Assembly (NCBI GenBank): GCA_009869945.1
Contig: WIXG01000003.1
Location: 665,978-729,977, forward strand
Length of the DNA stretch: 64,000 nt
Direction: 5' to 3'
From: Mesaphorura yosii
Taxonomy: Eukaryota; Arthropoda; Collembola; Poduromorpha; Tullbergiidae
Every line of letters starts with the position of its first letter. Position 1 is the stretch's first letter. Of the stretch, positions 1-64,000 are shown one piece after another. The position numbers were made by a program, and so were the translations under genes. The notes beneath the pieces were generated by a model that searched no databases, was not told the origin of the DNA, and saw nothing but the letters and a program-made list of their open reading frames with translations.

Positions 1-143
1 TTTTCCTTCGGAAATATGAACCCTGGCCCGTGCGCTGGATCTTGGCCATTTGAGTGCTGGTCAATTGGAATCAATCAGTCAGAGTCTTGAGCAATGAACT
101 GAGAAGGATCGAGTCTTAATGAAACATTGAGTTTGTGCTTTAC

Positions 144-278
144 CTGTGAATCAGTTTCTTCTATTGGGAAAAATCCGTTGCCGGCTCCGACGATGGTTCC
201 ACCGCTGACTCCGTCTAATGTCACAGTCAGAGCCAGTGTCAGGCTAAGCAAGATAGTTGAATACTTTAACGAGTACAT
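144..278 (-). CDS. First coding exon of a putative secreted protein (5' partial gene, continues past the left edge)
   Basis: The ATG at 278-276 opens 45 codons ending in DSQ. A clean donor follows (CAG|GTAAAG, splice at 144/143), so the remaining exons lie left of the window. Residues 1 to about 26 form a textbook signal peptide: a basic patch near K5, then a Leu/Thr/Ala core, then a small-residue GVSGG cleavage region. The mature start is Gly-rich and then acidic. A TATA box about 100 bp upstream on the same strand supports this as a real first exon. I do not recognise the family, since only the leader and about 19 mature residues are visible. A GTG two codons upstream is in frame, but ATG is the natural start. 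Confidence 0.5.
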
Positions 279-376
279 CTCCACATCTATTTTGTATGCA
301 ACGATTTTAGTAGAGATCAGTTTGATTCGATTTTGGTCAAATTTTGAAATGATTCAGAAATTGAGAATAAGCAAAT

Positions 377-384
377 CTTTTATA
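377..384 (-). promoter_or_regulatory. TATA box of the secreted-protein gene
   Basis: TATAAAAG is read on the minus strand, about 100 bp upstream of the ATG at 278. A start site about 30 bp downstream (near 350) would give a 5' UTR of about 70 nt. It is a consensus match at a suitable distance; transcription is inferred. Confidence 0.4.
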
Positions 385-966
385 CCTATCGAGGTCCACA
401 CGCCACACGGCTTGTAAAATTGACATAATTATGCCAAGACAGCGTCAGGGATTTACCAAACAGAAAATTTAAAACAACAGTACTTCGGTGTCTGACAATT
501 TTATTACATCACACTTAATTGGTATTCCTCTGCGGAAATGTAAATTTAGTTAAGAAACAGATCACGCATTATTCAGCATGGTACGAATGAACAAATTAAC
601 TCACCTATTTAAGAGAATCATCATCATGCCTCCAAGCAATCCTTCAACAATGCATCTTCAAATCGCAGTACAAAAGATGAGGGAATCCCTTGGCCGATTT
701 AAATATGGATTCAGATGTGGCATACTTTCACATTTATTACAATAATTGACGATTGGCTGTAATCTTAACATATATAACGTCTGCTGATACAGAATTTTAT
801 ACCGGTCGCTGGTCTTGAATTTGGCTTCTAAACGATCTTAATATTGGCACAATTCCTAAATATCTGCGTAGGGCTAGGATTATAGGTTAGGTTAGTGAAA
901 AGTTGAGACTGACTAAAGATGAAGTGGTGAAGAGCGTGAAGATGAGCTTCAAAGATTTTTAGATTG
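385..966. other. No supported gene
   Basis: AT-rich sequence upstream of the secreted-protein promoter. The only notable motif is AATAAA on the minus strand (505-500), which could be the polyadenylation signal of the weak minus-strand exon at 970-1230. Confidence 0.4.
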
Positions 967-969
967 CTA

Positions 970-1230
970 ATTCATGCTTCTGTGCTGAACTGCGCGAGAA
1001 TGCGCGTGCGCAGCGGTGGCTGTGCCTCCAGACCCGTCACTAATGGAGCCTCCTCCTGAACCTCCAGCAAAACATTGATCACTTTCATTGTCATCTTCGT
1101 CTTCAGGGGTGGTGAGCAGCGTCTGGGTCCCGCTGAGTCCTGGCCCTGAGCCTCCACTGGAGCAGGGCGTCTGTGGGGGCGTGGCTTCGTTCTCGACGGA
1201 TTTCGGCATTGAAATGGAAAGCGAGTGGCT
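970..1230 (-). CDS. Possible terminal exon encoding a Ser/Gly/Pro-rich disordered tail
   Basis: On the minus strand an acceptor-like CCCACAG near 1231 is followed by about 86 open codons. These are rich in Ser, Gly and Thr, with a small acidic patch (EDEDDNES), and end in a stop near 967-969. The composition is typical of an intrinsically disordered C-terminus. AATAAA on the same strand at 505-500 would give a 460-nt 3' UTR. I could not find convincing upstream exons, which would have to overlap the plus-strand ABC transporter remnant. It may therefore be a chance ORF. Confidence 0.2.
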
Positions 1231-1285
1231 GTGGGAAGCCGTAACACTACATCGACATACATTTTATTCGATGTTGATTCTCAAG

Positions 1286-1832
1286 GATCCATTCTTTTGG
1301 GCTTCGCACTGGTCATGATGAATTGCATTGTGGGAATGTCACTGGGTAAATTAATCAAATTAACAAATTAATGTTGACGAACTGTTTCAATATTTTGCGC
1401 ACCAGGCCAAAGTTCAAGCCGTGGCCTTGCCTTCTATCGCAGGATTTCTGCTGGCGACATTCTGTTCTAATGAGAAGAACGCCACGTTGCTGGCCATGGG
1501 GTAATTGATCAGATTCAGAATTGAGACAGACTTAACTAATTTGTAGCCACTGAGGACGAAGAATATACGGGTTTCTTGTGTGTTCAGGTGTGTTTTTCCG
1601 AATTTCTTGCTAAACGGCATTCTTTGGCCGCTCGAGTCTTCCGCAGGCGTGGCAGTACGTTGGGCAGGTGCCTCCTGGCGGGATCTCGGCCGCAGGATAC
1701 CCCTCCATCACTTTACGCGGGATGGACATCACCGACTACATTGTGTGGATGGGTTTCACAACTTCCGGCGGCTGGATTGTGTTCGTTTGGCTGGTCATTT
1801 TTTTGTTGCAAAAATTTCAGCAGAAGGAGTAG
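1286..1832 (+). pseudogene. C-terminal fragment of an ABCG/ABCH-type half transporter, frameshifted
   Basis: Three exons with good splice sites (1286-1345, 1443-1500, 1588-1832) encode the last part of an ABC-2 type transmembrane domain. Pieces include IVGMSLGFLLATFCSNEKNA, VFPNFLLNGILWPLE and SITLRGMDITDY, followed by a hydrophobic helix and a Lys/Gln tail ending in TAG at 1830-1832. This layout is typical of the end of ABCG half transporters. The frame breaks just after WPLE at about 1637. One base sits where a whole codon is expected before LPQAWQYV, so the break looks like a 2-nt deletion (or a 1-nt insertion). No ATP-binding cassette or earlier helices are visible upstream, and another gene's promoter lies at 377. 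I read this as a 5'-truncated relic. An assembly or base-call error cannot be excluded, because the splice sites are still intact. Confidence 0.6.
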
Positions 1833-2278
1833 CAATTTTACAGTGTGAGGCATGTTGAAGATGTGAGATAATTGCTTGACTAATGATTAAATTGAGTGAT
1901 TACAGTCTTTATCATTTAATTGCGATTAAATCGGCTCTTGGCTTCCGGAGCGCATTGCGTTTGTGTCTGCTTGGCATGTGTGGTGAGGAAGAGCGCTTTT
2001 TGATATTACTGAATCGAGAATAAAAACACGCCAGACCTTGTTAGCCAAGTTGAAAAGCTGTAGTTGACTCTTTGGTGGGTCTTTCAAAGTGCGGATTGTG
2101 ACAGTCATCGTGAAGTTCAATAACTTTGTCGGCTTGTACTCAGAATTGATAATTTACTAACCATAATTCTAGTAGTAAATCCTATTTAACTCAGCCAGCC
2201 CAAATACTTGTCTTCATTAAAATCTTCTAGTGCATTTGTACCAATTATTTTAGTCTATTCAGTAATCAGTGTCCGAAA
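1833..2278. other. Short intergenic stretch upstream of PSMD12
   Basis: Presumed PSMD12 promoter and 5' UTR. No TATA box is obvious. TCAGT near 2265 could be an initiator. An open minus-strand frame at 1926-2120 has no start, splice or homology support. Confidence 0.3.
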
Positions 2279-4114
2279 ATGGAAGCGGAACGGGTAAGTC
2301 GACCTTTTGCCCAAGCGTATGCAAAATGTTCCGGTATAATTTGGACTTAGAACGTTGGAAATGAACTAATGAGGATGATTTGCTAATTACAGAAAGTTAA
2401 GAAGCCCAAAATCAAGGGTGAGGCTGAACCCTTGCCCATGGCCACCGGAAGCGGAGAGATTATCAAGATGGAGGTGGATTACAGTGCTACTTGCGATACG
2501 CAGATTCCGGAGGCGCAAAGCGTTGCCAAAGCTGGAGATCTCAACAAAGCTCTGGAAATGCTAATCACGCTGGAGAAGCAGACAAGAACCGTATGTCATT
2601 AAATCTTTACTAATTTACTAATTATGTCAATTTAGTTTCTCCCATTGGTTTTATTGTTACTTTTGTTACAGGGCGGTGACATGATTTCCACTGGTCGAGT
2701 TCTGGTGTGTGTTGTTCAGCTGTGCCATGCAGCCCAGAACTGGGCCCGAATGAAGGAGGAAATTATTGCACTCACACGTCGACGTGGTCAACTGAAGCAA
2801 GCTGTGGTCAAAATGGTCCAAGAAGTGTGTACTTACATCGATCAGTTGCCCACAACTGAGCTTAAGTACGATATGATCAATACATTGCGAGATGTGACGG
2901 AGGGAAAGATCTACGTGGAGTGTGAGCGAGCTCGATTGACTCATCGACTGGCCAAGATGAAGGAAGCGGAGGGCAAGATTAAAGAAGCAGCCGACATTTT
3001 GCAGGAACTTCAGGTCGAGACCTACGGTTCGATGGATAAGAGGGAAAAGGTAAGGGTTGATGAAAAATAATCCAAAGAGCTCCACGAGTAAATTGTGCAT
3101 ATCTCTTGTGTAGGTTGAGCTGATTCTGGAGCAAATGCGCTATTGTTTGGCAAAGCAAGATTACATTCGAACCCAAATCATTTCGAAGAAAATCAACGTC
3201 AAGTACTTTGAAGAGAAAGAAACTGAAGATTTAAAGTTGAAGTACTACGAATTGATGATTGAAAATGACCAGCATGACGGATCATACTTGTCCATTTGCC
3301 GGCACGTACGTGCGATGATCAACACGCCTTCAATTGAGGAGGACGTCAATAAAAAGAAGCAACTTCTTCGAACTGCGGTCCTGTACGTGGTTCTGAGTCC
3401 ATACGATAATGAGCAATCAGACCTGCTTCATCGAATGCTGGAGGAGAAGGCACTGGACCCCATTTACAAGTAAGCCCAATCATTTCAGAGGATTCAAATG
3501 AGCCATCGACAATAAAATTTCATCATTTAATTCGGTTTAGACGCTTCCTTGGCCAATTCAAGAACCAAGAAATCATCAACTGGAAAGAATTGTGCCGTGA
3601 GTACGAGAAGGAGCTGAAGACGAATCCTCCAAAGCAGGTAGACGCCAACGCGGCTTCTTATTTATCAATCGTGTACGGAGTTTTTGATTCGTCGGAGCTG
3701 GGAGTCAAGCGTTGGCAGAGTCTGAAGGACCGTGTGGTTGAGCACAACATTCGCATAATGGCCAAGTATTACACTCGTGTCTCCCTGAAGCGAATGGCTC
3801 ACTTACTAGACTTGAACGAGAAGGAGGTCGAGGATGTCCTGTGTGCGATGGTTGTTGCGGGCACTGTCCAGGGAAAAATCAACCGCCCGTCAGGCATAGT
3901 CTCTTTCCAACCCAGCAAGGACCCCAGCGAGCTGCTGAATGATTGGTCCCACAACGTGAACACTTTGATGACGTTGATTGCTCGCACCACACATCTCATC
4001 AACAAAGAGGAGATGGTCCACACCTGCCTCTTCAACAAGAAGGCAGCTATGCCTGGTCTGCTGCCTTCGGAGACACCTTCAGAAGACACGCTCCCGATGG
4101 AGACGGAGAGTTAA
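2279..4114 (+). CDS. PSMD12: 26S proteasome non-ATPase regulatory subunit 12 (Rpn5)
   Basis: Five exons (2279-2293, 2393-2590, 2672-3049, 3114-3469, 3541-4114) splice in frame to 506 aa. The product is a scaffold subunit of the proteasome 19S lid. Recognisable family segments are the N-terminal helical repeats ([19 protein letters not shown]), the middle [19 protein letters not shown], and a C-terminal PCI/winged-helix region ([19 protein letters not shown], then [17 protein letters not shown]). Human PSMD12 has 456 residues. The excess here is mainly a longer charged N-terminus and about 27 residues after KEEMVH, a Pro/Ser/Glu tail ending METES. The first exon encodes only MEAER. The gene converges on fascin, and AATAAA follows at 4197. 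Confidence 0.95.
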
Positions 4115-4196
4115 CTCAATTAGTACGTACACATATGCTTTATTCAGAATCATATTCGTAAGTACATTCATAACACATACAACATTGGTACAATTG

Positions 4197-4202
4197 AATA
4201 AA
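4197..4202 (+). terminator. Polyadenylation signal of PSMD12
   Basis: AATAAA lies 83 nt after the PSMD12 stop codon on the coding strand. Confidence 0.55.
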
Positions 4203-5047
4203 TTTAAAATTCTGTAAAACTTAACATCTACATCTCCACGCTTACGCAAATTCGTATTAATTCGTACTTTCATCCACTCAGGCGTCACGCAATCACGCAG
4301 CGCAGAAGATTATCAACACGCATTTTCGCAATTTATTCGTCTTATCTTAGTGCGCTAAAATTCTATTGTTGTAAAACATGCAGACGGAGAATCCTAACAC
4401 GATTTAAAAGCAACGCCACTGCAGTCAACGCCGAAGCATTCACACAGGGAAAGAGTTCCTGAACTCCTAAATCATAATTCTAATCAGTAATCAGTTAATC
4501 AGCAGCTACAAGAAGCAATTAGAGATATAATCAACGTATCATTCAAGAAAGTGTGGTAAATGGTAACTAGAAGTTGAATTATTGTAGAATGTAGAATAGA
4601 AACTGCAAAGAGCACACGCATTTCCAAGTGACTTAACTCTTAAAGGTAGTATAAATTCTTATACAACTAGTTACCCAGCTATTGCTGTAATTACATTGTA
4701 TCGTAATTGTTGTCGCCGTTTGCAATCAATGAACTAGAAGATTCGTGAATTCGTGTAATGATTATGATAAATTCATTCACAATGACTCAATCAACATTTT
4801 CAACATCGACTCGACCAAGTGCGGAGCATCCATTCATTCATCACACAGACTCAAGGAACTACACGTGGATGTGAAGACTACTCGTGTTTCGTACTCGTAA
4901 TTCGTATAACCTTAAAATGTGCATCTTAATTAAATTAGTCGTCGTACCAAACTAAAGTGGAATTTACTTATAACGCAGCAGGCAAGATAAGCAGGCTTTA
5001 GGCTCGTTTAATTGAAGAGGCGTGTCGAATTTCGCGTGTATTTTGTC
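4203..5047. other. Intergenic region between convergent PSMD12 and fascin
   Basis: AT-rich, with no coding signal. The right part is presumably the fascin 3' UTR (minus strand). I see no canonical AATAAA for fascin here, only AATTAAA-like variants. Confidence 0.35.
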
Positions 5048-8000
5048 TTAGAATTCCCATTTCGTTGCCTTCTCCGGCTCCAAATGCACGAGCCTGAAGA
5101 CTCCGTTCTTCTCTGCATTCAGATACTGCCCACCACCCGACTTGATGCAGATTCGCGTAGGTTCGCGTAGCTCGATGTAAAAGTCGTGGGGCTGGTCAGC
5201 CTCAGCGGAGATTTCGTCTCCGACGGGGCACAAATATTTACCATTCTGGCCTTTGAAGTACACGACGCCCTTGTCGTCGGTGCCCTTCTCTACCTGAATC
5301 GTCTCGTACGTGGCCTTGTTGCACTCCAGGCGCGGGTAGCCGTTCGTTTTGAACCCCACGAAGCCCTGCTCGCATTTCAGCACGAGAATCGGCCTGCAAA
5401 ATGTACAAATTTTATTCGTAAATTAAATTTAAAGTGCTAATGGCTTAATTGACTCGCCGTGTAGGCTTCATTTATTTTACCTATTGATCAAGTGGAAATA
5501 GAATTTCGACGTCTCGTCAGGCGCTTCTGCATTTGCGTAAAGGTGGCCGCTGCGCTTTGTCGCGATGTACTTGCCGTTGTTTGCACGGAAAGCGACCGCC
5601 CCGTCCTGGAGCCAGGCGAGGTCGAAGAGAGCGTTGGACGTCTTTTTCTCGGCGCTCGCTTGAATGCCGCCCTGCGTCTCGAGCGTCCAGTACTTGTCGC
5701 CCATCGTGCGCAGGTACCAGCGCCCAGTGCTCCGGTCAAACTCCAGCTGAAACGTCTCGTCGTTGGAAACTTCGTCCTGGTTGGCTGTGACATCGACACC
5801 TGCGTGAGAGCAAAACAAAGCCAAGCAAATGAAAACGGGCACGCAACGCATGAATGACATGCCAAATTGAGTCGCGTCCAAATTCGCAATTCATGTTCAC
5901 GTCCAAATCCAAGTCGAAGTTCAAGTCCCATCATTTTTAATTTTAATTGGTCGTAAAATTCATTTGAAGTGGAGCAAAGGAATTAAAAGCCACGCCATTT
6001 TAATTGTCCCCATTAACATTGATCAATTAAGATCGCAGCCAAAATCAGATTGCGGCCGATAAGCAATTTTATACTCGGACACCATATTATTTGGATCAAT
6101 GTCTTAATTTTGCATTAACGATGGGGAGAAGTTTGAAAGAAAGAAGTCTTCTATTCTAGTCTTCTCTCGTCCTGTTCTGGTCGATGAATCTCCTCCTCTC
6201 TCGCAGATACGAATCTTAATTTTATCTCGACATGAAAGCTCGCACTCGCACCAGCCAGCCTCATTAAAAGCTGAAACACTGTTTGAGGAATTTGGGATGC
6301 ATAAAAATACGTCAATTTCTCTGTAAAAATTGAACTCTTCAACCCAAATCCCAAATGCTGCTGCACTGCGAGCTGCGAGTTGGATTAAGTTAATCTAATC
6401 TGTGCAACTGGCCGAAGCGCAGCAGCAACAGCAACGCCGAGCAGAGATGGCAGATTGTCATTGAAGCAGTGCCGCTGCTCAGCAGTCACTTAATTGAATA
6501 TTGTAATGCGATATGCATCAATCTTCTCTCATCTTCATCTCCGATCCGCTCTCGTGCGCGATCTTCACTTGTTAATTGTATATTGACAATGTGCCATGCT
6601 CTGGTCGCGGTTTGAAAGTCTCTCACATTACAACCGCCACGTCCACGCATGGCCGCCTCCTTTCTATTGTGCTAAATGCTAAATATGCCATACGCCATGA
6701 GCTTACGTACGCGATTGTGACTGCGACTCGTCCGCCAAGCTAACGCCAAGGCGAGAAATGATGAGAATTTGAACTTACCTTGTTTGACGGAGACGTATCT
6801 GTTCAGCGCCGCCATGAAGGACGCCTGCGGGAGGGAGTCCTCCAGCGTGAAGAGCTCGTCTTTCGTTACCGAATGCGAGCGAGTCTTGAGCAGGGCTTTG
6901 GAGCCAATCGGCGCCAGGTACAGCCCGTGCCTGTCTCGGAGCGCCATCTGGCCACCGTGGTACTCGATGGAGAAGAGCGTCTCGGGGTCGCAGCTCAGCT
7001 GGAGCCGCCCTTCGCGGTGCAGGTATTTATTGTTGCACGTGTGGAGCGCGTAGTACCCGTCCCGGAACTCGAGCGTGAAGAGCGTGCCTGTGCCCCAGGC
7101 CACGTTGGAGTCCACGTAGATGGCGTCTTCATCAGCCCCGAGGTGCGCGTACCGCTTGCGGCCGACGCTCTTCAGTGTGACTTGTGGTCTCGCCGCGAGG
7201 TGGATGGACCACAGCTCCGAGTCGGAGGGAACTTTCGCGGTGCACGTCAGCTTGTCGGTCGAGGCGCCGAGAAAGTAGCCGCGGGAGACGTTGCGCAGAC
7301 ACCAGCGACCTTCATCAATCAAGACAACAAGGCATTAGCGCATTAGTCGCAGTCGCATTTGTCATTTAGCAAGGTTGGTGCTGGCATTGGCCGTCTGGCC
7401 ATGGCCATGGCCGTGGAGTAAACGTAAACTGTAGTAAATTGTAAATGGGATTAAGTTCAATGCTCGTTGTGGGACGGGACAAGGCAAGTGAGTGTGAGTC
7501 GAATGTGCAGTGTGCAGTATGGGTAATCGTGATCTCGGCGCACGGTCGATTACGGTACACGGTGCATGAGATGGTAAGTCGAGATGGATACGAGCCATTG
7601 ACCATGTGCATCAAATGGCTCTCGATTCATTCAAACTGCGTGCCCGTGCCGAGCTCAAACTCACACTCGCTAAGCCAATCCGGCCAGCCACACTGCGCAT
7701 TGCACATTAATCTCATACAATTACTACAATTTAGGCTAAGCCAAGCTGCTTTGCTTTTGCTTGTTTTGTTACCTGTTTCGCTCTGAACGTGGACTTCAAA
7801 GTGACTGCCATGCTGCTTCTCGACAGAGTCGCAGGTCACGTTCCCGTACTGGTCCACGGCCAAGTACTTGTCAAGATGCGAGCGGAGGTGCACCACAGAA
7901 GGCTCCAGGCCGTAGCCGCCCGCGCCCAAGCCTAAACCGAGTCCTCCACCGACGCCCACGCAGTCCGAGCTCGGTTCGAGGAACCACGTCTGCTTCTTCT

Positions 8001-8520
8001 TTAGCGACACTCCGTTCGCGTTTACTTTGAACCCGAATGCTTCGCCAGTCAAGTACTTAAACTTGGCGTTGAGCATCCCCACGGCCCAGATTCCCTTCTC
8101 CCAGCAGCAGCCGCTGCCGCTGTCGAGCGTTGTCGTTGCCACTGCTGGCGACGGCGAGTGTCCTTGAACGTGAGTCTGAGCTGTTCCATTCTTCAAGGGC
8201 GAAGCCCGATCGACATGGTGGCCATTCCCATTTTTCAGGAACGGATTCTCGGAGATGATGACCGCGCTGCCGTGTCCATTGCCGTGGCCGTTCCCGTGGC
8301 CATTGCCATTGCCATGCCCGTTCCCGTGCGGAGGTGGCGACGGGTATCCGTGTCCGTTCCCGTGCCCATTCCCGTGGCCATTGCCATTGCCATTTCCAAT
8401 GCTGTTTCCATTTGCGAAGGCCATGGCCGCCGCAAAGCTGGTGTTCACCATGCCGCTTCCCCCGCTATTTTTTCGTAGTGGCTGTGGCTGGAAACCGTTG
8501 CCATTGTTCATTCGCTCCAT
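5048..8520 (-). CDS. Fascin, actin-bundling protein, with long Asn/Gly/His-rich N-terminus
   Basis: Four coding exons on the minus strand (8520-7773, 7309-6779, 5799-5481, 5393-5048) join in frame to 647 aa. Fascin cross-links parallel actin filaments in filopodia and sensory bristles through four beta-trefoil domains. Family landmarks include [73 protein letters not shown] and HLINRPILV. The Ser of SLKKKQ (about S172) aligns with the PKC-regulated Ser39 of human fascin-1. Typical fascins have about 493 residues. The extra 150 or so are an N-terminal extension in which residues 37-84 are mostly Asn-Gly/His-Gly repeats. Codon 172 also precedes a Gly-rich insert (about 189-203) absent from human fascin. 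Introns 1 (463 bp) and 2 (979 bp) are long for this locus. The ATG at 8520 is the first in frame. A later start such as M149 near the first trefoil is possible and would give a normal-length protein. Confidence 0.93.
8262..8410 (-). repeat. Minisatellite encoding the fascin Asn-Gly/His-Gly repeat
   Basis: On the minus strand, imperfect 6- and 12-bp units built from GGN-AAT and GGN-CAC codons are tandemly repeated, interrupted once by a YPSPPP segment. Third positions vary between units, so the repeat is old or under protein-level selection rather than freshly expanded. Confidence 0.75.
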
Positions 8521-9570
8521 CGTCGTACGCGAATCGTCAGCCGAATCTTCGTGCTCTTGCTCTTTCTCTTTCTATTTCTCTTGAATACCGGTCGCTTCTG
8601 CTGCGGTTTCGGTTTATTGAGCGACTTGAGCCTGGTCCTGATTTTCGTTCTCGTCCTGCTCCTCGTTGGGTTGAGTTTGTGGAGGCTGTGACTGCTGCAA
8701 TTGAGATGACATAACGGGAGAATCAATGACTCATTCAAAAACGTAAATGTGGTGTCGTGGAATGCAGTGCTGTGCCGTGCGTGCAATGCAGATGATTGTG
8801 GCTATTGTCTGTGCCTACGCAGCTGAACACATGCGATCAGCAACAGCAATTTTGTCTGACTGAGTCTGTGATGTGTGATTCTTTACTTTACGTCAAGTCA
8901 AGATTTAGAATTTTGCCTAATTTTGTATGCACAATGCACAATTTTGAAGAATTGCCTCACATCTGCAGAGCAACTGAAAGTCGGACTTCTCGGCAGCAGT
9001 AATTTGATGCCTAAACTGAACTCGTATTCTTATGTTGGACATATGAAATGGCCGTAGTTAGGTTATGTCGGCAAATGGCTTAAAGCAGGCGAATTAAAAC
9101 GGGACCAAAATGGGCTCGACTCTGTCTTGGTAACAAACGCCGACCAGAACCCAGCTACATGCCGTCCGTCGTCCTTCGACTTCGCCCAAAGCGCCACAGC
9201 CACGTCATTCCGCGACTGGCATCCGACTTTCTGTCTTTGTGCAATTAATTTGGTCCATGAATCATTCAGAAGCGACGGTCTCTGGCTTTGCGTTTGACTG
9301 GATACGTGGCATGGATTTTGGGGTACTTTCATGCATTTTGCGAAATGGGTTGAATTAAGGCACTTGGTACCTGAATTATATCGAATTATAAACGGTTCAT
9401 TGATTTCTACCATTCTACCTCCAATTCTCTTTCTACCTCTTTCTGTCTAGGCTGTGCTACGCCGAGATAAGAGTGTGACTTGCGACTTGAAACTGCGACT
9501 GCGAGCTCTTCGCTAAAGTAAACAAATAAAAGTCTTGACAGCCGCCCCAAAGCCAAAGCGCAGCCGGCCC

Positions 9571-9586
9571 TGCCTGCCTGCCTGCC
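9571..9586. repeat. (TGCC)4 microsatellite
   Basis: Four perfect TGCC units. Shorter runs of the same motif recur near 39,075-39,090. Confidence 0.7.
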
Positions 9587-11919
9587 GTGTCGTGGCTCGT
9601 GGCGAGTTGCATAAATAAACAGGACGAGTTTACGAGCACGAGTAGTTTGCGCCTAAGTCACTCATTTGTCAATGTGCACCAAGGAATACTACGAAATACG
9701 TATGCAGTCGTATGCGTATCAATGGAATAATGATCTTTTAATAAAAATAGGCACAGAAATGGATGAATTGTTCAAGAATCTAGGAATTGAAAGGTTTGTT
9801 GTTCACGCTAGCGATGGCGATGGAAATCGAGCTGATTCGAATTTGTCTCACCTTTGCTATTTCACTGACGCTAACGCTGGGTTTTGCTTCCTGGTTCTTG
9901 CGAATTGTGCGCTGGACCGTGCAGACTGCACACAAGACACGCGAATACAATGCAAAATGCAAAATGGAATGCACTCACTCACTCGTTCGCTCGTTGACTC
10001 ATACACAAGAATTCAATTCAATCCACAAAAATACGAATGCATTAAACCGTTGCTGGTTGCAGCAATTAATGGGAAATCGTAGTCTTGGTCGAAGTCGTCA
10101 AGTCGAGTCAAGGCAATTCAAGTTATGCAATCGGAAAAGGCAAAGGCAAATCCCACACGTCCACGGTCGACGCGTCGCGTCCACGCACCTGAGCCCAGAT
10201 TAATTACAGCCGCACAGCAATTACGCGTACGCGTTTGCGTTTACTAATTGCGTAGAGTGCCGAGAGTCGAGTTGAATGGCCATACACTGCAATTGCACTG
10301 CACTGTCGACTGGCACTCTGCAATTTGCAGTCTGCACTATGCACGGGTGACGATGGATGAAATGGAGTGAAAGTTGCAGCTTGCAGTGTACTGCAGACTG
10401 CAGTAGTGCAAATACAGAATCGATCCACGGCTACGGTGAGACCGAGAATGGTAGTGTGAGAAAATGAATAATGGAATGCAGAATGCGAATGCAGTTGCGT
10501 GTTTTGTTGTGGGAGTGAACTTGAATTCGAGCCGTCGTCGGGATGGGACGGCGACGGAGACTTGGAATTGAAGGGCAGCAGATGCAGATGCAGTGCGATG
10601 TACGAATACGCTCGACGCACAATGCCACTGCAGCTGCACACACCAACGAGAAAGAGACCGAAAGAATCGAATCGACAAACACACCGTAACGCACGAACCG
10701 AAAAGGCCACACCGCACCGCACGCACGCACACTTGCGAAATAAAGGCAAGGCAGTGGCAAAGGTATGAGAAAATACGAATACGCATACGAAAACGCAACA
10801 ACGCAAAGCCGAGAAACAGAAGAGAGAAAGGGGAAATGCACTCTGGTTTGGTTGTTCGCTGTGTGAGTTTTAGTTTTAGTTTTATGGCCACTATTTTCTG
10901 TTACGTATGTGTGTTTTGGTAATGTTGTCAAAAGACAAGAGACCGAGACCAATTCACTGGTAAAGCAATAACACTCCGCCGATTTGCTTTTGCTACTCCC
11001 GCAAGTTAAGCTATGGAAAACGCTCTTTAGCCTTATCATTCCGCACCGCACTTTTATTAAACTCTTGTCATGAAATGCACGAACGACCGGAAACTGAATC
11101 CTGTCCTGAGAGCCAGGACAGGATTATGAAATCACAAATCAGGTTGTTTATGTACCACGAGCAGAGTATTGCCTTATTGCCTTCTGCATTCTGCTTTACG
11201 CCTGTTTACAAGATGAATTAGCGGATGCAGTGTAGATTGAGTCGTTATTTAAGCGAATTCTGACTAAAACGGGCGGCGAAGTACTGCCTCGGCGGAAGTG
11301 GGCAGCAGCAGCAAACTGAACTGAACTTGTACTTGTGCTTGACTTGCACTTGACTTGATAAAGCTATTGAACTCGCATAACGCCTTCGCACTCGCAGGCA
11401 GGCCGGTTTCTAGTTTCTGGTACTTTTGACTAATCTCTATCTGTTTTCTCAACGAAACTCGAGCTCGACTTTGTTTTCAGCCCGTGCGACTGAAATCTGA
11501 AAAAAAGTAGTCTTACCCCAAATATTCTCCAAACAATGCTGACGATGACAATGACAGATGGAAATATTCAAATATTGAATGCAGATGCGGAGAACAACAC
11601 AGATCACAGATGAAGATGAAGAAATAAAGATGCGGAGCAGATGCCGATGCGAGATGCAAATATTGCAGATTGCTGATTGCGACGTTGCTTTGTTGCTGCT
11701 GTTGTGTTGAGGCCGAGTCGTAAATCGCAAGTCGATGGAATGCGGACAACTTTCACTCGTCCTCGTCGTTAATTCGTCGTCAATCTAATTCTATTCTATT
11801 TTCGACAGCCGCAATTACGATCGGCAAATTACAAAATTGCGTACGTGATAAACGCTGCCTGCCTTCAGACAACTTCAGAGTTAATGACTAACTGGGAGTC
11901 GAGCTACCTGCAGCCCAGT

Positions 11920-11927
11920 CTTTTATA
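11920..11927 (-). promoter_or_regulatory. Candidate TATA box, possibly a distal fascin promoter
   Basis: TATAAAAG on the minus strand in a GC-flanked context (GCTATAAAAGACTGGG), 3.4 kb upstream of the fascin ATG and in the same direction. No nearer gene on this strand could use it. Assignment to fascin is inference and would need an untranslated first exon. Confidence 0.3.
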
Positions 11928-14900
11928 GCAGGAGTTTCACTAACTGACTGACAGCCAAGCAGCCAAACGACCAAACCACGAAGGCTTAAGACAATACACA
12001 GTCATTAACTGAACTATGATTGCACTAATCAAACTTAGTTCGACTTGAAACTTGCCGTGCTTCTGCTTCTGTTCTGCTTCTTCTGAGTGCACTGCGAATT
12101 ACGAATGAGATCGACTTGAGCCTTAAGCAGTGGTGCCAGCTAATTCTTCAGCTGTTTATTGCTTTGGTTTAAGTTTCTGCCTGTCTGTCTTGTCTGTTGA
12201 ACTCGAGCGATTGCGATTCTCAGGCTCAATTTTATTTTCAGTACCACATCTTTCGTACTCTGAATTCAGCTACTTCCAATCTTCGTATGGCATGCGTTGT
12301 TGCATTTGTTATTGTTGCTATTCTTGTGCTGCGCTGTGTTGTGATTGTTGTTTGCTGTGGGCTGCATCTTGTGTACTTCATACTCGTAACGCACAATCAT
12401 CGTACTGGCGAGAAATGCTAAAGTCTGAAGTGCAGTCGACCAGCCGGCATTGCAATTTCAGATTGGTTCCATTGTTAAGACAAGACAAGACTTCGTACGC
12501 GAGCTATGCCATGTGAAGAATTCGTTCATCTCATCTCAACATTCGCATTCAACGTAGAAGAAAACTTAACTGAAGCAACCCAGCCAAATCCATCTTGAGA
12601 GCAGCACGCGAACCTGCAACTAAAAACTGATCAAGAGCCGCTGCCTCGAGTCGATCATCCCTCGGAAGATGACTTCCAGCTTCTCTCTGTCTTCGTTCAA
12701 CCCTTTTCAGTGTGGTGATCCGGAGAATTTTTCAAGATTGGAGATTCTGAATCGAACCTTATCTTATGCGCTTGGGTTGCGTTGTGCTGCCTTGCCCCGC
12801 CATGCGGTGATATGATTGGGATTGGAATGTGCTGATTCGAGTGAATTGTGAATAAATGCGTGCCAGCAGCATGCCAGACCACAGCCTCAGTTGCCTCAGC
12901 TTCAAGATGAAGTTACCAGCCCAGGCAGGCAACATGAAGATGAGTTTCTTATGGTTTGATCTCTTGCTGTGTCACAATAATTTATTATGAACGCATCTCC
13001 TCAGTGAATCTTTATCCCATTCATCTTTTGTATTTAGTGTTTATGCTCTGTGTGGATCAGAATGGAATGAAATGGACTCCTTCATGCGGCGACGGCCGTG
13101 TCCCGTGTGGCAACAGCAATTATGTGATTGTTGAGTTGAAAAAGAGTAATAAGTAAAAGAGTATGCGATATGCGAGGGTAGTCGCAGACACAGAGAAGAA
13201 GAGGAAGCGGATTAACTTGACTTAACTGCATTTAATCTTTACCCCTTTATGTAAACGTCTTCAAGTTGTTCCAGATTCGAACCGGCAAGCAAAGTTACAA
13301 GCAAAGTAAGTGCAAGTGAGGTAGTCGATATGAAAATGTAAATTTATGTGACATCGGTCGTCGGTCGGCACGGTGTGGCGTGGCGGTGCATGGGAGCAGT
13401 ACGTGACATTACGAATCAAAGGTCCTTCTCTCATTCTCCATTCCACCAACCCTTTCTCAGTCAGTTACATTTACATTGCTGTCATTCAGTTTTGTTCTCA
13501 ATAGAAATGGAAATGAAGAAATGATCATGTTCGATATTTCTCGTCTTCGACTTGGTTCGACGTTCGTCTTCTGTGATGTGAAACGGTAATAATCATAAAT
13601 ATTATTTCTTATCCCACAAACAAATCTCAACCACCATACATCTACGCTACATTCCATAGTGTACGAACACGAACACGGTTGTGAGTGTGAAGGGTTAAGT
13701 TAACTCCGACTCGAGCTGCGCTGTCTTATTACTTTATTATTTAACTCCTCAGTCTGCTTCCCTTGCTGTGGTACAAATTAATGGCCATTGAAGCATGACT
13801 TGCGAACAACGAAACACAGCCAGTCACCAAGTCGGCGTCTTCGTCACCGATTTCGTCCACGTCTCAAGTCTTTAAAGTATTGGCCTTTCTTCAGACTTCG
13901 ATGTAAGCCAGTATTCAGCATCAGTCAATCTCCAACACGCATAAACATCACACCACTGGTGGAGAAGTCACAACAGGAAGTTAATTCAAATAGTCGCGTT
14001 GGATTTGGGTCCCGATTCAAATTCCAGGTACGTTCCACTCGATTATTATTCTTGTTGGTTTTCGGTTGGTTTGGTTGGCAATTAAGGAGCCGATTTGGGA
14101 TTATCCGGCCATAATTCCCGTAATTAGGCCCATCTTTAGCTTGGCTTGTGTTGTGGCCTGTGTGGGAAGGGAAGGGAAAGGAAGGAAGGAAGACGAGCGG
14201 AGCGCTAATAGTTTAATGATGTTTTTAATTTGGTGGTTGACGTGATCTTCACCACCGCACCACCGCCATTGGTTTGACTTGCCTGGTTTGCTGTTCTTTC
14301 ATCTCTCCGGGTCTTGTGTTTTATGGCTACGACATGATCTTCGTCTGAGTCTGGCCCGAGTTTTGCTTTTGCTGTTGCTGCTTTAATGGTGATGAAGATT
14401 AAGATGAAGAGTGTTCAGTGTTTGAGTTTCGTAATGCATTAAAAATAATGATACGTTTCAAAAACACAAAAATTCTCTTTCTCTTCCGTGCCGTGGCCGT
14501 AGCCGTCTCGTCTCCCACATCACTGCGACTGCATTGCATCTTTGCTGGCTGGCCTGTTCGGTTGTGATCTTCTCACCCGCAAAGAGCTGGAATATAAATC
14601 TCTCATTAAACATGTTATTATCATCACTCATAAAATACGAGATTTGGGGAAAGGTTCTCAGTTCTCAGGCTCCGAAGACAACCTCTGCCGCGGCCTGCCT
14701 GGTCGTCATTTTTATCTTCATCTTCATTTTTATCCCGCAATCCCGCAGTTCCAGCCAGGCCAGGAATGAATGATTTATACTTTATACACGGAACTCTCAT
14801 TTACTGCACTCATTTCTCATTTAAGCTTTATAAACTCGCCTCGCACAAAAGTTAAAATCTCATCTTGAGAACAAACAGCAGAAATTCGTCTTTCAAGGCA

Positions 14901-16284
14901 AATGACGCGGATAAAAACTAATCAGGCATCGGATTCGAAACTTAATCTTGTTGATCTTGAGTTATTGGATGTTGATTTGTGGGCAGACATGATTCTTGTG
15001 CCAATTTGATGGCAAATCATCCGAGCCCGTGCTGGCCGTGCGAGATGTGAACGAGATTGATGTTGTGGAATGCTATTTGAGGTGAAGGCGTTGTTGACTT
15101 TTGACATTGCGCAGTTTCGTTTGCAGTTACAATGGCACACGAAACGCTTCATCTCATTCACATCTTCTGACTGACTGACTTTGACCATTCAAATTCAAAT
15201 TCAGAGATTCAATGCTCAGAGTCAGAATATAAAAGAAATCTTTTCAATTTGAGCTTTAAAAACTTGGGCTTGAAGTTCATCGAACCAGCAGAAAATTATC
15301 TGTGGCCGAATATTTCCTCAGTGCCCGTAATTATTCGTAATTGACAAACTTCAGCTATCAGCTAAATGATCCCTGCACTGCTTTCTGGCATTCTGCGTGG
15401 TTCATCATCATTTTCGTCTTCAGGAGAACCGTTCAAGCGAATGGCCGAGCCAAACCAAGCCATGCCAAGTTTATGTTGCGTTTTTGTCTCTCGATGTGAT
15501 CTCTTTTCTGCTGTCGTTAATTTCCTGCTCATTGTACAAAATTTTGAGGCAAAATGATGTACCATAAAAACTGGTCCTTAGTTTTAGTTGGAACTCAGGC
15601 AAGACACATTCAGGCATTCAGGCGTTTGAGATAATTTGCGTGTTGTGTGGGAGAAATGCGAAATGGTTCATCTTTCTTCTTATTTCTTATCTTTCCGAGA
15701 GAGCCGAGACGAGTTTTGTAGTCTAGTCAGTCATCTTGTCATGTCATCAGCATCATAACTCACAAATTACAAATTTAACTCTTTGAAAACTGGTTTTCGA
15801 AATTGCGTCGGGCACAAAGACATTAACCCATTAATTACATCACTATCGCGTCTTCGTCCATGCTCAAAGACTAAGACGATTCTCTGATTTTCATTCAATG
15901 GTCGGTGGTTGATCGTTGTCACTGGCTTAGGCTTTGGAGACTCCGTCCGGCTATGACTGGCTGTGATTAAAGACAGTTAGGGGCATGCTCCTGGTCTGCC
16001 CGCCTAGCGTAGAGCAAAAACAGGGCCTGAGTTTAGTGTATGTGGCATGCGTCGGGCGAGTTTTTAGTTTTGGAGTTGAAGCAGATGAGATTCACTCACG
16101 CATCCGATTCATGCATGCAGTCGGGGTGAGAACTTTTTAGTTGCGCAAGCAGAGGAGACGAGGCAACATCTCATCTTTCAAATTCCATTAACATTATTGG
16201 ATAATTTTTTCTTTAGATTACTCTTCTTTCCAGCTCGAATTGCATTGTGCACGTTAAGTTGATCGGAACCCCCGTCATTCCAAT

Positions 16285-17495
16285 ATGGTTTTACTCGTCG
16301 GCGGCGTCAAGGTGGAGTCCGTGCCTCCAGACTCCCGATCTCTGTACCACATCGCTCCACACCTGAAGGACTCTGGAACTCAGTTTGTCACCATTCTCCC
16401 AAAAGTCATCGGACCGCAGAACCTCCTATATGTGAGTCAGCGAGAGTTCGCCGTCTGTGCTCCACAAGATAGTAAGTATTAATCAGGAAATAATCACAAG
16501 TAAAGCGTGCCAAGTACTGAGAGCATATTATTCGTTTTGTATTAAGCAGAAACTATTTCAATTCTTGGAACTGATGACTGTACCACTTGCCTTGCCATAA
16601 TTCTTCGACACCCGACCTCCGGAGCAATTGCTTTGGGTCACTTTGACTCCGTGTGCGCCGATGGACTGAGCACAATTCTCAACAGGCTGCAGGACATCAC
16701 CATTGCGTTAGGATTCTACGACCAGACTCCACTGCAGATGCACATTGTGGGCTCGTTCAGTGACAGCAGAGGCTACAGCGAAGAGCTCATCTACTCCATC
16801 CTCCATTACGTCCACAAGCAACCCATTGAGATCGAATTAATCACTGCCTGTGTCGGGGAGCTCAACACAATTCTGCGAGGAGACATTCATTGGCCAATTG
16901 TTTACGGTGTCGGAGTCAATATGAAGACAGGTGAAATCTTTCCTGCCACCTTCCCGGATAAAGGACCCGACATTCCCCTCAGGCACGCGCGCCTTTTCAC
17001 AGGCCCACATACGGTAATTAACACGGATACTAATAGGACAATTCAATCTTGATTCGTATTGACCTCGGAACTGTTATTGATTAGTTGCTGGAAGTTTACG
17101 AGTGCCAAACTGGTCTGTTGCGGATTGGCCCATTCCACTACGCGCCGATGCGGTGTGCGTCCACATTTTTGCAGCAGCCTGATGAGTTCATTCTCCAGCA
17201 CTTGTCATCAAGTCCTGAAGTGGAGCCTCCGCATGTCGTCACTCAGGTTGGTTGATCTTGCTAAAGAATTCAATTCCAAATAGTCCAAATATCATTTACT
17301 TCGTCTGTCAATTACAATGTTTTGTTTCGTTGTCGTTTCTTCCAGATTCGCAGTACATTGAAGCACATTAACGAGCATCCATTTCCGGAGATCACAATAT
17401 TTCCCGAGAATCGGCCGAGATACTACCGGAAGGATGAGCAGGGAAACTGGATGTATTGCAGGCCCGAAACGTTTCGATTTGAGCAACTCGCCTAA
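16285..17495 (+). CDS. NTAN1: Protein N-terminal asparagine amidohydrolase
   Basis: Four exons (16285-16471, 16550-17013, 17085-17246, 17346-17495) give 320 aa, against about 310 in mammals. The enzyme deamidates N-terminal Asn to Asp, feeding proteins into the Arg branch of the N-degron pathway. Conserved segments include GPQNLLYVSQREFAV, SILGTDDCTTC, IVGSFSDSRGYSEEL, WPIVYGVGVNMKTGEIFPA and LLRIGPFHYAPM. Cys76 of DDCTTC aligns with the catalytic Cys75 of human NTAN1. A neighbouring Cys73 replaces the usual Ala. The ATG follows a GTCATTCCAAT context and begins MVLLV, matching the human start. The gene converges on TDP1, with stop codons only about 350 bp apart. Confidence 0.93.
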
Positions 17496-17778
17496 TTGAA
17501 CCAATGTTGAGACAAGTTTATTTTACTAAATTGCTTTCATGCTTTCAAATCCCGCTCCTTTGACTTTGAGCGGAAGTGAGCTTATTTCTTCCAACACGAA
17601 AAAATTAACAAGACAATCGCTAATTTAACTGCAGTTATGTTTAAGGCGTCGCGATCGAGAATTTATTGCTCGTAGGCTGTAATTCATAATTAATTAGGCC
17701 CATTGTAAATATTAAATGCGAGATTAGATTACAAGTGATTCACTTCTGCTTGTGATATAACAGAAATATTTTACTACG

Positions 17779-17784
17779 AATAAA
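17779..17784 (+). terminator. Polyadenylation signal of NTAN1
   Basis: AATAAA lies 284 nt after the NTAN1 stop and only 58 bp before the TDP1 stop on the other strand. The two 3' UTRs probably overlap. Confidence 0.45.
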
Positions 17785-17841
17785 CTGCCTTCTATTCATT
17801 AATCTGCAACTGTATGGGTTTTAGAAATCTGCTGTTAGCCT

Positions 17842-19812
17842 CTACTCAGGGCCCTCGATACCCTGGAGGCTTTCAATGATCCATGGCCGGTCCACGCCAT
17901 CCACGTACTTGGTCACAGGCACGTCGTACGGGAGTCGAAATGCAGCAGGCTGGTCGGGCGACTTTGCCACCTCGAAAGTATCACAGTCGAAATACTTTGG
18001 AAGAAAGAGGACCCCAGCTTCCCAGGACATTACGCCCAGTTTGCTGCGAGTCTTGTTCAGTTTACCCCACGCCGCCTTCGATAAGTTGGCGCTGGTCAAG
18101 AGAAACCACGCCAGGCGACTGCAGTCGGGCGAGATTCGGCAGTACGATTTAATGTGGGGGACCGCTCGACTTCGACCGAGCAAATCAGACTTCCACTGGT
18201 GTAAATAGCTTCTGAACCACATCTGCTTCTGGTGTGTGCTGAACGAGTACGGCAAGCATCCACCACCGTAGATTCCGTCGAAGCTATCGAGCACATTCTT
18301 GTGGCTGGGGAAAATCACATGCATTGGTATCTTGCTGGGGCTGAGAGCCGCCGAGACTGAGGCTGGAATCGAAGTGGCCACGGCCACAGTAGTCATGCTG
18401 GCGCCAACTTCATGACGAAGCCAGTCGTCATTCGCTCCGAGGGTGCCAATGGACGAGCACTGCATGATCAAAGGCCAGTTCGTCTCAATCTTTGCGCCGG
18501 TGTTGGTGCCTGACTCCTTCAGTAACTTCTCCAGTTTCTTGTGGCCCCACTCAAAGCCATTGGTCGAGGTTGCCAGTGTCACGGGCGCGGAGCCCACGAA
18601 TGCGACCTTGATTTGGGAGCAATCACAATTGCGAATGGCTGCGAGCCAAGGCGCAACGTACTTCGGTGGATAGGTGGACAAATACTGGACGAGATCACGG
18701 CGGAAGTTTGTCGGCGATTCTCCGCTTGAGTCTGGCGGCGGAGTGGCTGGACACCGAGGCCCAATCCACGCGCCTTGCGTGCGCTTTTCCCAATCGGATT
18801 CAATTAAGTTTGCAGTCGAAACAATAAATCGCAGGGAATCATCATCGTACTTTATTAAGGTCAGTTTCCTGAAAGCGTTTAATCAAATCCGTTTAATAAT
18901 TTGTAGAAGAGTACTGGAAAGTGTAGCAAAGTAACAAACTCACGTGTGGTGATGACCGAATGGAAATGGAGACTTGATTAAATGTGTTGTGACCCATGGA
19001 AAAATCTTCGATGCACTGTTTAATTCTGGGGTTCCATTCCCAAAGATCAGGGTCATTGGCTTCCCTCTAAGATACACCCGACATAAGTAATCGCAATCAG
19101 CAAGCTTTCCACATTGAGCGGACAGAACTTACTCAAGACCGACTCCAACTGTATGCTCTCGCACCCATTCAAACTCAATCATAAAGTTGAAGTGACAAAC
19201 AGCCTTCACCGGCCCAAGAGACGGGTCAAACAGGTCACGAAAGCCGATGCTGTAGTGCGTGTTTTCGTCAGCGGAGACCGATGTGAGGAAGAAATTAAAC
19301 GGCAGGCTGTTGTTCCATTTGGCCAGCATATCCTGTCGCTGACTCTGCGTTCTCTTTACGGTTGAGATAATTTCAATGTCCAAATCCGATGATACTGAAG
19401 ATGAGGTTGAGCTCTTCCCGAATCCGAATCCACGAAGGATCTGAAGCTGCTGTAGAAGATCATCCCTCTTTGGGAATTGTGCTGCTTTCTCGTACTTGGG
19501 ATAATTTTCCACCGAATCGTTTGCAAGGACGATTTGGGTGTACAGCTTCTCCACTGGAACACAACGGAATTATCAGTAATAACTTGGCTTGGTACTCATC
19601 TAATTAATACTGGAGAAGTGCTTACATTCCGCGTGTTGAATCTCCTTGAAGTGATGCGGATTCTTCCGGTAGCAGTTGACGCCAAACTGGCAGATCGGTC
19701 GTCCGGCTCTGAAGAAGGAAACCTGTTGATGCTGGTGCTGATTTTCTGATTCGAGCTCCGGTGGGTCAAGGTCAAGCTTTGGCTTCTTGATCTTAGGCGA
19801 TGCAGACGACAT
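17842..19812 (-). CDS. TDP1: Tyrosyl-DNA phosphodiesterase 1 with an N-terminal PBZ-type zinc finger
   Basis: Four exons (19812-19626, 19553-19133, 19066-18944, 18868-17842) give 585 aa; human TDP1 has 608. The enzyme hydrolyses 3'-phosphotyrosyl and related 3' DNA adducts left by topoisomerase I. Both HKD motifs are present: H243-T-K245 (FGHHHTK) and H482-I-K484 (PHIKSY), with N505 in LTSANLSKAAWG. Other conserved segments are TQGAWIGP, SGESPTNFRRDL, SSIGTLGAND and GGGCLPYS. Residues 38-60 read C41-x5-C47-x6-H54-x5-H60 (CQFGVNCYRKNPHHFKEIQH). This fits the poly(ADP-ribose)-binding zinc finger consensus, which human TDP1 lacks. The ATG at 19812 was chosen because the longer open frame begins at a non-ATG codon. 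The exon 2/3 junction has two nearby AGs, and only the upstream one keeps frame. The gene is head-to-head with the MAP2K gene, with 441 bp between the ATGs. Confidence 0.94.
19687..19762 (-). other. PBZ-like zinc finger segment of TDP1
   Basis: Encodes the C2H2-type finger C41/C47/H54/H60 inside TDP1 exon 1. It has the F-G between the cysteines and the basic Y-R-K after the second Cys that are expected of PBZ modules. An Ile stands where the consensus has Phe/Tyr two residues before the last His. Coordinates are approximate. Confidence 0.65.
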
Positions 19813-20253
19813 TGATATCCCTAATTTACTGTATAATTCAACGGCTGAGTAGTGAACAGTTAATTTTGGAGGCGGATGACACGCGACAAAGAATTTTGCT
19901 TTCAAACAGAGACTTTGGCGCTGACAACATGATCATGTTTACGTGAGTGCTGAATGTGATCTCTCTGTTTCTGTGTCTGCTAATTCCATTACGTTACGTT
20001 ATTACGTGAAAGATGAAGCAGAATAGAATGTAGAAGTTAACATATTAACAAATGTGTGCGTAAATGAAAATGACTCAAGGTCCATGGCTAACACCAAATG
20101 CTCATCGCCACACATTACTGTCTGCGCCTTGAAATCATTCACAACGTCTTCCGCTATCAAAATAAATAAACTTTAATCGATTGCTAAACCAGTACCTTAC
20201 TTTAGCTAATTTATCGAGTCGTTCACGGCAGCCATATCACATTGACTTGGACA

Positions 20254-21886
20254 ATGATGGCTGCCAAGAAGAAGCCCGGGCTACCAAAGCTGAATATTTC
20301 CACAGAATCCGCGCTTCCTTCGCCAGCGTAAGTCGTCAGATTCTACCTTAACTCTTCCATTACCCAATTAATGACTAAAGTGAGCATTGCAGTAAGCCAC
20401 CGCGTAATTTGGACACGCGAGCCACAATCACAATTGGGGACCGGACCGTCGTAGTGGAAGCAGACGACTTGGAGGCGGTAGAGGAGTTGGGCCGCGGTGC
20501 GTACGGCATCGTAGAGAAGATGAAGCATCGAACGACCAACACCGTCATGGCCGTCAAGCGGATACCGACAACGGTGAACAACGTGGAGGAGAAGCGACTG
20601 CTGATGGACCTGGACATTTCCATGCGTACGTGTTTTTCTTTACTTGACGGCTGCTGAAAAAGAGAGGCTCACTGGTACAGTGTAAGTTAACAATTGCTGT
20701 ATTCTAATTTTGTAGGTGTAACAGTTGTTTAGGCTTAGAAATCCTAAGTTCCTTTAGGTTTGAAAAGACAGGCTTTAAGAGTGATTTTGACTTTTAATTT
20801 TCTATTACCGCAACAAATAAGTTCGGTCTAGAAAGCACTCTTTTAAACTGATGAATTTCGTTTGGATTTACATACAGATAACTGGTGAATTTCACACTGA
20901 AAGACAAAGAGTACTGAACATAAAATGTGAATTTGCCGACTGACATCTAATCTGCTTTTGTTTGTCTTCGCATTACACAACTGTGCATTTACAAAATCAG
21001 AATACAGAAATTGCTAACTTACGAGCCGACAGTCATACTGAATATACTGTATTAACTTGTTCTAAAAAACGATGACTACTGCACTGCAGGTACTGCAGAC
21101 TGTCCGTACACAGTGCAGTTCTACGGCGCCCTGTTCCGGGAGGGCGACGTGTGGATCTGCATGGAAGTCATGGATCTCTCCCTCGACAAATTCTACCCCA
21201 AAGTCTATGCCAAGTCACTCACGATCCCAGAAAATATTCTCGCAAAAATCACATACGCAGTAAGTTTAAGTTAACGAAGTGACAAGTCAAGTGAATTAAA
21301 ATGACTTCGTGTTTTCGTGTTATGTTAAGTATCCTAATCATATCACGTGTTTTAGGTTGTGAACGCGCTGCATTACCTACACAGTCAGCTTCATGTGATC
21401 CATCGGGACATGAAGCCTTCCAATATCCTGATTTCTCGAGACGGACACGTGAAGATGTGTGACTTTGGGATTTCGGGGTACCTCGTCGACTCTGTCGCTA
21501 AGACCATCGACGCTGGGTGCAAGCCGTACATGGCGCCCGAGCGAATAAACCCAATGGGTGACCCCTCCAAGTACGATGTACGGTCAGACATTTGGTCGAT
21601 GGGCATTTCGCTAGTTGAAATCACGACGGGCAAATTCCCGTACGAGCGATGGGGCGATCCGTTCAGTCAACTCAAGCAGGTAGTCATCAACGACCCGCCG
21701 ATCCTTCCCAAGGACGGACCGTACTCCACAGAGATCCAGGACCTCGTAGTTCAGTGCCTGCGGAAGGAGTACTTGGAGAGGCCCAACTACACGACACTCC
21801 TCCAACATCCCTTCATCAACCAGCTGACGGACTGTAGCAAGTGGACGGACGTGGCAGAGTTTGTGTGCCTCGTCCTCGATTCTTAA
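20254..21886 (+). CDS. Dual-specificity MAP kinase kinase of the MKK3/MKK6 type (p38 activator)
   Basis: Four exons (20254-20327, 20393-20625, 21090-21259, 21356-21886) give 335 aa; human MKK6 has 334. It phosphorylates the Thr-Gly-Tyr loop of p38 MAP kinases in stress signalling. Features: a basic/hydrophobic docking motif KKKPGLPKLNI (5-15), the Gly loop ELGRGAYG, catalytic K80 in AVKRI, HRDMKPSN with D177, DFG with D195, and activation-loop S205 and T209 in the invariant GYLVDSVAKTIDAG. The KRLLMDLDISMRT segment separates it from MKK4/7 and MEK1/2. Two ATGs are adjacent (20254 and 20257); either could serve. Intron 2 (20626-21089, 464 bp) is several times longer than its neighbours because it carries an inverted-repeat element. 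Confidence 0.95.
20682..21022. mobile_element. MITE-like element with about 50-bp terminal inverted repeats inside the MAP2K intron
   Basis: The sequence at 20682-20731 (starting GTAAGTTAACAATTGCTG) is an inverted copy of 20974-21022 (GTAAGTTAGCAATTTCTG on the minus strand). By eye about 42 of 49 positions match. About 240 bp separate the arms and show no ORF. Removing it leaves an intron of roughly 120 bp, close to the local norm, so it probably inserted into an existing intron. I could not define the ends exactly or find a target-site duplication. The superfamily is unknown. Confidence 0.55.
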
Positions 21887-21991
21887 CTTGCCTCTTCTCT
21901 GCCACGACAAGCGGAGAAACGCACGGAACAACGAATCGGAAGCCAATCACGCATCGGCGCTTCGGCGCGCCTAATTTATTGTCATTTGTCA

Positions 21992-21997
21992 AATAAA
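21992..21997 (+). terminator. Polyadenylation signal of the MAP2K gene
   Basis: AATAAA lies 106 nt after the MAP2K stop codon. Confidence 0.55.
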
Positions 21998-24900
21998 TTG
22001 AGTGATTGCAATTTGCGTTTGCCAATTACTCAAGCAGGCGATTAGCGGAAGAAGGCGTACAAGTGCAATCAACCAAGTGCTTTAAATTAATTTATTTCCA
22101 GAATATTAAAGACCAGAGATTGTGAAATAAATAATTCATATGCGAACTCAAGCGTGTTCCGGTACCAAGTTTCATAATTTCTAATGCCTGGTGCGTAATT
22201 CGTGTTCGTAATCATGGAAGGATGAAATGCAAAGGCAAAGGCGGGTCAGGAGACAGGAGACAGGCAGGAAGAAAAGAAAAGATGAGATGAAAGCGTGGAA
22301 GAAGCTTTGTATTTTGGTACCTGTCGCTCGTGGCTGTTTTTATGTTCCAAGTTCCATGCGATCCCGAACTACTCATCTTCATCTTTCCATAATCTTGAGC
22401 GACTTGAACTTTACTTACGCCAAAATGATTATGAATATGTAAATTCGGCAATTTCTGACAGACTACTACGGCTCCCGTCCTCATCTCTAATCTTTCACAA
22501 GCTCTTTGCTCTTTGCGCGCGAGGTGCGAGCGATTTACGTTCGCATCACCGAATTGGCATTGCTGGCATCAAAGATCAACGCGTATGCTGTTTATGAATG
22601 CGTGAAATGAGCAATCATCCGCCTGAACGAATCCTGGCAAGGCAAAGCAAGACAATCTAGCATTAGCATTATTTTGCTAACGACTGACTGTTGATTGTAT
22701 TTGTTAATTAAGTCCTCGTTTTGCTTTTGCTTTTACCTTTGCTTAATTAATAGATCAGCAGAGTGGCGTGGCAGCTGCTTCCTTTGCATTTGACTCCGGC
22801 TCAAAGCTCACTGCTCTTCAGGTGAACGCTTTCATGGGTGCGATGGTCTGGAAACTTAAGAGATGATTGCATAATCATCGTAACCGCGTTACGCTGCTGT
22901 AATATGGTAATGTCAGCAGATCGCAGGGCAGAGCAGATGAGATGATGATATGATTATTGCTTCGTTTAGCTCACGTCCTTGTTCTTGTGCTCAGGCTGAC
23001 CGAACTCGAGCGCATTAGCGTTAGTATTAATAGAGTTGCGAGAGGACAAAGTGCCTCATTCGAGGTTCGTCTGTTCTGAGTTCAACAACGCACCGCGACC
23101 CACAGCCTTCTTGTCTCCATTTCACTGCTCGTGTCGTGTGTCAAGCTGACAGCAGATATTTTTTTTTACCTTAATTGCTCCATAAATCTCTCATCCGAAG
23201 TCGTGCTAAGTTAATTTAGTGCTGCTCCGAGACTCCCGAGCTCTGCATTTCGAGTTTCGAACCGAACCAATCGAGTCCACGGCCCGAAATCACAGCACGT
23301 ACGCAAGAATTTTGCGGCTTTCGTCACTGGTGCCTAGAATTTCGCGAAAAGAAGCTAAAAACTTGCCAAACCGACTAATTTCGCAGGTAAGCTTGGAATT
23401 TGTAGTTAATTAACATTTAGACCACTAGGGATCGGCGAACCGGACAGGCGCAGTATGCATGCCAGTGCTAAATTTATTTTGGGGCTCAATGCCTCACGTT
23501 GATGAGCTGATTAGCTTCCCAGCACGCTGATCTCATTGACCATTGTGTATCGAGGTGAAGGCTTGAAGTATCAAGCTCGGAATAGCAAAGCAAGGGTTCA
23601 AGAGTCAATTCGTCGAATTCGTCAATTGAGTCGAGTATCTGTGCTAATTTGATTAGTCGCAACTCCCAACTGAATAATTGAGCAACAACTCTTTCAAGTG
23701 TTTTCCCAATTGACATGTTCTCACGTACTCGGACAAGACCTGCCGCTGTAAATAACTTTCAAGTAGTTTTATGAGTTATGATCATTAATCTTCAGTAGTA
23801 AATTCAATTTATCTCATTCATGGTTCATTTCATGGGAGTGCGAGCGAGCTGGGAACTCTTTCGCATGCTCATCTCGTTAATGTTTACATTTAATTTAACT
23901 GCTTTTGCATTTTACTTAACTCGTCCATTCGCCATTTTAATGGGGCTGGCAGCAGGCGTTTGTCCTGCCGAATCACATGCATAAAAAGTAAAGACGAGGC
24001 AGGGAGGCTCCAAGTCGTAAAAATTACGTCCATGGCATGGCACGAGACGAATCGTGAAGACCAGCCATTTAATTACAGTCCTAAATTACTACGTGTACAT
24101 GTCGTCTGTCGTGTCGCGTTTTGATTATCGTCATTGATCAAGCTAAGCTAAGCTGGAAGAAATAAAATTCACTTTTGTCAGTTAGGCGTCGCGCGTCAGT
24201 CAAGCCAAGCTTTGCTTGGAATGACGAATGACCTTTGATTAGGCGTACCTTTAAGAAGATGAAACAGGCAAGTTGAAATGTAGGTAACAAAGGCACATGG
24301 CAAGGTGAACTGGAGCCGAGTCGAGTTGAGTCAAGAGATTAGCATAATTAAGCAGCAAAATCCCATAAAATTCATGCCTGATTTTTTGCTGGTCTGAATC
24401 AGTGTATCTCAAAGATTTTTTGCCCGATTGCAAAAGGCGAGACAAATTCTAATCAGGAAGTCGACATATGAACATTACGTCTTGCGTACGTGTCCAGCGT
24501 CATTTCTTCTTGCCATGCATCGTACATGCGAAAATGAACTCAATCAATGTCCACTTGTGACAACCGCACGGTGTCTTTGTCCACTTAATCTGCAATGAAT
24601 AGATCAATTTGTTGTACGCGTACGAGTTTCTTGAGTCGCAGTAAAAGTAAATTCTCTTAAATCGAAGTTAAAGCCACGAACATGCGTCGTGCGCATCGTA
24701 AGTCGCAATTTGTAAATTGGATTGCATTGTAATTGCGGTCTAAATAGTCCCAAAAGGCTTTTGAGTTCAGCCCGAGCGTTGGCTGGCTTTACTCCGACTT
24801 AAGGATCGCTTTTCGGCTCGCTGTCGTGTTTCGATGGAATTCATCATCTGTCCCATTCACGAAACACAATTTCCGGCTCAATTTCCCCAAACGACGCTGT

Positions 24901-25047
24901 CCGAACAAAGAACACGACAAATGAGTACAGCCACATGGAATTAAGCCGAATGCGAATTAGGAATTACACAATCTCGTGTTTATTGTTCTCTTATTATCGA
25001 TTTGGCTGTGATAGAATCAGAACATCGAGCAGAAGCAGGCTGCAAGA
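21998..25047. other. 3-kb intergenic region upstream of globin 1
   Basis: No coding gene is supported. A strong donor (CGCAG|GTAAGC at 23395/23396) ends an open stretch from about 23,219, which could be a non-coding first exon of globin 1. Its acceptor would be near 25,020, just before the globin ATG. This is speculative. GATA-type motifs (TGATAG, TTATCG) lie within 60 bp of the globin start. Confidence 0.3.
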
Positions 25048-26078
25048 ATGGGTGACCGAATTCTGAGCGCTTCGGAGGAGGCCGCAGTTCGCAAGACGTG
25101 GGGGCTAGTCGCAAAGGATCTGAAGGGAAACGGAACCAAGTTCTTCATTCACTTCTTCACGGGCTACCGCGAATACCAGCGTGTATTCAAGGGGTTCGCC
25201 GACATTCCCCTCGAGAAGCTCGCCGAGAACAAACGGCTCATCGCGCACGCCGTGACCGTCATGACGGCCATCAATGGGCTCGTAGAAAACCTGGACGACG
25301 TGGAGGTGGTGAAGGAGCTGCTCCTCAAGACGGGCCAAAACCACGCTAAAAGGAATATCAAGATTGGAGATTTCCAAGTGAGTCTCGTCTTGTCGCAGAC
25401 GCAGCGTGTGTCTCGCCATCATAAATCATACCTCTGAACGCCGTGACGCATTGTTTACTCCTTGTTGGCTTGAATCTTCGAGTCTGACCTTCGTTTTTAA
25501 TGAAGCAAGAAGATTTCGAAAGAAATGAATGAAAAAATGAATGCTAATTGACTTGTAAAAAGATTTAACTTACTATTTGACCATTTCACGAATGACAACG
25601 AGACTTAATCCTTTATTATGGTAATTCGTAATTGATAATTCGTGTTCGAGCTTCTCAGAAGTGGTTACCTGTGCACAAGTGCAAGATCAACGGCAAGACA
25701 GAGAGAACTGACCAAATAATACGTATTACAATTACGTAATAGATTATCTCACGAATACGAAGCTCACGATGCAACGCAAGAATGAAATCTGATCCTTTGC
25801 GATGAATTCTGATGACGATGACTCCCTTCCGGAGTCTGCTCTATTTTTGCCATGCATTTCACCGTCGCCGTTGCGGCTCGTGGAAAGGTCGGCCATCTAA
25901 AATTAAATCTTGCGTCTATTTCTGGTCTGAATAGAATCTGAAGGAGTCGTTGCTGGACTTTTTTGGGAAGGCGCTGGGCGAGCACTGGACGCCGGAGGCG
26001 GACGACGCGTGGAAGAAACTCCTCACGGTCATGATGAGTGTCATCGGAGAAGGGCTGGCCGCGGGTGCTGAGATGTAG
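25048..26078 (+). CDS. Globin 1 (intracellular single-domain globin)
   Basis: Two exons (25048-25377, 25935-26078) encode a 157-aa single-domain globin that would bind O2 or other small ligands through heme. Haem-pocket residues by position: CD1 Phe47, CD4 Phe50 (VFKGFADIPLE), distal E7 His67 (RLIAHAVTV) and proximal F8 His99 (KTGQNHAKR). W18 is the conserved A-helix Trp. There is no signal peptide (it starts MGDRILSASEEAAV), so it is probably cytosolic. The FADIPLE and LDD motifs resemble arthropod globins. The only intron (557 bp, long for this locus) is phase 0 in the G helix (FQ|NLK), the expected G7.0 position. The usual B12.2 intron is absent. It is tandem with globin 2, and tandem AATAAA signals follow at 26416. 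Confidence 0.92.
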
Positions 26079-26415
26079 ATGCAGAAATCATGCGGACCGA
26101 ACTATGCCTGACACTCCCACGCAACACGCATGGCACAGGCGCTGCGGGCATTGGCATTTACTTGATATTAATCTTGTATTTCGTATTGCATCGGGTTCTT
26201 TATTGATCAAGATTTTAGGAATTACTACGCTTCTTTTGTTAATCGTGCATGTAACATTATTCGGGTTAGGAATTAGAATTAGAATAGCATCCCGATAAAT
26301 CGAGTGTTTGCTTTTCTTGTGCAATTACAGTTACAATTACGAGTATTATAATTATATTATTGTCAGCTAACATGATATAAGTTTGCCAGCACAAGTCATA
26401 ACTGCAATTCAAACG

Positions 26416-26425
26416 AATAAATAAA
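26416..26425 (+). terminator. Overlapping polyadenylation signals of globin 1
   Basis: AATAAATAAA provides two overlapping AATAAA hexamers, 338 nt after the globin 1 stop. Confidence 0.5.
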
Positions 26426-26518
26426 TTCAAGTTCATGTGCTTTGGATTTCTGATTTATACCAATTTCTGAGCACTGCAGCCTATTACGAAGGAATTGCGA
26501 TGGTGGTGTGCCGGTGGA

Positions 26519-26630
26519 CAGGGCTGTCAAGTGATATATATCGGATAAATATCAATGATAATAATGATATTTTTGATATTTTCATAAAAGTGCTTTTTAG
26601 GCCTGGAAATGCAATTTCCGTTGTTTTCAA
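26519..26630 (+). mobile_element. hAT-type transposon end (terminal inverted repeat region)
   Basis: The segment begins CAGGGCTGTCAAGTG, typical of hAT termini. Over 112 bp it matches the reverse complement of 28785-28896 with only three differences, about 97% by eye. It is the left end of an element related to the MITE in MRPS23. Downstream sequence diverges at once, with a short rearranged stretch near 26,640-26,680. No matching 8-bp flank was found for this copy. Confidence 0.7.
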
Positions 26631-27063
26631 ACCATGAAATCGAAAATGTCAAAAATATCATTGATATTTTCAATCATCAAATTTTTAAAAAAAATATACC
26701 AGAATTATTTTGAATTTATCGCTTAAAACTTCAAATTTTATGAGTGCTTACTCAAGCCTCATTAATTATCTCAACAAAAAGCAGGGCAACCGGCGTTCCC
26801 TCATATCATTCCACGTTAGAAGTTGCGAAACATTGAAACTGGTTCGTTCCATGCGCATGTATTTTGCCACACAGTCACAACGTTTTGTAATCAAATGCTG
26901 CTCTTTAATTCACTTTAACGTTAGAGTTTCAAGGCTCATCAGCTCATTTCTCATTTTGATTTCATTGCGTGAAGACGTTAAGCTCCTAAAGTTCAGATCT
27001 AAAGTTAAAGTTAAAATTCAAATAAATATCTCGTTCATTCAGTTAATTGTTCACGTTGTCATC

Positions 27064-27234
27064 ATGCCAAGAAGGCGAGATCCCATTTGGTCTTAATTTG
27101 ATGCCTTGACAGCGAAAACATACCTAGCAAAAGTTTGCCAGCTTGATGAAGTCAGTAGTAGACTGAAAAGGTTGCAAGCTGCTGGCTGCCGTTTGCAATT
27201 TGTGGTGGCCTATTATCCAACAACAAAGCTTTAG
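27064..27234 (+). pseudogene. Decayed BED zinc finger of a hAT-type transposase
   Basis: From the ATG at 27064 the frame reads MPRRRDPIWS, then a stop, then FDALTAKTYLAKVC and DEVSSRLKRLQAAGC. This spacing fits the BED finger at the N-terminus of hAT transposases (R-x-P-I-W-x-x-F, then a Cys pair, then R-L-x-x-H-x-x-C). The internal stop and lost Cys/His residues show decay. It lies 545 bp inside the hAT end at 26519, suggesting one degraded element upstream of globin 2. The rest of the transposase is not recognisable. Confidence 0.45.
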
Positions 27235-27393
27235 TTTGGAAGACGTTATTGATAGTCTGGTATCGTGGGGTGTGTGCAGCTGCCACTCAAGCTCATATCA
27301 GCCATTTAGGGTCAAAGTCAGTGACTGCTGGTAGTCTTGCGAGCTTCCAAGAGTCAAAGCTAAAGGGGAAGGAATTAGTTCGCATCATCCGAG

Positions 27394-28015
27394 ATGGGCG
27401 TTCTGACAAAGGAGGAGGAAGCCGCCGTTAAGAAGACGTGGGCCCTGTGTGCAAAAGATCTGAAGGGAGTCGGAGTCAAATTCTTCCTTCAGTAAGTGCC
27501 CGGTTTGGTGTCCCGTATCAGATGCGACTTCAATGCAGTGTTCTAACTCGGAGCCTGTACACTGTACAGTTTTTTCAAGGGATATCCGCAATACCAACGC
27601 ATTTTCAAGGGATTCGCCGACATTCCACTCGAGCAGCTAGCTGGTAACGTTCGCCTCGCCGCCCACGCCTTCACCGTGATGACCGCGATCGGAGGGCTCG
27701 TCTACACCCTGGATGATGCGGATGTACTGAGCGAACTGCTCACCCGAGCCGGGAGAAATCACAGTCGCCGACATCTCAAATTGGAGGATTTCGAGGTACA
27801 TCGACAATAAGCTGCTCTCTGAAACCACCGCGAAATAACTGATTGATTGCTACGATGTTCTACAGAACTTGAAGAAATCGCTTTTGGAATTCCTGGGCAA
27901 GGCGCTGGGTGAGCATTTCACGCCGACTGCGGACGCGGCCTGGAAGAAACTGCTCACACTCATGATGGAAAAGATCGGCGAGGGTTTGGCTCAAGGAGCT
28001 GAAGGAGGCGTCTGA
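27394..28015 (+). CDS. Globin 2 (tandem paralogue of globin 1)
   Basis: Three exons (27394-27491, 27570-27795, 27866-28015) encode 157 aa, the same length as globin 1 and clearly its paralogue. Shared features are KDLKG, QR-[VI]-FKGFADIPLE, HTVM-like helix E and NLK-SLL-F-GKALGEH. Key residues: CD1 Phe45, distal E7 His65 (RLAAHAFTV) and proximal F8 His97 (RAGRNHSRR). Intron 1 splits a His codon after its second base in helix B (the canonical B12.2). Intron 2 is phase 0 in helix G (G7.0). It starts MGVLTKEEEAAV with no signal peptide. It ends only 131 bp from the stop of MRPS23 on the other strand. Degraded hAT sequence lies directly upstream and may affect its expression. Confidence 0.92.
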
Positions 28016-28117
28016 ATGAGTACACTTTTCTTATTCATATGATCTACTATCAATGTACAAAACATGACTGTGACTGTGATGTCGGTACAAAATGAACATC
28101 ATGACAAACGTGAATGC

Positions 28118-28123
28118 AATAAA
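28118..28123 (+). terminator. Polyadenylation signal of globin 2
   Basis: AATAAA lies 102 nt after the globin 2 stop and 24 bp before the MRPS23 stop on the opposite strand, so the two transcripts overlap or nearly touch. Confidence 0.5.
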
Positions 28124-28146
28124 AACCGCGATAATAATTTCGTACT

Positions 28147-28585
28147 TCACTTTTTGCCCTTGTCAAGGTCGTCTTTCTCTTTAGTTTTCTTGAACATCGA
28201 TATTAAGGTGTCCACGGTCACAATCGGGCGTTGGACACGTTTCTTTCTTTCCGCTCCCTCACTGTTTAGATCTTCATCGTCGACATCGTCTTCATGCATC
28301 AGGGAGGACGCGAATCTTCTCTCAGCGGATTTTTTAGTCCCGATCATTGATTCAGATACAGAGATACCCTCAGGTTCTGTTGCTATTGTTTCCGTTCCCA
28401 CTCGTTCAGCCTTCCTGGATACAAGTCCACCACTGCCGAAATTCCCAACGAAATCTTGACTGATTGATTCAACTATTTGCTCGGGCGTCCAGTCCCCATG
28501 CGCCGACTTCGTTTCAGTGTATTTCTGGATAAATCTTTTCGTCGCATCCAGACCTGGTAAATGTTATATTTTCATAAATATAGGA

Positions 28586-28622
<37 letters not shown>

Positions 28623-29423
28623 GATATTTTCAATAAATATCACCTCATTGATATTTTTGATATTAACGATGAAATAAGAAGGCTATAAGTGCAGACTGTG
28701 CAAAAATACAGAATACAACAATTTTATTAAGAATTATGCCAGTTTTGAATTAATTATTGGCTTAAGTTAAATTAATTTCAATGCTTGAAAACAACGGAAA
28801 TTGCATTTCCGGGCCTAAAAAGCACTTTTATGAAAATATCAAAAATATCATTATTATCATTGATATTTATCCGATATATATCACTTGCCAGTCCTGGTCG
28901 CACCTTCTTCTCCTTCCCCAAGCGATCCTGCTACATTCATGAGGTTCCTGGCTTTGCCCCCAGGATTCTTGCCAAATTTCTTAAATAGCGCCCTGAAATA
29001 ACGTTAATACTTCAGCCACAATCTACAACGAACGAATCAATGAACGCGATCATTTTGTACAACTTCCTTACGCTCTTGAGACATCTTCATTGTACAGGAT
29101 GCTCGGCACTTCATCCGCCATTCCTTCAGAAAGCTCCGGTTGTCGATCAGCTCGAGGCTCGAATTTTGGGGGGAAGACCCGATAAACGTCGTACCAAATG
29201 GGGCGGTCTTCATACTTTATCGCCTTTGTGCGGAGGAGCCCGGTAGTCCTGCAATTAGAATTAGCATGAAATCAGCAATTACTAGTTGCTGCCTTTCTGC
29301 TGCTGGTGCCGACTTGCCAGAAATCCAGTAATCATCGTCACCACGACCGACCTTTCCTTGGGAATTCTGAATTTCTTACCTGGAGAATATTGTCCCGACG
29401 TACTCAAGCCGACTTCCAGCCAT
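28147..29423 (-). CDS. MRPS23: Mitochondrial ribosomal protein S23 (mS23), with a transposon-derived intron
   Basis: Four exons on the minus strand (29423-29380, 29248-29072, 28992-28904, 28553-28147) join in frame to 238 aa; human has 190. The product is a small-subunit mitoribosomal protein. It begins MAGSRLEYVGTIFSR, nearly identical to the human start, followed by DRPIWYDVYRVFPPKFEP, ILYNEDVSRA, LFKKFG and TKRFIQKYTE. The C-terminal tail is longer than in human and charged (KKTKEKDDLDKGKK). Intron 3 (28903-28554) consists almost wholly of a MITE. With donor GAAG|GTGCGA and acceptor TTACCAG|GTCTGG the protein reads EEG-LDATKRF. Other donors tried put the next exon out of frame, and read-through meets TGA within the element. 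The gene is divergent from INTS6 (543 bp between ATGs). Confidence 0.88.
28549..28896. mobile_element. 348-bp hAT-like MITE forming MRPS23 intron 3
   Basis: The ends read CAGACCTGGTAAATG (left, plus strand) and CAGGACTGGCAAGTG (right, minus strand). Inside, both arms carry imperfect inverted copies of ATATATCGGATA and TTGATATTTTTGATATT motifs. The flanks are GTCGCATC (28541-28548) and GTCGCACC (28897-28904), an 8-bp duplication with one mismatch, as expected for hAT insertions. The right 112 bp nearly equal 26519-26630. An (AT)15 run has expanded in the left arm. There is no ORF of note, so it is non-autonomous. It sits where the uninterrupted MRPS23 coding sequence would be. Confidence 0.8.
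28591..28620. repeat. (AT)15 microsatellite within the MITE
   Basis: Fifteen perfect AT units inside the left arm of the element; likely polymorphic. Confidence 0.9.
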
Positions 29424-29966
29424 GGTTCGTAACAAAGATCGGGTTCATTAATAATTTCAACCAGCCGAGTAGACACTGTTTGGTATGAACTTGTTTAATT
29501 CAAGACGAATTTTATTCGAAAGTTCCATTGGCGGTAGAGTCCAAGCATTTATGCTAACTTTAAACATTGCGTTGCATATTGCACTGCATTGCTGCCTACG
29601 CCATACGAAAGCGACTTTTAGTTTGATTTCTTTCATTCCAACATAGGACTCTGTTATGAAAAGATGTGGCAGCTTGGAGTGAGTAACACTCTTGTGAGAT
29701 AATTGTTGTAGACTGTCAAGTGAATCTTATCATCTTATCATATCATATAATTCTCCAGGTTCGAACTTCGAAATTGCTTTAGTAGGGTGTTATTATTTGG
29801 AATTACATCTGATTGGTCCTGAAATCTTTCAGGTTTATGCAGGCGCAGGCGGAAAGTGACGGTCGACGGACATTCGGCAGAGTAATTTAGACTTTGCCTT
29901 TCGTGACGCCCATTCTCTTCGCATTATTGGGTGTATCACGTTGACATTGGGTTACGTCCATTGAAG
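29424..29966. other. Bidirectional intergenic region MRPS23/INTS6
   Basis: 543 bp between divergent start codons. It presumably holds both promoters and 5' UTRs. No TATA box is evident on either strand. Confidence 0.4.
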
Positions 29967-32917
29967 ATGACGATCATTGTATTTTTACTGGACACCTCTG
30001 CGTCCATGAACCAGAGGATCTACCATGGAGGAAAACCAAGTCTTTTCGATATGGGCAGAACAGCAATCGAACATTTCGTCAAGGTATGGGAGTCCGCGTC
30101 CTTTTTCTAGCTAAACGCATGATTTTGATAGTGATCCGTATTTTGTTGCTTTTCAGGTTCGACAGCGAAGTATTGACAGTCGTGGTGACCGGTACATGCT
30201 CCTCACCTTCGAGGAACCACCGAACAATATCAAAGCAGGATGGAAGGAGAATCTGCAAACTTTCATGTCGGAACTCAAAAACTTGCAGGCAAACGGACTG
30301 ACAACTTTGAGCCAAGCCCTGCGCCACACCTTCGACGTACTCAATGTGAACCGGATGCAGCATGGCATCGACACCTATGGACAAGGACGATGCCCATTTT
30401 ACCTCGAGCCGTGCATAATTGTATGCATCACAGACGGAGCGCAGCTGTGTACAAATTCTGGAGTGATTAATGAGATCAAATTAAGTGGGACGAGTCCGGG
30501 AGTGGAATTGACGAGAGAACCATTTCGATGGGATCAGCGGTTGTTCAGCCTGGTCCTGCGGATGAATGGTCAGCCTAATCTTGACCGAGAAGTTGGAATC
30601 GTACCTTCGGATCCTTCTCCCATTGATGCTTGGTGTGAAATTACTGGAGGCAGATCGTATTCAATCACATCACACCGAATGATGCTTCAATGCATTGATT
30701 CGTTAGTTCAGAAGATACAAGCTGGAGTCGTGCTTCACTTTGAGAAGTATGGAATTGACCCACCACTCATTCCAGACGGTAAAAATGATATTAATTCACA
30801 TATGAAGCTTAGAATTGCATCGCTCGTTCTTCGTTTAGGAATTCCACCAACAGTTTCCGGCGCTGAACAGCAGGAAGACCTGAAATGGATGAGCTGTCAT
30901 AAGATGATTTACGTACCCCGACAGAACCCGAGCAAAGGATACGCTGGAGGATTTTGGCCCATTCCAGAGTCTTTCTGGCCGGAAGCGAATCTGCCATCTC
31001 TCCCACCAAGACTATCCCATCCTAACGTTAAATTCATTTGCAATCCCCACGAGCCTCTTGTGATTGAAAACTTCCCCTTTGACAAATACGAGCTTGAGCC
31101 GAGTCCGCTGACGCAGTACATTTTAAGTAGAAAGCAGCCCAACATTTGCTGGCAGGTGTTTGTACCAAATAGCGCCAAATCAAGTTCACTGGGACAGCCG
31201 TTTGGATACTTGAAGTCGAGCACTAGTCTGACCTGCGTGAATCTGTTTGTGATGCCTTACAATTATCCGCTTCTGCTTCCGCTGCTGGATGATTTGATTC
31301 GAGTATTTAGACTAAAACCAACCAACGAATGGCGAAATCAGTTTGGGATGTACCTGTCCACAATGCCACCTTATTATGCGGGACCGCTGAAAAGAGCGTT
31401 GATGCGGATTGGAGCAGGAAACATTGCGCAGATGGTGCCGGAAGATAGCTACCTTTCCTACTCTGTTCTGAATTACCTGAAGAAGCTCAAGACACAGGCC
31501 AAGAACGAATTCGAAAGGACGTGCAACGAAGTTGGTATGAGAGTAGGAAAGGAGTTTCCGCGGCGAATTCATGTTTACAAGAACCCATTTGATATTCCGC
31601 GCGATCAGCTGCTAGACCACTTGGGCAAGCTGAGGAGTTACTTCTTCCGTCCAGTGTCCTCCATCATTAGCGCTGAGGCACTGCACAATCAGCCGGTCGC
31701 AGCGATGGGTAACTACCAAGAGTACATTAAGAACCAGCCGAAACCACTGCGAGAAATCGAGTCTGCGCCTACGCGACAGCACATGTTTGGAAATCCGTTC
31801 AAGATCGATAAGAAAATGATTGTGGACGAGGCGATGGACATTGACTTGCTAGGAGGGAAGGGCGAAGCAGGCGGCGGTCCAACACCGCCTCTCCCGCGCG
31901 CCCTGCGGGATGGCAAGCGGAAAATGGGACCCCTCGGGAAAGACTACCTGTTTGTGTTCAAGAGGTTTAGGATGTCGGAGCCAAGCGTACCGCTCAGTGA
32001 TGTAGGGTCGGATGTGGATACGCCAGTTTCATCTCCGATGCCCTCGCCTTCTCCAATGGACAGCAATTTTTCAGATACTAGTGACAATGAGACAGAGAAC
32101 GAAGCCCCGTCAACACCAACCGCTACCGTGCCAGTCGCAGCGTCCGTCGCCAGTCCGATTTCAGTCAAGGCGGAGGAAGATGTCCCCAAACCCAGCCTGA
32201 CTCCGACGCTACCAGCAAGAGCATCCAGGCAAGACAGCTATGAGGTTGAGATGAAGGAAGAGGAACCTCAACACATCGGATTCCTGAGCATGGAGGACGA
32301 AGACAAATTTCCACCCGCGCCTCCTCCACCAGTGGCGGCCCCCGTCGCATTTGCGGTTGCGGCTCCGTTCGTCTTCGAAAAGAAGCCCGAAAAAGAGCGA
32401 CGTGCCGAAATTTATGACAGGCTGCAACTTCAGAATCACGATGGGAATAATAGTTCACAAATTCTTAAGGAAGAAACGAACAACACAAGAGCCAGGCCGA
32501 CTGCGTCCGCGGGAGGATCGTCCCAACCACCGGCGCCATCGATCCCTCCCGCGAGCTCGGTCTCGAACGCTGTGCCCGTCCCCTCCGAGAATACGGAAGT
32601 TGTGTTCAAGAAGAACCTCGAAGTCCGGACGGAGCTACATAAGGAAATACGAAGACCAAGAATGCGTAAGAAATTCGTAGCCGTAGCGTCTTAGACTTCA
32701 ACCTGACTATCTGACTTTAATTATCGCCGGAATTAATTTTCTTTCAGGCCGGGAGTATATGTTGCAACAATTATCGCTAGTTGTCGGATCGCTTGAGACG
32801 CGGATGAAGGTGATGAAGGGGCTGGAGCGAGAAGCGTTACGGTTCAAGCGGAAAGGAATGGCCAAGTTGTTTGAGGAGCAGCGACAGGAGATCCTGAAAG
32901 TTTTACCTTCGCGATAA
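29967..32917 (+). CDS. INTS6: Integrator complex subunit 6
   Basis: Three exons (29967-30083, 30157-32665, 32748-32917) give 931 aa; human INTS6 has 887. It is part of the Integrator complex, which processes snRNA 3' ends and attenuates Pol II, and it links to PP2A. The N-terminal von Willebrand A domain has an intact MIDAS DTSAS (D9, S11, S13), then GDRYMLLTFEEPP, IKAGWKEN, YGQGR and EPFRWDQRLFSLVLR. A long Pro/Ser/Glu-rich disordered region follows (about 640-860). The conserved C-terminal module starts at LHKEIRRP and continues through the last exon (REYMLQQL to VLPSR). Exon 2 is exceptionally long at 2,509 bp. If the last intron were retained, the protein would end KKFVAVAS after 12 extra codons. 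The ATG at 29967 gives MTIIVFLLDTSASMNQR, matching the family start. Confidence 0.95.
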
Positions 32918-33417
32918 CGGCAACTTTAACTTTACTCATTACTGCTTTACGAGACCTTACTTTTTTGTATTACTCTGTTTACAGTTTAAGGTTTAAGTAT
33001 TCGTTATTGTTAAGTTCAGGCTCAATTACCAACTACCAACTTACATACGTCGTTTTATCAATGTACTATATGTTTAATTTAAGGTAGAACAATAGCAATA
33101 AGCAATTCATGAATTCCAGCTCAAGTCTTCTGTCTTCACTTCGTTCACAGTCACAACGCGATGAATTCATTTCCAATGGTCGACAACGAGTCGGAGCCAA
33201 CCCGCACTCGCGTTGTCGACAATGGACTTGACAATCTCGGAAAAGATGCAGCAAATAGCGAGCGAGCAATCGCAAATCACAGAATGAATTCGCGAAATCG
33301 TAATCGCGAATTGCCCCACAGCATTTAGCACACACGTGGCTTCGTCTGGCATCCTCCGTGTACTTTTTCTCGTCTCAGGTTTAGCTACGTGTTATATTGG
33401 GAGGACGCTCAGTATCA
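32918..33417. other. INTS6 3' UTR and tRNA 5' flank
   Basis: No coding gene. INTS6 3' UTR is expected here. I see no canonical AATAAA on the plus strand. CAATAA near 33,090 is the closest. Confidence 0.3.
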
Positions 33418-33490
33418 GCCTCTATAGCTCAGTGGTTAGAGCACTGGTCTTGTAAACCAGGGGTCCGTGGTTCGATCCCGCGTAGAGGCT
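33418..33490 (+). tRNA. tRNA-Thr (anticodon UGU)
   Basis: A 73-nt cloverleaf. The acceptor stem GCCTCTA pairs with TAGAGGC. The D arm carries AGCTCAGTGGTTAGAGC. The anticodon stem CTGGT/ACCAG encloses loop CTTGTAA with anticodon TGT (33451-33453), reading ACA/ACG. The T arm CGTGG-TTCGATC-CCGCG has one G-U pair. A and B boxes (TAGCTCAGTGG, GGTTCGATCC) match Pol III consensus, and T-runs follow at about 33,497 as terminators. No CCA is encoded and there is no intron, consistent with a eukaryotic nuclear tRNA. Confidence 0.96.
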
Positions 33491-33494
33491 CGTT

Positions 33495-33525
33495 TCCTTT
33501 TTGCCATTTTTGCACTTTTTACCGT
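33495..33525 (+). terminator. Pol III T-run terminators of tRNA-Thr
   Basis: Three T5 runs follow within about 35 bp of the tRNA 3' end. Confidence 0.55.
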
Positions 33526-34663
33526 GCACGAAATTACGACGAGTTGATTGCTCATTTGTTGATTCTTCAATCCCTGCCCGAATTCGTGGATTAAATTAGT
33601 TCCAGTGGCCTTGAACCTGCGACTGCGACAAATTCATTATTTCATTCACCGGTTTGGGTTGGTTCAGCTCAAATTGACGTGCGACTAATCCTTGACGCTC
33701 ACGCTAACTTGTGATATTGAAATTGAAAGTAATCTGCAAATCCTCCGAACCCGACTGCCTGCCTGGCAAACACATGGAAGGCTGTGAATCTTCAATCGTC
33801 ACCATCTGCTCGCCATCACCACGCATACACGCACGCACTTTGTCTCGGACAAGTTGACTTTGACTTTGGCTGCATAATCTTATCAAATTATCATTAATCA
33901 CAATTTCATGTGCCAAACACAAATCCCGGACGATATCACGGCCCGGCGTAGTAGTTTTGGTGTCTGTGTCTTTCTTCTGCCTGATGGCTGGTTGTTCAAC
34001 ACATTTTCACAAATTACAATCAAAATGGCGCGTCATGGCCCAAGTTCATGTGAACGCAATCGCAGTACGATACGAATCCATCATTCATTATCATGCAAAT
34101 GAGCCCTGCTCTAATATCAAATTTCATTTCATCCCCATCGTTGTCATTTGTATTGTCATTACAATCTGGCTAGTTGGTTGACTTTGACTTTGACTCTGAG
34201 GACGCTACCATAAATCAATCACAAGACGAGACTCGGAACGGAAGACCACAAGTGTGCTGTGCCGGCCCGGCATTGTCAAGTGTCCTCGCATTCGCGTATC
34301 GCACTTTGTTTTGGCGTCGCGCTCCTTATCACCTGACGGCTGTTGCTCTTATCTTGACAGGCTAAGACGACCTGAAAGCGTTTAAGTCTACGATCAATCC
34401 TTGCGTTGCCTGCCTAACTCTTAATCCATACAGTTTTAGCTTTGTATTTGTATCTGTGTTGCCCGAAATCCTCAAGTCAGTCAATCAGTCGTACTTTAAC
34501 AGAATCAAGTCAGTGTCAAAGAGCTGAGAGTGCGAGTGCATTGATGAGAACTGCTTAAAATCTGTATTTTCTGCAAAAATTGAGCATGCAAGGTGTAGAG
34601 TGTCTGTTTAATGTGGCTTTCGACAACATTAGTGAAGTACCAGAAAGTAATTGGTAGTTAACA
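33526..34663. other. No supported gene
   Basis: Simple-sequence-rich intergenic DNA. Short ORFs show no family resemblance. It may carry the promoter of the exon starting at 34,664, though no TATA box is clear. Confidence 0.3.
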
Positions 34664-35013
34664 ATGGATCGTCGAGTGCGCAGTGAAAACATTGACGTGC
34701 CCGTTCCGAAGAAGGGCAACAGGCTGAACAGGTTGATTCCATCTCCATTGCGATTCAGCAGCCACGTACATAAAATGAGTTCGGGTTCGATTCCAGGGTC
34801 CCCGATGACCCCGACCATCTTGACTTTTCCTCCTGCAGACGGTCTTGGCGTTGGCCCACTGGATGGAATTGACGCTGCTGCTGCTGCTCCTCTTCCTCCT
34901 ACCCCACGCCTGGCGACTTCGGTGGAACACCACGGCGGCGGTGGCTTCGGAATGGGCAGCCCAAGGCTCTGGATGCGGAGGGCGACGTTCCCGAAAATCA
35001 TGTACAACAATAG
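34664..35013 (+). CDS. Candidate first coding exon, Pro/Gly/Ser-rich N-terminus (family unknown)
   Basis: An ATG in good context (ACAATGG) opens 116 codons to a strong donor (AATAG|GTAAGC), ending phase 2. The protein begins MDRRVRSENIDVPVPKKGNR, then has Ser/Pro motifs (IPSPLRF, IPGSPMTPT), an Ala/Pro run and a Gly-rich stretch, ending RRATFPKIMYNN. The codons are G/C-ending like the real genes here, unlike the flanking DNA. I do not recognise the family. No later exon is firmly linked. It may be one of several alternative first exons (see 43,679, 49,475 and 57,589). Confidence 0.45.
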
Positions 35014-37535
35014 GTAAGCTGCGGTTTCATTTCCTTGTTGTTTGTCTTGTCCACGGTTGTTGAACTATTAAGCCTCAAGGCCGTCTCACCATCGTATCAT
35101 CATCAGCACCACCGCCATTCATCTCAGCCCAATGCTAATTCATTACATTCATATCTCACGAATGCTAATGCTAATGTGTACCTGGTTGAGACGATCAGGG
35201 CGAGGCTTAATTGAGTAGACGTGAAGCCTCCAGAGATGCGTAGCATAATTCACCAGCGACCAGCGAGGCTCTTCATTCGTCCATTTGCTAACGCTAATGA
35301 CACGGCTACATAACAGTAATAATACTACCACAGCCCCATGCGCCTGCTTTAATTAAATTTTTACGCGTAAATGCGTACATTAAGAACATTTGCGTCTGTC
35401 TGTCTACGTTGCTTCTGAAAAAACACGGAAACACAGACTAGTCAAGCGAGTGCGTGAACTCTAGCTTGGGTTGGCTTGGGTGTTTCACCGCTTGAGTTCC
35501 AGACTCACTTCGTACGTATGCGTTTACATGCATAATCTAAAATTCGATAAAGTCGAGTCTCGAGCGTAGAAACTGTATAAGGGAGAAGGGGAAGCTAACG
35601 AAAAGCGAATCTTTGAGGAGAAGGAGCAGACAAGCAGGAAAACTGAAACGAAACGAAATTCTAAGCTTGGCTTGCTTGTGAGCAATGCACTTGAAGCTTG
35701 GCTTGCAAATCTTTTGATTGCCTGCCCTGCGCCTGGCTTGGCTGAGTTGCATTGCAAAACATTCACTGTCGGATCGGTTCTCCTGCCTACTGTGCGTTGC
35801 GGTGCGTCAATATTTCGGTCTGTTCTGTGGTGTTACTCATTCATTCAATTCCTCAGTGCTTAAATCAAGTGTTTCTTGTTTACTGGTGCAAATTGAGTCC
35901 AAATTCTAAGTCATTCTTCGATTGGGCACAGATTCATTGGTGGAGTCACGAAGGTGAGTTCAATTCTTGATTATTTCCATCGAAATTACTCCGTATTCGA
36001 TTTACTGACAATGTATAATTGCATTACAGACTGCGATTCTGATTTCTACGTGAGCAGCACTCAACTCATTCGAATTCAACCGAGAGAAGACACGACAAGC
36101 AAACAACGACAAAGCAGTCGAAGGTAAACTATTTCAATTCTGAGTTACTTTCCAGTTAATGCTTTGCCTCGCTCGCATTTTTATTGGATTACAGTCTAAA
36201 AATACCGAGTTCGCTGTATTCCATTCGTATTCATCGAGCATAGTACATGAGTCTTCAATAGAGTAATTTGTAGTACACGAATTACACATCGAGCCAGACG
36301 TAAATCATTGTGAGAAGGCGTAATTCCTTTACAATTGGCATAATTTCATGTTCGAGCCAATATTTATTACCGAATTCAGCATTATTTGCTGACATTTCAT
36401 GGTAAATGATGTATTCTTTGCTCTTGTAAGCGAATACATGCATAGTTTGTTCCGAGTGCAAGATGGAAGGGAGAACGCGAACGCGCTCCGTAACAACACA
36501 GCACAGGAACAGGAGCACAATGCACAATTGCTTGTGCCCGGTTTATCGATTTATCCATTCCTTACCGCTTACTAGACAGCAAACACCGATTCCGAAGCTT
36601 TTACACTGTCCAAGTGTTCATTTCTTAACTCTTGCGTTTTACTCAACGAAAGTTCATTTGTCGAGTCTGACCAAAAGTGACCTGTCAATTTTTACTCGTT
36701 TCTTTGTCCAATATTCAGAGTTTTTATTCGGCCTCCGACTCCGTCGCGTCGTGTGCCCTTTGCCGTTCGCCTGCTCACGATCAATTCGAATTTTAATTAA
36801 TTTTTCGCGAAACGGCAAATAATGGGGAAATCGAAGTACAGTTCGGAACTTATAAGCGCTCTTGACTGAAATTAATTAAATCAAGTCCCGAGGGGCAGAT
36901 TTCAATTGACCAGGCATGGACTATAGCGACGTAATTAAACGGAGGCAGGAGCAGATTGAGCTTCAGGTTAATGATGTACTTGTCCCCTTTGAGTATGTGT
37001 TGCAACCCTATACACGATGCTAATGCTGACGAGAATATTATTGTCGTTCTTGGAATCGGATGCGATCCAATTCACGTGCTTTTGGCTCGTTTACAACATA
37101 AACATTAAGCATCACAGGCGACAGGCAGGCACTTGAAAAGGTCATCATCACTTGACGACATGACACTAAATGCCTAATGCGTCTCCTCTTTAGCTGTTGT
37201 CGTTGCCTGGCCCTGTTTCGTATTTCGTTCTCATTGATCCTGAAAAATGATACTTTTGTATCCTGTTCTTGACCCCTGTTTCTGTTGCCAGACTCATCTT
37301 TCCTTTTGAAATCCCGTCTAATTGAATCCCGACCGAAGCTCGCTCCAGTGCAGCACGGCGCGGCGAAAGCTTGAGCAAAAAGTATTTACATTTCATTAGC
37401 ACTTGTCGTGCGTCAGTCTTCCTTTTTCTTTTGCCAAACATTATTCACAGATTTGCTTTGATCTTTTGTGTGCAGGAAAGAAGAACCTGACGATTAACAT
37501 CTGCGCTGAATTGTTGAAAGCTCACAAGTACGAAG
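35014..37535. other. Mostly non-coding; possible untranslated exons
   Basis: Signals of interest on the plus strand are a TATA-like TATAAGG near 35,577, strong donors at 35953/35954 (GAAG|GTGAGT) and 36123/36124 (GAAG|GTAAAC), and an acceptor at 36029 (TTACAG). The segment 36030-36123 may be an exon. A 17-codon mini-ORF from the ATG at 36916 (MDYSDVIKRRQEQIELQ) ends at a weak donor. These could form the 5' part of the gene ending near 38.4 kb, but I could not join them in one frame. Confidence 0.25.
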
Positions 37536-37889
37536 ATGAAGCCGACAGTTCAAAGTGGCACGGGAGCAAGCCCCAAGAAAACGCCTACATCTACTCCTTC
37601 AAAGCAACCTGCGGCGGGTGCCGTAGAAGGAGCGGGCGAGGATAAAGAAAACAAGGAAGAGGGTGCAGTTGTGCCAGCACCAGAAGGAACAAATGCGAAG
37701 GACGCGGCTGCTGCCGCTGGCGCGGAGACGACTCCGGGAGTCTCGGCCGTGGAGACTGCGCGTCGTGTCGCAGCGGAGAGCGTGGCTGGAGTCAAGGCTT
37801 CGATTGGCAAAGTAATTCCATTCAAGCAGAATTTTGGAATCCTGCGTCTGCCGCGGCTCTCATCGCTGCTGCTCTCGACCCTCTGCTAG
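37536..37889 (+). CDS. Small Lys/Ala/Glu-rich protein, unknown function
   Basis: A 117-codon ORF, preceded by an acceptor (TGTGCAG at 37475) and followed by a 3' UTR with AATAAA at 38436. It starts MKPTVQSGTGASPKKTPTST with SPKK-like motifs. A Glu/Lys/Ala-rich middle (EDKENKEEG) and an amphipathic Ala/Val stretch (VETARRVAAESVAGVKAS) follow. It is likely disordered, perhaps nuclear or a phosphoprotein. After about codon 92 a second open frame (-1) reads EFWNPASAAALIAAALDPLL, which looks as protein-like as the annotated end. An indel or an unseen splice could change the C-terminus. No family assignment. Confidence 0.4.
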   Translation: MKPTVQSGTGASPKKTPTSTPSKQPAAGAVEGAGEDKENKEEGAVVPAPEGTNAKDAAAAAGAETTPGVSAVETARRVAAESVAGVKASIGKVIPFKQNFGILRLPRLSSLLLSTLC

Positions 37890-40800
37890 ATGCTCTGCGA
37901 AATTACACGAGGCAACGATAACGATGATGCTTGCTTGCACTGTCAAGTCGAGCCAAGTCAAGGGCGGCCTGAACACCCGAGATTAAACGTTGAAGGCAGA
38001 GTCAGTTGAGCAACTTAGAATTAGGTGTCTTAATTCTCACACTTTTGATCTTTGTATTTGTATCTAGTAATTAGTAATACTTTTTACTTTAACAACTTCT
38101 TGCAGACGTGTAACACTTTGTAGTGTTTACATTTTTTAATTCTCTTCTTTACAAGTCACATCACAATAATCACATTTAATCACCCTAAGCTGTTAATCTG
38201 TGAAATGAAGCAGTCAAACTGGAACGTTTAATATCTCTTTGTATACGAATTCTCTCACCAGCATACGTATTTGTATCTGAAATAGTGTAAAGACAGGGAC
38301 AGGACGAATAAGGATTTTGTTACATGAATTGTTAACCATGGCGTTAAGTTTTATAGAAACTCTTTTTAATCTTCTACGTGCATACGTTGTATTTGTATAG
38401 TTTATAAGTTTATAGCATTGACATTGACTCTAAACAATAAACGTAATTTGTAGCCTTTCTCTTTACCTTCACCAGAGTTCGAGTGCCAAAGTGCTTACCA
38501 TTCACATTTGTCTTTTGCATTGCATCGCGTGCTGGGCTGACAGGGCGAGTGAAAGAATCCCTCGCTCGTTCATGCAGGATGCCTGTTCCCTGATTCAGTT
38601 TTCGGATTTTGACTGTGGCCTTAAAAATAGGAAGCCTTGCAGTTCATGGAATCTCTCCCGAGATCGGCGGACAACGGCGACAATTTTGTACCAGTTCATT
38701 ATTACGAGTCATCGCTTTCACGTCCCAATCACCCATTCGACCGTGCAGTGGCCGTGCTGCTTTCTGTTTTCTGTACTGCTTTTGTTTCGCTCAGGGTGTC
38801 TGCCTGTCAGGGAATTCAATAGAATTTTGATCCTTGCACGCAATGCTACACGCGCTTTGTGCCTGTCTGCCACTCCGCTCCGGGTGTCGGACAATGGATG
38901 GATGTGTGTAATAACGCGTGTATTTTACAAAACTCCGAATTCCACGGCTGAATAGATGAATTATTATAATGAAGGGATCGAAAACTCTTTAACTCGACTC
39001 GATGGCAATGCGAATGAGACCAACGCAACACTCGGCTGTTTGGAAACACGCGATAGGTTTCGGAGTATTCGGAGCCTGCCTGCCTGCCTGCATGAAATTA
39101 TAATAAAAAGTGTATTGTAAACACATTATCATATGCTCGAAACTCTAAGCCGGGCACAAGCACGCGTACGGTGAGAATGACAATGAGAATTACGTGCCTG
39201 CCGTATTCGTACATATGTACGCATTTATGATACACACCCATTTTGGACATGAACACGCTTATTATAATCACAATCCATCTGTCTCTGGTACTTTCACGGT
39301 AGATAAGGCCACCAAAGCCACGGATTGCGGAAAATACGGGATTGCGTAGTGTTTGGCCAATGCCAAATGCCAATTTTCCACTTCCACTCTGCTTTCTGCT
39401 GCTACGCCAAATTTAAATTACAACGGCTCGAGTGCTCCTGACCTGGCCGTTGGTGGACTTCATTCGATTTCATTATTGAATCTCAGAATTAGAATCTTGG
39501 AACTCCAATTTGAAGCCACCTGATTCACTACAGAGTCTTGCCTTGATTTGATTGGTGGTGAGCGAGCATCTTTCTTCTTTCTGTTTCTCCTTCAGTCTGT
39601 GCCTTGCTTTGCTCATTCCAGAGAGCAATATGATCATAATGGAGATGTAATAATCTCTCGATGGGTGAATGGGGAAAGTTGGGTAATAGAAAAATGAGAT
39701 GGGTTTCCAATCCTGGCAGCCAAGCCGGTGCCGGTGCGATGCCAAAGCCAGGCTTTATTATGGTAAATCAGGTCTTAGGTCTCGATCACTTCTCACCCAT
39801 ACGAACCACGCCACGCGTATGAACACAATCACAATCACAATACACGTTTTCCGGGCACATAAGGTACTAAACTAAAGTACGAGGCGTTGTTAGCGTTTGG
39901 CTTGGCAGCACGCGAAACAAAAAGTGTCTTTTCTCTTTCAACCGTGCTTACGAGCAAAAGCAAAAAAAGCTCCTGAGCCAAAGGTAAAAGGCAAAACAAG
40001 GCAAGGCATACGAGACAGGATTTGTATTTGTATTTCGAGTTCATTTCGTTTACTCGTGATGCATTAGCCGAGCTTATGTTAGCGTTCGTGACAAACGCGT
40101 GAGTGCGATTGCCATTGTCATTGTCAATGCTGCTGTGAGAGTGCTGTGGTTAAAAAGTTGATTCGAGCTCTCGCTTTTCACTCAGCACACCAACTTTTCT
40201 CTTTACTCCGACTAACTCCCTGCGCTCGCTGTTGAACTCTTTATAATTGTGTTTTGAGCTCGTTCATTCTTTCTCGGTGCGTCGGTGCTTCGTATCTTGT
40301 CGGTAATCAGCAGCAGCAGAAGCCTGGTCCGGTGAATGGAAAGCCTGTCGACTAGCTTGTTTACCTGTGCTAATCACCAATTAGTGGAAGTTCGAAATTT
40401 GCATTGACTTTGTGTACGTTCTCCCGTTTTTGGTCTGTAAAGATTCAGACGTGCATTAAGAATTCACTGGTACTCCATCATCATCATCATTCATCGTTCA
40501 TCCAGCTTTTCAGGAACCCCGTGTCATTGTGATACGGATTGTCGAGTCGAGTCTCATTAGTGAAGTGCCACATTCATAATGCATAATGCATCGAGGTAAT
40601 GAATCGAGAGTGCGAATGGCGAATTGCGAATCGCAATCGCGAATTGTAAAGCAAACTCGTTGACTTGCGATGAGACCAGTGAAGGTGAGTACTGAGCAGA
40701 ACTTTCACTGCGACTCCCGTCGTAATAATAGTCGTGGCTTGACTTGGCGTGGCGTGGCGTTAATTTGCATACTGCCAGAGTCCGTAATTACGCGGTTCGT

Positions 40801-43678
40801 TAGCTGCAACTAAAACTGAAAGCCAACGGGCCTCAACTCGCCTGGAAATATTCAAATGAACACAAAAGAAGTTAATTCCGCACCAGAAACGCTACGTAAA
40901 GTAAAACTGCAACGTAAAAGCCAAGCTAAAAACAACGTAACGCCGAAAAACTGTCTCAAGCCAACTTGGCTTTGGATTCAGCTTGGCGTTGGATTTAGCA
41001 TTTTTGGCATTGAACCCATTCGTCCAAAATAATTCATACGTCGTGCTCGTGTCGAAGCCGTGTGTGCATTGTGTTGTCATTTTCGTGACCGCGTACGTGT
41101 TGGGTGACGTAAACAAGAAAAACTGCAAAACCTGTCGAAGCGTCGAACTGTCGTCATTCGAATTCAATTCCAATTCAATTCTGTCAGTTGTCGAAGGAGA
41201 ATTTGTAGGCCAGACTCAAAAGTAAGCCATCAATTACCGCATCGCACCAGTTTTTTTTAATCAAAGTAAAACTTTTGTGCTGTGCCCGTGTCCTCGTTAG
41301 CGATAAACAGACACCTCAAGTTAAAAATACGTGAAACGCGAAAAAGAAATTGAAATTACTTTTAAAGTGTTTCAAGGCGAGACGACCGCGGACGAAGAAT
41401 GAGGAACAAAGGACTAAAGATTTGTTTTTCCAATTTTACTTTCTACTTCTACCTGAACGATTCTCGCTCCTTTCATTCTCCGTCGTTGTTCCACACGCAG
41501 TGCAGCCAGTCAAGTGAAGAGAATTTCCCGACTCACCATTCGCCAATTCGTTATCCACCTGTTGACGACAATGCGACGCGACGAGGATGATCACAACTCA
41601 ATTTTCTCTCGGTCGCCGCACGTCGCAGCCGCAGCTCTTCAGAAGCCAATAAGCAAATGAGTTATTTATACTTTAGATTGCTTTTCACCACGCAAAGTCT
41701 CCCAAAGCGCAAGTACGGCATGAGACACAAGAGACAGATTTAATTCTCGTCGTCCTCTTCCTCGTACGTACGTGCACGAGTGCAAGTGCTACTGTAGCGC
41801 GAGTTCTCATCATCATCATAAAATCATCTACGAAATATAAATTATATTCATTTCACTCTTCGGTTTGCTTCTACTTCGCTTCTGCTTCGGCCGCCTTGTT
41901 GACGTGATTGTGGCTGCAAAGTTTTGCGAATTATGAACAGCGAAAAGCGGATACAGACGGGACAGTAAACAGTAAAATTGCCTCATACTGCAAAAGTGCA
42001 CTACAAACTGCAAAGGTAGACAAGATAAGCGAGGCAAGGTTCAGAATCGCGAATCGCTCAGAGTGCAGCACAGCAGGGAAATGAGTGATGTAAAGTGACA
42101 CGGGCCGTGAGATAGAGATCGGAGAGCCACAACTACGAGCAAAAGACATTAAGTCATTCCATTCCAAGTTGAGACGTGGCGCAGAGCATGGCGTCTCGCG
42201 TGTCGTGCTGCAATGAGATTACGTTAATTGCATTTGAGTGTGATCCGAACGGACAATAGAACCATGCATTACAAATTAGCGTTCGCGTGAGTGTTGCACA
42301 ATCCTTAAATCGGCAGTGTGAGTGCCCAGAAACAGAAAGAAACTCATCAATTACATACGTTTCTACACGTAACAAGGAGTCTTGTGTCGTGTCGTCGTGT
42401 TGATGAGACGCTACTCATCATTCATCAGTAATTGAATTGATCTGTACTTATTTGGAAGTTCGTCGTCGCATCACTTCGAGAGTCGCATCGAGTGGAAGGA
42501 ACTGTGTCAGTGTGACACTTGAGAGTGATCTGCCTCATGCGAAAGCGAAGTGTGAAATCTCATCTGCAAATCTGTCTGCATTCGCCATTGCATTTTGCAT
42601 AAATTATATGCCAGGACGGACAGTTAAGTAAAAGCAACGGCAGTTCTTGTAAGTCGTAGCTTACAAATTGTGCTTGTGTTTTATGAACGCTGATTCGTTG
42701 ACTCAAGAATTGTGAAATGAAATGAAGAAGAGTTACGAGTCAAGAGGTAAAAAGAGAAATGACATAAGACGTGAACATGACATAATCACGATTCGACTCG
42801 GCCCACAATCACAAGCGGCAAGGAGTTAAATAGAAACTGAGCCTTGCACAAATTGAATTCATGTTCAACGAGTTTCGTTTCATTCGTTTCAAATGATAAA
42901 CTCAAATAAAAGTCAATTTATTATTGAAACAAAAGAATTACGTTGTCAAACAAGAAAACGCTTGGCCTGGCCAAAACGCCAAAAGTTAGTGCGATACATC
43001 AGAGTGCAGTGTGGCAGTGTATCAATTACGGTATTGCAAAACAACATACGTGCAGATACGCCACTCGTGTCAACGTCAGCATCAACGCAAGCCTTGGGAG
43101 AAGTTTACTGGGTCGGTCGGCCTTCGGCAAACGGCAACCACACAAAAGCCGACGCAAAAGTAAAGACTCAAAGACAGACGGGACAAGGCAATAAAGTAAT
43201 CTTCTGGTGGGTTTAATCAATCTTCGTCCTGAGACAAAAGTAAACACTACAAACTATCTTTTATTTCACTTTTACCCTTTATCTGAGCTCAGCCGAGCCT
43301 GGTGAACTGTGACCGTGTGTGGCTGCGGCTGTTTGTGACTCGGTTTATTGAATCTTATCTGTAAAGGTCAGCACTGCACACTTTAGCATTATTCCCACTT
43401 TAGCAGCATTGAATAGAAAAGAAAGAATCCGACCGCCGAAAGTCAGCAGACAGAAGTAATCTTCATCTATTTTTAGAAACTAATAAAACACCACATCACG
43501 GTGAGCATTTGAGCCGCCGTGGAGAGGCCTCGACTTTAAGAAAACATTTGCTCGCCTGTTAAGAATTACGAAATTACGAGGTTATAATTGCTGTGCAATC
43601 TGCAATCTGCAAAGTAATTAAATCGCTCGTGTTTGACTTTGACCGTGCCGTGCCGTGTGTATCGCATTTGCATTCAAA
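37890..43678. other. 3' UTR then gene-poor region
   Basis: AATAAA at 38436-38441 probably ends the transcript of the 37.5-kb ORF. After that I see only low-complexity intergenic DNA, including a CAT-rich run at about 40,480. No ORF has splice or family support. Confidence 0.35.
38436..38441 (+). terminator. Polyadenylation signal downstream of the 37.5-kb ORF
   Basis: AATAAA lies 547 nt after the stop codon at 37889, with no competing plus-strand gene nearby. Confidence 0.35.
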
Positions 43679-44472
43679 ATGCATCGATACCAAAGAAAAT
43701 CGTTCGTGCGATACTTCTCTGAAGGTCATCCCACCGATACGGATCTCCATGAACAGACGGAAGATGAGAACGAAGACGCAGACGTTGGTAAAGGTGAGGG
43801 CAGCCCAAATCGCAAACACTCAGCAGCAGAGCGCGAACGCAAATTGCAATTAAGACAGCAAGTTGAGCAATTAGTAAGAAATCTTCAACAGTGCGAGTGT
43901 GCGAACGAGAACGACGACGACGGAGAAGAGACAATCATGGACAAAGACGTAAAGCTGTGCTTTAATAATGCTTCCTCGACGGCGTCCCTACAATCACTTG
44001 GACAGTCGTCCTGTTCCATGATCACTGACGCTGAACGCGAGGCTGAAACCGCAGCAGCAGTAGCCGCCGCCGAGGACGAGGAAGACGACGACGACGAAGA
44101 GGAGCGGGTCCCTACTCCGCCACCAATCAAAATGAAGCCGCAGCGCCGCCACTCCAGTTTCGGCTTCAGCGTCCTTCAAAGCATCGGCGAAAGCTCGCGG
44201 AATCAATCGAGGAAATACGGCGTGGGCGTTGGCGCAAGCGTGGGGTACGCCACGCCAACACTTGGCTCCAGGCTCGGGAGTCGACGATACTCCGAAGGGC
44301 TGACGACGATGCCCGAGAACGAAGTCATTTACAATCTCCAACTGCAGCACGAGCAAAATCAACAAAAACAAGCGAAGAAGATGTCCGCAAACATCATGCG
44401 AAGATCCGCATCCATCGCCTTCAGCAAGGGCAGGAAATTGAGCGGAATTCTGATCAATTCTTTGCCCAGGAG
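43679..44472 (+). CDS. Large candidate first coding exon, acidic and Ser/Arg-rich N-terminal region
   Basis: The ATG at 43679 opens 264 codons, the longest ORF in the right half, ending at AGGAG|GTCAGT in phase 2. The N-terminus is MHRYQRKSFVRYFSEG. A short Arg/Glu/Gln-rich helical segment (about 48-70) and a strongly acidic run (EDEEDDDDEEER, about 131-142) follow. The end has basic Ser motifs that look like kinase sites (RRHSSFGF, SRRYSEG, MRRSASIAF). This resembles the disordered regulatory N-terminus of a larger signalling protein. The rest of the gene is not visible. I do not recognise the family. Confidence 0.55.
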
Positions 44473-47400
44473 GTCAGTAACTTGAATGCATTGAATTTGC
44501 ATTTGCATTTACCACTTACCATTCACGCAAGGCCCAAATTAGCTCAGCATCTTGTTAGGCGTAGACAAGGAAGAACTCGATCCTTTCGAAGAGGGTTCTC
44601 TCCACTTCTTTTGAATCTCTCGAATTTATTTATGATTAGCATATGAAAAGAGTCGCGGCGAGTCTCTCGTCTGAGTGGCCACGGACAACAGAGTCCTCCC
44701 TTGCCATGATTATGATTACGCTTCCTATTAGGCTTAATGATTTGACGGGCTTCCTTCCTTCTCATTCTCTTCCTAATCGCATTCATTTTTTTCCATTATG
44801 CTCTTACAAGAGTTGACACAATTCTTTTGTGCGCGGTCGCGATCGCGATCTTCTTTTCTTATCATTCGTGTTGCATGCTGCTAATGGGACAAGATTCCCT
44901 TGCCGTGCCTTCACTTGTCCATTGTCGGTCGAGAGATTATTTAGCGCGGCACAAAAGAATATTAAATGGAAAAAAATCGAGCTCAATGGACCCCATGAAT
45001 ATGAAATGATACAAGACGCAAAAATGCGAATAAACGAATATTTCGTTTAAGCGCCTAAGCGGCGAAAACGACCGGCCATTAATTTTATGGACTGCACTCA
45101 AAAATCTTGCGTGTATTGTATTTTTATTCAAATCGAGAGCCGTGACAGAGACGCAAACGGCCCAATGGCTCGACTCCTCGTAATTTGACCTTTGCTATTT
45201 TGTGTGCCGTGTCCCAACTCATGCATAAACGAACGTTTTCCAGGGAGGTAACTCAAAGATTCAATTTGCATCCCAAGTTTGCAATTCCTTTCCGCAAATG
45301 GGCTTAATCATGTTAGCGAATTGATTTCTGGTCGAAATATGTCTAACGATAAAACTGGTTTGAATCTGAATCTATGAAATTCGTAACGGCAAACGCCTTG
45401 CGCAAATAAAAACCGTAAAAATATATGCAAATACAATACACAATGCACATCGCACAGTTTGAGCTGCGCCTTCGACTAAACCGATCGAGCGTTAAAGGAT
45501 AATTGAATTGAATTGCAAAATTCGTCCGTCGAGGCGAGTTGTGAGTTTCGGTCGGGGAATTCAATTAATTTGTAAAAATCCACAGAACGCGATTCTGATT
45601 CAGTGAAAGACTATCACGTATCGCGTATCGCCGTGCTTTGCATGCTGTGAGCCGTTCTTTACTGTATCGCACCGCACAAAAGAAGAAGATTACATCACGG
45701 AAGAGATCCTTTCACTTAGCAGATTGCTAAACCGTACGAAACCGAAAAACTAAGCCACTTCATTTGCACGACGACGGCTCGACGAAGAAAAATTGGACGT
45801 AGATGAAAGAAAACTGGTTTTGGCTATGCTTTCTTTTCTTTAGTCTAGCCTTCAGCGTTCAGCGTAAAGCTTTGAGGAATCGGTAGGCACTTTTTCATCG
45901 TCACCGTCGACATCGACATCGAACGAGTAAATCCCAGAACGAGCTGCTGGCTTATCCGCACACGCACACGCGAAAGACGAAACAGGATCCGCAGGGACGA
46001 TTTGTCAGGACATTGCATTATTGCGATTGCGAAATATAAAAATGAGGTTTCATAAAATTCATTCTTCAAATCTCGTTAATGTTTTTAAATTGAATTGTGT
46101 ATTGAATTTGTACACGGACGAGTTTGAAGGTCAGGCCACGCTGCTGCGCTGGCAGGAACTTTCCATTTCGGCTTGTATTGACTCGTGTAATTGCATTTCG
46201 TACTTCGCATTTCGCTTGATTCGTTGCGATGATTGTGATTGCTCCTGCGAAAGTGAATTAGAAGTCGAAGTCGAATGTGGCTTTACTCTTTAAAAGCATA
46301 AACTTCGAGTGTTTTGGACTTCAAAATTGTTGCGCAATCTTAAAATAGGCTACGTGGTTTTGTTTCTACCTGGGCTTGGGCCTGGTCGTCCTGCATTTAT
46401 AATTCATGCAAAGTGGGTCATTTTTCAGTATGAATGGAAAGTGCTGTAGCCTACCTGGGCCTGGGCAGTGGCCATTTATAATTTATTCAAGCGGGAGATT
46501 ATTTCGCAACTGGCCGGCCAAATACGAATAAGAATGATAATTGACCATAATTTTGAGTTATTGATTTACAAAATGCGGAACGCCAAGGTGAAGTGAAGTT
46601 AATGGCAATAAGGCTTTCGCTTGGAATTTGAATTCGTACTCTACGAATTGGATTGGATTCGAATTGACTTATAAATCACATTGAGCAAGCACTGGGAAGC
46701 AAGTGGAGCCAAGCAGCCATGGGGCTCTCTCGACTTTGGTCGAAAGCACAGTATGGAGGAGTTGGCTCAAGAAATTCCGAGGCTCGATTCTAGGTGTAGC
46801 AACCCTCTTGACTTGGCGATTCTGGCTTGTTCTGGCTCTTGACTTGTCTTTTCAGCTATCGAGTTTCGAGATTTGCTTACCTGCGTGTGTTTATTAGTGG
46901 CTTGTCTCAATTTCTCTCTTGAACCAATGCGAATGGCGAATACGGAAAAGTACGCACAACGAACAAATGAAAATTTTTATGATTTTTATGGCCGCGTCAC
47001 ATCTTTGTATAAGTCGTAAACCAAACCCGCATGCATTCAACCTTCAGCACAGCACGACTCCAACCTGGAATTGGAATCCTGCCTTCAAAGGCAGGCGTTG
47101 AGGAAATACGCAGCGTTGTGCGTTTTAATAATGTCCATAAAATCGTAAATTTGTGAAACTCGCCATAAAAATTCAAAGACGAAACGGTTTTAATCAACAG
47201 GCCAGCCCGACCAGCAGCGTAACCGGGGCTTCGTGTGTTTCGTGCTTCTTCTTTGCGTTATCGCTTATCGCATTTCTGAAAAGATTTGAATCTCCACATC
47301 GCATCGCACATTACTCGCTGTCATAATTTATTATTGCAAGTCTTTTGTGTTTGTCCCTGCTTTGCTTTATGAGGCTCAGATTTTTATTATTTCGCACTCG

Positions 47401-49474
47401 GAGCACAAACAACTTGATAAATGGCTGCAATGCCTGGACCGGCCCGACCGGTGAGGTTCATTAATAAAAAAAACCAAGCAAGTGAAGCCCCTTTTTGATT
47501 TCGGTTCGCGAGCGCGTTGTCTGTCTACTTTCAACGGTGAACCTGAGCCCGAGCGGCTCAGGTCCCCTTCCATTCCAGCACAAGTTACGCTCGCTCTCGA
47601 CAACGACAGCAAAGGCAAGGCAAACACTTTGTCGATGGCCAGAACTCGTCCGTCCGTCCAAATACACTCCGAACCGAATAATGTAGTCCAATTATTCAAC
47701 TTTTCTTTATTTCGTTCCAATTTATTCCATTCATCCATTGTGTTTGCGTCGGGTCTGAAGTGGAGCGTGTGCTTCGGCGCGTTCGGCGCGTTGGAGCACC
47801 CTGCCACAATCCACAATCCGCACTCGCAATCGGTTCTCGGTCAGCAGCATCACATTTCTCCATTGTCTCCCTGGATTACGTTTGATTACGATTTTTGAGT
47901 ACTCGTTAATCCGAAAATTCGGAAAATACAAAAGTAGTACTTCAATTTCCGTACAACTTTCCCCAATTTTCGTGTTTAGTTAATTTTCCGATCATCAGCC
48001 TTTCAGTTTCAGTTCGTGCCGGTCGTTTGTCGCCCTCGCCATTAGCTTTCGCTGCTATTGCTTTATTGAATTGCTCGTTTCTAGTTTATGTGAATTTTAT
48101 TCAGTCCACTTGGCACGGAGAATGGGATTTTAAAATTATTGTAGCGATTTAATGGCATGGCTGTCGTGTTCGGATTATTTGGATGGGAGTAGCAGCAGAG
48201 ATTTTAGAATGTCGACAACCAAAAACGTCGAAAAGAGCATGCAATAATCCAGTTCATTGTTGTACGGGACGGGCCGATGCAATTCAAAAATTGTTGGACA
48301 CACACAACGTAAACACATACACGAGCACGGCGAGGCGAGGCGACGAGACGGGAATTGATGAACCCTTTTCATAATTTCCTGCATTGATCTCATTGTGATT
48401 TAATGGAATTACACGACAAGCGACAAGCAGCGCAGTTGCAGTTGAGTTGATTTTGAATTACTAATTTCACCCATTCATTCGACGGCTGGGTGCGATCCGA
48501 GTCGCAGTCGCCAGTCCTCTGACACATTTACATAAACAGAAGCACACGCGTAAAACACAATGCACAAAGTTTATGTAACATGACATTTCATAAATGGGGT
48601 GCTTCAGATCTCAGATGACATGGCATGTGACACAATGGCAAAGTGTGTCTGCGTGGTTTTGACAGTTTGCAGTTCGCAGTTTACAATCAAAGATGAGCAT
48701 ATGTTAATAGCGCGTGTACGTATTCGTATTTTTAGTTTCAATCAGTTGATTAAGGCTTGTCTCATTGTTGCCTGCCTGCTGTCTACGTGATGATATTTCG
48801 ATTTTCGATCTCAGCGTCGACGTATTGCACGCACATTGCATCACGTTGTTGATATCTTGCATTGCATCCTCTTCCGCAATCCGCATCCTTTCCATGGGTT
48901 GCACGACCTGGGACGGGAATCTCTTGTAAAGCAGTAAAAGTAGTAAAATTCGTGTACCAGGTTTTATGCAGCATGAACTCATGGTCATAACTTGATCATT
49001 GTTGCATTACTTTTACTGGTGTGCTTGCCTTACATGTTATTGCGTTGCGCCTTGTGCAATGAAACGCAGACGCTTCATTATTGCGGTGCCGACCGACGAG
49101 CAGTGCATGGGCACTGGCATTATCGAAGGGTGAGCTGGGAAACAAGTTTCAACAATGGGACGAGGATTGCGTAGTGCGTACAAGTTGTAAAAATACTTCA
49201 GCCTGAGCGTGAGCCCAGACTCAGCCAGGAACAGGCATTCATTGTTGCATTCATTCATAATCTGAGTGTCGGATCGATCACGTCGCGTCAGTGAGTGATG
49301 GTGAACTCAAGTCTCGTGGAACGTCTCGGCTTGTAGTCGAGTTGTGTGGTTGTGCCGTTCACAGTTTCGGAATCGTGACCAAGTTCGCCATGCAATAAAC
49401 AGTTTTATAGAAGCTGGCTTTGCTGTAGATTGTGCCCCGAGGCTATACTGATCTGTTCGCGCTAGTTCGTCGAC
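44473..49474. other. Gene-poor 5-kb stretch
   Basis: No coding, tRNA or transposon signal recognised. Composition is similar to 38-43 kb. Confidence 0.35.
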
Positions 49475-49635
49475 ATGCTCAAGATTCACGTGCTGGAGCG
49501 AATTACCCACGAAGAACAAATTAATCTGGACGATATGAAGCTCCTGAACAGAAATCGGAACCTGCCCCATGCATTCGCCCCTGATTCAAGCAAAACGCAT
49601 GTGCGAGTGCATGCGAAAAACATTCGCAATAAAAG
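49475..49635 (+). CDS. Possible short first exon (unknown)
   Basis: The ATG at 49475 opens 53 codons (MLKIHVLERITHEEQINLDD...) ending at a good donor AAAAG|GTAATT in phase 2. A TTTATAG motif about 70 bp upstream could serve as a promoter element. Length alone is not significant. The interest lies in the matching phase with the exons at 34,664, 43,679 and 57,589. Confidence 0.25.
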
Positions 49636-52600
49636 GTAATTGCTACACTTTGACATTCGCCGTTCGCGACTCGCGTCAGTCAAGATTCAAGAGTCATGAA
49701 GAATAATTCTGGGGCTTTCATCCCATTTGTCTAGCTCTGTCATCGTAATCTTGGCTAATTGTAGTTATTAGCGTCTCATTTTCATAAATTGCATAAATTC
49801 ACGAATTGGAATTTATTCGCACGAATTTTAGCATTTTTGGCTCAGGGTTGCATTTGCATATGCATTCGTCGTAAATAGTAATTAAGCCATTGGCGGCTCG
49901 GCTCGCATGCAAGCATGAGTATGATTACTGGGTTTATGGTGAGTTGTGACGAGTCTGTGTCAGCATGATTCTGAGAGTGAGATACTCAATGACCTTTATT
50001 TTCGTCTTGTTCATGCCTCAACGTTCGGACACCCTGCTGAGCCTCTAAGCGGATTAAAGCTAGGAACACGAATACTAAAAAGTGAGAAAATAAGCGTAAA
50101 TCATGTTTGCAATTTGCTGTTTGCAAATTCACGTAAATGTACGCAGACTAGTACACGTATACGAAATTTAAGTAGCTACAGCCACCTGAAGACATGAGCA
50201 GGATCGTGTCAAGAGAGTCACGAGAACAACGACGGCGACGCGTTCGCGTCTCACTTTCTCCAATGCCCATTGAATCACGATCATGCCTTAAGAATTAGTA
50301 CAAGGAGTCACCCGAACGAACAGACATTTTGGTGGTGGATCGGCAATCTGGCAAGAAAATGTTCGAAATTTGAGTCTGGCTTGTTTTTCGCAAGCGCTTG
50401 TTTGCTGTTTACCCGTGATTTATAGCTTTATCTGCCAGCCGAGGGAATGATAACGACAGTCAAGTATTAAGAAACTACGATGTGTGATTTGATTTACGCC
50501 ATATCTCTTGTTTCCCAAAGTGGCGAAGTGTGACAATCTTGTAATATGCAAAAATGTGCTGAATTTATTCCTTTACTACACACCGACACTTGGCAAAAGG
50601 CGAAGAGCACGCGAAGTGTTTACGAAGAGTGAAAAATGTGACGACTACTTTACATGACAGCGACATCGACTTTTTCAGATTTCTACGTTTTTACTGGTAC
50701 AACTTGGCCACGGATTTTGGCTTGGCAAGCAAAAGCAACAGCAAACGGTTTCACCATAAATTATATACGTGCTGTGCTTGTCCTGTTGAAAAGTTGAATT
50801 TGTAAATTCGTACTCAATGAGCATTGATCACACTAACCACTAAAGGAGAACAACTCGCTCTAACTGGACTGCTTTTGGTATTCAATTACGAGAATCAAAG
50901 TGCACAAATGACGTACAAGCAAACCAGAACGAAATAACGAAATAAAACGGGGCTTATCTTCTTTGTTAAGAAGGGAATCCTTATCATAAATGGCATCAGT
51001 GTCAAAGAAATCAATCACGAGGCGTCATTTTCATTTGTCATTCGTATTGTTGTGGTCAGATTTCATCTAATTGAACTCATTGTGCACTCCGATTCCATGT
51101 ACAGAGCAGATCCGAGCAGAAATTCTAAGAAATCTTGCCAAGACTTTGAATTTCCACTTCCGCCCACGTCCTTGCCTTCGTGCTTGTCCTTTAATTGCAT
51201 TGAAATTGGAGTGCACATCAGATCCTTTGTGAATTGTGATTGGACGCCTAGCCTGGAATTAATTAAAATGAGGACGAGAAGCTGACTGTGACTGTCATAA
51301 AAGGCAAACGAGAGATATAGTTCGCTTTTCAGTGTAAATGAAGCCGAAACTCATAAATGTTTGCACAAGAAATTCCGCAATTCGCCATTCGAGAGTCGAA
51401 ACTGGATTAATTTAGTTTCTCATCAATTCGAGACGGCAAGGGTAATAAAACGAGCAAGCCAGCTGAGCCGAATTACGAATTTACTTCGTTACGATTCACA
51501 ATTCGCAATTTGCATGCTAAAGTCTCATTTAATCGACTTGCATTCGCGAGCCGAGTCGCGACTCACAATTCACTTCCTTCAACTTCAACGAGCCCCGTAA
51601 TTATTTTCGTTCTTAATTGGATCTTAAATCAGGGAAGAGGACGACTCATAAAGGATTATTTATGGGCACTAATTCATGTCTTTATACTTTATGCAAGCTT
51701 TATGGCGATGGCGTAATCGTAATTTTGTTTGGAGACGTAATCGCGGCGAGTGATCTCTTTTCTTTACAGAACTTCTTTTACATTGCAGGGCAGGCAGGCT
51801 AGTTGAAAGTGTTCTCATTTTGCATTTTGCATTTGTCAGCACAAACAAGCACAGCATTCACAGCGTCTTCGCCTTCGACCGACTTGCGAGCGACTTAATT
51901 GACTTTCCATTTCGATGTTCACATCTCATTCGTTTATGCAATCGCAGTCGGTCGTCCCGTTCCCGTCTGTCTGTTTATGTGTTGCACCTGGCTGAAACTG
52001 TAATTGTAATTACACGTACGTCTGGTAAACTGTAATTACGGGACAGCCGGTCAATTCTGAATTGCAGAGAATGATTGAGAATACATCTCGAGTCAAAATC
52101 TTGAAGTGAAGATGATCCCTCGACCTCAAGATTGTCAAAAGTGAGCATTTTATAGCACCGCACTGCACTTCATTGCTTAACAGCGAAAACAGCGAGGCGG
52201 CTGAGGTCATGACCTCGTTGCCGTGCCGCTGCAATAACGAGCATGCTTTTTGATGACGTGAGAGCCTCGCCTCACGCCGTGATTACAATCTCAGCGAAGC
52301 CAAGGAAAGGTCCACGTGAATGATTTCATGATGTGATTCTATTATTGTGCGTATTAGACATGATTTGTGGTTCCTGCCATCGAGATTCGAGATTACATAA
52401 GAAAAGAAGGACCAGATCACAATTGCATTATGCCAGCGCGTCTAATAATAGATTTCATCTCTTTTATTATTACTACGCTGCTGCACTGGCAGAAGCATAA
52501 ATTATGAATAATGCGTGTGGCGAATGTGATGCGACTCCGCGACTTGCCCGTGTTCGTGTCCGTACACTACGCATATGGTGTATGGTTCTCGACGTGAATG

Positions 52601-55600
52601 ATTATCATCCATCTCAGGATAGATTCAGAATTCAGAATCAAATCTCCTCATGTCTCCATTCATTTGTCTTCCTTTCAGCTTTTAGCCATGCCATTTTTAG
52701 ATTTTAGCCTGTCCGCTGACTTTATCTCGATTCGGCATTTCTCAAAGCCAAAGACAGGATTTAGGATTTATTTGAGCAGTGGATTCTGCTGCTTCATGTC
52801 ATGTCAATCTCAACCTTAATCTTGAGTCGAGTTGAGTCAGCTTGTTCATATGATCTATCCATCAACTATTTTTTGCCTCCTGAGCTCGAGCACGATAACT
52901 CGCTGCATTTTGAGACGTGACGGAGGGCCGATATCAAAGAGAAGACATTGACGCTATTAATACGGAATGTCAACGATCTCCGGTGTCGTGCGCACGGAAG
53001 ACGGAGACGGCGGAAGAGATCGCATCACGTCATCAAGATTTAGAGCCAGAAAACCGTTCTGTCAAGTTGATCGCAATTGCATTTCAAGGAAAACTCCAGA
53101 AAATGGGCCGATTTGGACAGGAAGGACGTTTGCATAATAAATCAGCACTCAAGAAAAATTGTTAAATGGTCCAGTCACATGAAGTCAAGGAAGAGATGAA
53201 TAATGCAGGACGGATAACGCAGTGTTGTGTCGGGAAGTGGGACACTTTCTATAAAAATGGGTCACTGGAGCCCGGACCGAAAAAAGATTATTAATGCTCC
53301 TCGTTTGCTTGAATGCTTTTCTTGCGGGTTCTGCTTGAGAAATTAATAAGATCAGGAACAAAAGAGGCCCACCGAGCTATGCAAGCGCAAAAGCAAATTC
53401 TGAGACGAATGCGATGGAGTTTGACTTTGACGCTAAATGAGAATTAATAATTCTAGTCTGAGTGCAGTGCACAATGCGGAGATTGTGGCCTAAATCCAGC
53501 CCACGCTGTGGTGAGTGAAAGTAAACAATTAAAATAGAGCGAAGGATCCAAATTGCGAGACCAGAAAATCCATTTAGTTTCATTTCCGATTCAGATTTCT
53601 TGTCAAAGCCTTGCTTAATGCTTAACATGCTCCAAATTCCAAATCTGAGCTGGCCTGGCCTACACTGTGTTTAATCAAGCTGCCAATAACACGCGGCCAT
53701 GTAGCAAATGGAAAACAAGATTTATGACACGCCACAAAAGAGCAAGGCTTAAGATGACACTGATTAAATGAGTTTGGAAATGATTCGAATGACATTTAAT
53801 CTCCTGACTTGGCTGTGCTAGGATTTCTTTCTCTTTGTTTTCGTAGTTTCCATTTCTACTGCCATTGCTTTATCGTATTAACCTTGACTCTCTTCAGTTC
53901 TCTGTGTCTCTTTAGTGTTCTGTCTGCAAACTAATCTCGTTTAATTTGATTAATCATTTCCCTGTGCGTAGCAGCAGCATGCGTGAGATTTTTTGCTTGC
54001 ACTTTTATAGCATTCTTTTTTCGTGTGATATGGCCTTAACATTGCATTGCGTTGTCATTTGCTGCTTTACACAGCAAATCGTATCACTAATTGGCTAATC
54101 AGGCTTTGGCTTTATTGCATTGCATTTGAATTTGGCTTGGACTGGGTTGGGACTCGAAATGGTAACGGTTGATTCTTGAATAAATTACAAAAGTCGAAGA
54201 GGGCACGAAGTCAGATTGTGTACAAAATGTGTGCGTGTACGGATGCAGAGAAGACAGGTGGAAAGAAAGCGAGAGTTGCCCCAAGTAGTTGCCGAAAGAC
54301 CCGACATCACAGGAAATGCAAGCAGGCACGAGCCTATCGCCACGATCTCAATTCTCGGTCGTGGTCTCGACTCGCAATGGCAATGTACAGGAATGTAACA
54401 CTGCCCAATATTCATTTTTTATGCAGCGCAATGCCAATACGCGTACACATTGCCTGTGACTTCCTCTTGTAATTATTCCTTATGCCAAGCCTCATATTGC
54501 TGTCAGGCTACATGGAGTAAACTGTAAGCGCACTGAGCTTACGCACGTCTTACGAATTACGGCCACGATTACAGCTACAATTAAAATCAAGTTCTTGTAC
54601 TGGACAAAATCCTGCCTGCACTCAACCAGAATTCCGTCACTTCACACGGCGTAAAGGCACAAAGCAGAGCAAGCCGGAGGGATTTATCAAATGAATTTAT
54701 CTCCTGATTTATGAAACTCTCTCGAAGGCAGGCTGAAATGGCCGTTGAAGACCGCTTTTCGCGACGAGAAAGCAAATGACTTTAATTGGCTCATAATTGT
54801 AAGCCGATTGCATAACAACTCGCATTCATGGAATTAACGGTACTTTGCTCTTTGCAGTCTGCGCTTGACTTGTCTTTTTTGCCGTGTCTGTCCAAGTCGG
54901 TCGGTCGGTGTCTTTTCAGACTTTTTTACGCCTTCACGCTGCGCTGCGCTACTTGAAGAAAAGAAATGATGACGACGGCGGCGGTATACAAGAAAAGACA
55001 TCCACTTTTACGCGAGACAGTACGCTTTTCTAACCCTTTCCAATTGAATTGACAGTTCTTCAACCAAACCCAGCCAAGCCATGCCAGTTAGGGGATGATA
55101 ATCACGTGCGTAACAAGTCGCAGTTTAAGTCGTACTGCTGCCCTATAAAAGTAAGTCCAAATTCAGAGCTGCAAGCAAGTAAATAAATAGTAAACGTCGC
55201 AGTAAAGGCACGGTGTATTAATCTTTGACTTTTGACAAATTTCACACAGTACACAAGGCAGGGCAGGAAGAAGTGCTTAAATTGAAATCGGAAGTGCTTT
55301 ATGAGACGAGAGAGTCTCGAGTTTATTTTTATCCAACCCTCCAGTCTTCTTCACTGCTCAGCGCAGTAACGCACACTCGAAATTCCTCCACACTAAAAAT
55401 AATTCCCGAAATTCTCCAGCACATTTTTATTATTCCACGTCGAGCCGAGTGTCGAGTGCCGAATTACAATAACATATGGTCTCCATTCTTTTCGTTGCCC
55501 ATTTGTCTTGCATTATGTGAGAAAGGGTTCTTGGCTTCTTGTTGCTGGTGTTTGTTCAAGTATTCGTATTCGAATCCAAGTCCGTGCATTCTTGCTTTGC

Positions 55601-57588
55601 CTCCGTTCAAGTGGCTCAGGCACAGTCGAGAGTCGAGTAGCTTGATTTCTTTCTCATCTTACGTCTATAATCTTGAGAGCAGTAAAAAGCTAAAGAGCAT
55701 AGCATTGAACAGTGAGCATTGATGGTGATTAAAAGGAATTCATGTTATTTTAAATACAAAGACGATTTCATGGAATTATTTATTATTATTACACAAGTTA
55801 AGGCAATACGCATAATACTCAAGTAAAGTTAGAATGCTGGTAAAGTAAAGTAAGAGTACAAGAACAAGTTGATAGCATACACAGAATTCCTCAACCACGC
55901 AACACTCAGCCACGCATCTCGACTCGCTCTCGCATTTCAGCTGCTCATAACTCTTCTCATTCATTCAATCTCATCTTGCACTGAGCAGTGGAAGTGGTAG
56001 TGGCAGTAACTTGTACATGTACTCGTATCGTGTTCCTGTTGGCTGTTATCAATTGAAAACAGAAACAGAGACAGTGTAGTTGTGGGCAAGGGTGACTTAA
56101 CAATCTTAAATTGATTTCATTAACGAATCTCCAGACTCAAATCGAAGACATCCAGTGAGCAAGCAGTGAGTTACTTGCTCCTGTATCACATATCAAATTA
56201 TTAACAGACTCGATCCGTGTGTGACTGACGAGTGAGTGACTTTTGCTCTGCTCTCAATTCTGGAATTCTCATCAAAAACTGTCGTCCCACATTTCATTCT
56301 CGCTTTCTCGCTCGCTCGAGATTTTTATCTTCTGTCTTGTCTTGTCTGTCTGGACGCAGCTGGCCGAGCTGACAATCTTCGCCTTGCCAGAGTTACGTCT
56401 TTGTTTACGTTCTGCGTGCCGCACTGTGTGTCTTTTTATGTGTTTATGTGTCATCGTCATCGGAGTCAAGTCAAAACAAAAGATTCCAATTCAAAATCCA
56501 ATCTCATTCCCGGCCGACGCGTGAGGCGTGAGCGTGTGGACTCGATTCCGGGCGCAAGATGCCTGGCACACTGTTTATAGACTTGTAACGACTTGTACTA
56601 GTGACCTACCTTTACAAAAATTCGGTTCGGTGAGGAGACGAAGGCGAACATCAATCAGCCATAAAACGAAATAGAAATAGGCTCCGACACCTCTCAAATC
56701 TCAGGCATATGCCAGTACATGCGTCATGTCTTATCGTCTTATCTCTGCCTGCATCGCATCAGGAAACTGCATCTTGACGGTGCGACAAGAGAAAGCCGAG
56801 TGTTAATTTGGTCTTAGCCAAGTCGTAGAAGAAATTAACTAGGAACAGAATTACGAGCGGCCTGCTGCGTCGCGTCTGTTAAAGTGCTCAGTGTTTAGCT
56901 GTCTTACTTTTCCATTTACGCCTGCAGTGATGTGATCTGCGAACTGGAGACGACACATGTGTAACTGTTTATGTTATGCTCCTGTTCTGGCATACGCGTA
57001 CTCTTTGCTTCCTGGTTGCTGGTTCCTAGTTCCTAGCAGTTCTGGTTTGATACTCTTTCTAGCTGGTGTCTAGCCCATGAGCCCTGTGCATTCAGTCTCA
57101 AAACGCCTCAACCTCAATACCAATTCTGTATTGAGTATTAGCACGCGTACGCGTACTAGAATCAGAGAGTCTCAGTCTCAGGTTATCAGAGTATCATTGC
57201 TCCTGTGCTCTGGCTGGTGAACTGGAAGCTTTAGTCAGTTGACGACTCGACCAGTCTGCTATTCATCGGGAGCCTAGTGAGCTAATGACAACAACTTACC
57301 CTTCTACTCCTCTACTCTGTACTATAACGTTCTTGGTGTCTTGAGACAAGCTCATCCTTCGTGACGAGTGACATTTAAATTGACTGTTACACTACGTCAA
57401 ACGTCAAACGTCTCACTTCCGGTCGAGTTTCATATTTCGCGAGAAAACGACGACACGACTTGACGGGAATTTTTGTTGTCGCAAGTCCTAACGTTGTGTT
57501 GCACATAAAGTTACTGGACATTTAGTCACCAGAAAAAATTGAGTTCAGCTGATTTCGTGAATCACAGTCGTACCCGTATTCCGTAGTC
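49636..57588. other. 8-kb gene-poor region
   Basis: No supported gene. A plus-strand TATAAAAG at 55144-55151 is the clearest promoter motif. From about 57,360 the sequence becomes CpG-rich ahead of the exon at 57,589, suggesting a promoter there. Confidence 0.35.
55144..55151 (+). promoter_or_regulatory. Candidate TATA box
   Basis: TATAAAAG in the context GCCCTATAAAAGTAAG, with a TTCAGA initiator-like motif about 25 bp downstream. No coding exon follows closely, so its target is unknown. Confidence 0.25.
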
Positions 57589-57641
57589 ATGAAGTTCACG
57601 ACGAGTGGAAGCACGTACGCCATCACGCCGCTGCTTCGCAG
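57589..57641 (+). CDS. Candidate first coding exon (gene continues right)
   Basis: ATG in TCATGAAG context encodes MKFTTSGSTYAITPLLR and ends at a near-perfect donor, CGCAG|GTAAGC, in phase 2. It lies in the most CpG-rich stretch of the right half, consistent with a promoter-proximal exon. It is too short to identify. The next exon would be beyond the window or hidden in the 6 kb that follow. Confidence 0.35.
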
Positions 57642-60600
57642 GTAAGCCCGATCTCGAGCTCGAAACTCGGCGCGATTCTCGACCAAGACCAAGACCCGGT
57701 TCTTAATCTAAAGTTTGCGTTTCCGGTCCGAGAGACTGGAACAAGGAATTTATTGCCCACGGTTTGCGGGTTTGCGTTGCGCACAGCGGGTCATGGTTTT
57801 GTAGGCTTGGTCAGTGACCTAATTAGTGCGTGACTTTGCTAGCGTCAACAAACCTGACCTGGCCGTCATTGCGCGCCCAGACGCTGAAACATGCCATCGG
57901 GTGCGTGCGTGTTCCGCGTTCTACATGCATTATTAATAGTTTTCGTGGTCTCAGCGTAGATTACGGCCTATAGACGCAAAAGAGTGTGAAATTCACGCCT
58001 CGTTTTGCCATACTCGCTATACTTTGTGATTATACTAATCGGATACGGATACGGGCTCGCTAAATGCAATCATTTAGAAAGGTGTAATAAAGTGCTCGTA
58101 CTGCTTGGGAGCAGAGAGATCCCGATACGAAAGAGTTTGCGATGATCATGGAAGCATTAACCATGATGACTTACTAAGATAACAATCCTGACTCGACACT
58201 CGACAGCGCGAGGATTAGGTCAGTGTATTAAAAGAAATGAAAGGGGCCACGTCGCAATTCTCACGCAGACCGCGGACGCATTGATTGATCGAACTTTCTC
58301 CATCGTTCGCGTCCGTCCCGTTTCGCACGTGGTGGCAGCGGCAGTGCAATTCACTAAATTAAAGGCAGTAAGTGATTTCTGGAGCAGAGTAGAGAAAGGT
58401 GATACAGTGGCAGATTGTGTGGGCAGATTTGATTGATGAAAATGAACGCAATACGCGAAATGTGCGGTACGCGTACGCAGAGGCGATTAAGGATTGAGGT
58501 TATTATGTAATAGTAAAAGTAACGACATGAATGCATTTCGTAATTCAATCTCTCGTCGATGTCGCCTCGACACGGTTACAGTTGACAATTTAATAACAAC
58601 GGAGGCGGAGACGGGAGATTAGTCTAGCCATTAGCCCGCTCTCATTTTCTGCACGATTTACCCTCGACTGCTACTCGCATCGCAGCCCCAAAATAAGCTC
58701 TGCAGTTTGCGGAATTAATGCTAACGCACTTTGAGCTGAGCAAGAAACGAGCAAGAGCAGTAAGTACAAAGTAGCAGTATAATTATAGACATTTCCTCGC
58801 TCGTTCGCCCCGAATTACTTCCACTTCCAGTTTTGCCCGTCGTCGTTTAGCTTCCTTTTCTTGCCCGCCATGCCCTGCCCTGCCCTCACTTTGCATACAG
58901 TGCGCTGGGGTAAGTTGAGTGTGAAATCGGTCAGAGGTCCGTAAATAAAGTCATGCATGCTTTCTTGCCATTTCTTGCACTTGCATAGTTTAGGCGGGAT
59001 TTGGCTATGGTCATCATCTTCTCGAGTCTCGGAGCTTGTTCCGCGTGATTTGACAATAAAGGCAATTTGCAATTTGGAATTGGCGATTGGCGATTGTAAC
59101 AGGCAATACCATGTAATTGAATTTTGGCGTATGGGTTAACGACTCGGTTGGCTTCATTGACATTTGCTTGTCATTTGTCTTCTTTCTGTTGTCCTTATCT
59201 TCCTCGCAAGACGTGGCACACGTGCGACGTCCCGGTTCTCGCGTGTGGTACAACATTTAGAAGATTAACCCACTTTGTGTGATTCAGTACACCGCAATTT
59301 ATTACTTTCTCCTGAAACAGAAGTGGGCAGAATGCTGCCAAAGTGCCAGTCAGCCAGCCCAGGCCAAGTAATTGAGTAAACTAACAGGAAACAGTCAACA
59401 AGAGATCACTAAAGGCAAAGAAGCACCGCGAAAGACCGAAAGACCTGAATTGGAGCGAGTTCAAAGTAGTAATTACAAGTTTAATGTCCTCTTGCTTTTA
59501 ATTTTAATTAACGTAATGGAAAACGGGTACCACGACGGGTAATGAAGTGAGCAGTGAGTGAGTACATCGTCAAAGACAGACGTCGCCATCGGTGTAGCCG
59601 TAGTAAAACTTCGGCGCGTGTAGGAGACAAGACACAGAACATTGACATCCACGCCAGGCAAATGCGGCTTACGGGAAATCCTCGCTTCGCCGAGCATTTC
59701 GCATGGACAACTTTTAATCCCGGAAAATGAATTTATTTAAAATCTTTGAAGTTGTGGTAGCACGGCAGAGTTGTGGGTTTAAGTTTAAGTAGGCCAATCA
59801 ACACGAAAACAGCAAGCAAACTGCGAAATGAACAAAATTTACTTTGCGGGGGCTCCGAGCCGGAAATGTTACTAATCCACATCCACACACTTTCAGACAA
59901 GACTAAAGACTACAAGCAGGCACCGCGAGCGAGCATCGACTCTTTGGTCGTTCAGTCGTGGATTTGTGACATGAATTCTTAATTCGGACGTGAAAGCCGG
60001 GTGGATCGTAATTGGATACTTATTGACTGAATTTGTAGTTGTAGTCTTGTAGTTGTGGAACTTTTGTCTTGTCTTGTGTGAGGCAGGCGGGCAGTTCTGA
60101 AGACGTGACATGATCCGAGCCGTTGCTGCTTCTCGAGAGCCTGGAGTGCTCGTACTCGGTTGTTGTCCCTCTTAGCACTGATGTTATTTATTTATTTAAT
60201 TTATATGGCCAATTAATCTCACTTCTTGATCCCTTCCTTTTCCTCTTTGTCGTTTCTTGCTCAAACTGCGCTTGGAGCTTTTATTCTGAGAATTGAGAAT
60301 TGCAGAATTGCTCTCTCCTTCCTCTGCTCTGGTTTGGATTGTGGAATTGTGGTGTTTGTACTTGTAACTTTCTCTAAATTGTCTGCCTCTCTGCTCCGTC
60401 AATCCTTTGTTGTTGGTTTTTGTTGTTCAGTTGTTCTGTTCTCGTTTGGTTGTTTTGCTATTGTCAATGAGCCAAGAAAAATCGGATGCCATTAACCACT
60501 TTCCTCTGCCTCCTTGCATCTTTCGGTTAAATGAGCTTTACGTCATCCTGGAAAAATCTGAATGGGGTTTCGGACACATCAATATGTTACTGGCAGGACA

Positions 60601-63600
60601 GCAGCAGAGAATCGATCGCGCCGATGGAGATCAGCCTGTTCTGAGGTCTTTGTACTTCCGAAAAGCACGGCACGATCATGATCGTGATGTTGAACGTGGA
60701 CGTGGAGTAACTTGCTCGTTGTTCAGCATCCAATTAAGGCGCGACAGAGAGTTTCGTGGTTTCGTCGTCTGTTTGACAAGAATTTACTTGTCCCTGTCTC
60801 GTTAATTGCAATAATTTATAGAGAATGCGACATTTTGAAGATGTTTTGACTTTGTATGGACAATCCGCAGTGCAATCGACTTTCTGTCTGGTCGTGCCGT
60901 TGTTTTCATTGTTGTTTACACTCAAAACGTTGCTACTCTTGTGTTAATTTCTTGGTTTTTGGCGGTATCGGCATGAGCCCGGCCATAAATCACGATGATT
61001 ATCGCACTCGCACACATCGCAGCAGTTCGATGCGGGTGCGGCGCGGAGCATCGCTTTAATCACAGACTCGGGTTCTGAAACAGCAATAAATTAACAAATT
61101 CACCATAATTCATCTGCACTTGCTTATGAAAGGTGTTGGAAATTGGTACAAGAGTGGTTATGAATAAGATTGCATAATGATCAAGTCATCTTTCTTGTCT
61201 TGTCTGCCCTGTCAGTCTGGCTCTTCTCTTATAGGCGCTGCGCTGCGCTTTGCCTTGCCTTGTCGGATCAAGATTTACAGCTGTCACATTTTTAATTAAA
61301 ATATGATCCACCTGAAGAACTTGTTTTCACTTGTGCAGTGCAATGCAGCAAAACACTCTACAATTAATACAGATTAGGCCAATTACGAATTACTCTCAAG
61401 CAATTCAGCACGATGAGCCTCAAATCCAGTTATTTATCGCTTACTCTTTGATGCACTGTTTCGTCGTATTTAATTGCTAATCGATCGAGTCGATTAACTT
61501 TTAATGAGTTATTTGATGCGTTGTTGCGCTTCCCCATCACGAATGAAGCCAAGCCAGTAATTAAGTGAGCACTTAGCTTGGCACTGGCACTGAACAGCTG
61601 AGAAGAGGAAGCTGGTTGAGAGGTCCATTGTTCAATTCAGTTCAACAAATACACCAATACGCACTAATGCACTACACACAGATTTAATTAAGTGGAATCC
61701 AATCTTCATTAAGCAATAAAGCACTGATCACAATAATACATTACGCTTTGTATGCTTGATGTGTGGTAATTTAAATATCAAACCTGTAATTAAGATGAGT
61801 GCGGTCAATTTTCAATTGAAGCTTGTAGCAATGAGGAGAAAAGCAACACCAACTTTTAGTTGTGTGTTTCTCTTTGCCCCTAATCTTGCCTTCTTTTTAC
61901 TGGCTTCCAACTAATTCCGAAAATTGCCAGGATCACATAATCGCGTTCACGTTCACTCACGCGAGATGCGAGATTTATCCTTTTGAGTTTGCTATGAATT
62001 TATGAATTATGGAATTTGAAATCAGCTCAACCAGAAATAATGTCAACCCAATTTCGATTGTCCCACGGCGGCCGCAATTAAAGCCACAAGAATCCCCGTC
62101 GCGTCGTCGTCGTCCTTTGTCTTTCTCCTCTCTTCTTTTGTCGTTTGTCATTATAACGCTTTTATGAGTCTGTTGTTTTATTGTTGATTCCTGGAGTGTA
62201 TTTTATTACCAAATTAAACACCAAATTCACTTACCACCCAGGAAGATGGTCGGTCCATTCAGCCAACTCGAACTGGCACTGGCGCATTCAGCGTTCAGCC
62301 AAGTGATTGGCGATTTGCGACTAGCTAGTTTTACGTTTCATTCATTCCATAAAATGGATGCAATTTTATGCGCCCATTCAACATGGTTGTAATCCATAAA
62401 ATACACTACACCAATACACGATCTCAAACGCACACATGAAATGAAGATGCATTCATGTATGTCATGTCAAGCCATTCACATTCACGTTAATAGCCTTCCA
62501 TCTTGTTCAATTCCATCCTCGCTTCGCTTTACGATTATCGCTTTCTCATCTCCTGCCTTGCTCTCGTAGTGCTTTGGTCCAGAAAAGACTAACACGCAAT
62601 TGTTTAATGCGTAAACAGAATTGTGCTCTTAAATGCCAGGCAGGCGAAGTTTTCTTTTTTATATTGCAAACAGGCGTAAAATTGCCTCCCCGCCCGCCTT
62701 TCCTTCACTGCATCTGTTGCAGATCTCACAAAATCAATTTACCCGAAACTCAATTTATTCTGTGCGAAGATGAAAGACGCGTAGAAGACGGACGAAGGAA
62801 GCGTAGAAGTAGATTTGGTCCATGGCCTGACCCACAAAAGTTTGCCATGGCGTGCCATGCAGGGCAGCTGTACTGGAAAATTTCGCTTCATCTTCACCTT
62901 CGAGAAATTCTCGAGAGGAAAGATGATCATGCTAGATGTTAATTTCCGAAACTCCGACTGCACACTTTTACGACACGAGTTTCGCTTCGTTGTTACGAGT
63001 TAAGACGTAGATTTCTTTTCCCAATCTAAACAGAGGACGTGTGTTGCTGTGAAAATGAAGGAGGTGGAGGAGTGATTAAGCTAATTCGCACTTCCTTCTC
63101 CTATTCGGGTTCTTCGTTCTGGAATAATTCCGCAATTCGTTCACAGCTCACTCACCCTTTTCGCTAGACGGGCCCAAGCGAATCTTTTTGCACACGCACG
63201 TGAGCATAAGCACCAGCACAAGATTAAAGTAATGGTCGAAGTGGGAGTTGGGTTGAGGCACCGCCGTGCCATGGCCGTGAAGGAGGTTGGTCCGGACATT
63301 CAAATTGAATTCGTGATCAACAGCAACTCGTCTAACTTGTTTACATTTTTCCTAGTCACAAAATCTCAAGTGTGAACGTGGAAAGTTTCTTAAACTCCTG
63401 CGCCGCGATACGATAACGATTTGGGTGCAGAATAGAAATCTTCCTGACCTCGGTTGACCCACCTCATCAACGCCAGCACGAAACCCATTCGCCATTCGCC
63501 ATTCCCGGGTCGCTGGGTTCGGTTTCGGTTATTCAAATGAGATGAATTGAGATCAGTGCCCTTGTATTCGCATTTGCATTCGCACTTCGCGTTGCTTCAC

Positions 63601-63786
63601 ATTGATCAATCGGCATAAACCCCAATCCAATCACGAATTCAAATCCCCGGTGCAATGCAGGTTGCAGGTAGACTGCACACGTTTCGTTTTCGATCTCATG
63701 CAATGTGTCATAAATCTAAATCTGCTCAATTTGAGTACAAGCATTCAAGCATGCGAGCACAGCAGAGTTCACAGAGAACGAAACCA
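57642..63786. other. Gene-poor region, presumably intronic or intergenic
   Basis: A CpG-rich block continues to about 58,330. No exon, RNA gene or transposon is recognised beyond it. An ORF from the ATG at 60467 (113 codons) has no supporting signals. Confidence 0.3.
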
Positions 63787-63903
63787 TGACAGCTGCCCCT
63801 ACGACAACTGCCCCCTCCCAAATCCCCCCTGTCAACTGGCCCCCGTCATTTGCCCCTAGTCAACTGCCCCCTGCGTCAACTGTCCCCTGCGTCAACTGCT
63901 ACT
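63787..63903. repeat. Degenerate C-rich minisatellite with CAACTG core
   Basis: About seven tandem units of 14-28 bp share the pattern G-T/A-CAACTG-(C)4-5, for example GTCAACTGCCCCCTGC and GTCAACTGTCCCCTGC. Each unit carries a CANNTG-type (E-box-like) hexamer or a variant. The plus strand is strikingly C-rich and G-poor, unlike the surrounding AT-rich DNA. Confidence 0.7.
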
Positions 63904-64000
63904 GAACTGCAGTCCAGTTCTGGCAAAGAAGTCCTTTAAAGTTGTATTTACTCCTCTCGGCCTTATCAGCTCGCAGAGAAGATGCTGAAGAGAGGAGTAA

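Follow-up and report, generated by a model that had tools for sequence, protein, structure and literature searches.

Did the MRPS23 gene of the springtail Mesaphorura yosii gain an intron from a transposon? The question is raised by a 348-bp element lying inside the gene, in a stretch of 64,000 nucleotides (the window, to which positions below refer unless a contig is named). According to the original prediction, this element is a hAT-like MITE that is spliced out as intron 3 by means of its own target-site duplication. Our analysis of the genomic sequence leads to much the same reading: a hAT MITE inserted into an MRPS23 exon, and it is quite probably excised as a new intron 3.

The gene at 29423-28147 (minus strand) was recognised as MRPS23 by a Pfam profile match of its spliced form (PF10484, MRP-S23, E 6.9e-31), and its product matched solved mitochondrial ribosomal protein S23 chains with a best E of 3.4e-18. 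Its exons, of which the first three are separated by introns 1 and 2 of 131 and 79 bp, are as follows.

29380-29423, minus strand: exon 1, with the start codon at 29423.
29072-29248, minus strand: exon 2.
28904-28992, minus strand: exon 3, with final letters ...GAAGAAG ahead of the proposed donor.
28147-28553, minus strand: exon 4, which begins with 5 nt of the element end and one copy of the target duplication, and ends with the stop TGA at 28149-28147.

Exon 4 contains no stop or frameshift along its whole length and raises the MRP-S23 score from 96.4 bits for the truncated form to 107.6 for the spliced form, the empty-site form scoring 108.5. By itself it gave no MRP-S23 match in Pfam, so that its support for MRPS23 is modest. 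Neither a second MRPS23 nor an empty-site allele was found in the assembly (93 Mb, 1127 contigs), the 3 matches corresponding to exons 2, 3 and 4 of the same gene. A search of the assembly for COX1 gave no match.

The element and its flanks were delimited as follows.

28549-28896, minus strand: hAT-type MITE of 348 bp, with minus-strand ends CAGGACTGGCAAGTG...CATTTACCAGGTCTG.
28541-28548, unstranded: target-site duplication copy 1 (GTCGCATC).
28897-28904, unstranded: target-site duplication copy 2 (GTCGCACC), containing the proposed minus-strand donor.

A 348-bp element with CAG..CTGG ends and an 8-bp duplication with one mismatch had been predicted, and its coordinates were confirmed. The two duplication copies are 7/8 identical; with equal base frequencies assumed, a match of at least 7/8 at the expected place has a chance of 3.8e-4. 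The element ends CAGGACTGGCAAGTGATATAT and CAGACCTGGTAAATGTTATAT are identical at 16/21 positions as an inverted repeat by our own count (binomial chance ~6e-6), and these terminal inverted repeats begin with CAG and carry the hAT-type TGG motif. An 8-bp duplication and CAG...CTG ends with a TGG motif are features of hAT elements. No reading frame of at least 80 aa lies wholly within the 348 bp, hence the element has no transposase gene of its own; the hAT dimerisation domain PF05699 gave 39 matches in the genome, all above cut-off, none of them linked to the exact ends of the MRPS23 element. For the RNA of 28541-28910, a long hairpin is predicted in which the two ends come together (z -4.3, better than all 100 shuffles). 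Through the ends, the duplication, the restored frame and the related copies with perfect 8-bp duplications (see below for the last two), the insertion of a hAT-like MITE in an MRPS23 coding exon, as first proposed from the sequence, is well supported.

The reading frame behaved as anticipated in three respects. When the element and one duplicate were removed, an open MRPS23 frame of 236 aa was obtained, whichever duplicate was kept. The predicted splice from 28903 to 28554 adds exactly 6 nt and keeps the frame, with a product of 238 aa, and without splicing a stop is reached after 110 aa. At the peptide level, the predicted spliced form reads EEG-LD-ATKRF where the empty-site form reads EEG-ATKRF. 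The two extra residues fall in a linker, shorter in mammalian chains, directly before the conserved RFxxKYTE stretch.

Two features are needed to discuss the splice sites themselves.

28554-28903, minus strand: proposed new intron 3, 350 bp, 25% GC, with donor AAG|GTGCGA and acceptor TTTACCAG|G.
28814-28829, minus strand: competing, higher-scoring acceptor within the element (AAAAGTGCTTTTTAG|G); with it the next exon would begin at base 28814 and the product would have 120 aa.

Sites were scored with a matrix built from 14 homology-supported introns (PSMD12, TDP1, MRPS23, INTS6, MAP2K and two globins). The matrix is small, and the choice of introns, their boundaries and the gene names other than MRPS23 come from our own reading of homology. 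Of these 14 introns, only 2 exceed 350 bp in length. The candidate donor scored 4.95, the best GT from the start of exon 3 to 60 nt beyond the element; among the leave-one-out reference donors (1.7 to 8.9), 1/14 scored lower and 13/14 higher. It had been described as noncanonical after GT, and it is indeed weak, with +3 G in 2/14 references, +4 C in 2/14 and +6 A in 1/14 (own count); it is not aberrant, however, as its +5 G is common to 13/14 and its score lies within the reference range. The predicted TTACCAG acceptor, 5 nt inside the element end, is well placed and in frame, and at 28553 it scored 5.28, with 5/14 reference acceptors lower. What had been overlooked is the acceptor at 28814, upstream of the predicted one, which scored 9.53. 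Small as the matrix is, this stronger site is the main point against efficient splicing. Scores at least equal to those of the candidates were reached by 7.2% of the 7188 GT and 4.2% of the 7382 AG sites of the whole window; since so many sites score as well or better, splice scores alone prove little. When 12 donors were combined with 26 acceptors at a minimum distance of 50 nt, 9 pairs yielded at least 200 aa, and among these only 28903/28553 had both sites above 4. The alternative pair 28884/28534, which also gives 238 aa, was rejected, its donor scoring just 1.44 and its acceptor being absent from the 16 listed.

The origin that we propose is the following. To judge from the anatomy, a non-autonomous hAT element of ~348 bp inserted into what was a single MRPS23 coding exon at the proto-splice site AAG|GTGCGAC, with duplication of 8 bp. 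The upstream duplicate would then supply the 5′ splice site. The 3′ splice site, 5 nt from the end of the element, would come from its CTGG-type terminus, which on the minus strand reads CCAG in the outward direction. The net change of the message corresponds to these 5 nt plus the duplication bases that precede the donor, here 1, hence 6 nt. The spliceosome would excise 350 nt and leave an mRNA longer by 6 nt, that is, two residues, in the linker. Judging from the predicted fold, both splice sites are probably brought close to each other as the element folds back on itself.

The nearest relative of the element lies in the same window.

26519-26640, plus strand: nearest relative, with 95% identity to the MRPS23 element over 122 bp.

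This copy, whose other end was not found, lies ~2 kb from the MRPS23 element, between two globin genes, which suggests a local hop. The two globin genes, by our reading, are in tandem at 25030-28020 of the window (plus strand) and have an intron position in common. Among solved structures, a globin frame had matches to distant globins only.

Could the element simply have broken the gene? Splicing would then be inefficient and the MRPS23 of the assembled haplotype cut short to some 110 to 120 aa, either as a harmful allele or as a recent polymorphism. The unspliced stop at 110 aa and the 120-aa product of the strongest internal acceptor fit such a state, as does a duplication still 7/8 identical. 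Against it, exon 4 still has neither stop nor frameshift, the assembly yielded no other copy of MRPS23, and the 5% divergence of the two copies over 122 bp indicates that time may have passed, although part of it may predate the insertion. We also simulated insertion of the element in both orientations at every position of four coding stretches of the window, short margins omitted (n=8264). Success required a donor at least as good near the duplication, the terminal CAG as acceptor and no break in the frame. An in-frame intron was produced by this rule in 48/8264 insertions (0.6%), which makes the MRPS23 arrangement an unlikely find if splicing were irrelevant; the figure is a guide only, because rule and threshold were set after the MRPS23 case had been seen. 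The frame was open without splicing in 0/8264. Taken together, these two counts make the locus look like a survivor selected through splicing, and the simulation favours such a survivor over a random disruptive insertion. We regard the broken gene as unlikely, though as the most serious competitor of the new intron 3.

An older intron at this site, into which the element inserted or which it replaced, is very improbable. Outside the element and the two duplicates no intronic sequence is left, and once joined the exon is a single open frame, whichever duplicate is kept. By contrast, a related copy on contig C12 sits, by our reading, inside an apparent ordinary intron and keeps flanking intron sequence of its own; the flanking frame there had no Pfam match.

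The new intron 3 being the preferred reading, the rest of the genome is informative about the family from which the element came. After the copy near the globin genes, the next-closest copies in the genome search had ~83% identity across ~70 bp at one end. Duplications were measured at 9 loci including MRPS23; contig C1117 was dropped, as the copy there stands at the contig start and has no left flank, and copies on C95, C65, C841, C886, C371 and others were left out of the count, their second end not being found. In the 7 other copies with both ends and both flanks, the 8-bp duplication was perfect in 5/7, with 2 mismatches in one and 3 in one. These 7 copies gave 21 cross-junction frames, 8 of which were scanned with Pfam; none scored over cut-off, one giving a weak PF09172 match (E 0.059). 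In a further search at up to 2 mismatches, matches numbered 28 and 22, against 12 and 12 in the control, so that only the 7 places with 0-1 mismatch were kept. Three of them are in the window (both ends of the MRPS23 element and the neighbour copy), and the others are on C410, C425, C929 and C110. By eye, the C110 match did not look related. For the C410 copy the other end was not found within 6 kb, and for those on C425 and C929 none was seen by eye in short flanking stretches. The acceptor-bearing end had one occurrence in the genome within 3 mismatches, in a search that gives a lower bound.

Several of these MITEs deserve mention in their own right. At C410:582, a copy with a CAGGGCTGGCAAGTG end directly follows a signal-peptide-like open frame, a possible second exonic insertion. 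By our reading, a 496-bp MITE with internal tandem repeats (C472 from 24908) adjoins the start codon of an opposite-strand, secreted-protein-like frame, and a 204-bp MITE flanked by a perfect duplication, GAAGAAAT (C146 near 13183), immediately follows the stop codon of a gene. One short hAT-like MITE family starts with CAGGGTGCGCTGATAATTATCC. At C886:3559-3942, a zinc-finger-like frame (WAKCKSCGIDMQGIKTRMKQH) was seen by eye behind a related terminal repeat, and the two may be what is left of an autonomous element. Short hAT-like MITEs stand at contig starts (C71:7, C184:39, C758:73, C1117:1 and C898:1), and MITE copies were present in loci that end at a contig edge (C317, C401, C461 and C544). 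With MITEs at so many contig ends, the assembly seems to break there, and repeat counts are therefore underestimates.

The copies differ in their ends. Read outward, CAGNNCTGG-type ends give CCAG, which offers a 3′ splice site at 5 nt from the tip, and both ends of the MRPS23 element are of this type. Ends of the CAGGGATGG type, such as those of the C12 copy, read CCAT and are without a CCAG 3′ splice site. Such a rule, drawn from one case, would predict which subfamily insertions can become introns. One could go further and suppose that the hAT lineage with CAGNNCTGG-type ends is pre-armed for intron-making on either strand, more such introns being hidden in unassembled copies; we consider this rather doubtful. 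If it were true, any insertion would give an in-frame intron, provided that its 8-bp duplication contained a donor whose GT is preceded by 1, 4 or 7 bases.

Is the MRPS23 element then an introner, as the original prediction suggested? Introners in the sense of PMC9860276 form families of at least 4 introns per genome that are alike in their ends. Taken as a single locus, MRPS23 has the anatomy of the published design, the element ends coinciding with the predicted intron ends in an MRPS23 coding exon. A search of the genome for more introns bounded by the same element family, suggested as a check in the original prediction, revealed no second one (again a lower bound). The close copies number two, of which one lies in a gene, in an assembly that under-counts repeats and whose gaps could hide more. 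As the anatomy fits and the family was not found, we class the case as an intron derived from a transposon, without calling it an introner. Least probable of all is a true introner family of many introns, most of them unseen as the assembly breaks at repeats: several related MITE copies do lie at or near contig ends, genome counts are lower bounds, and the architecture, with a donor from the duplication and a carried acceptor, is like that of published introners (PMC9860276, in the part available), but the acceptor-bearing end occurs once, the one close relative lies between two globin genes and is without that end, and none of the 8 scanned among the 21 cross-junction frames had a Pfam match over cut-off.

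Comparison with known systems was made from those parts of the sources that were accessible. Symbiodinium introners share with the MRPS23 case a donor from the duplication, an acceptor from the element and terminal inverted repeats; their duplications are 4 bp, compared to 8 bp here (Gozashti et al. 2022, PMC9860276), and introners come in families, with several introns in each genome, whereas one was found here. In Aureococcus, introners add 12 bp to the transcript, 4 bp of element and 8 bp of duplication (PMC9860276). Extra in-frame codons and an 8-bp duplication are thus common to both cases, but the Aureococcus donor is in the element, while in MRPS23 the donor is in the duplication and 6 nt are added. 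Intron gains by transposon insertion, animals included, are tabulated for Oryza, Drosophila, Oikopleura and Zea, and share the AGGT proto-splice site with our case (PMC3443670). The accessible parts of PMC13326754, PMC7789003 and PMC4202315 contained no closer case. Among the literature matches listed, judged from titles and abstract openings, none was identical, which does not prove absence from print. The route from transposon to intron is rare and already known, and MRPS23 is best filed as a one-off, putative hAT-derived intron. To judge from titles, maize Ds in an exon was reportedly found to behave as an intron by Giroux in 1994. Ds is a hAT element, the ends of which are not known to carry the CTGG motif. 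The likeness is that of a hAT element acting as an intron in an exon; in MRPS23 the host is an animal, the splicing is inferred and the ends are different.

To our knowledge, young introns whose source can still be read are uncommon, above all in animals. The MRPS23 locus displays together the source, the target duplication and a predicted donor and acceptor, and the conserved gene that carries them was found in one copy. According to a 2012 review (PMC3443670), it was not understood what decides whether a given transposon end is spliced, and the MRPS23 case suggests a simple, testable rule for which ends become spliced. Relatives without the insertion, or with degraded versions of it, would date the birth of the intron.
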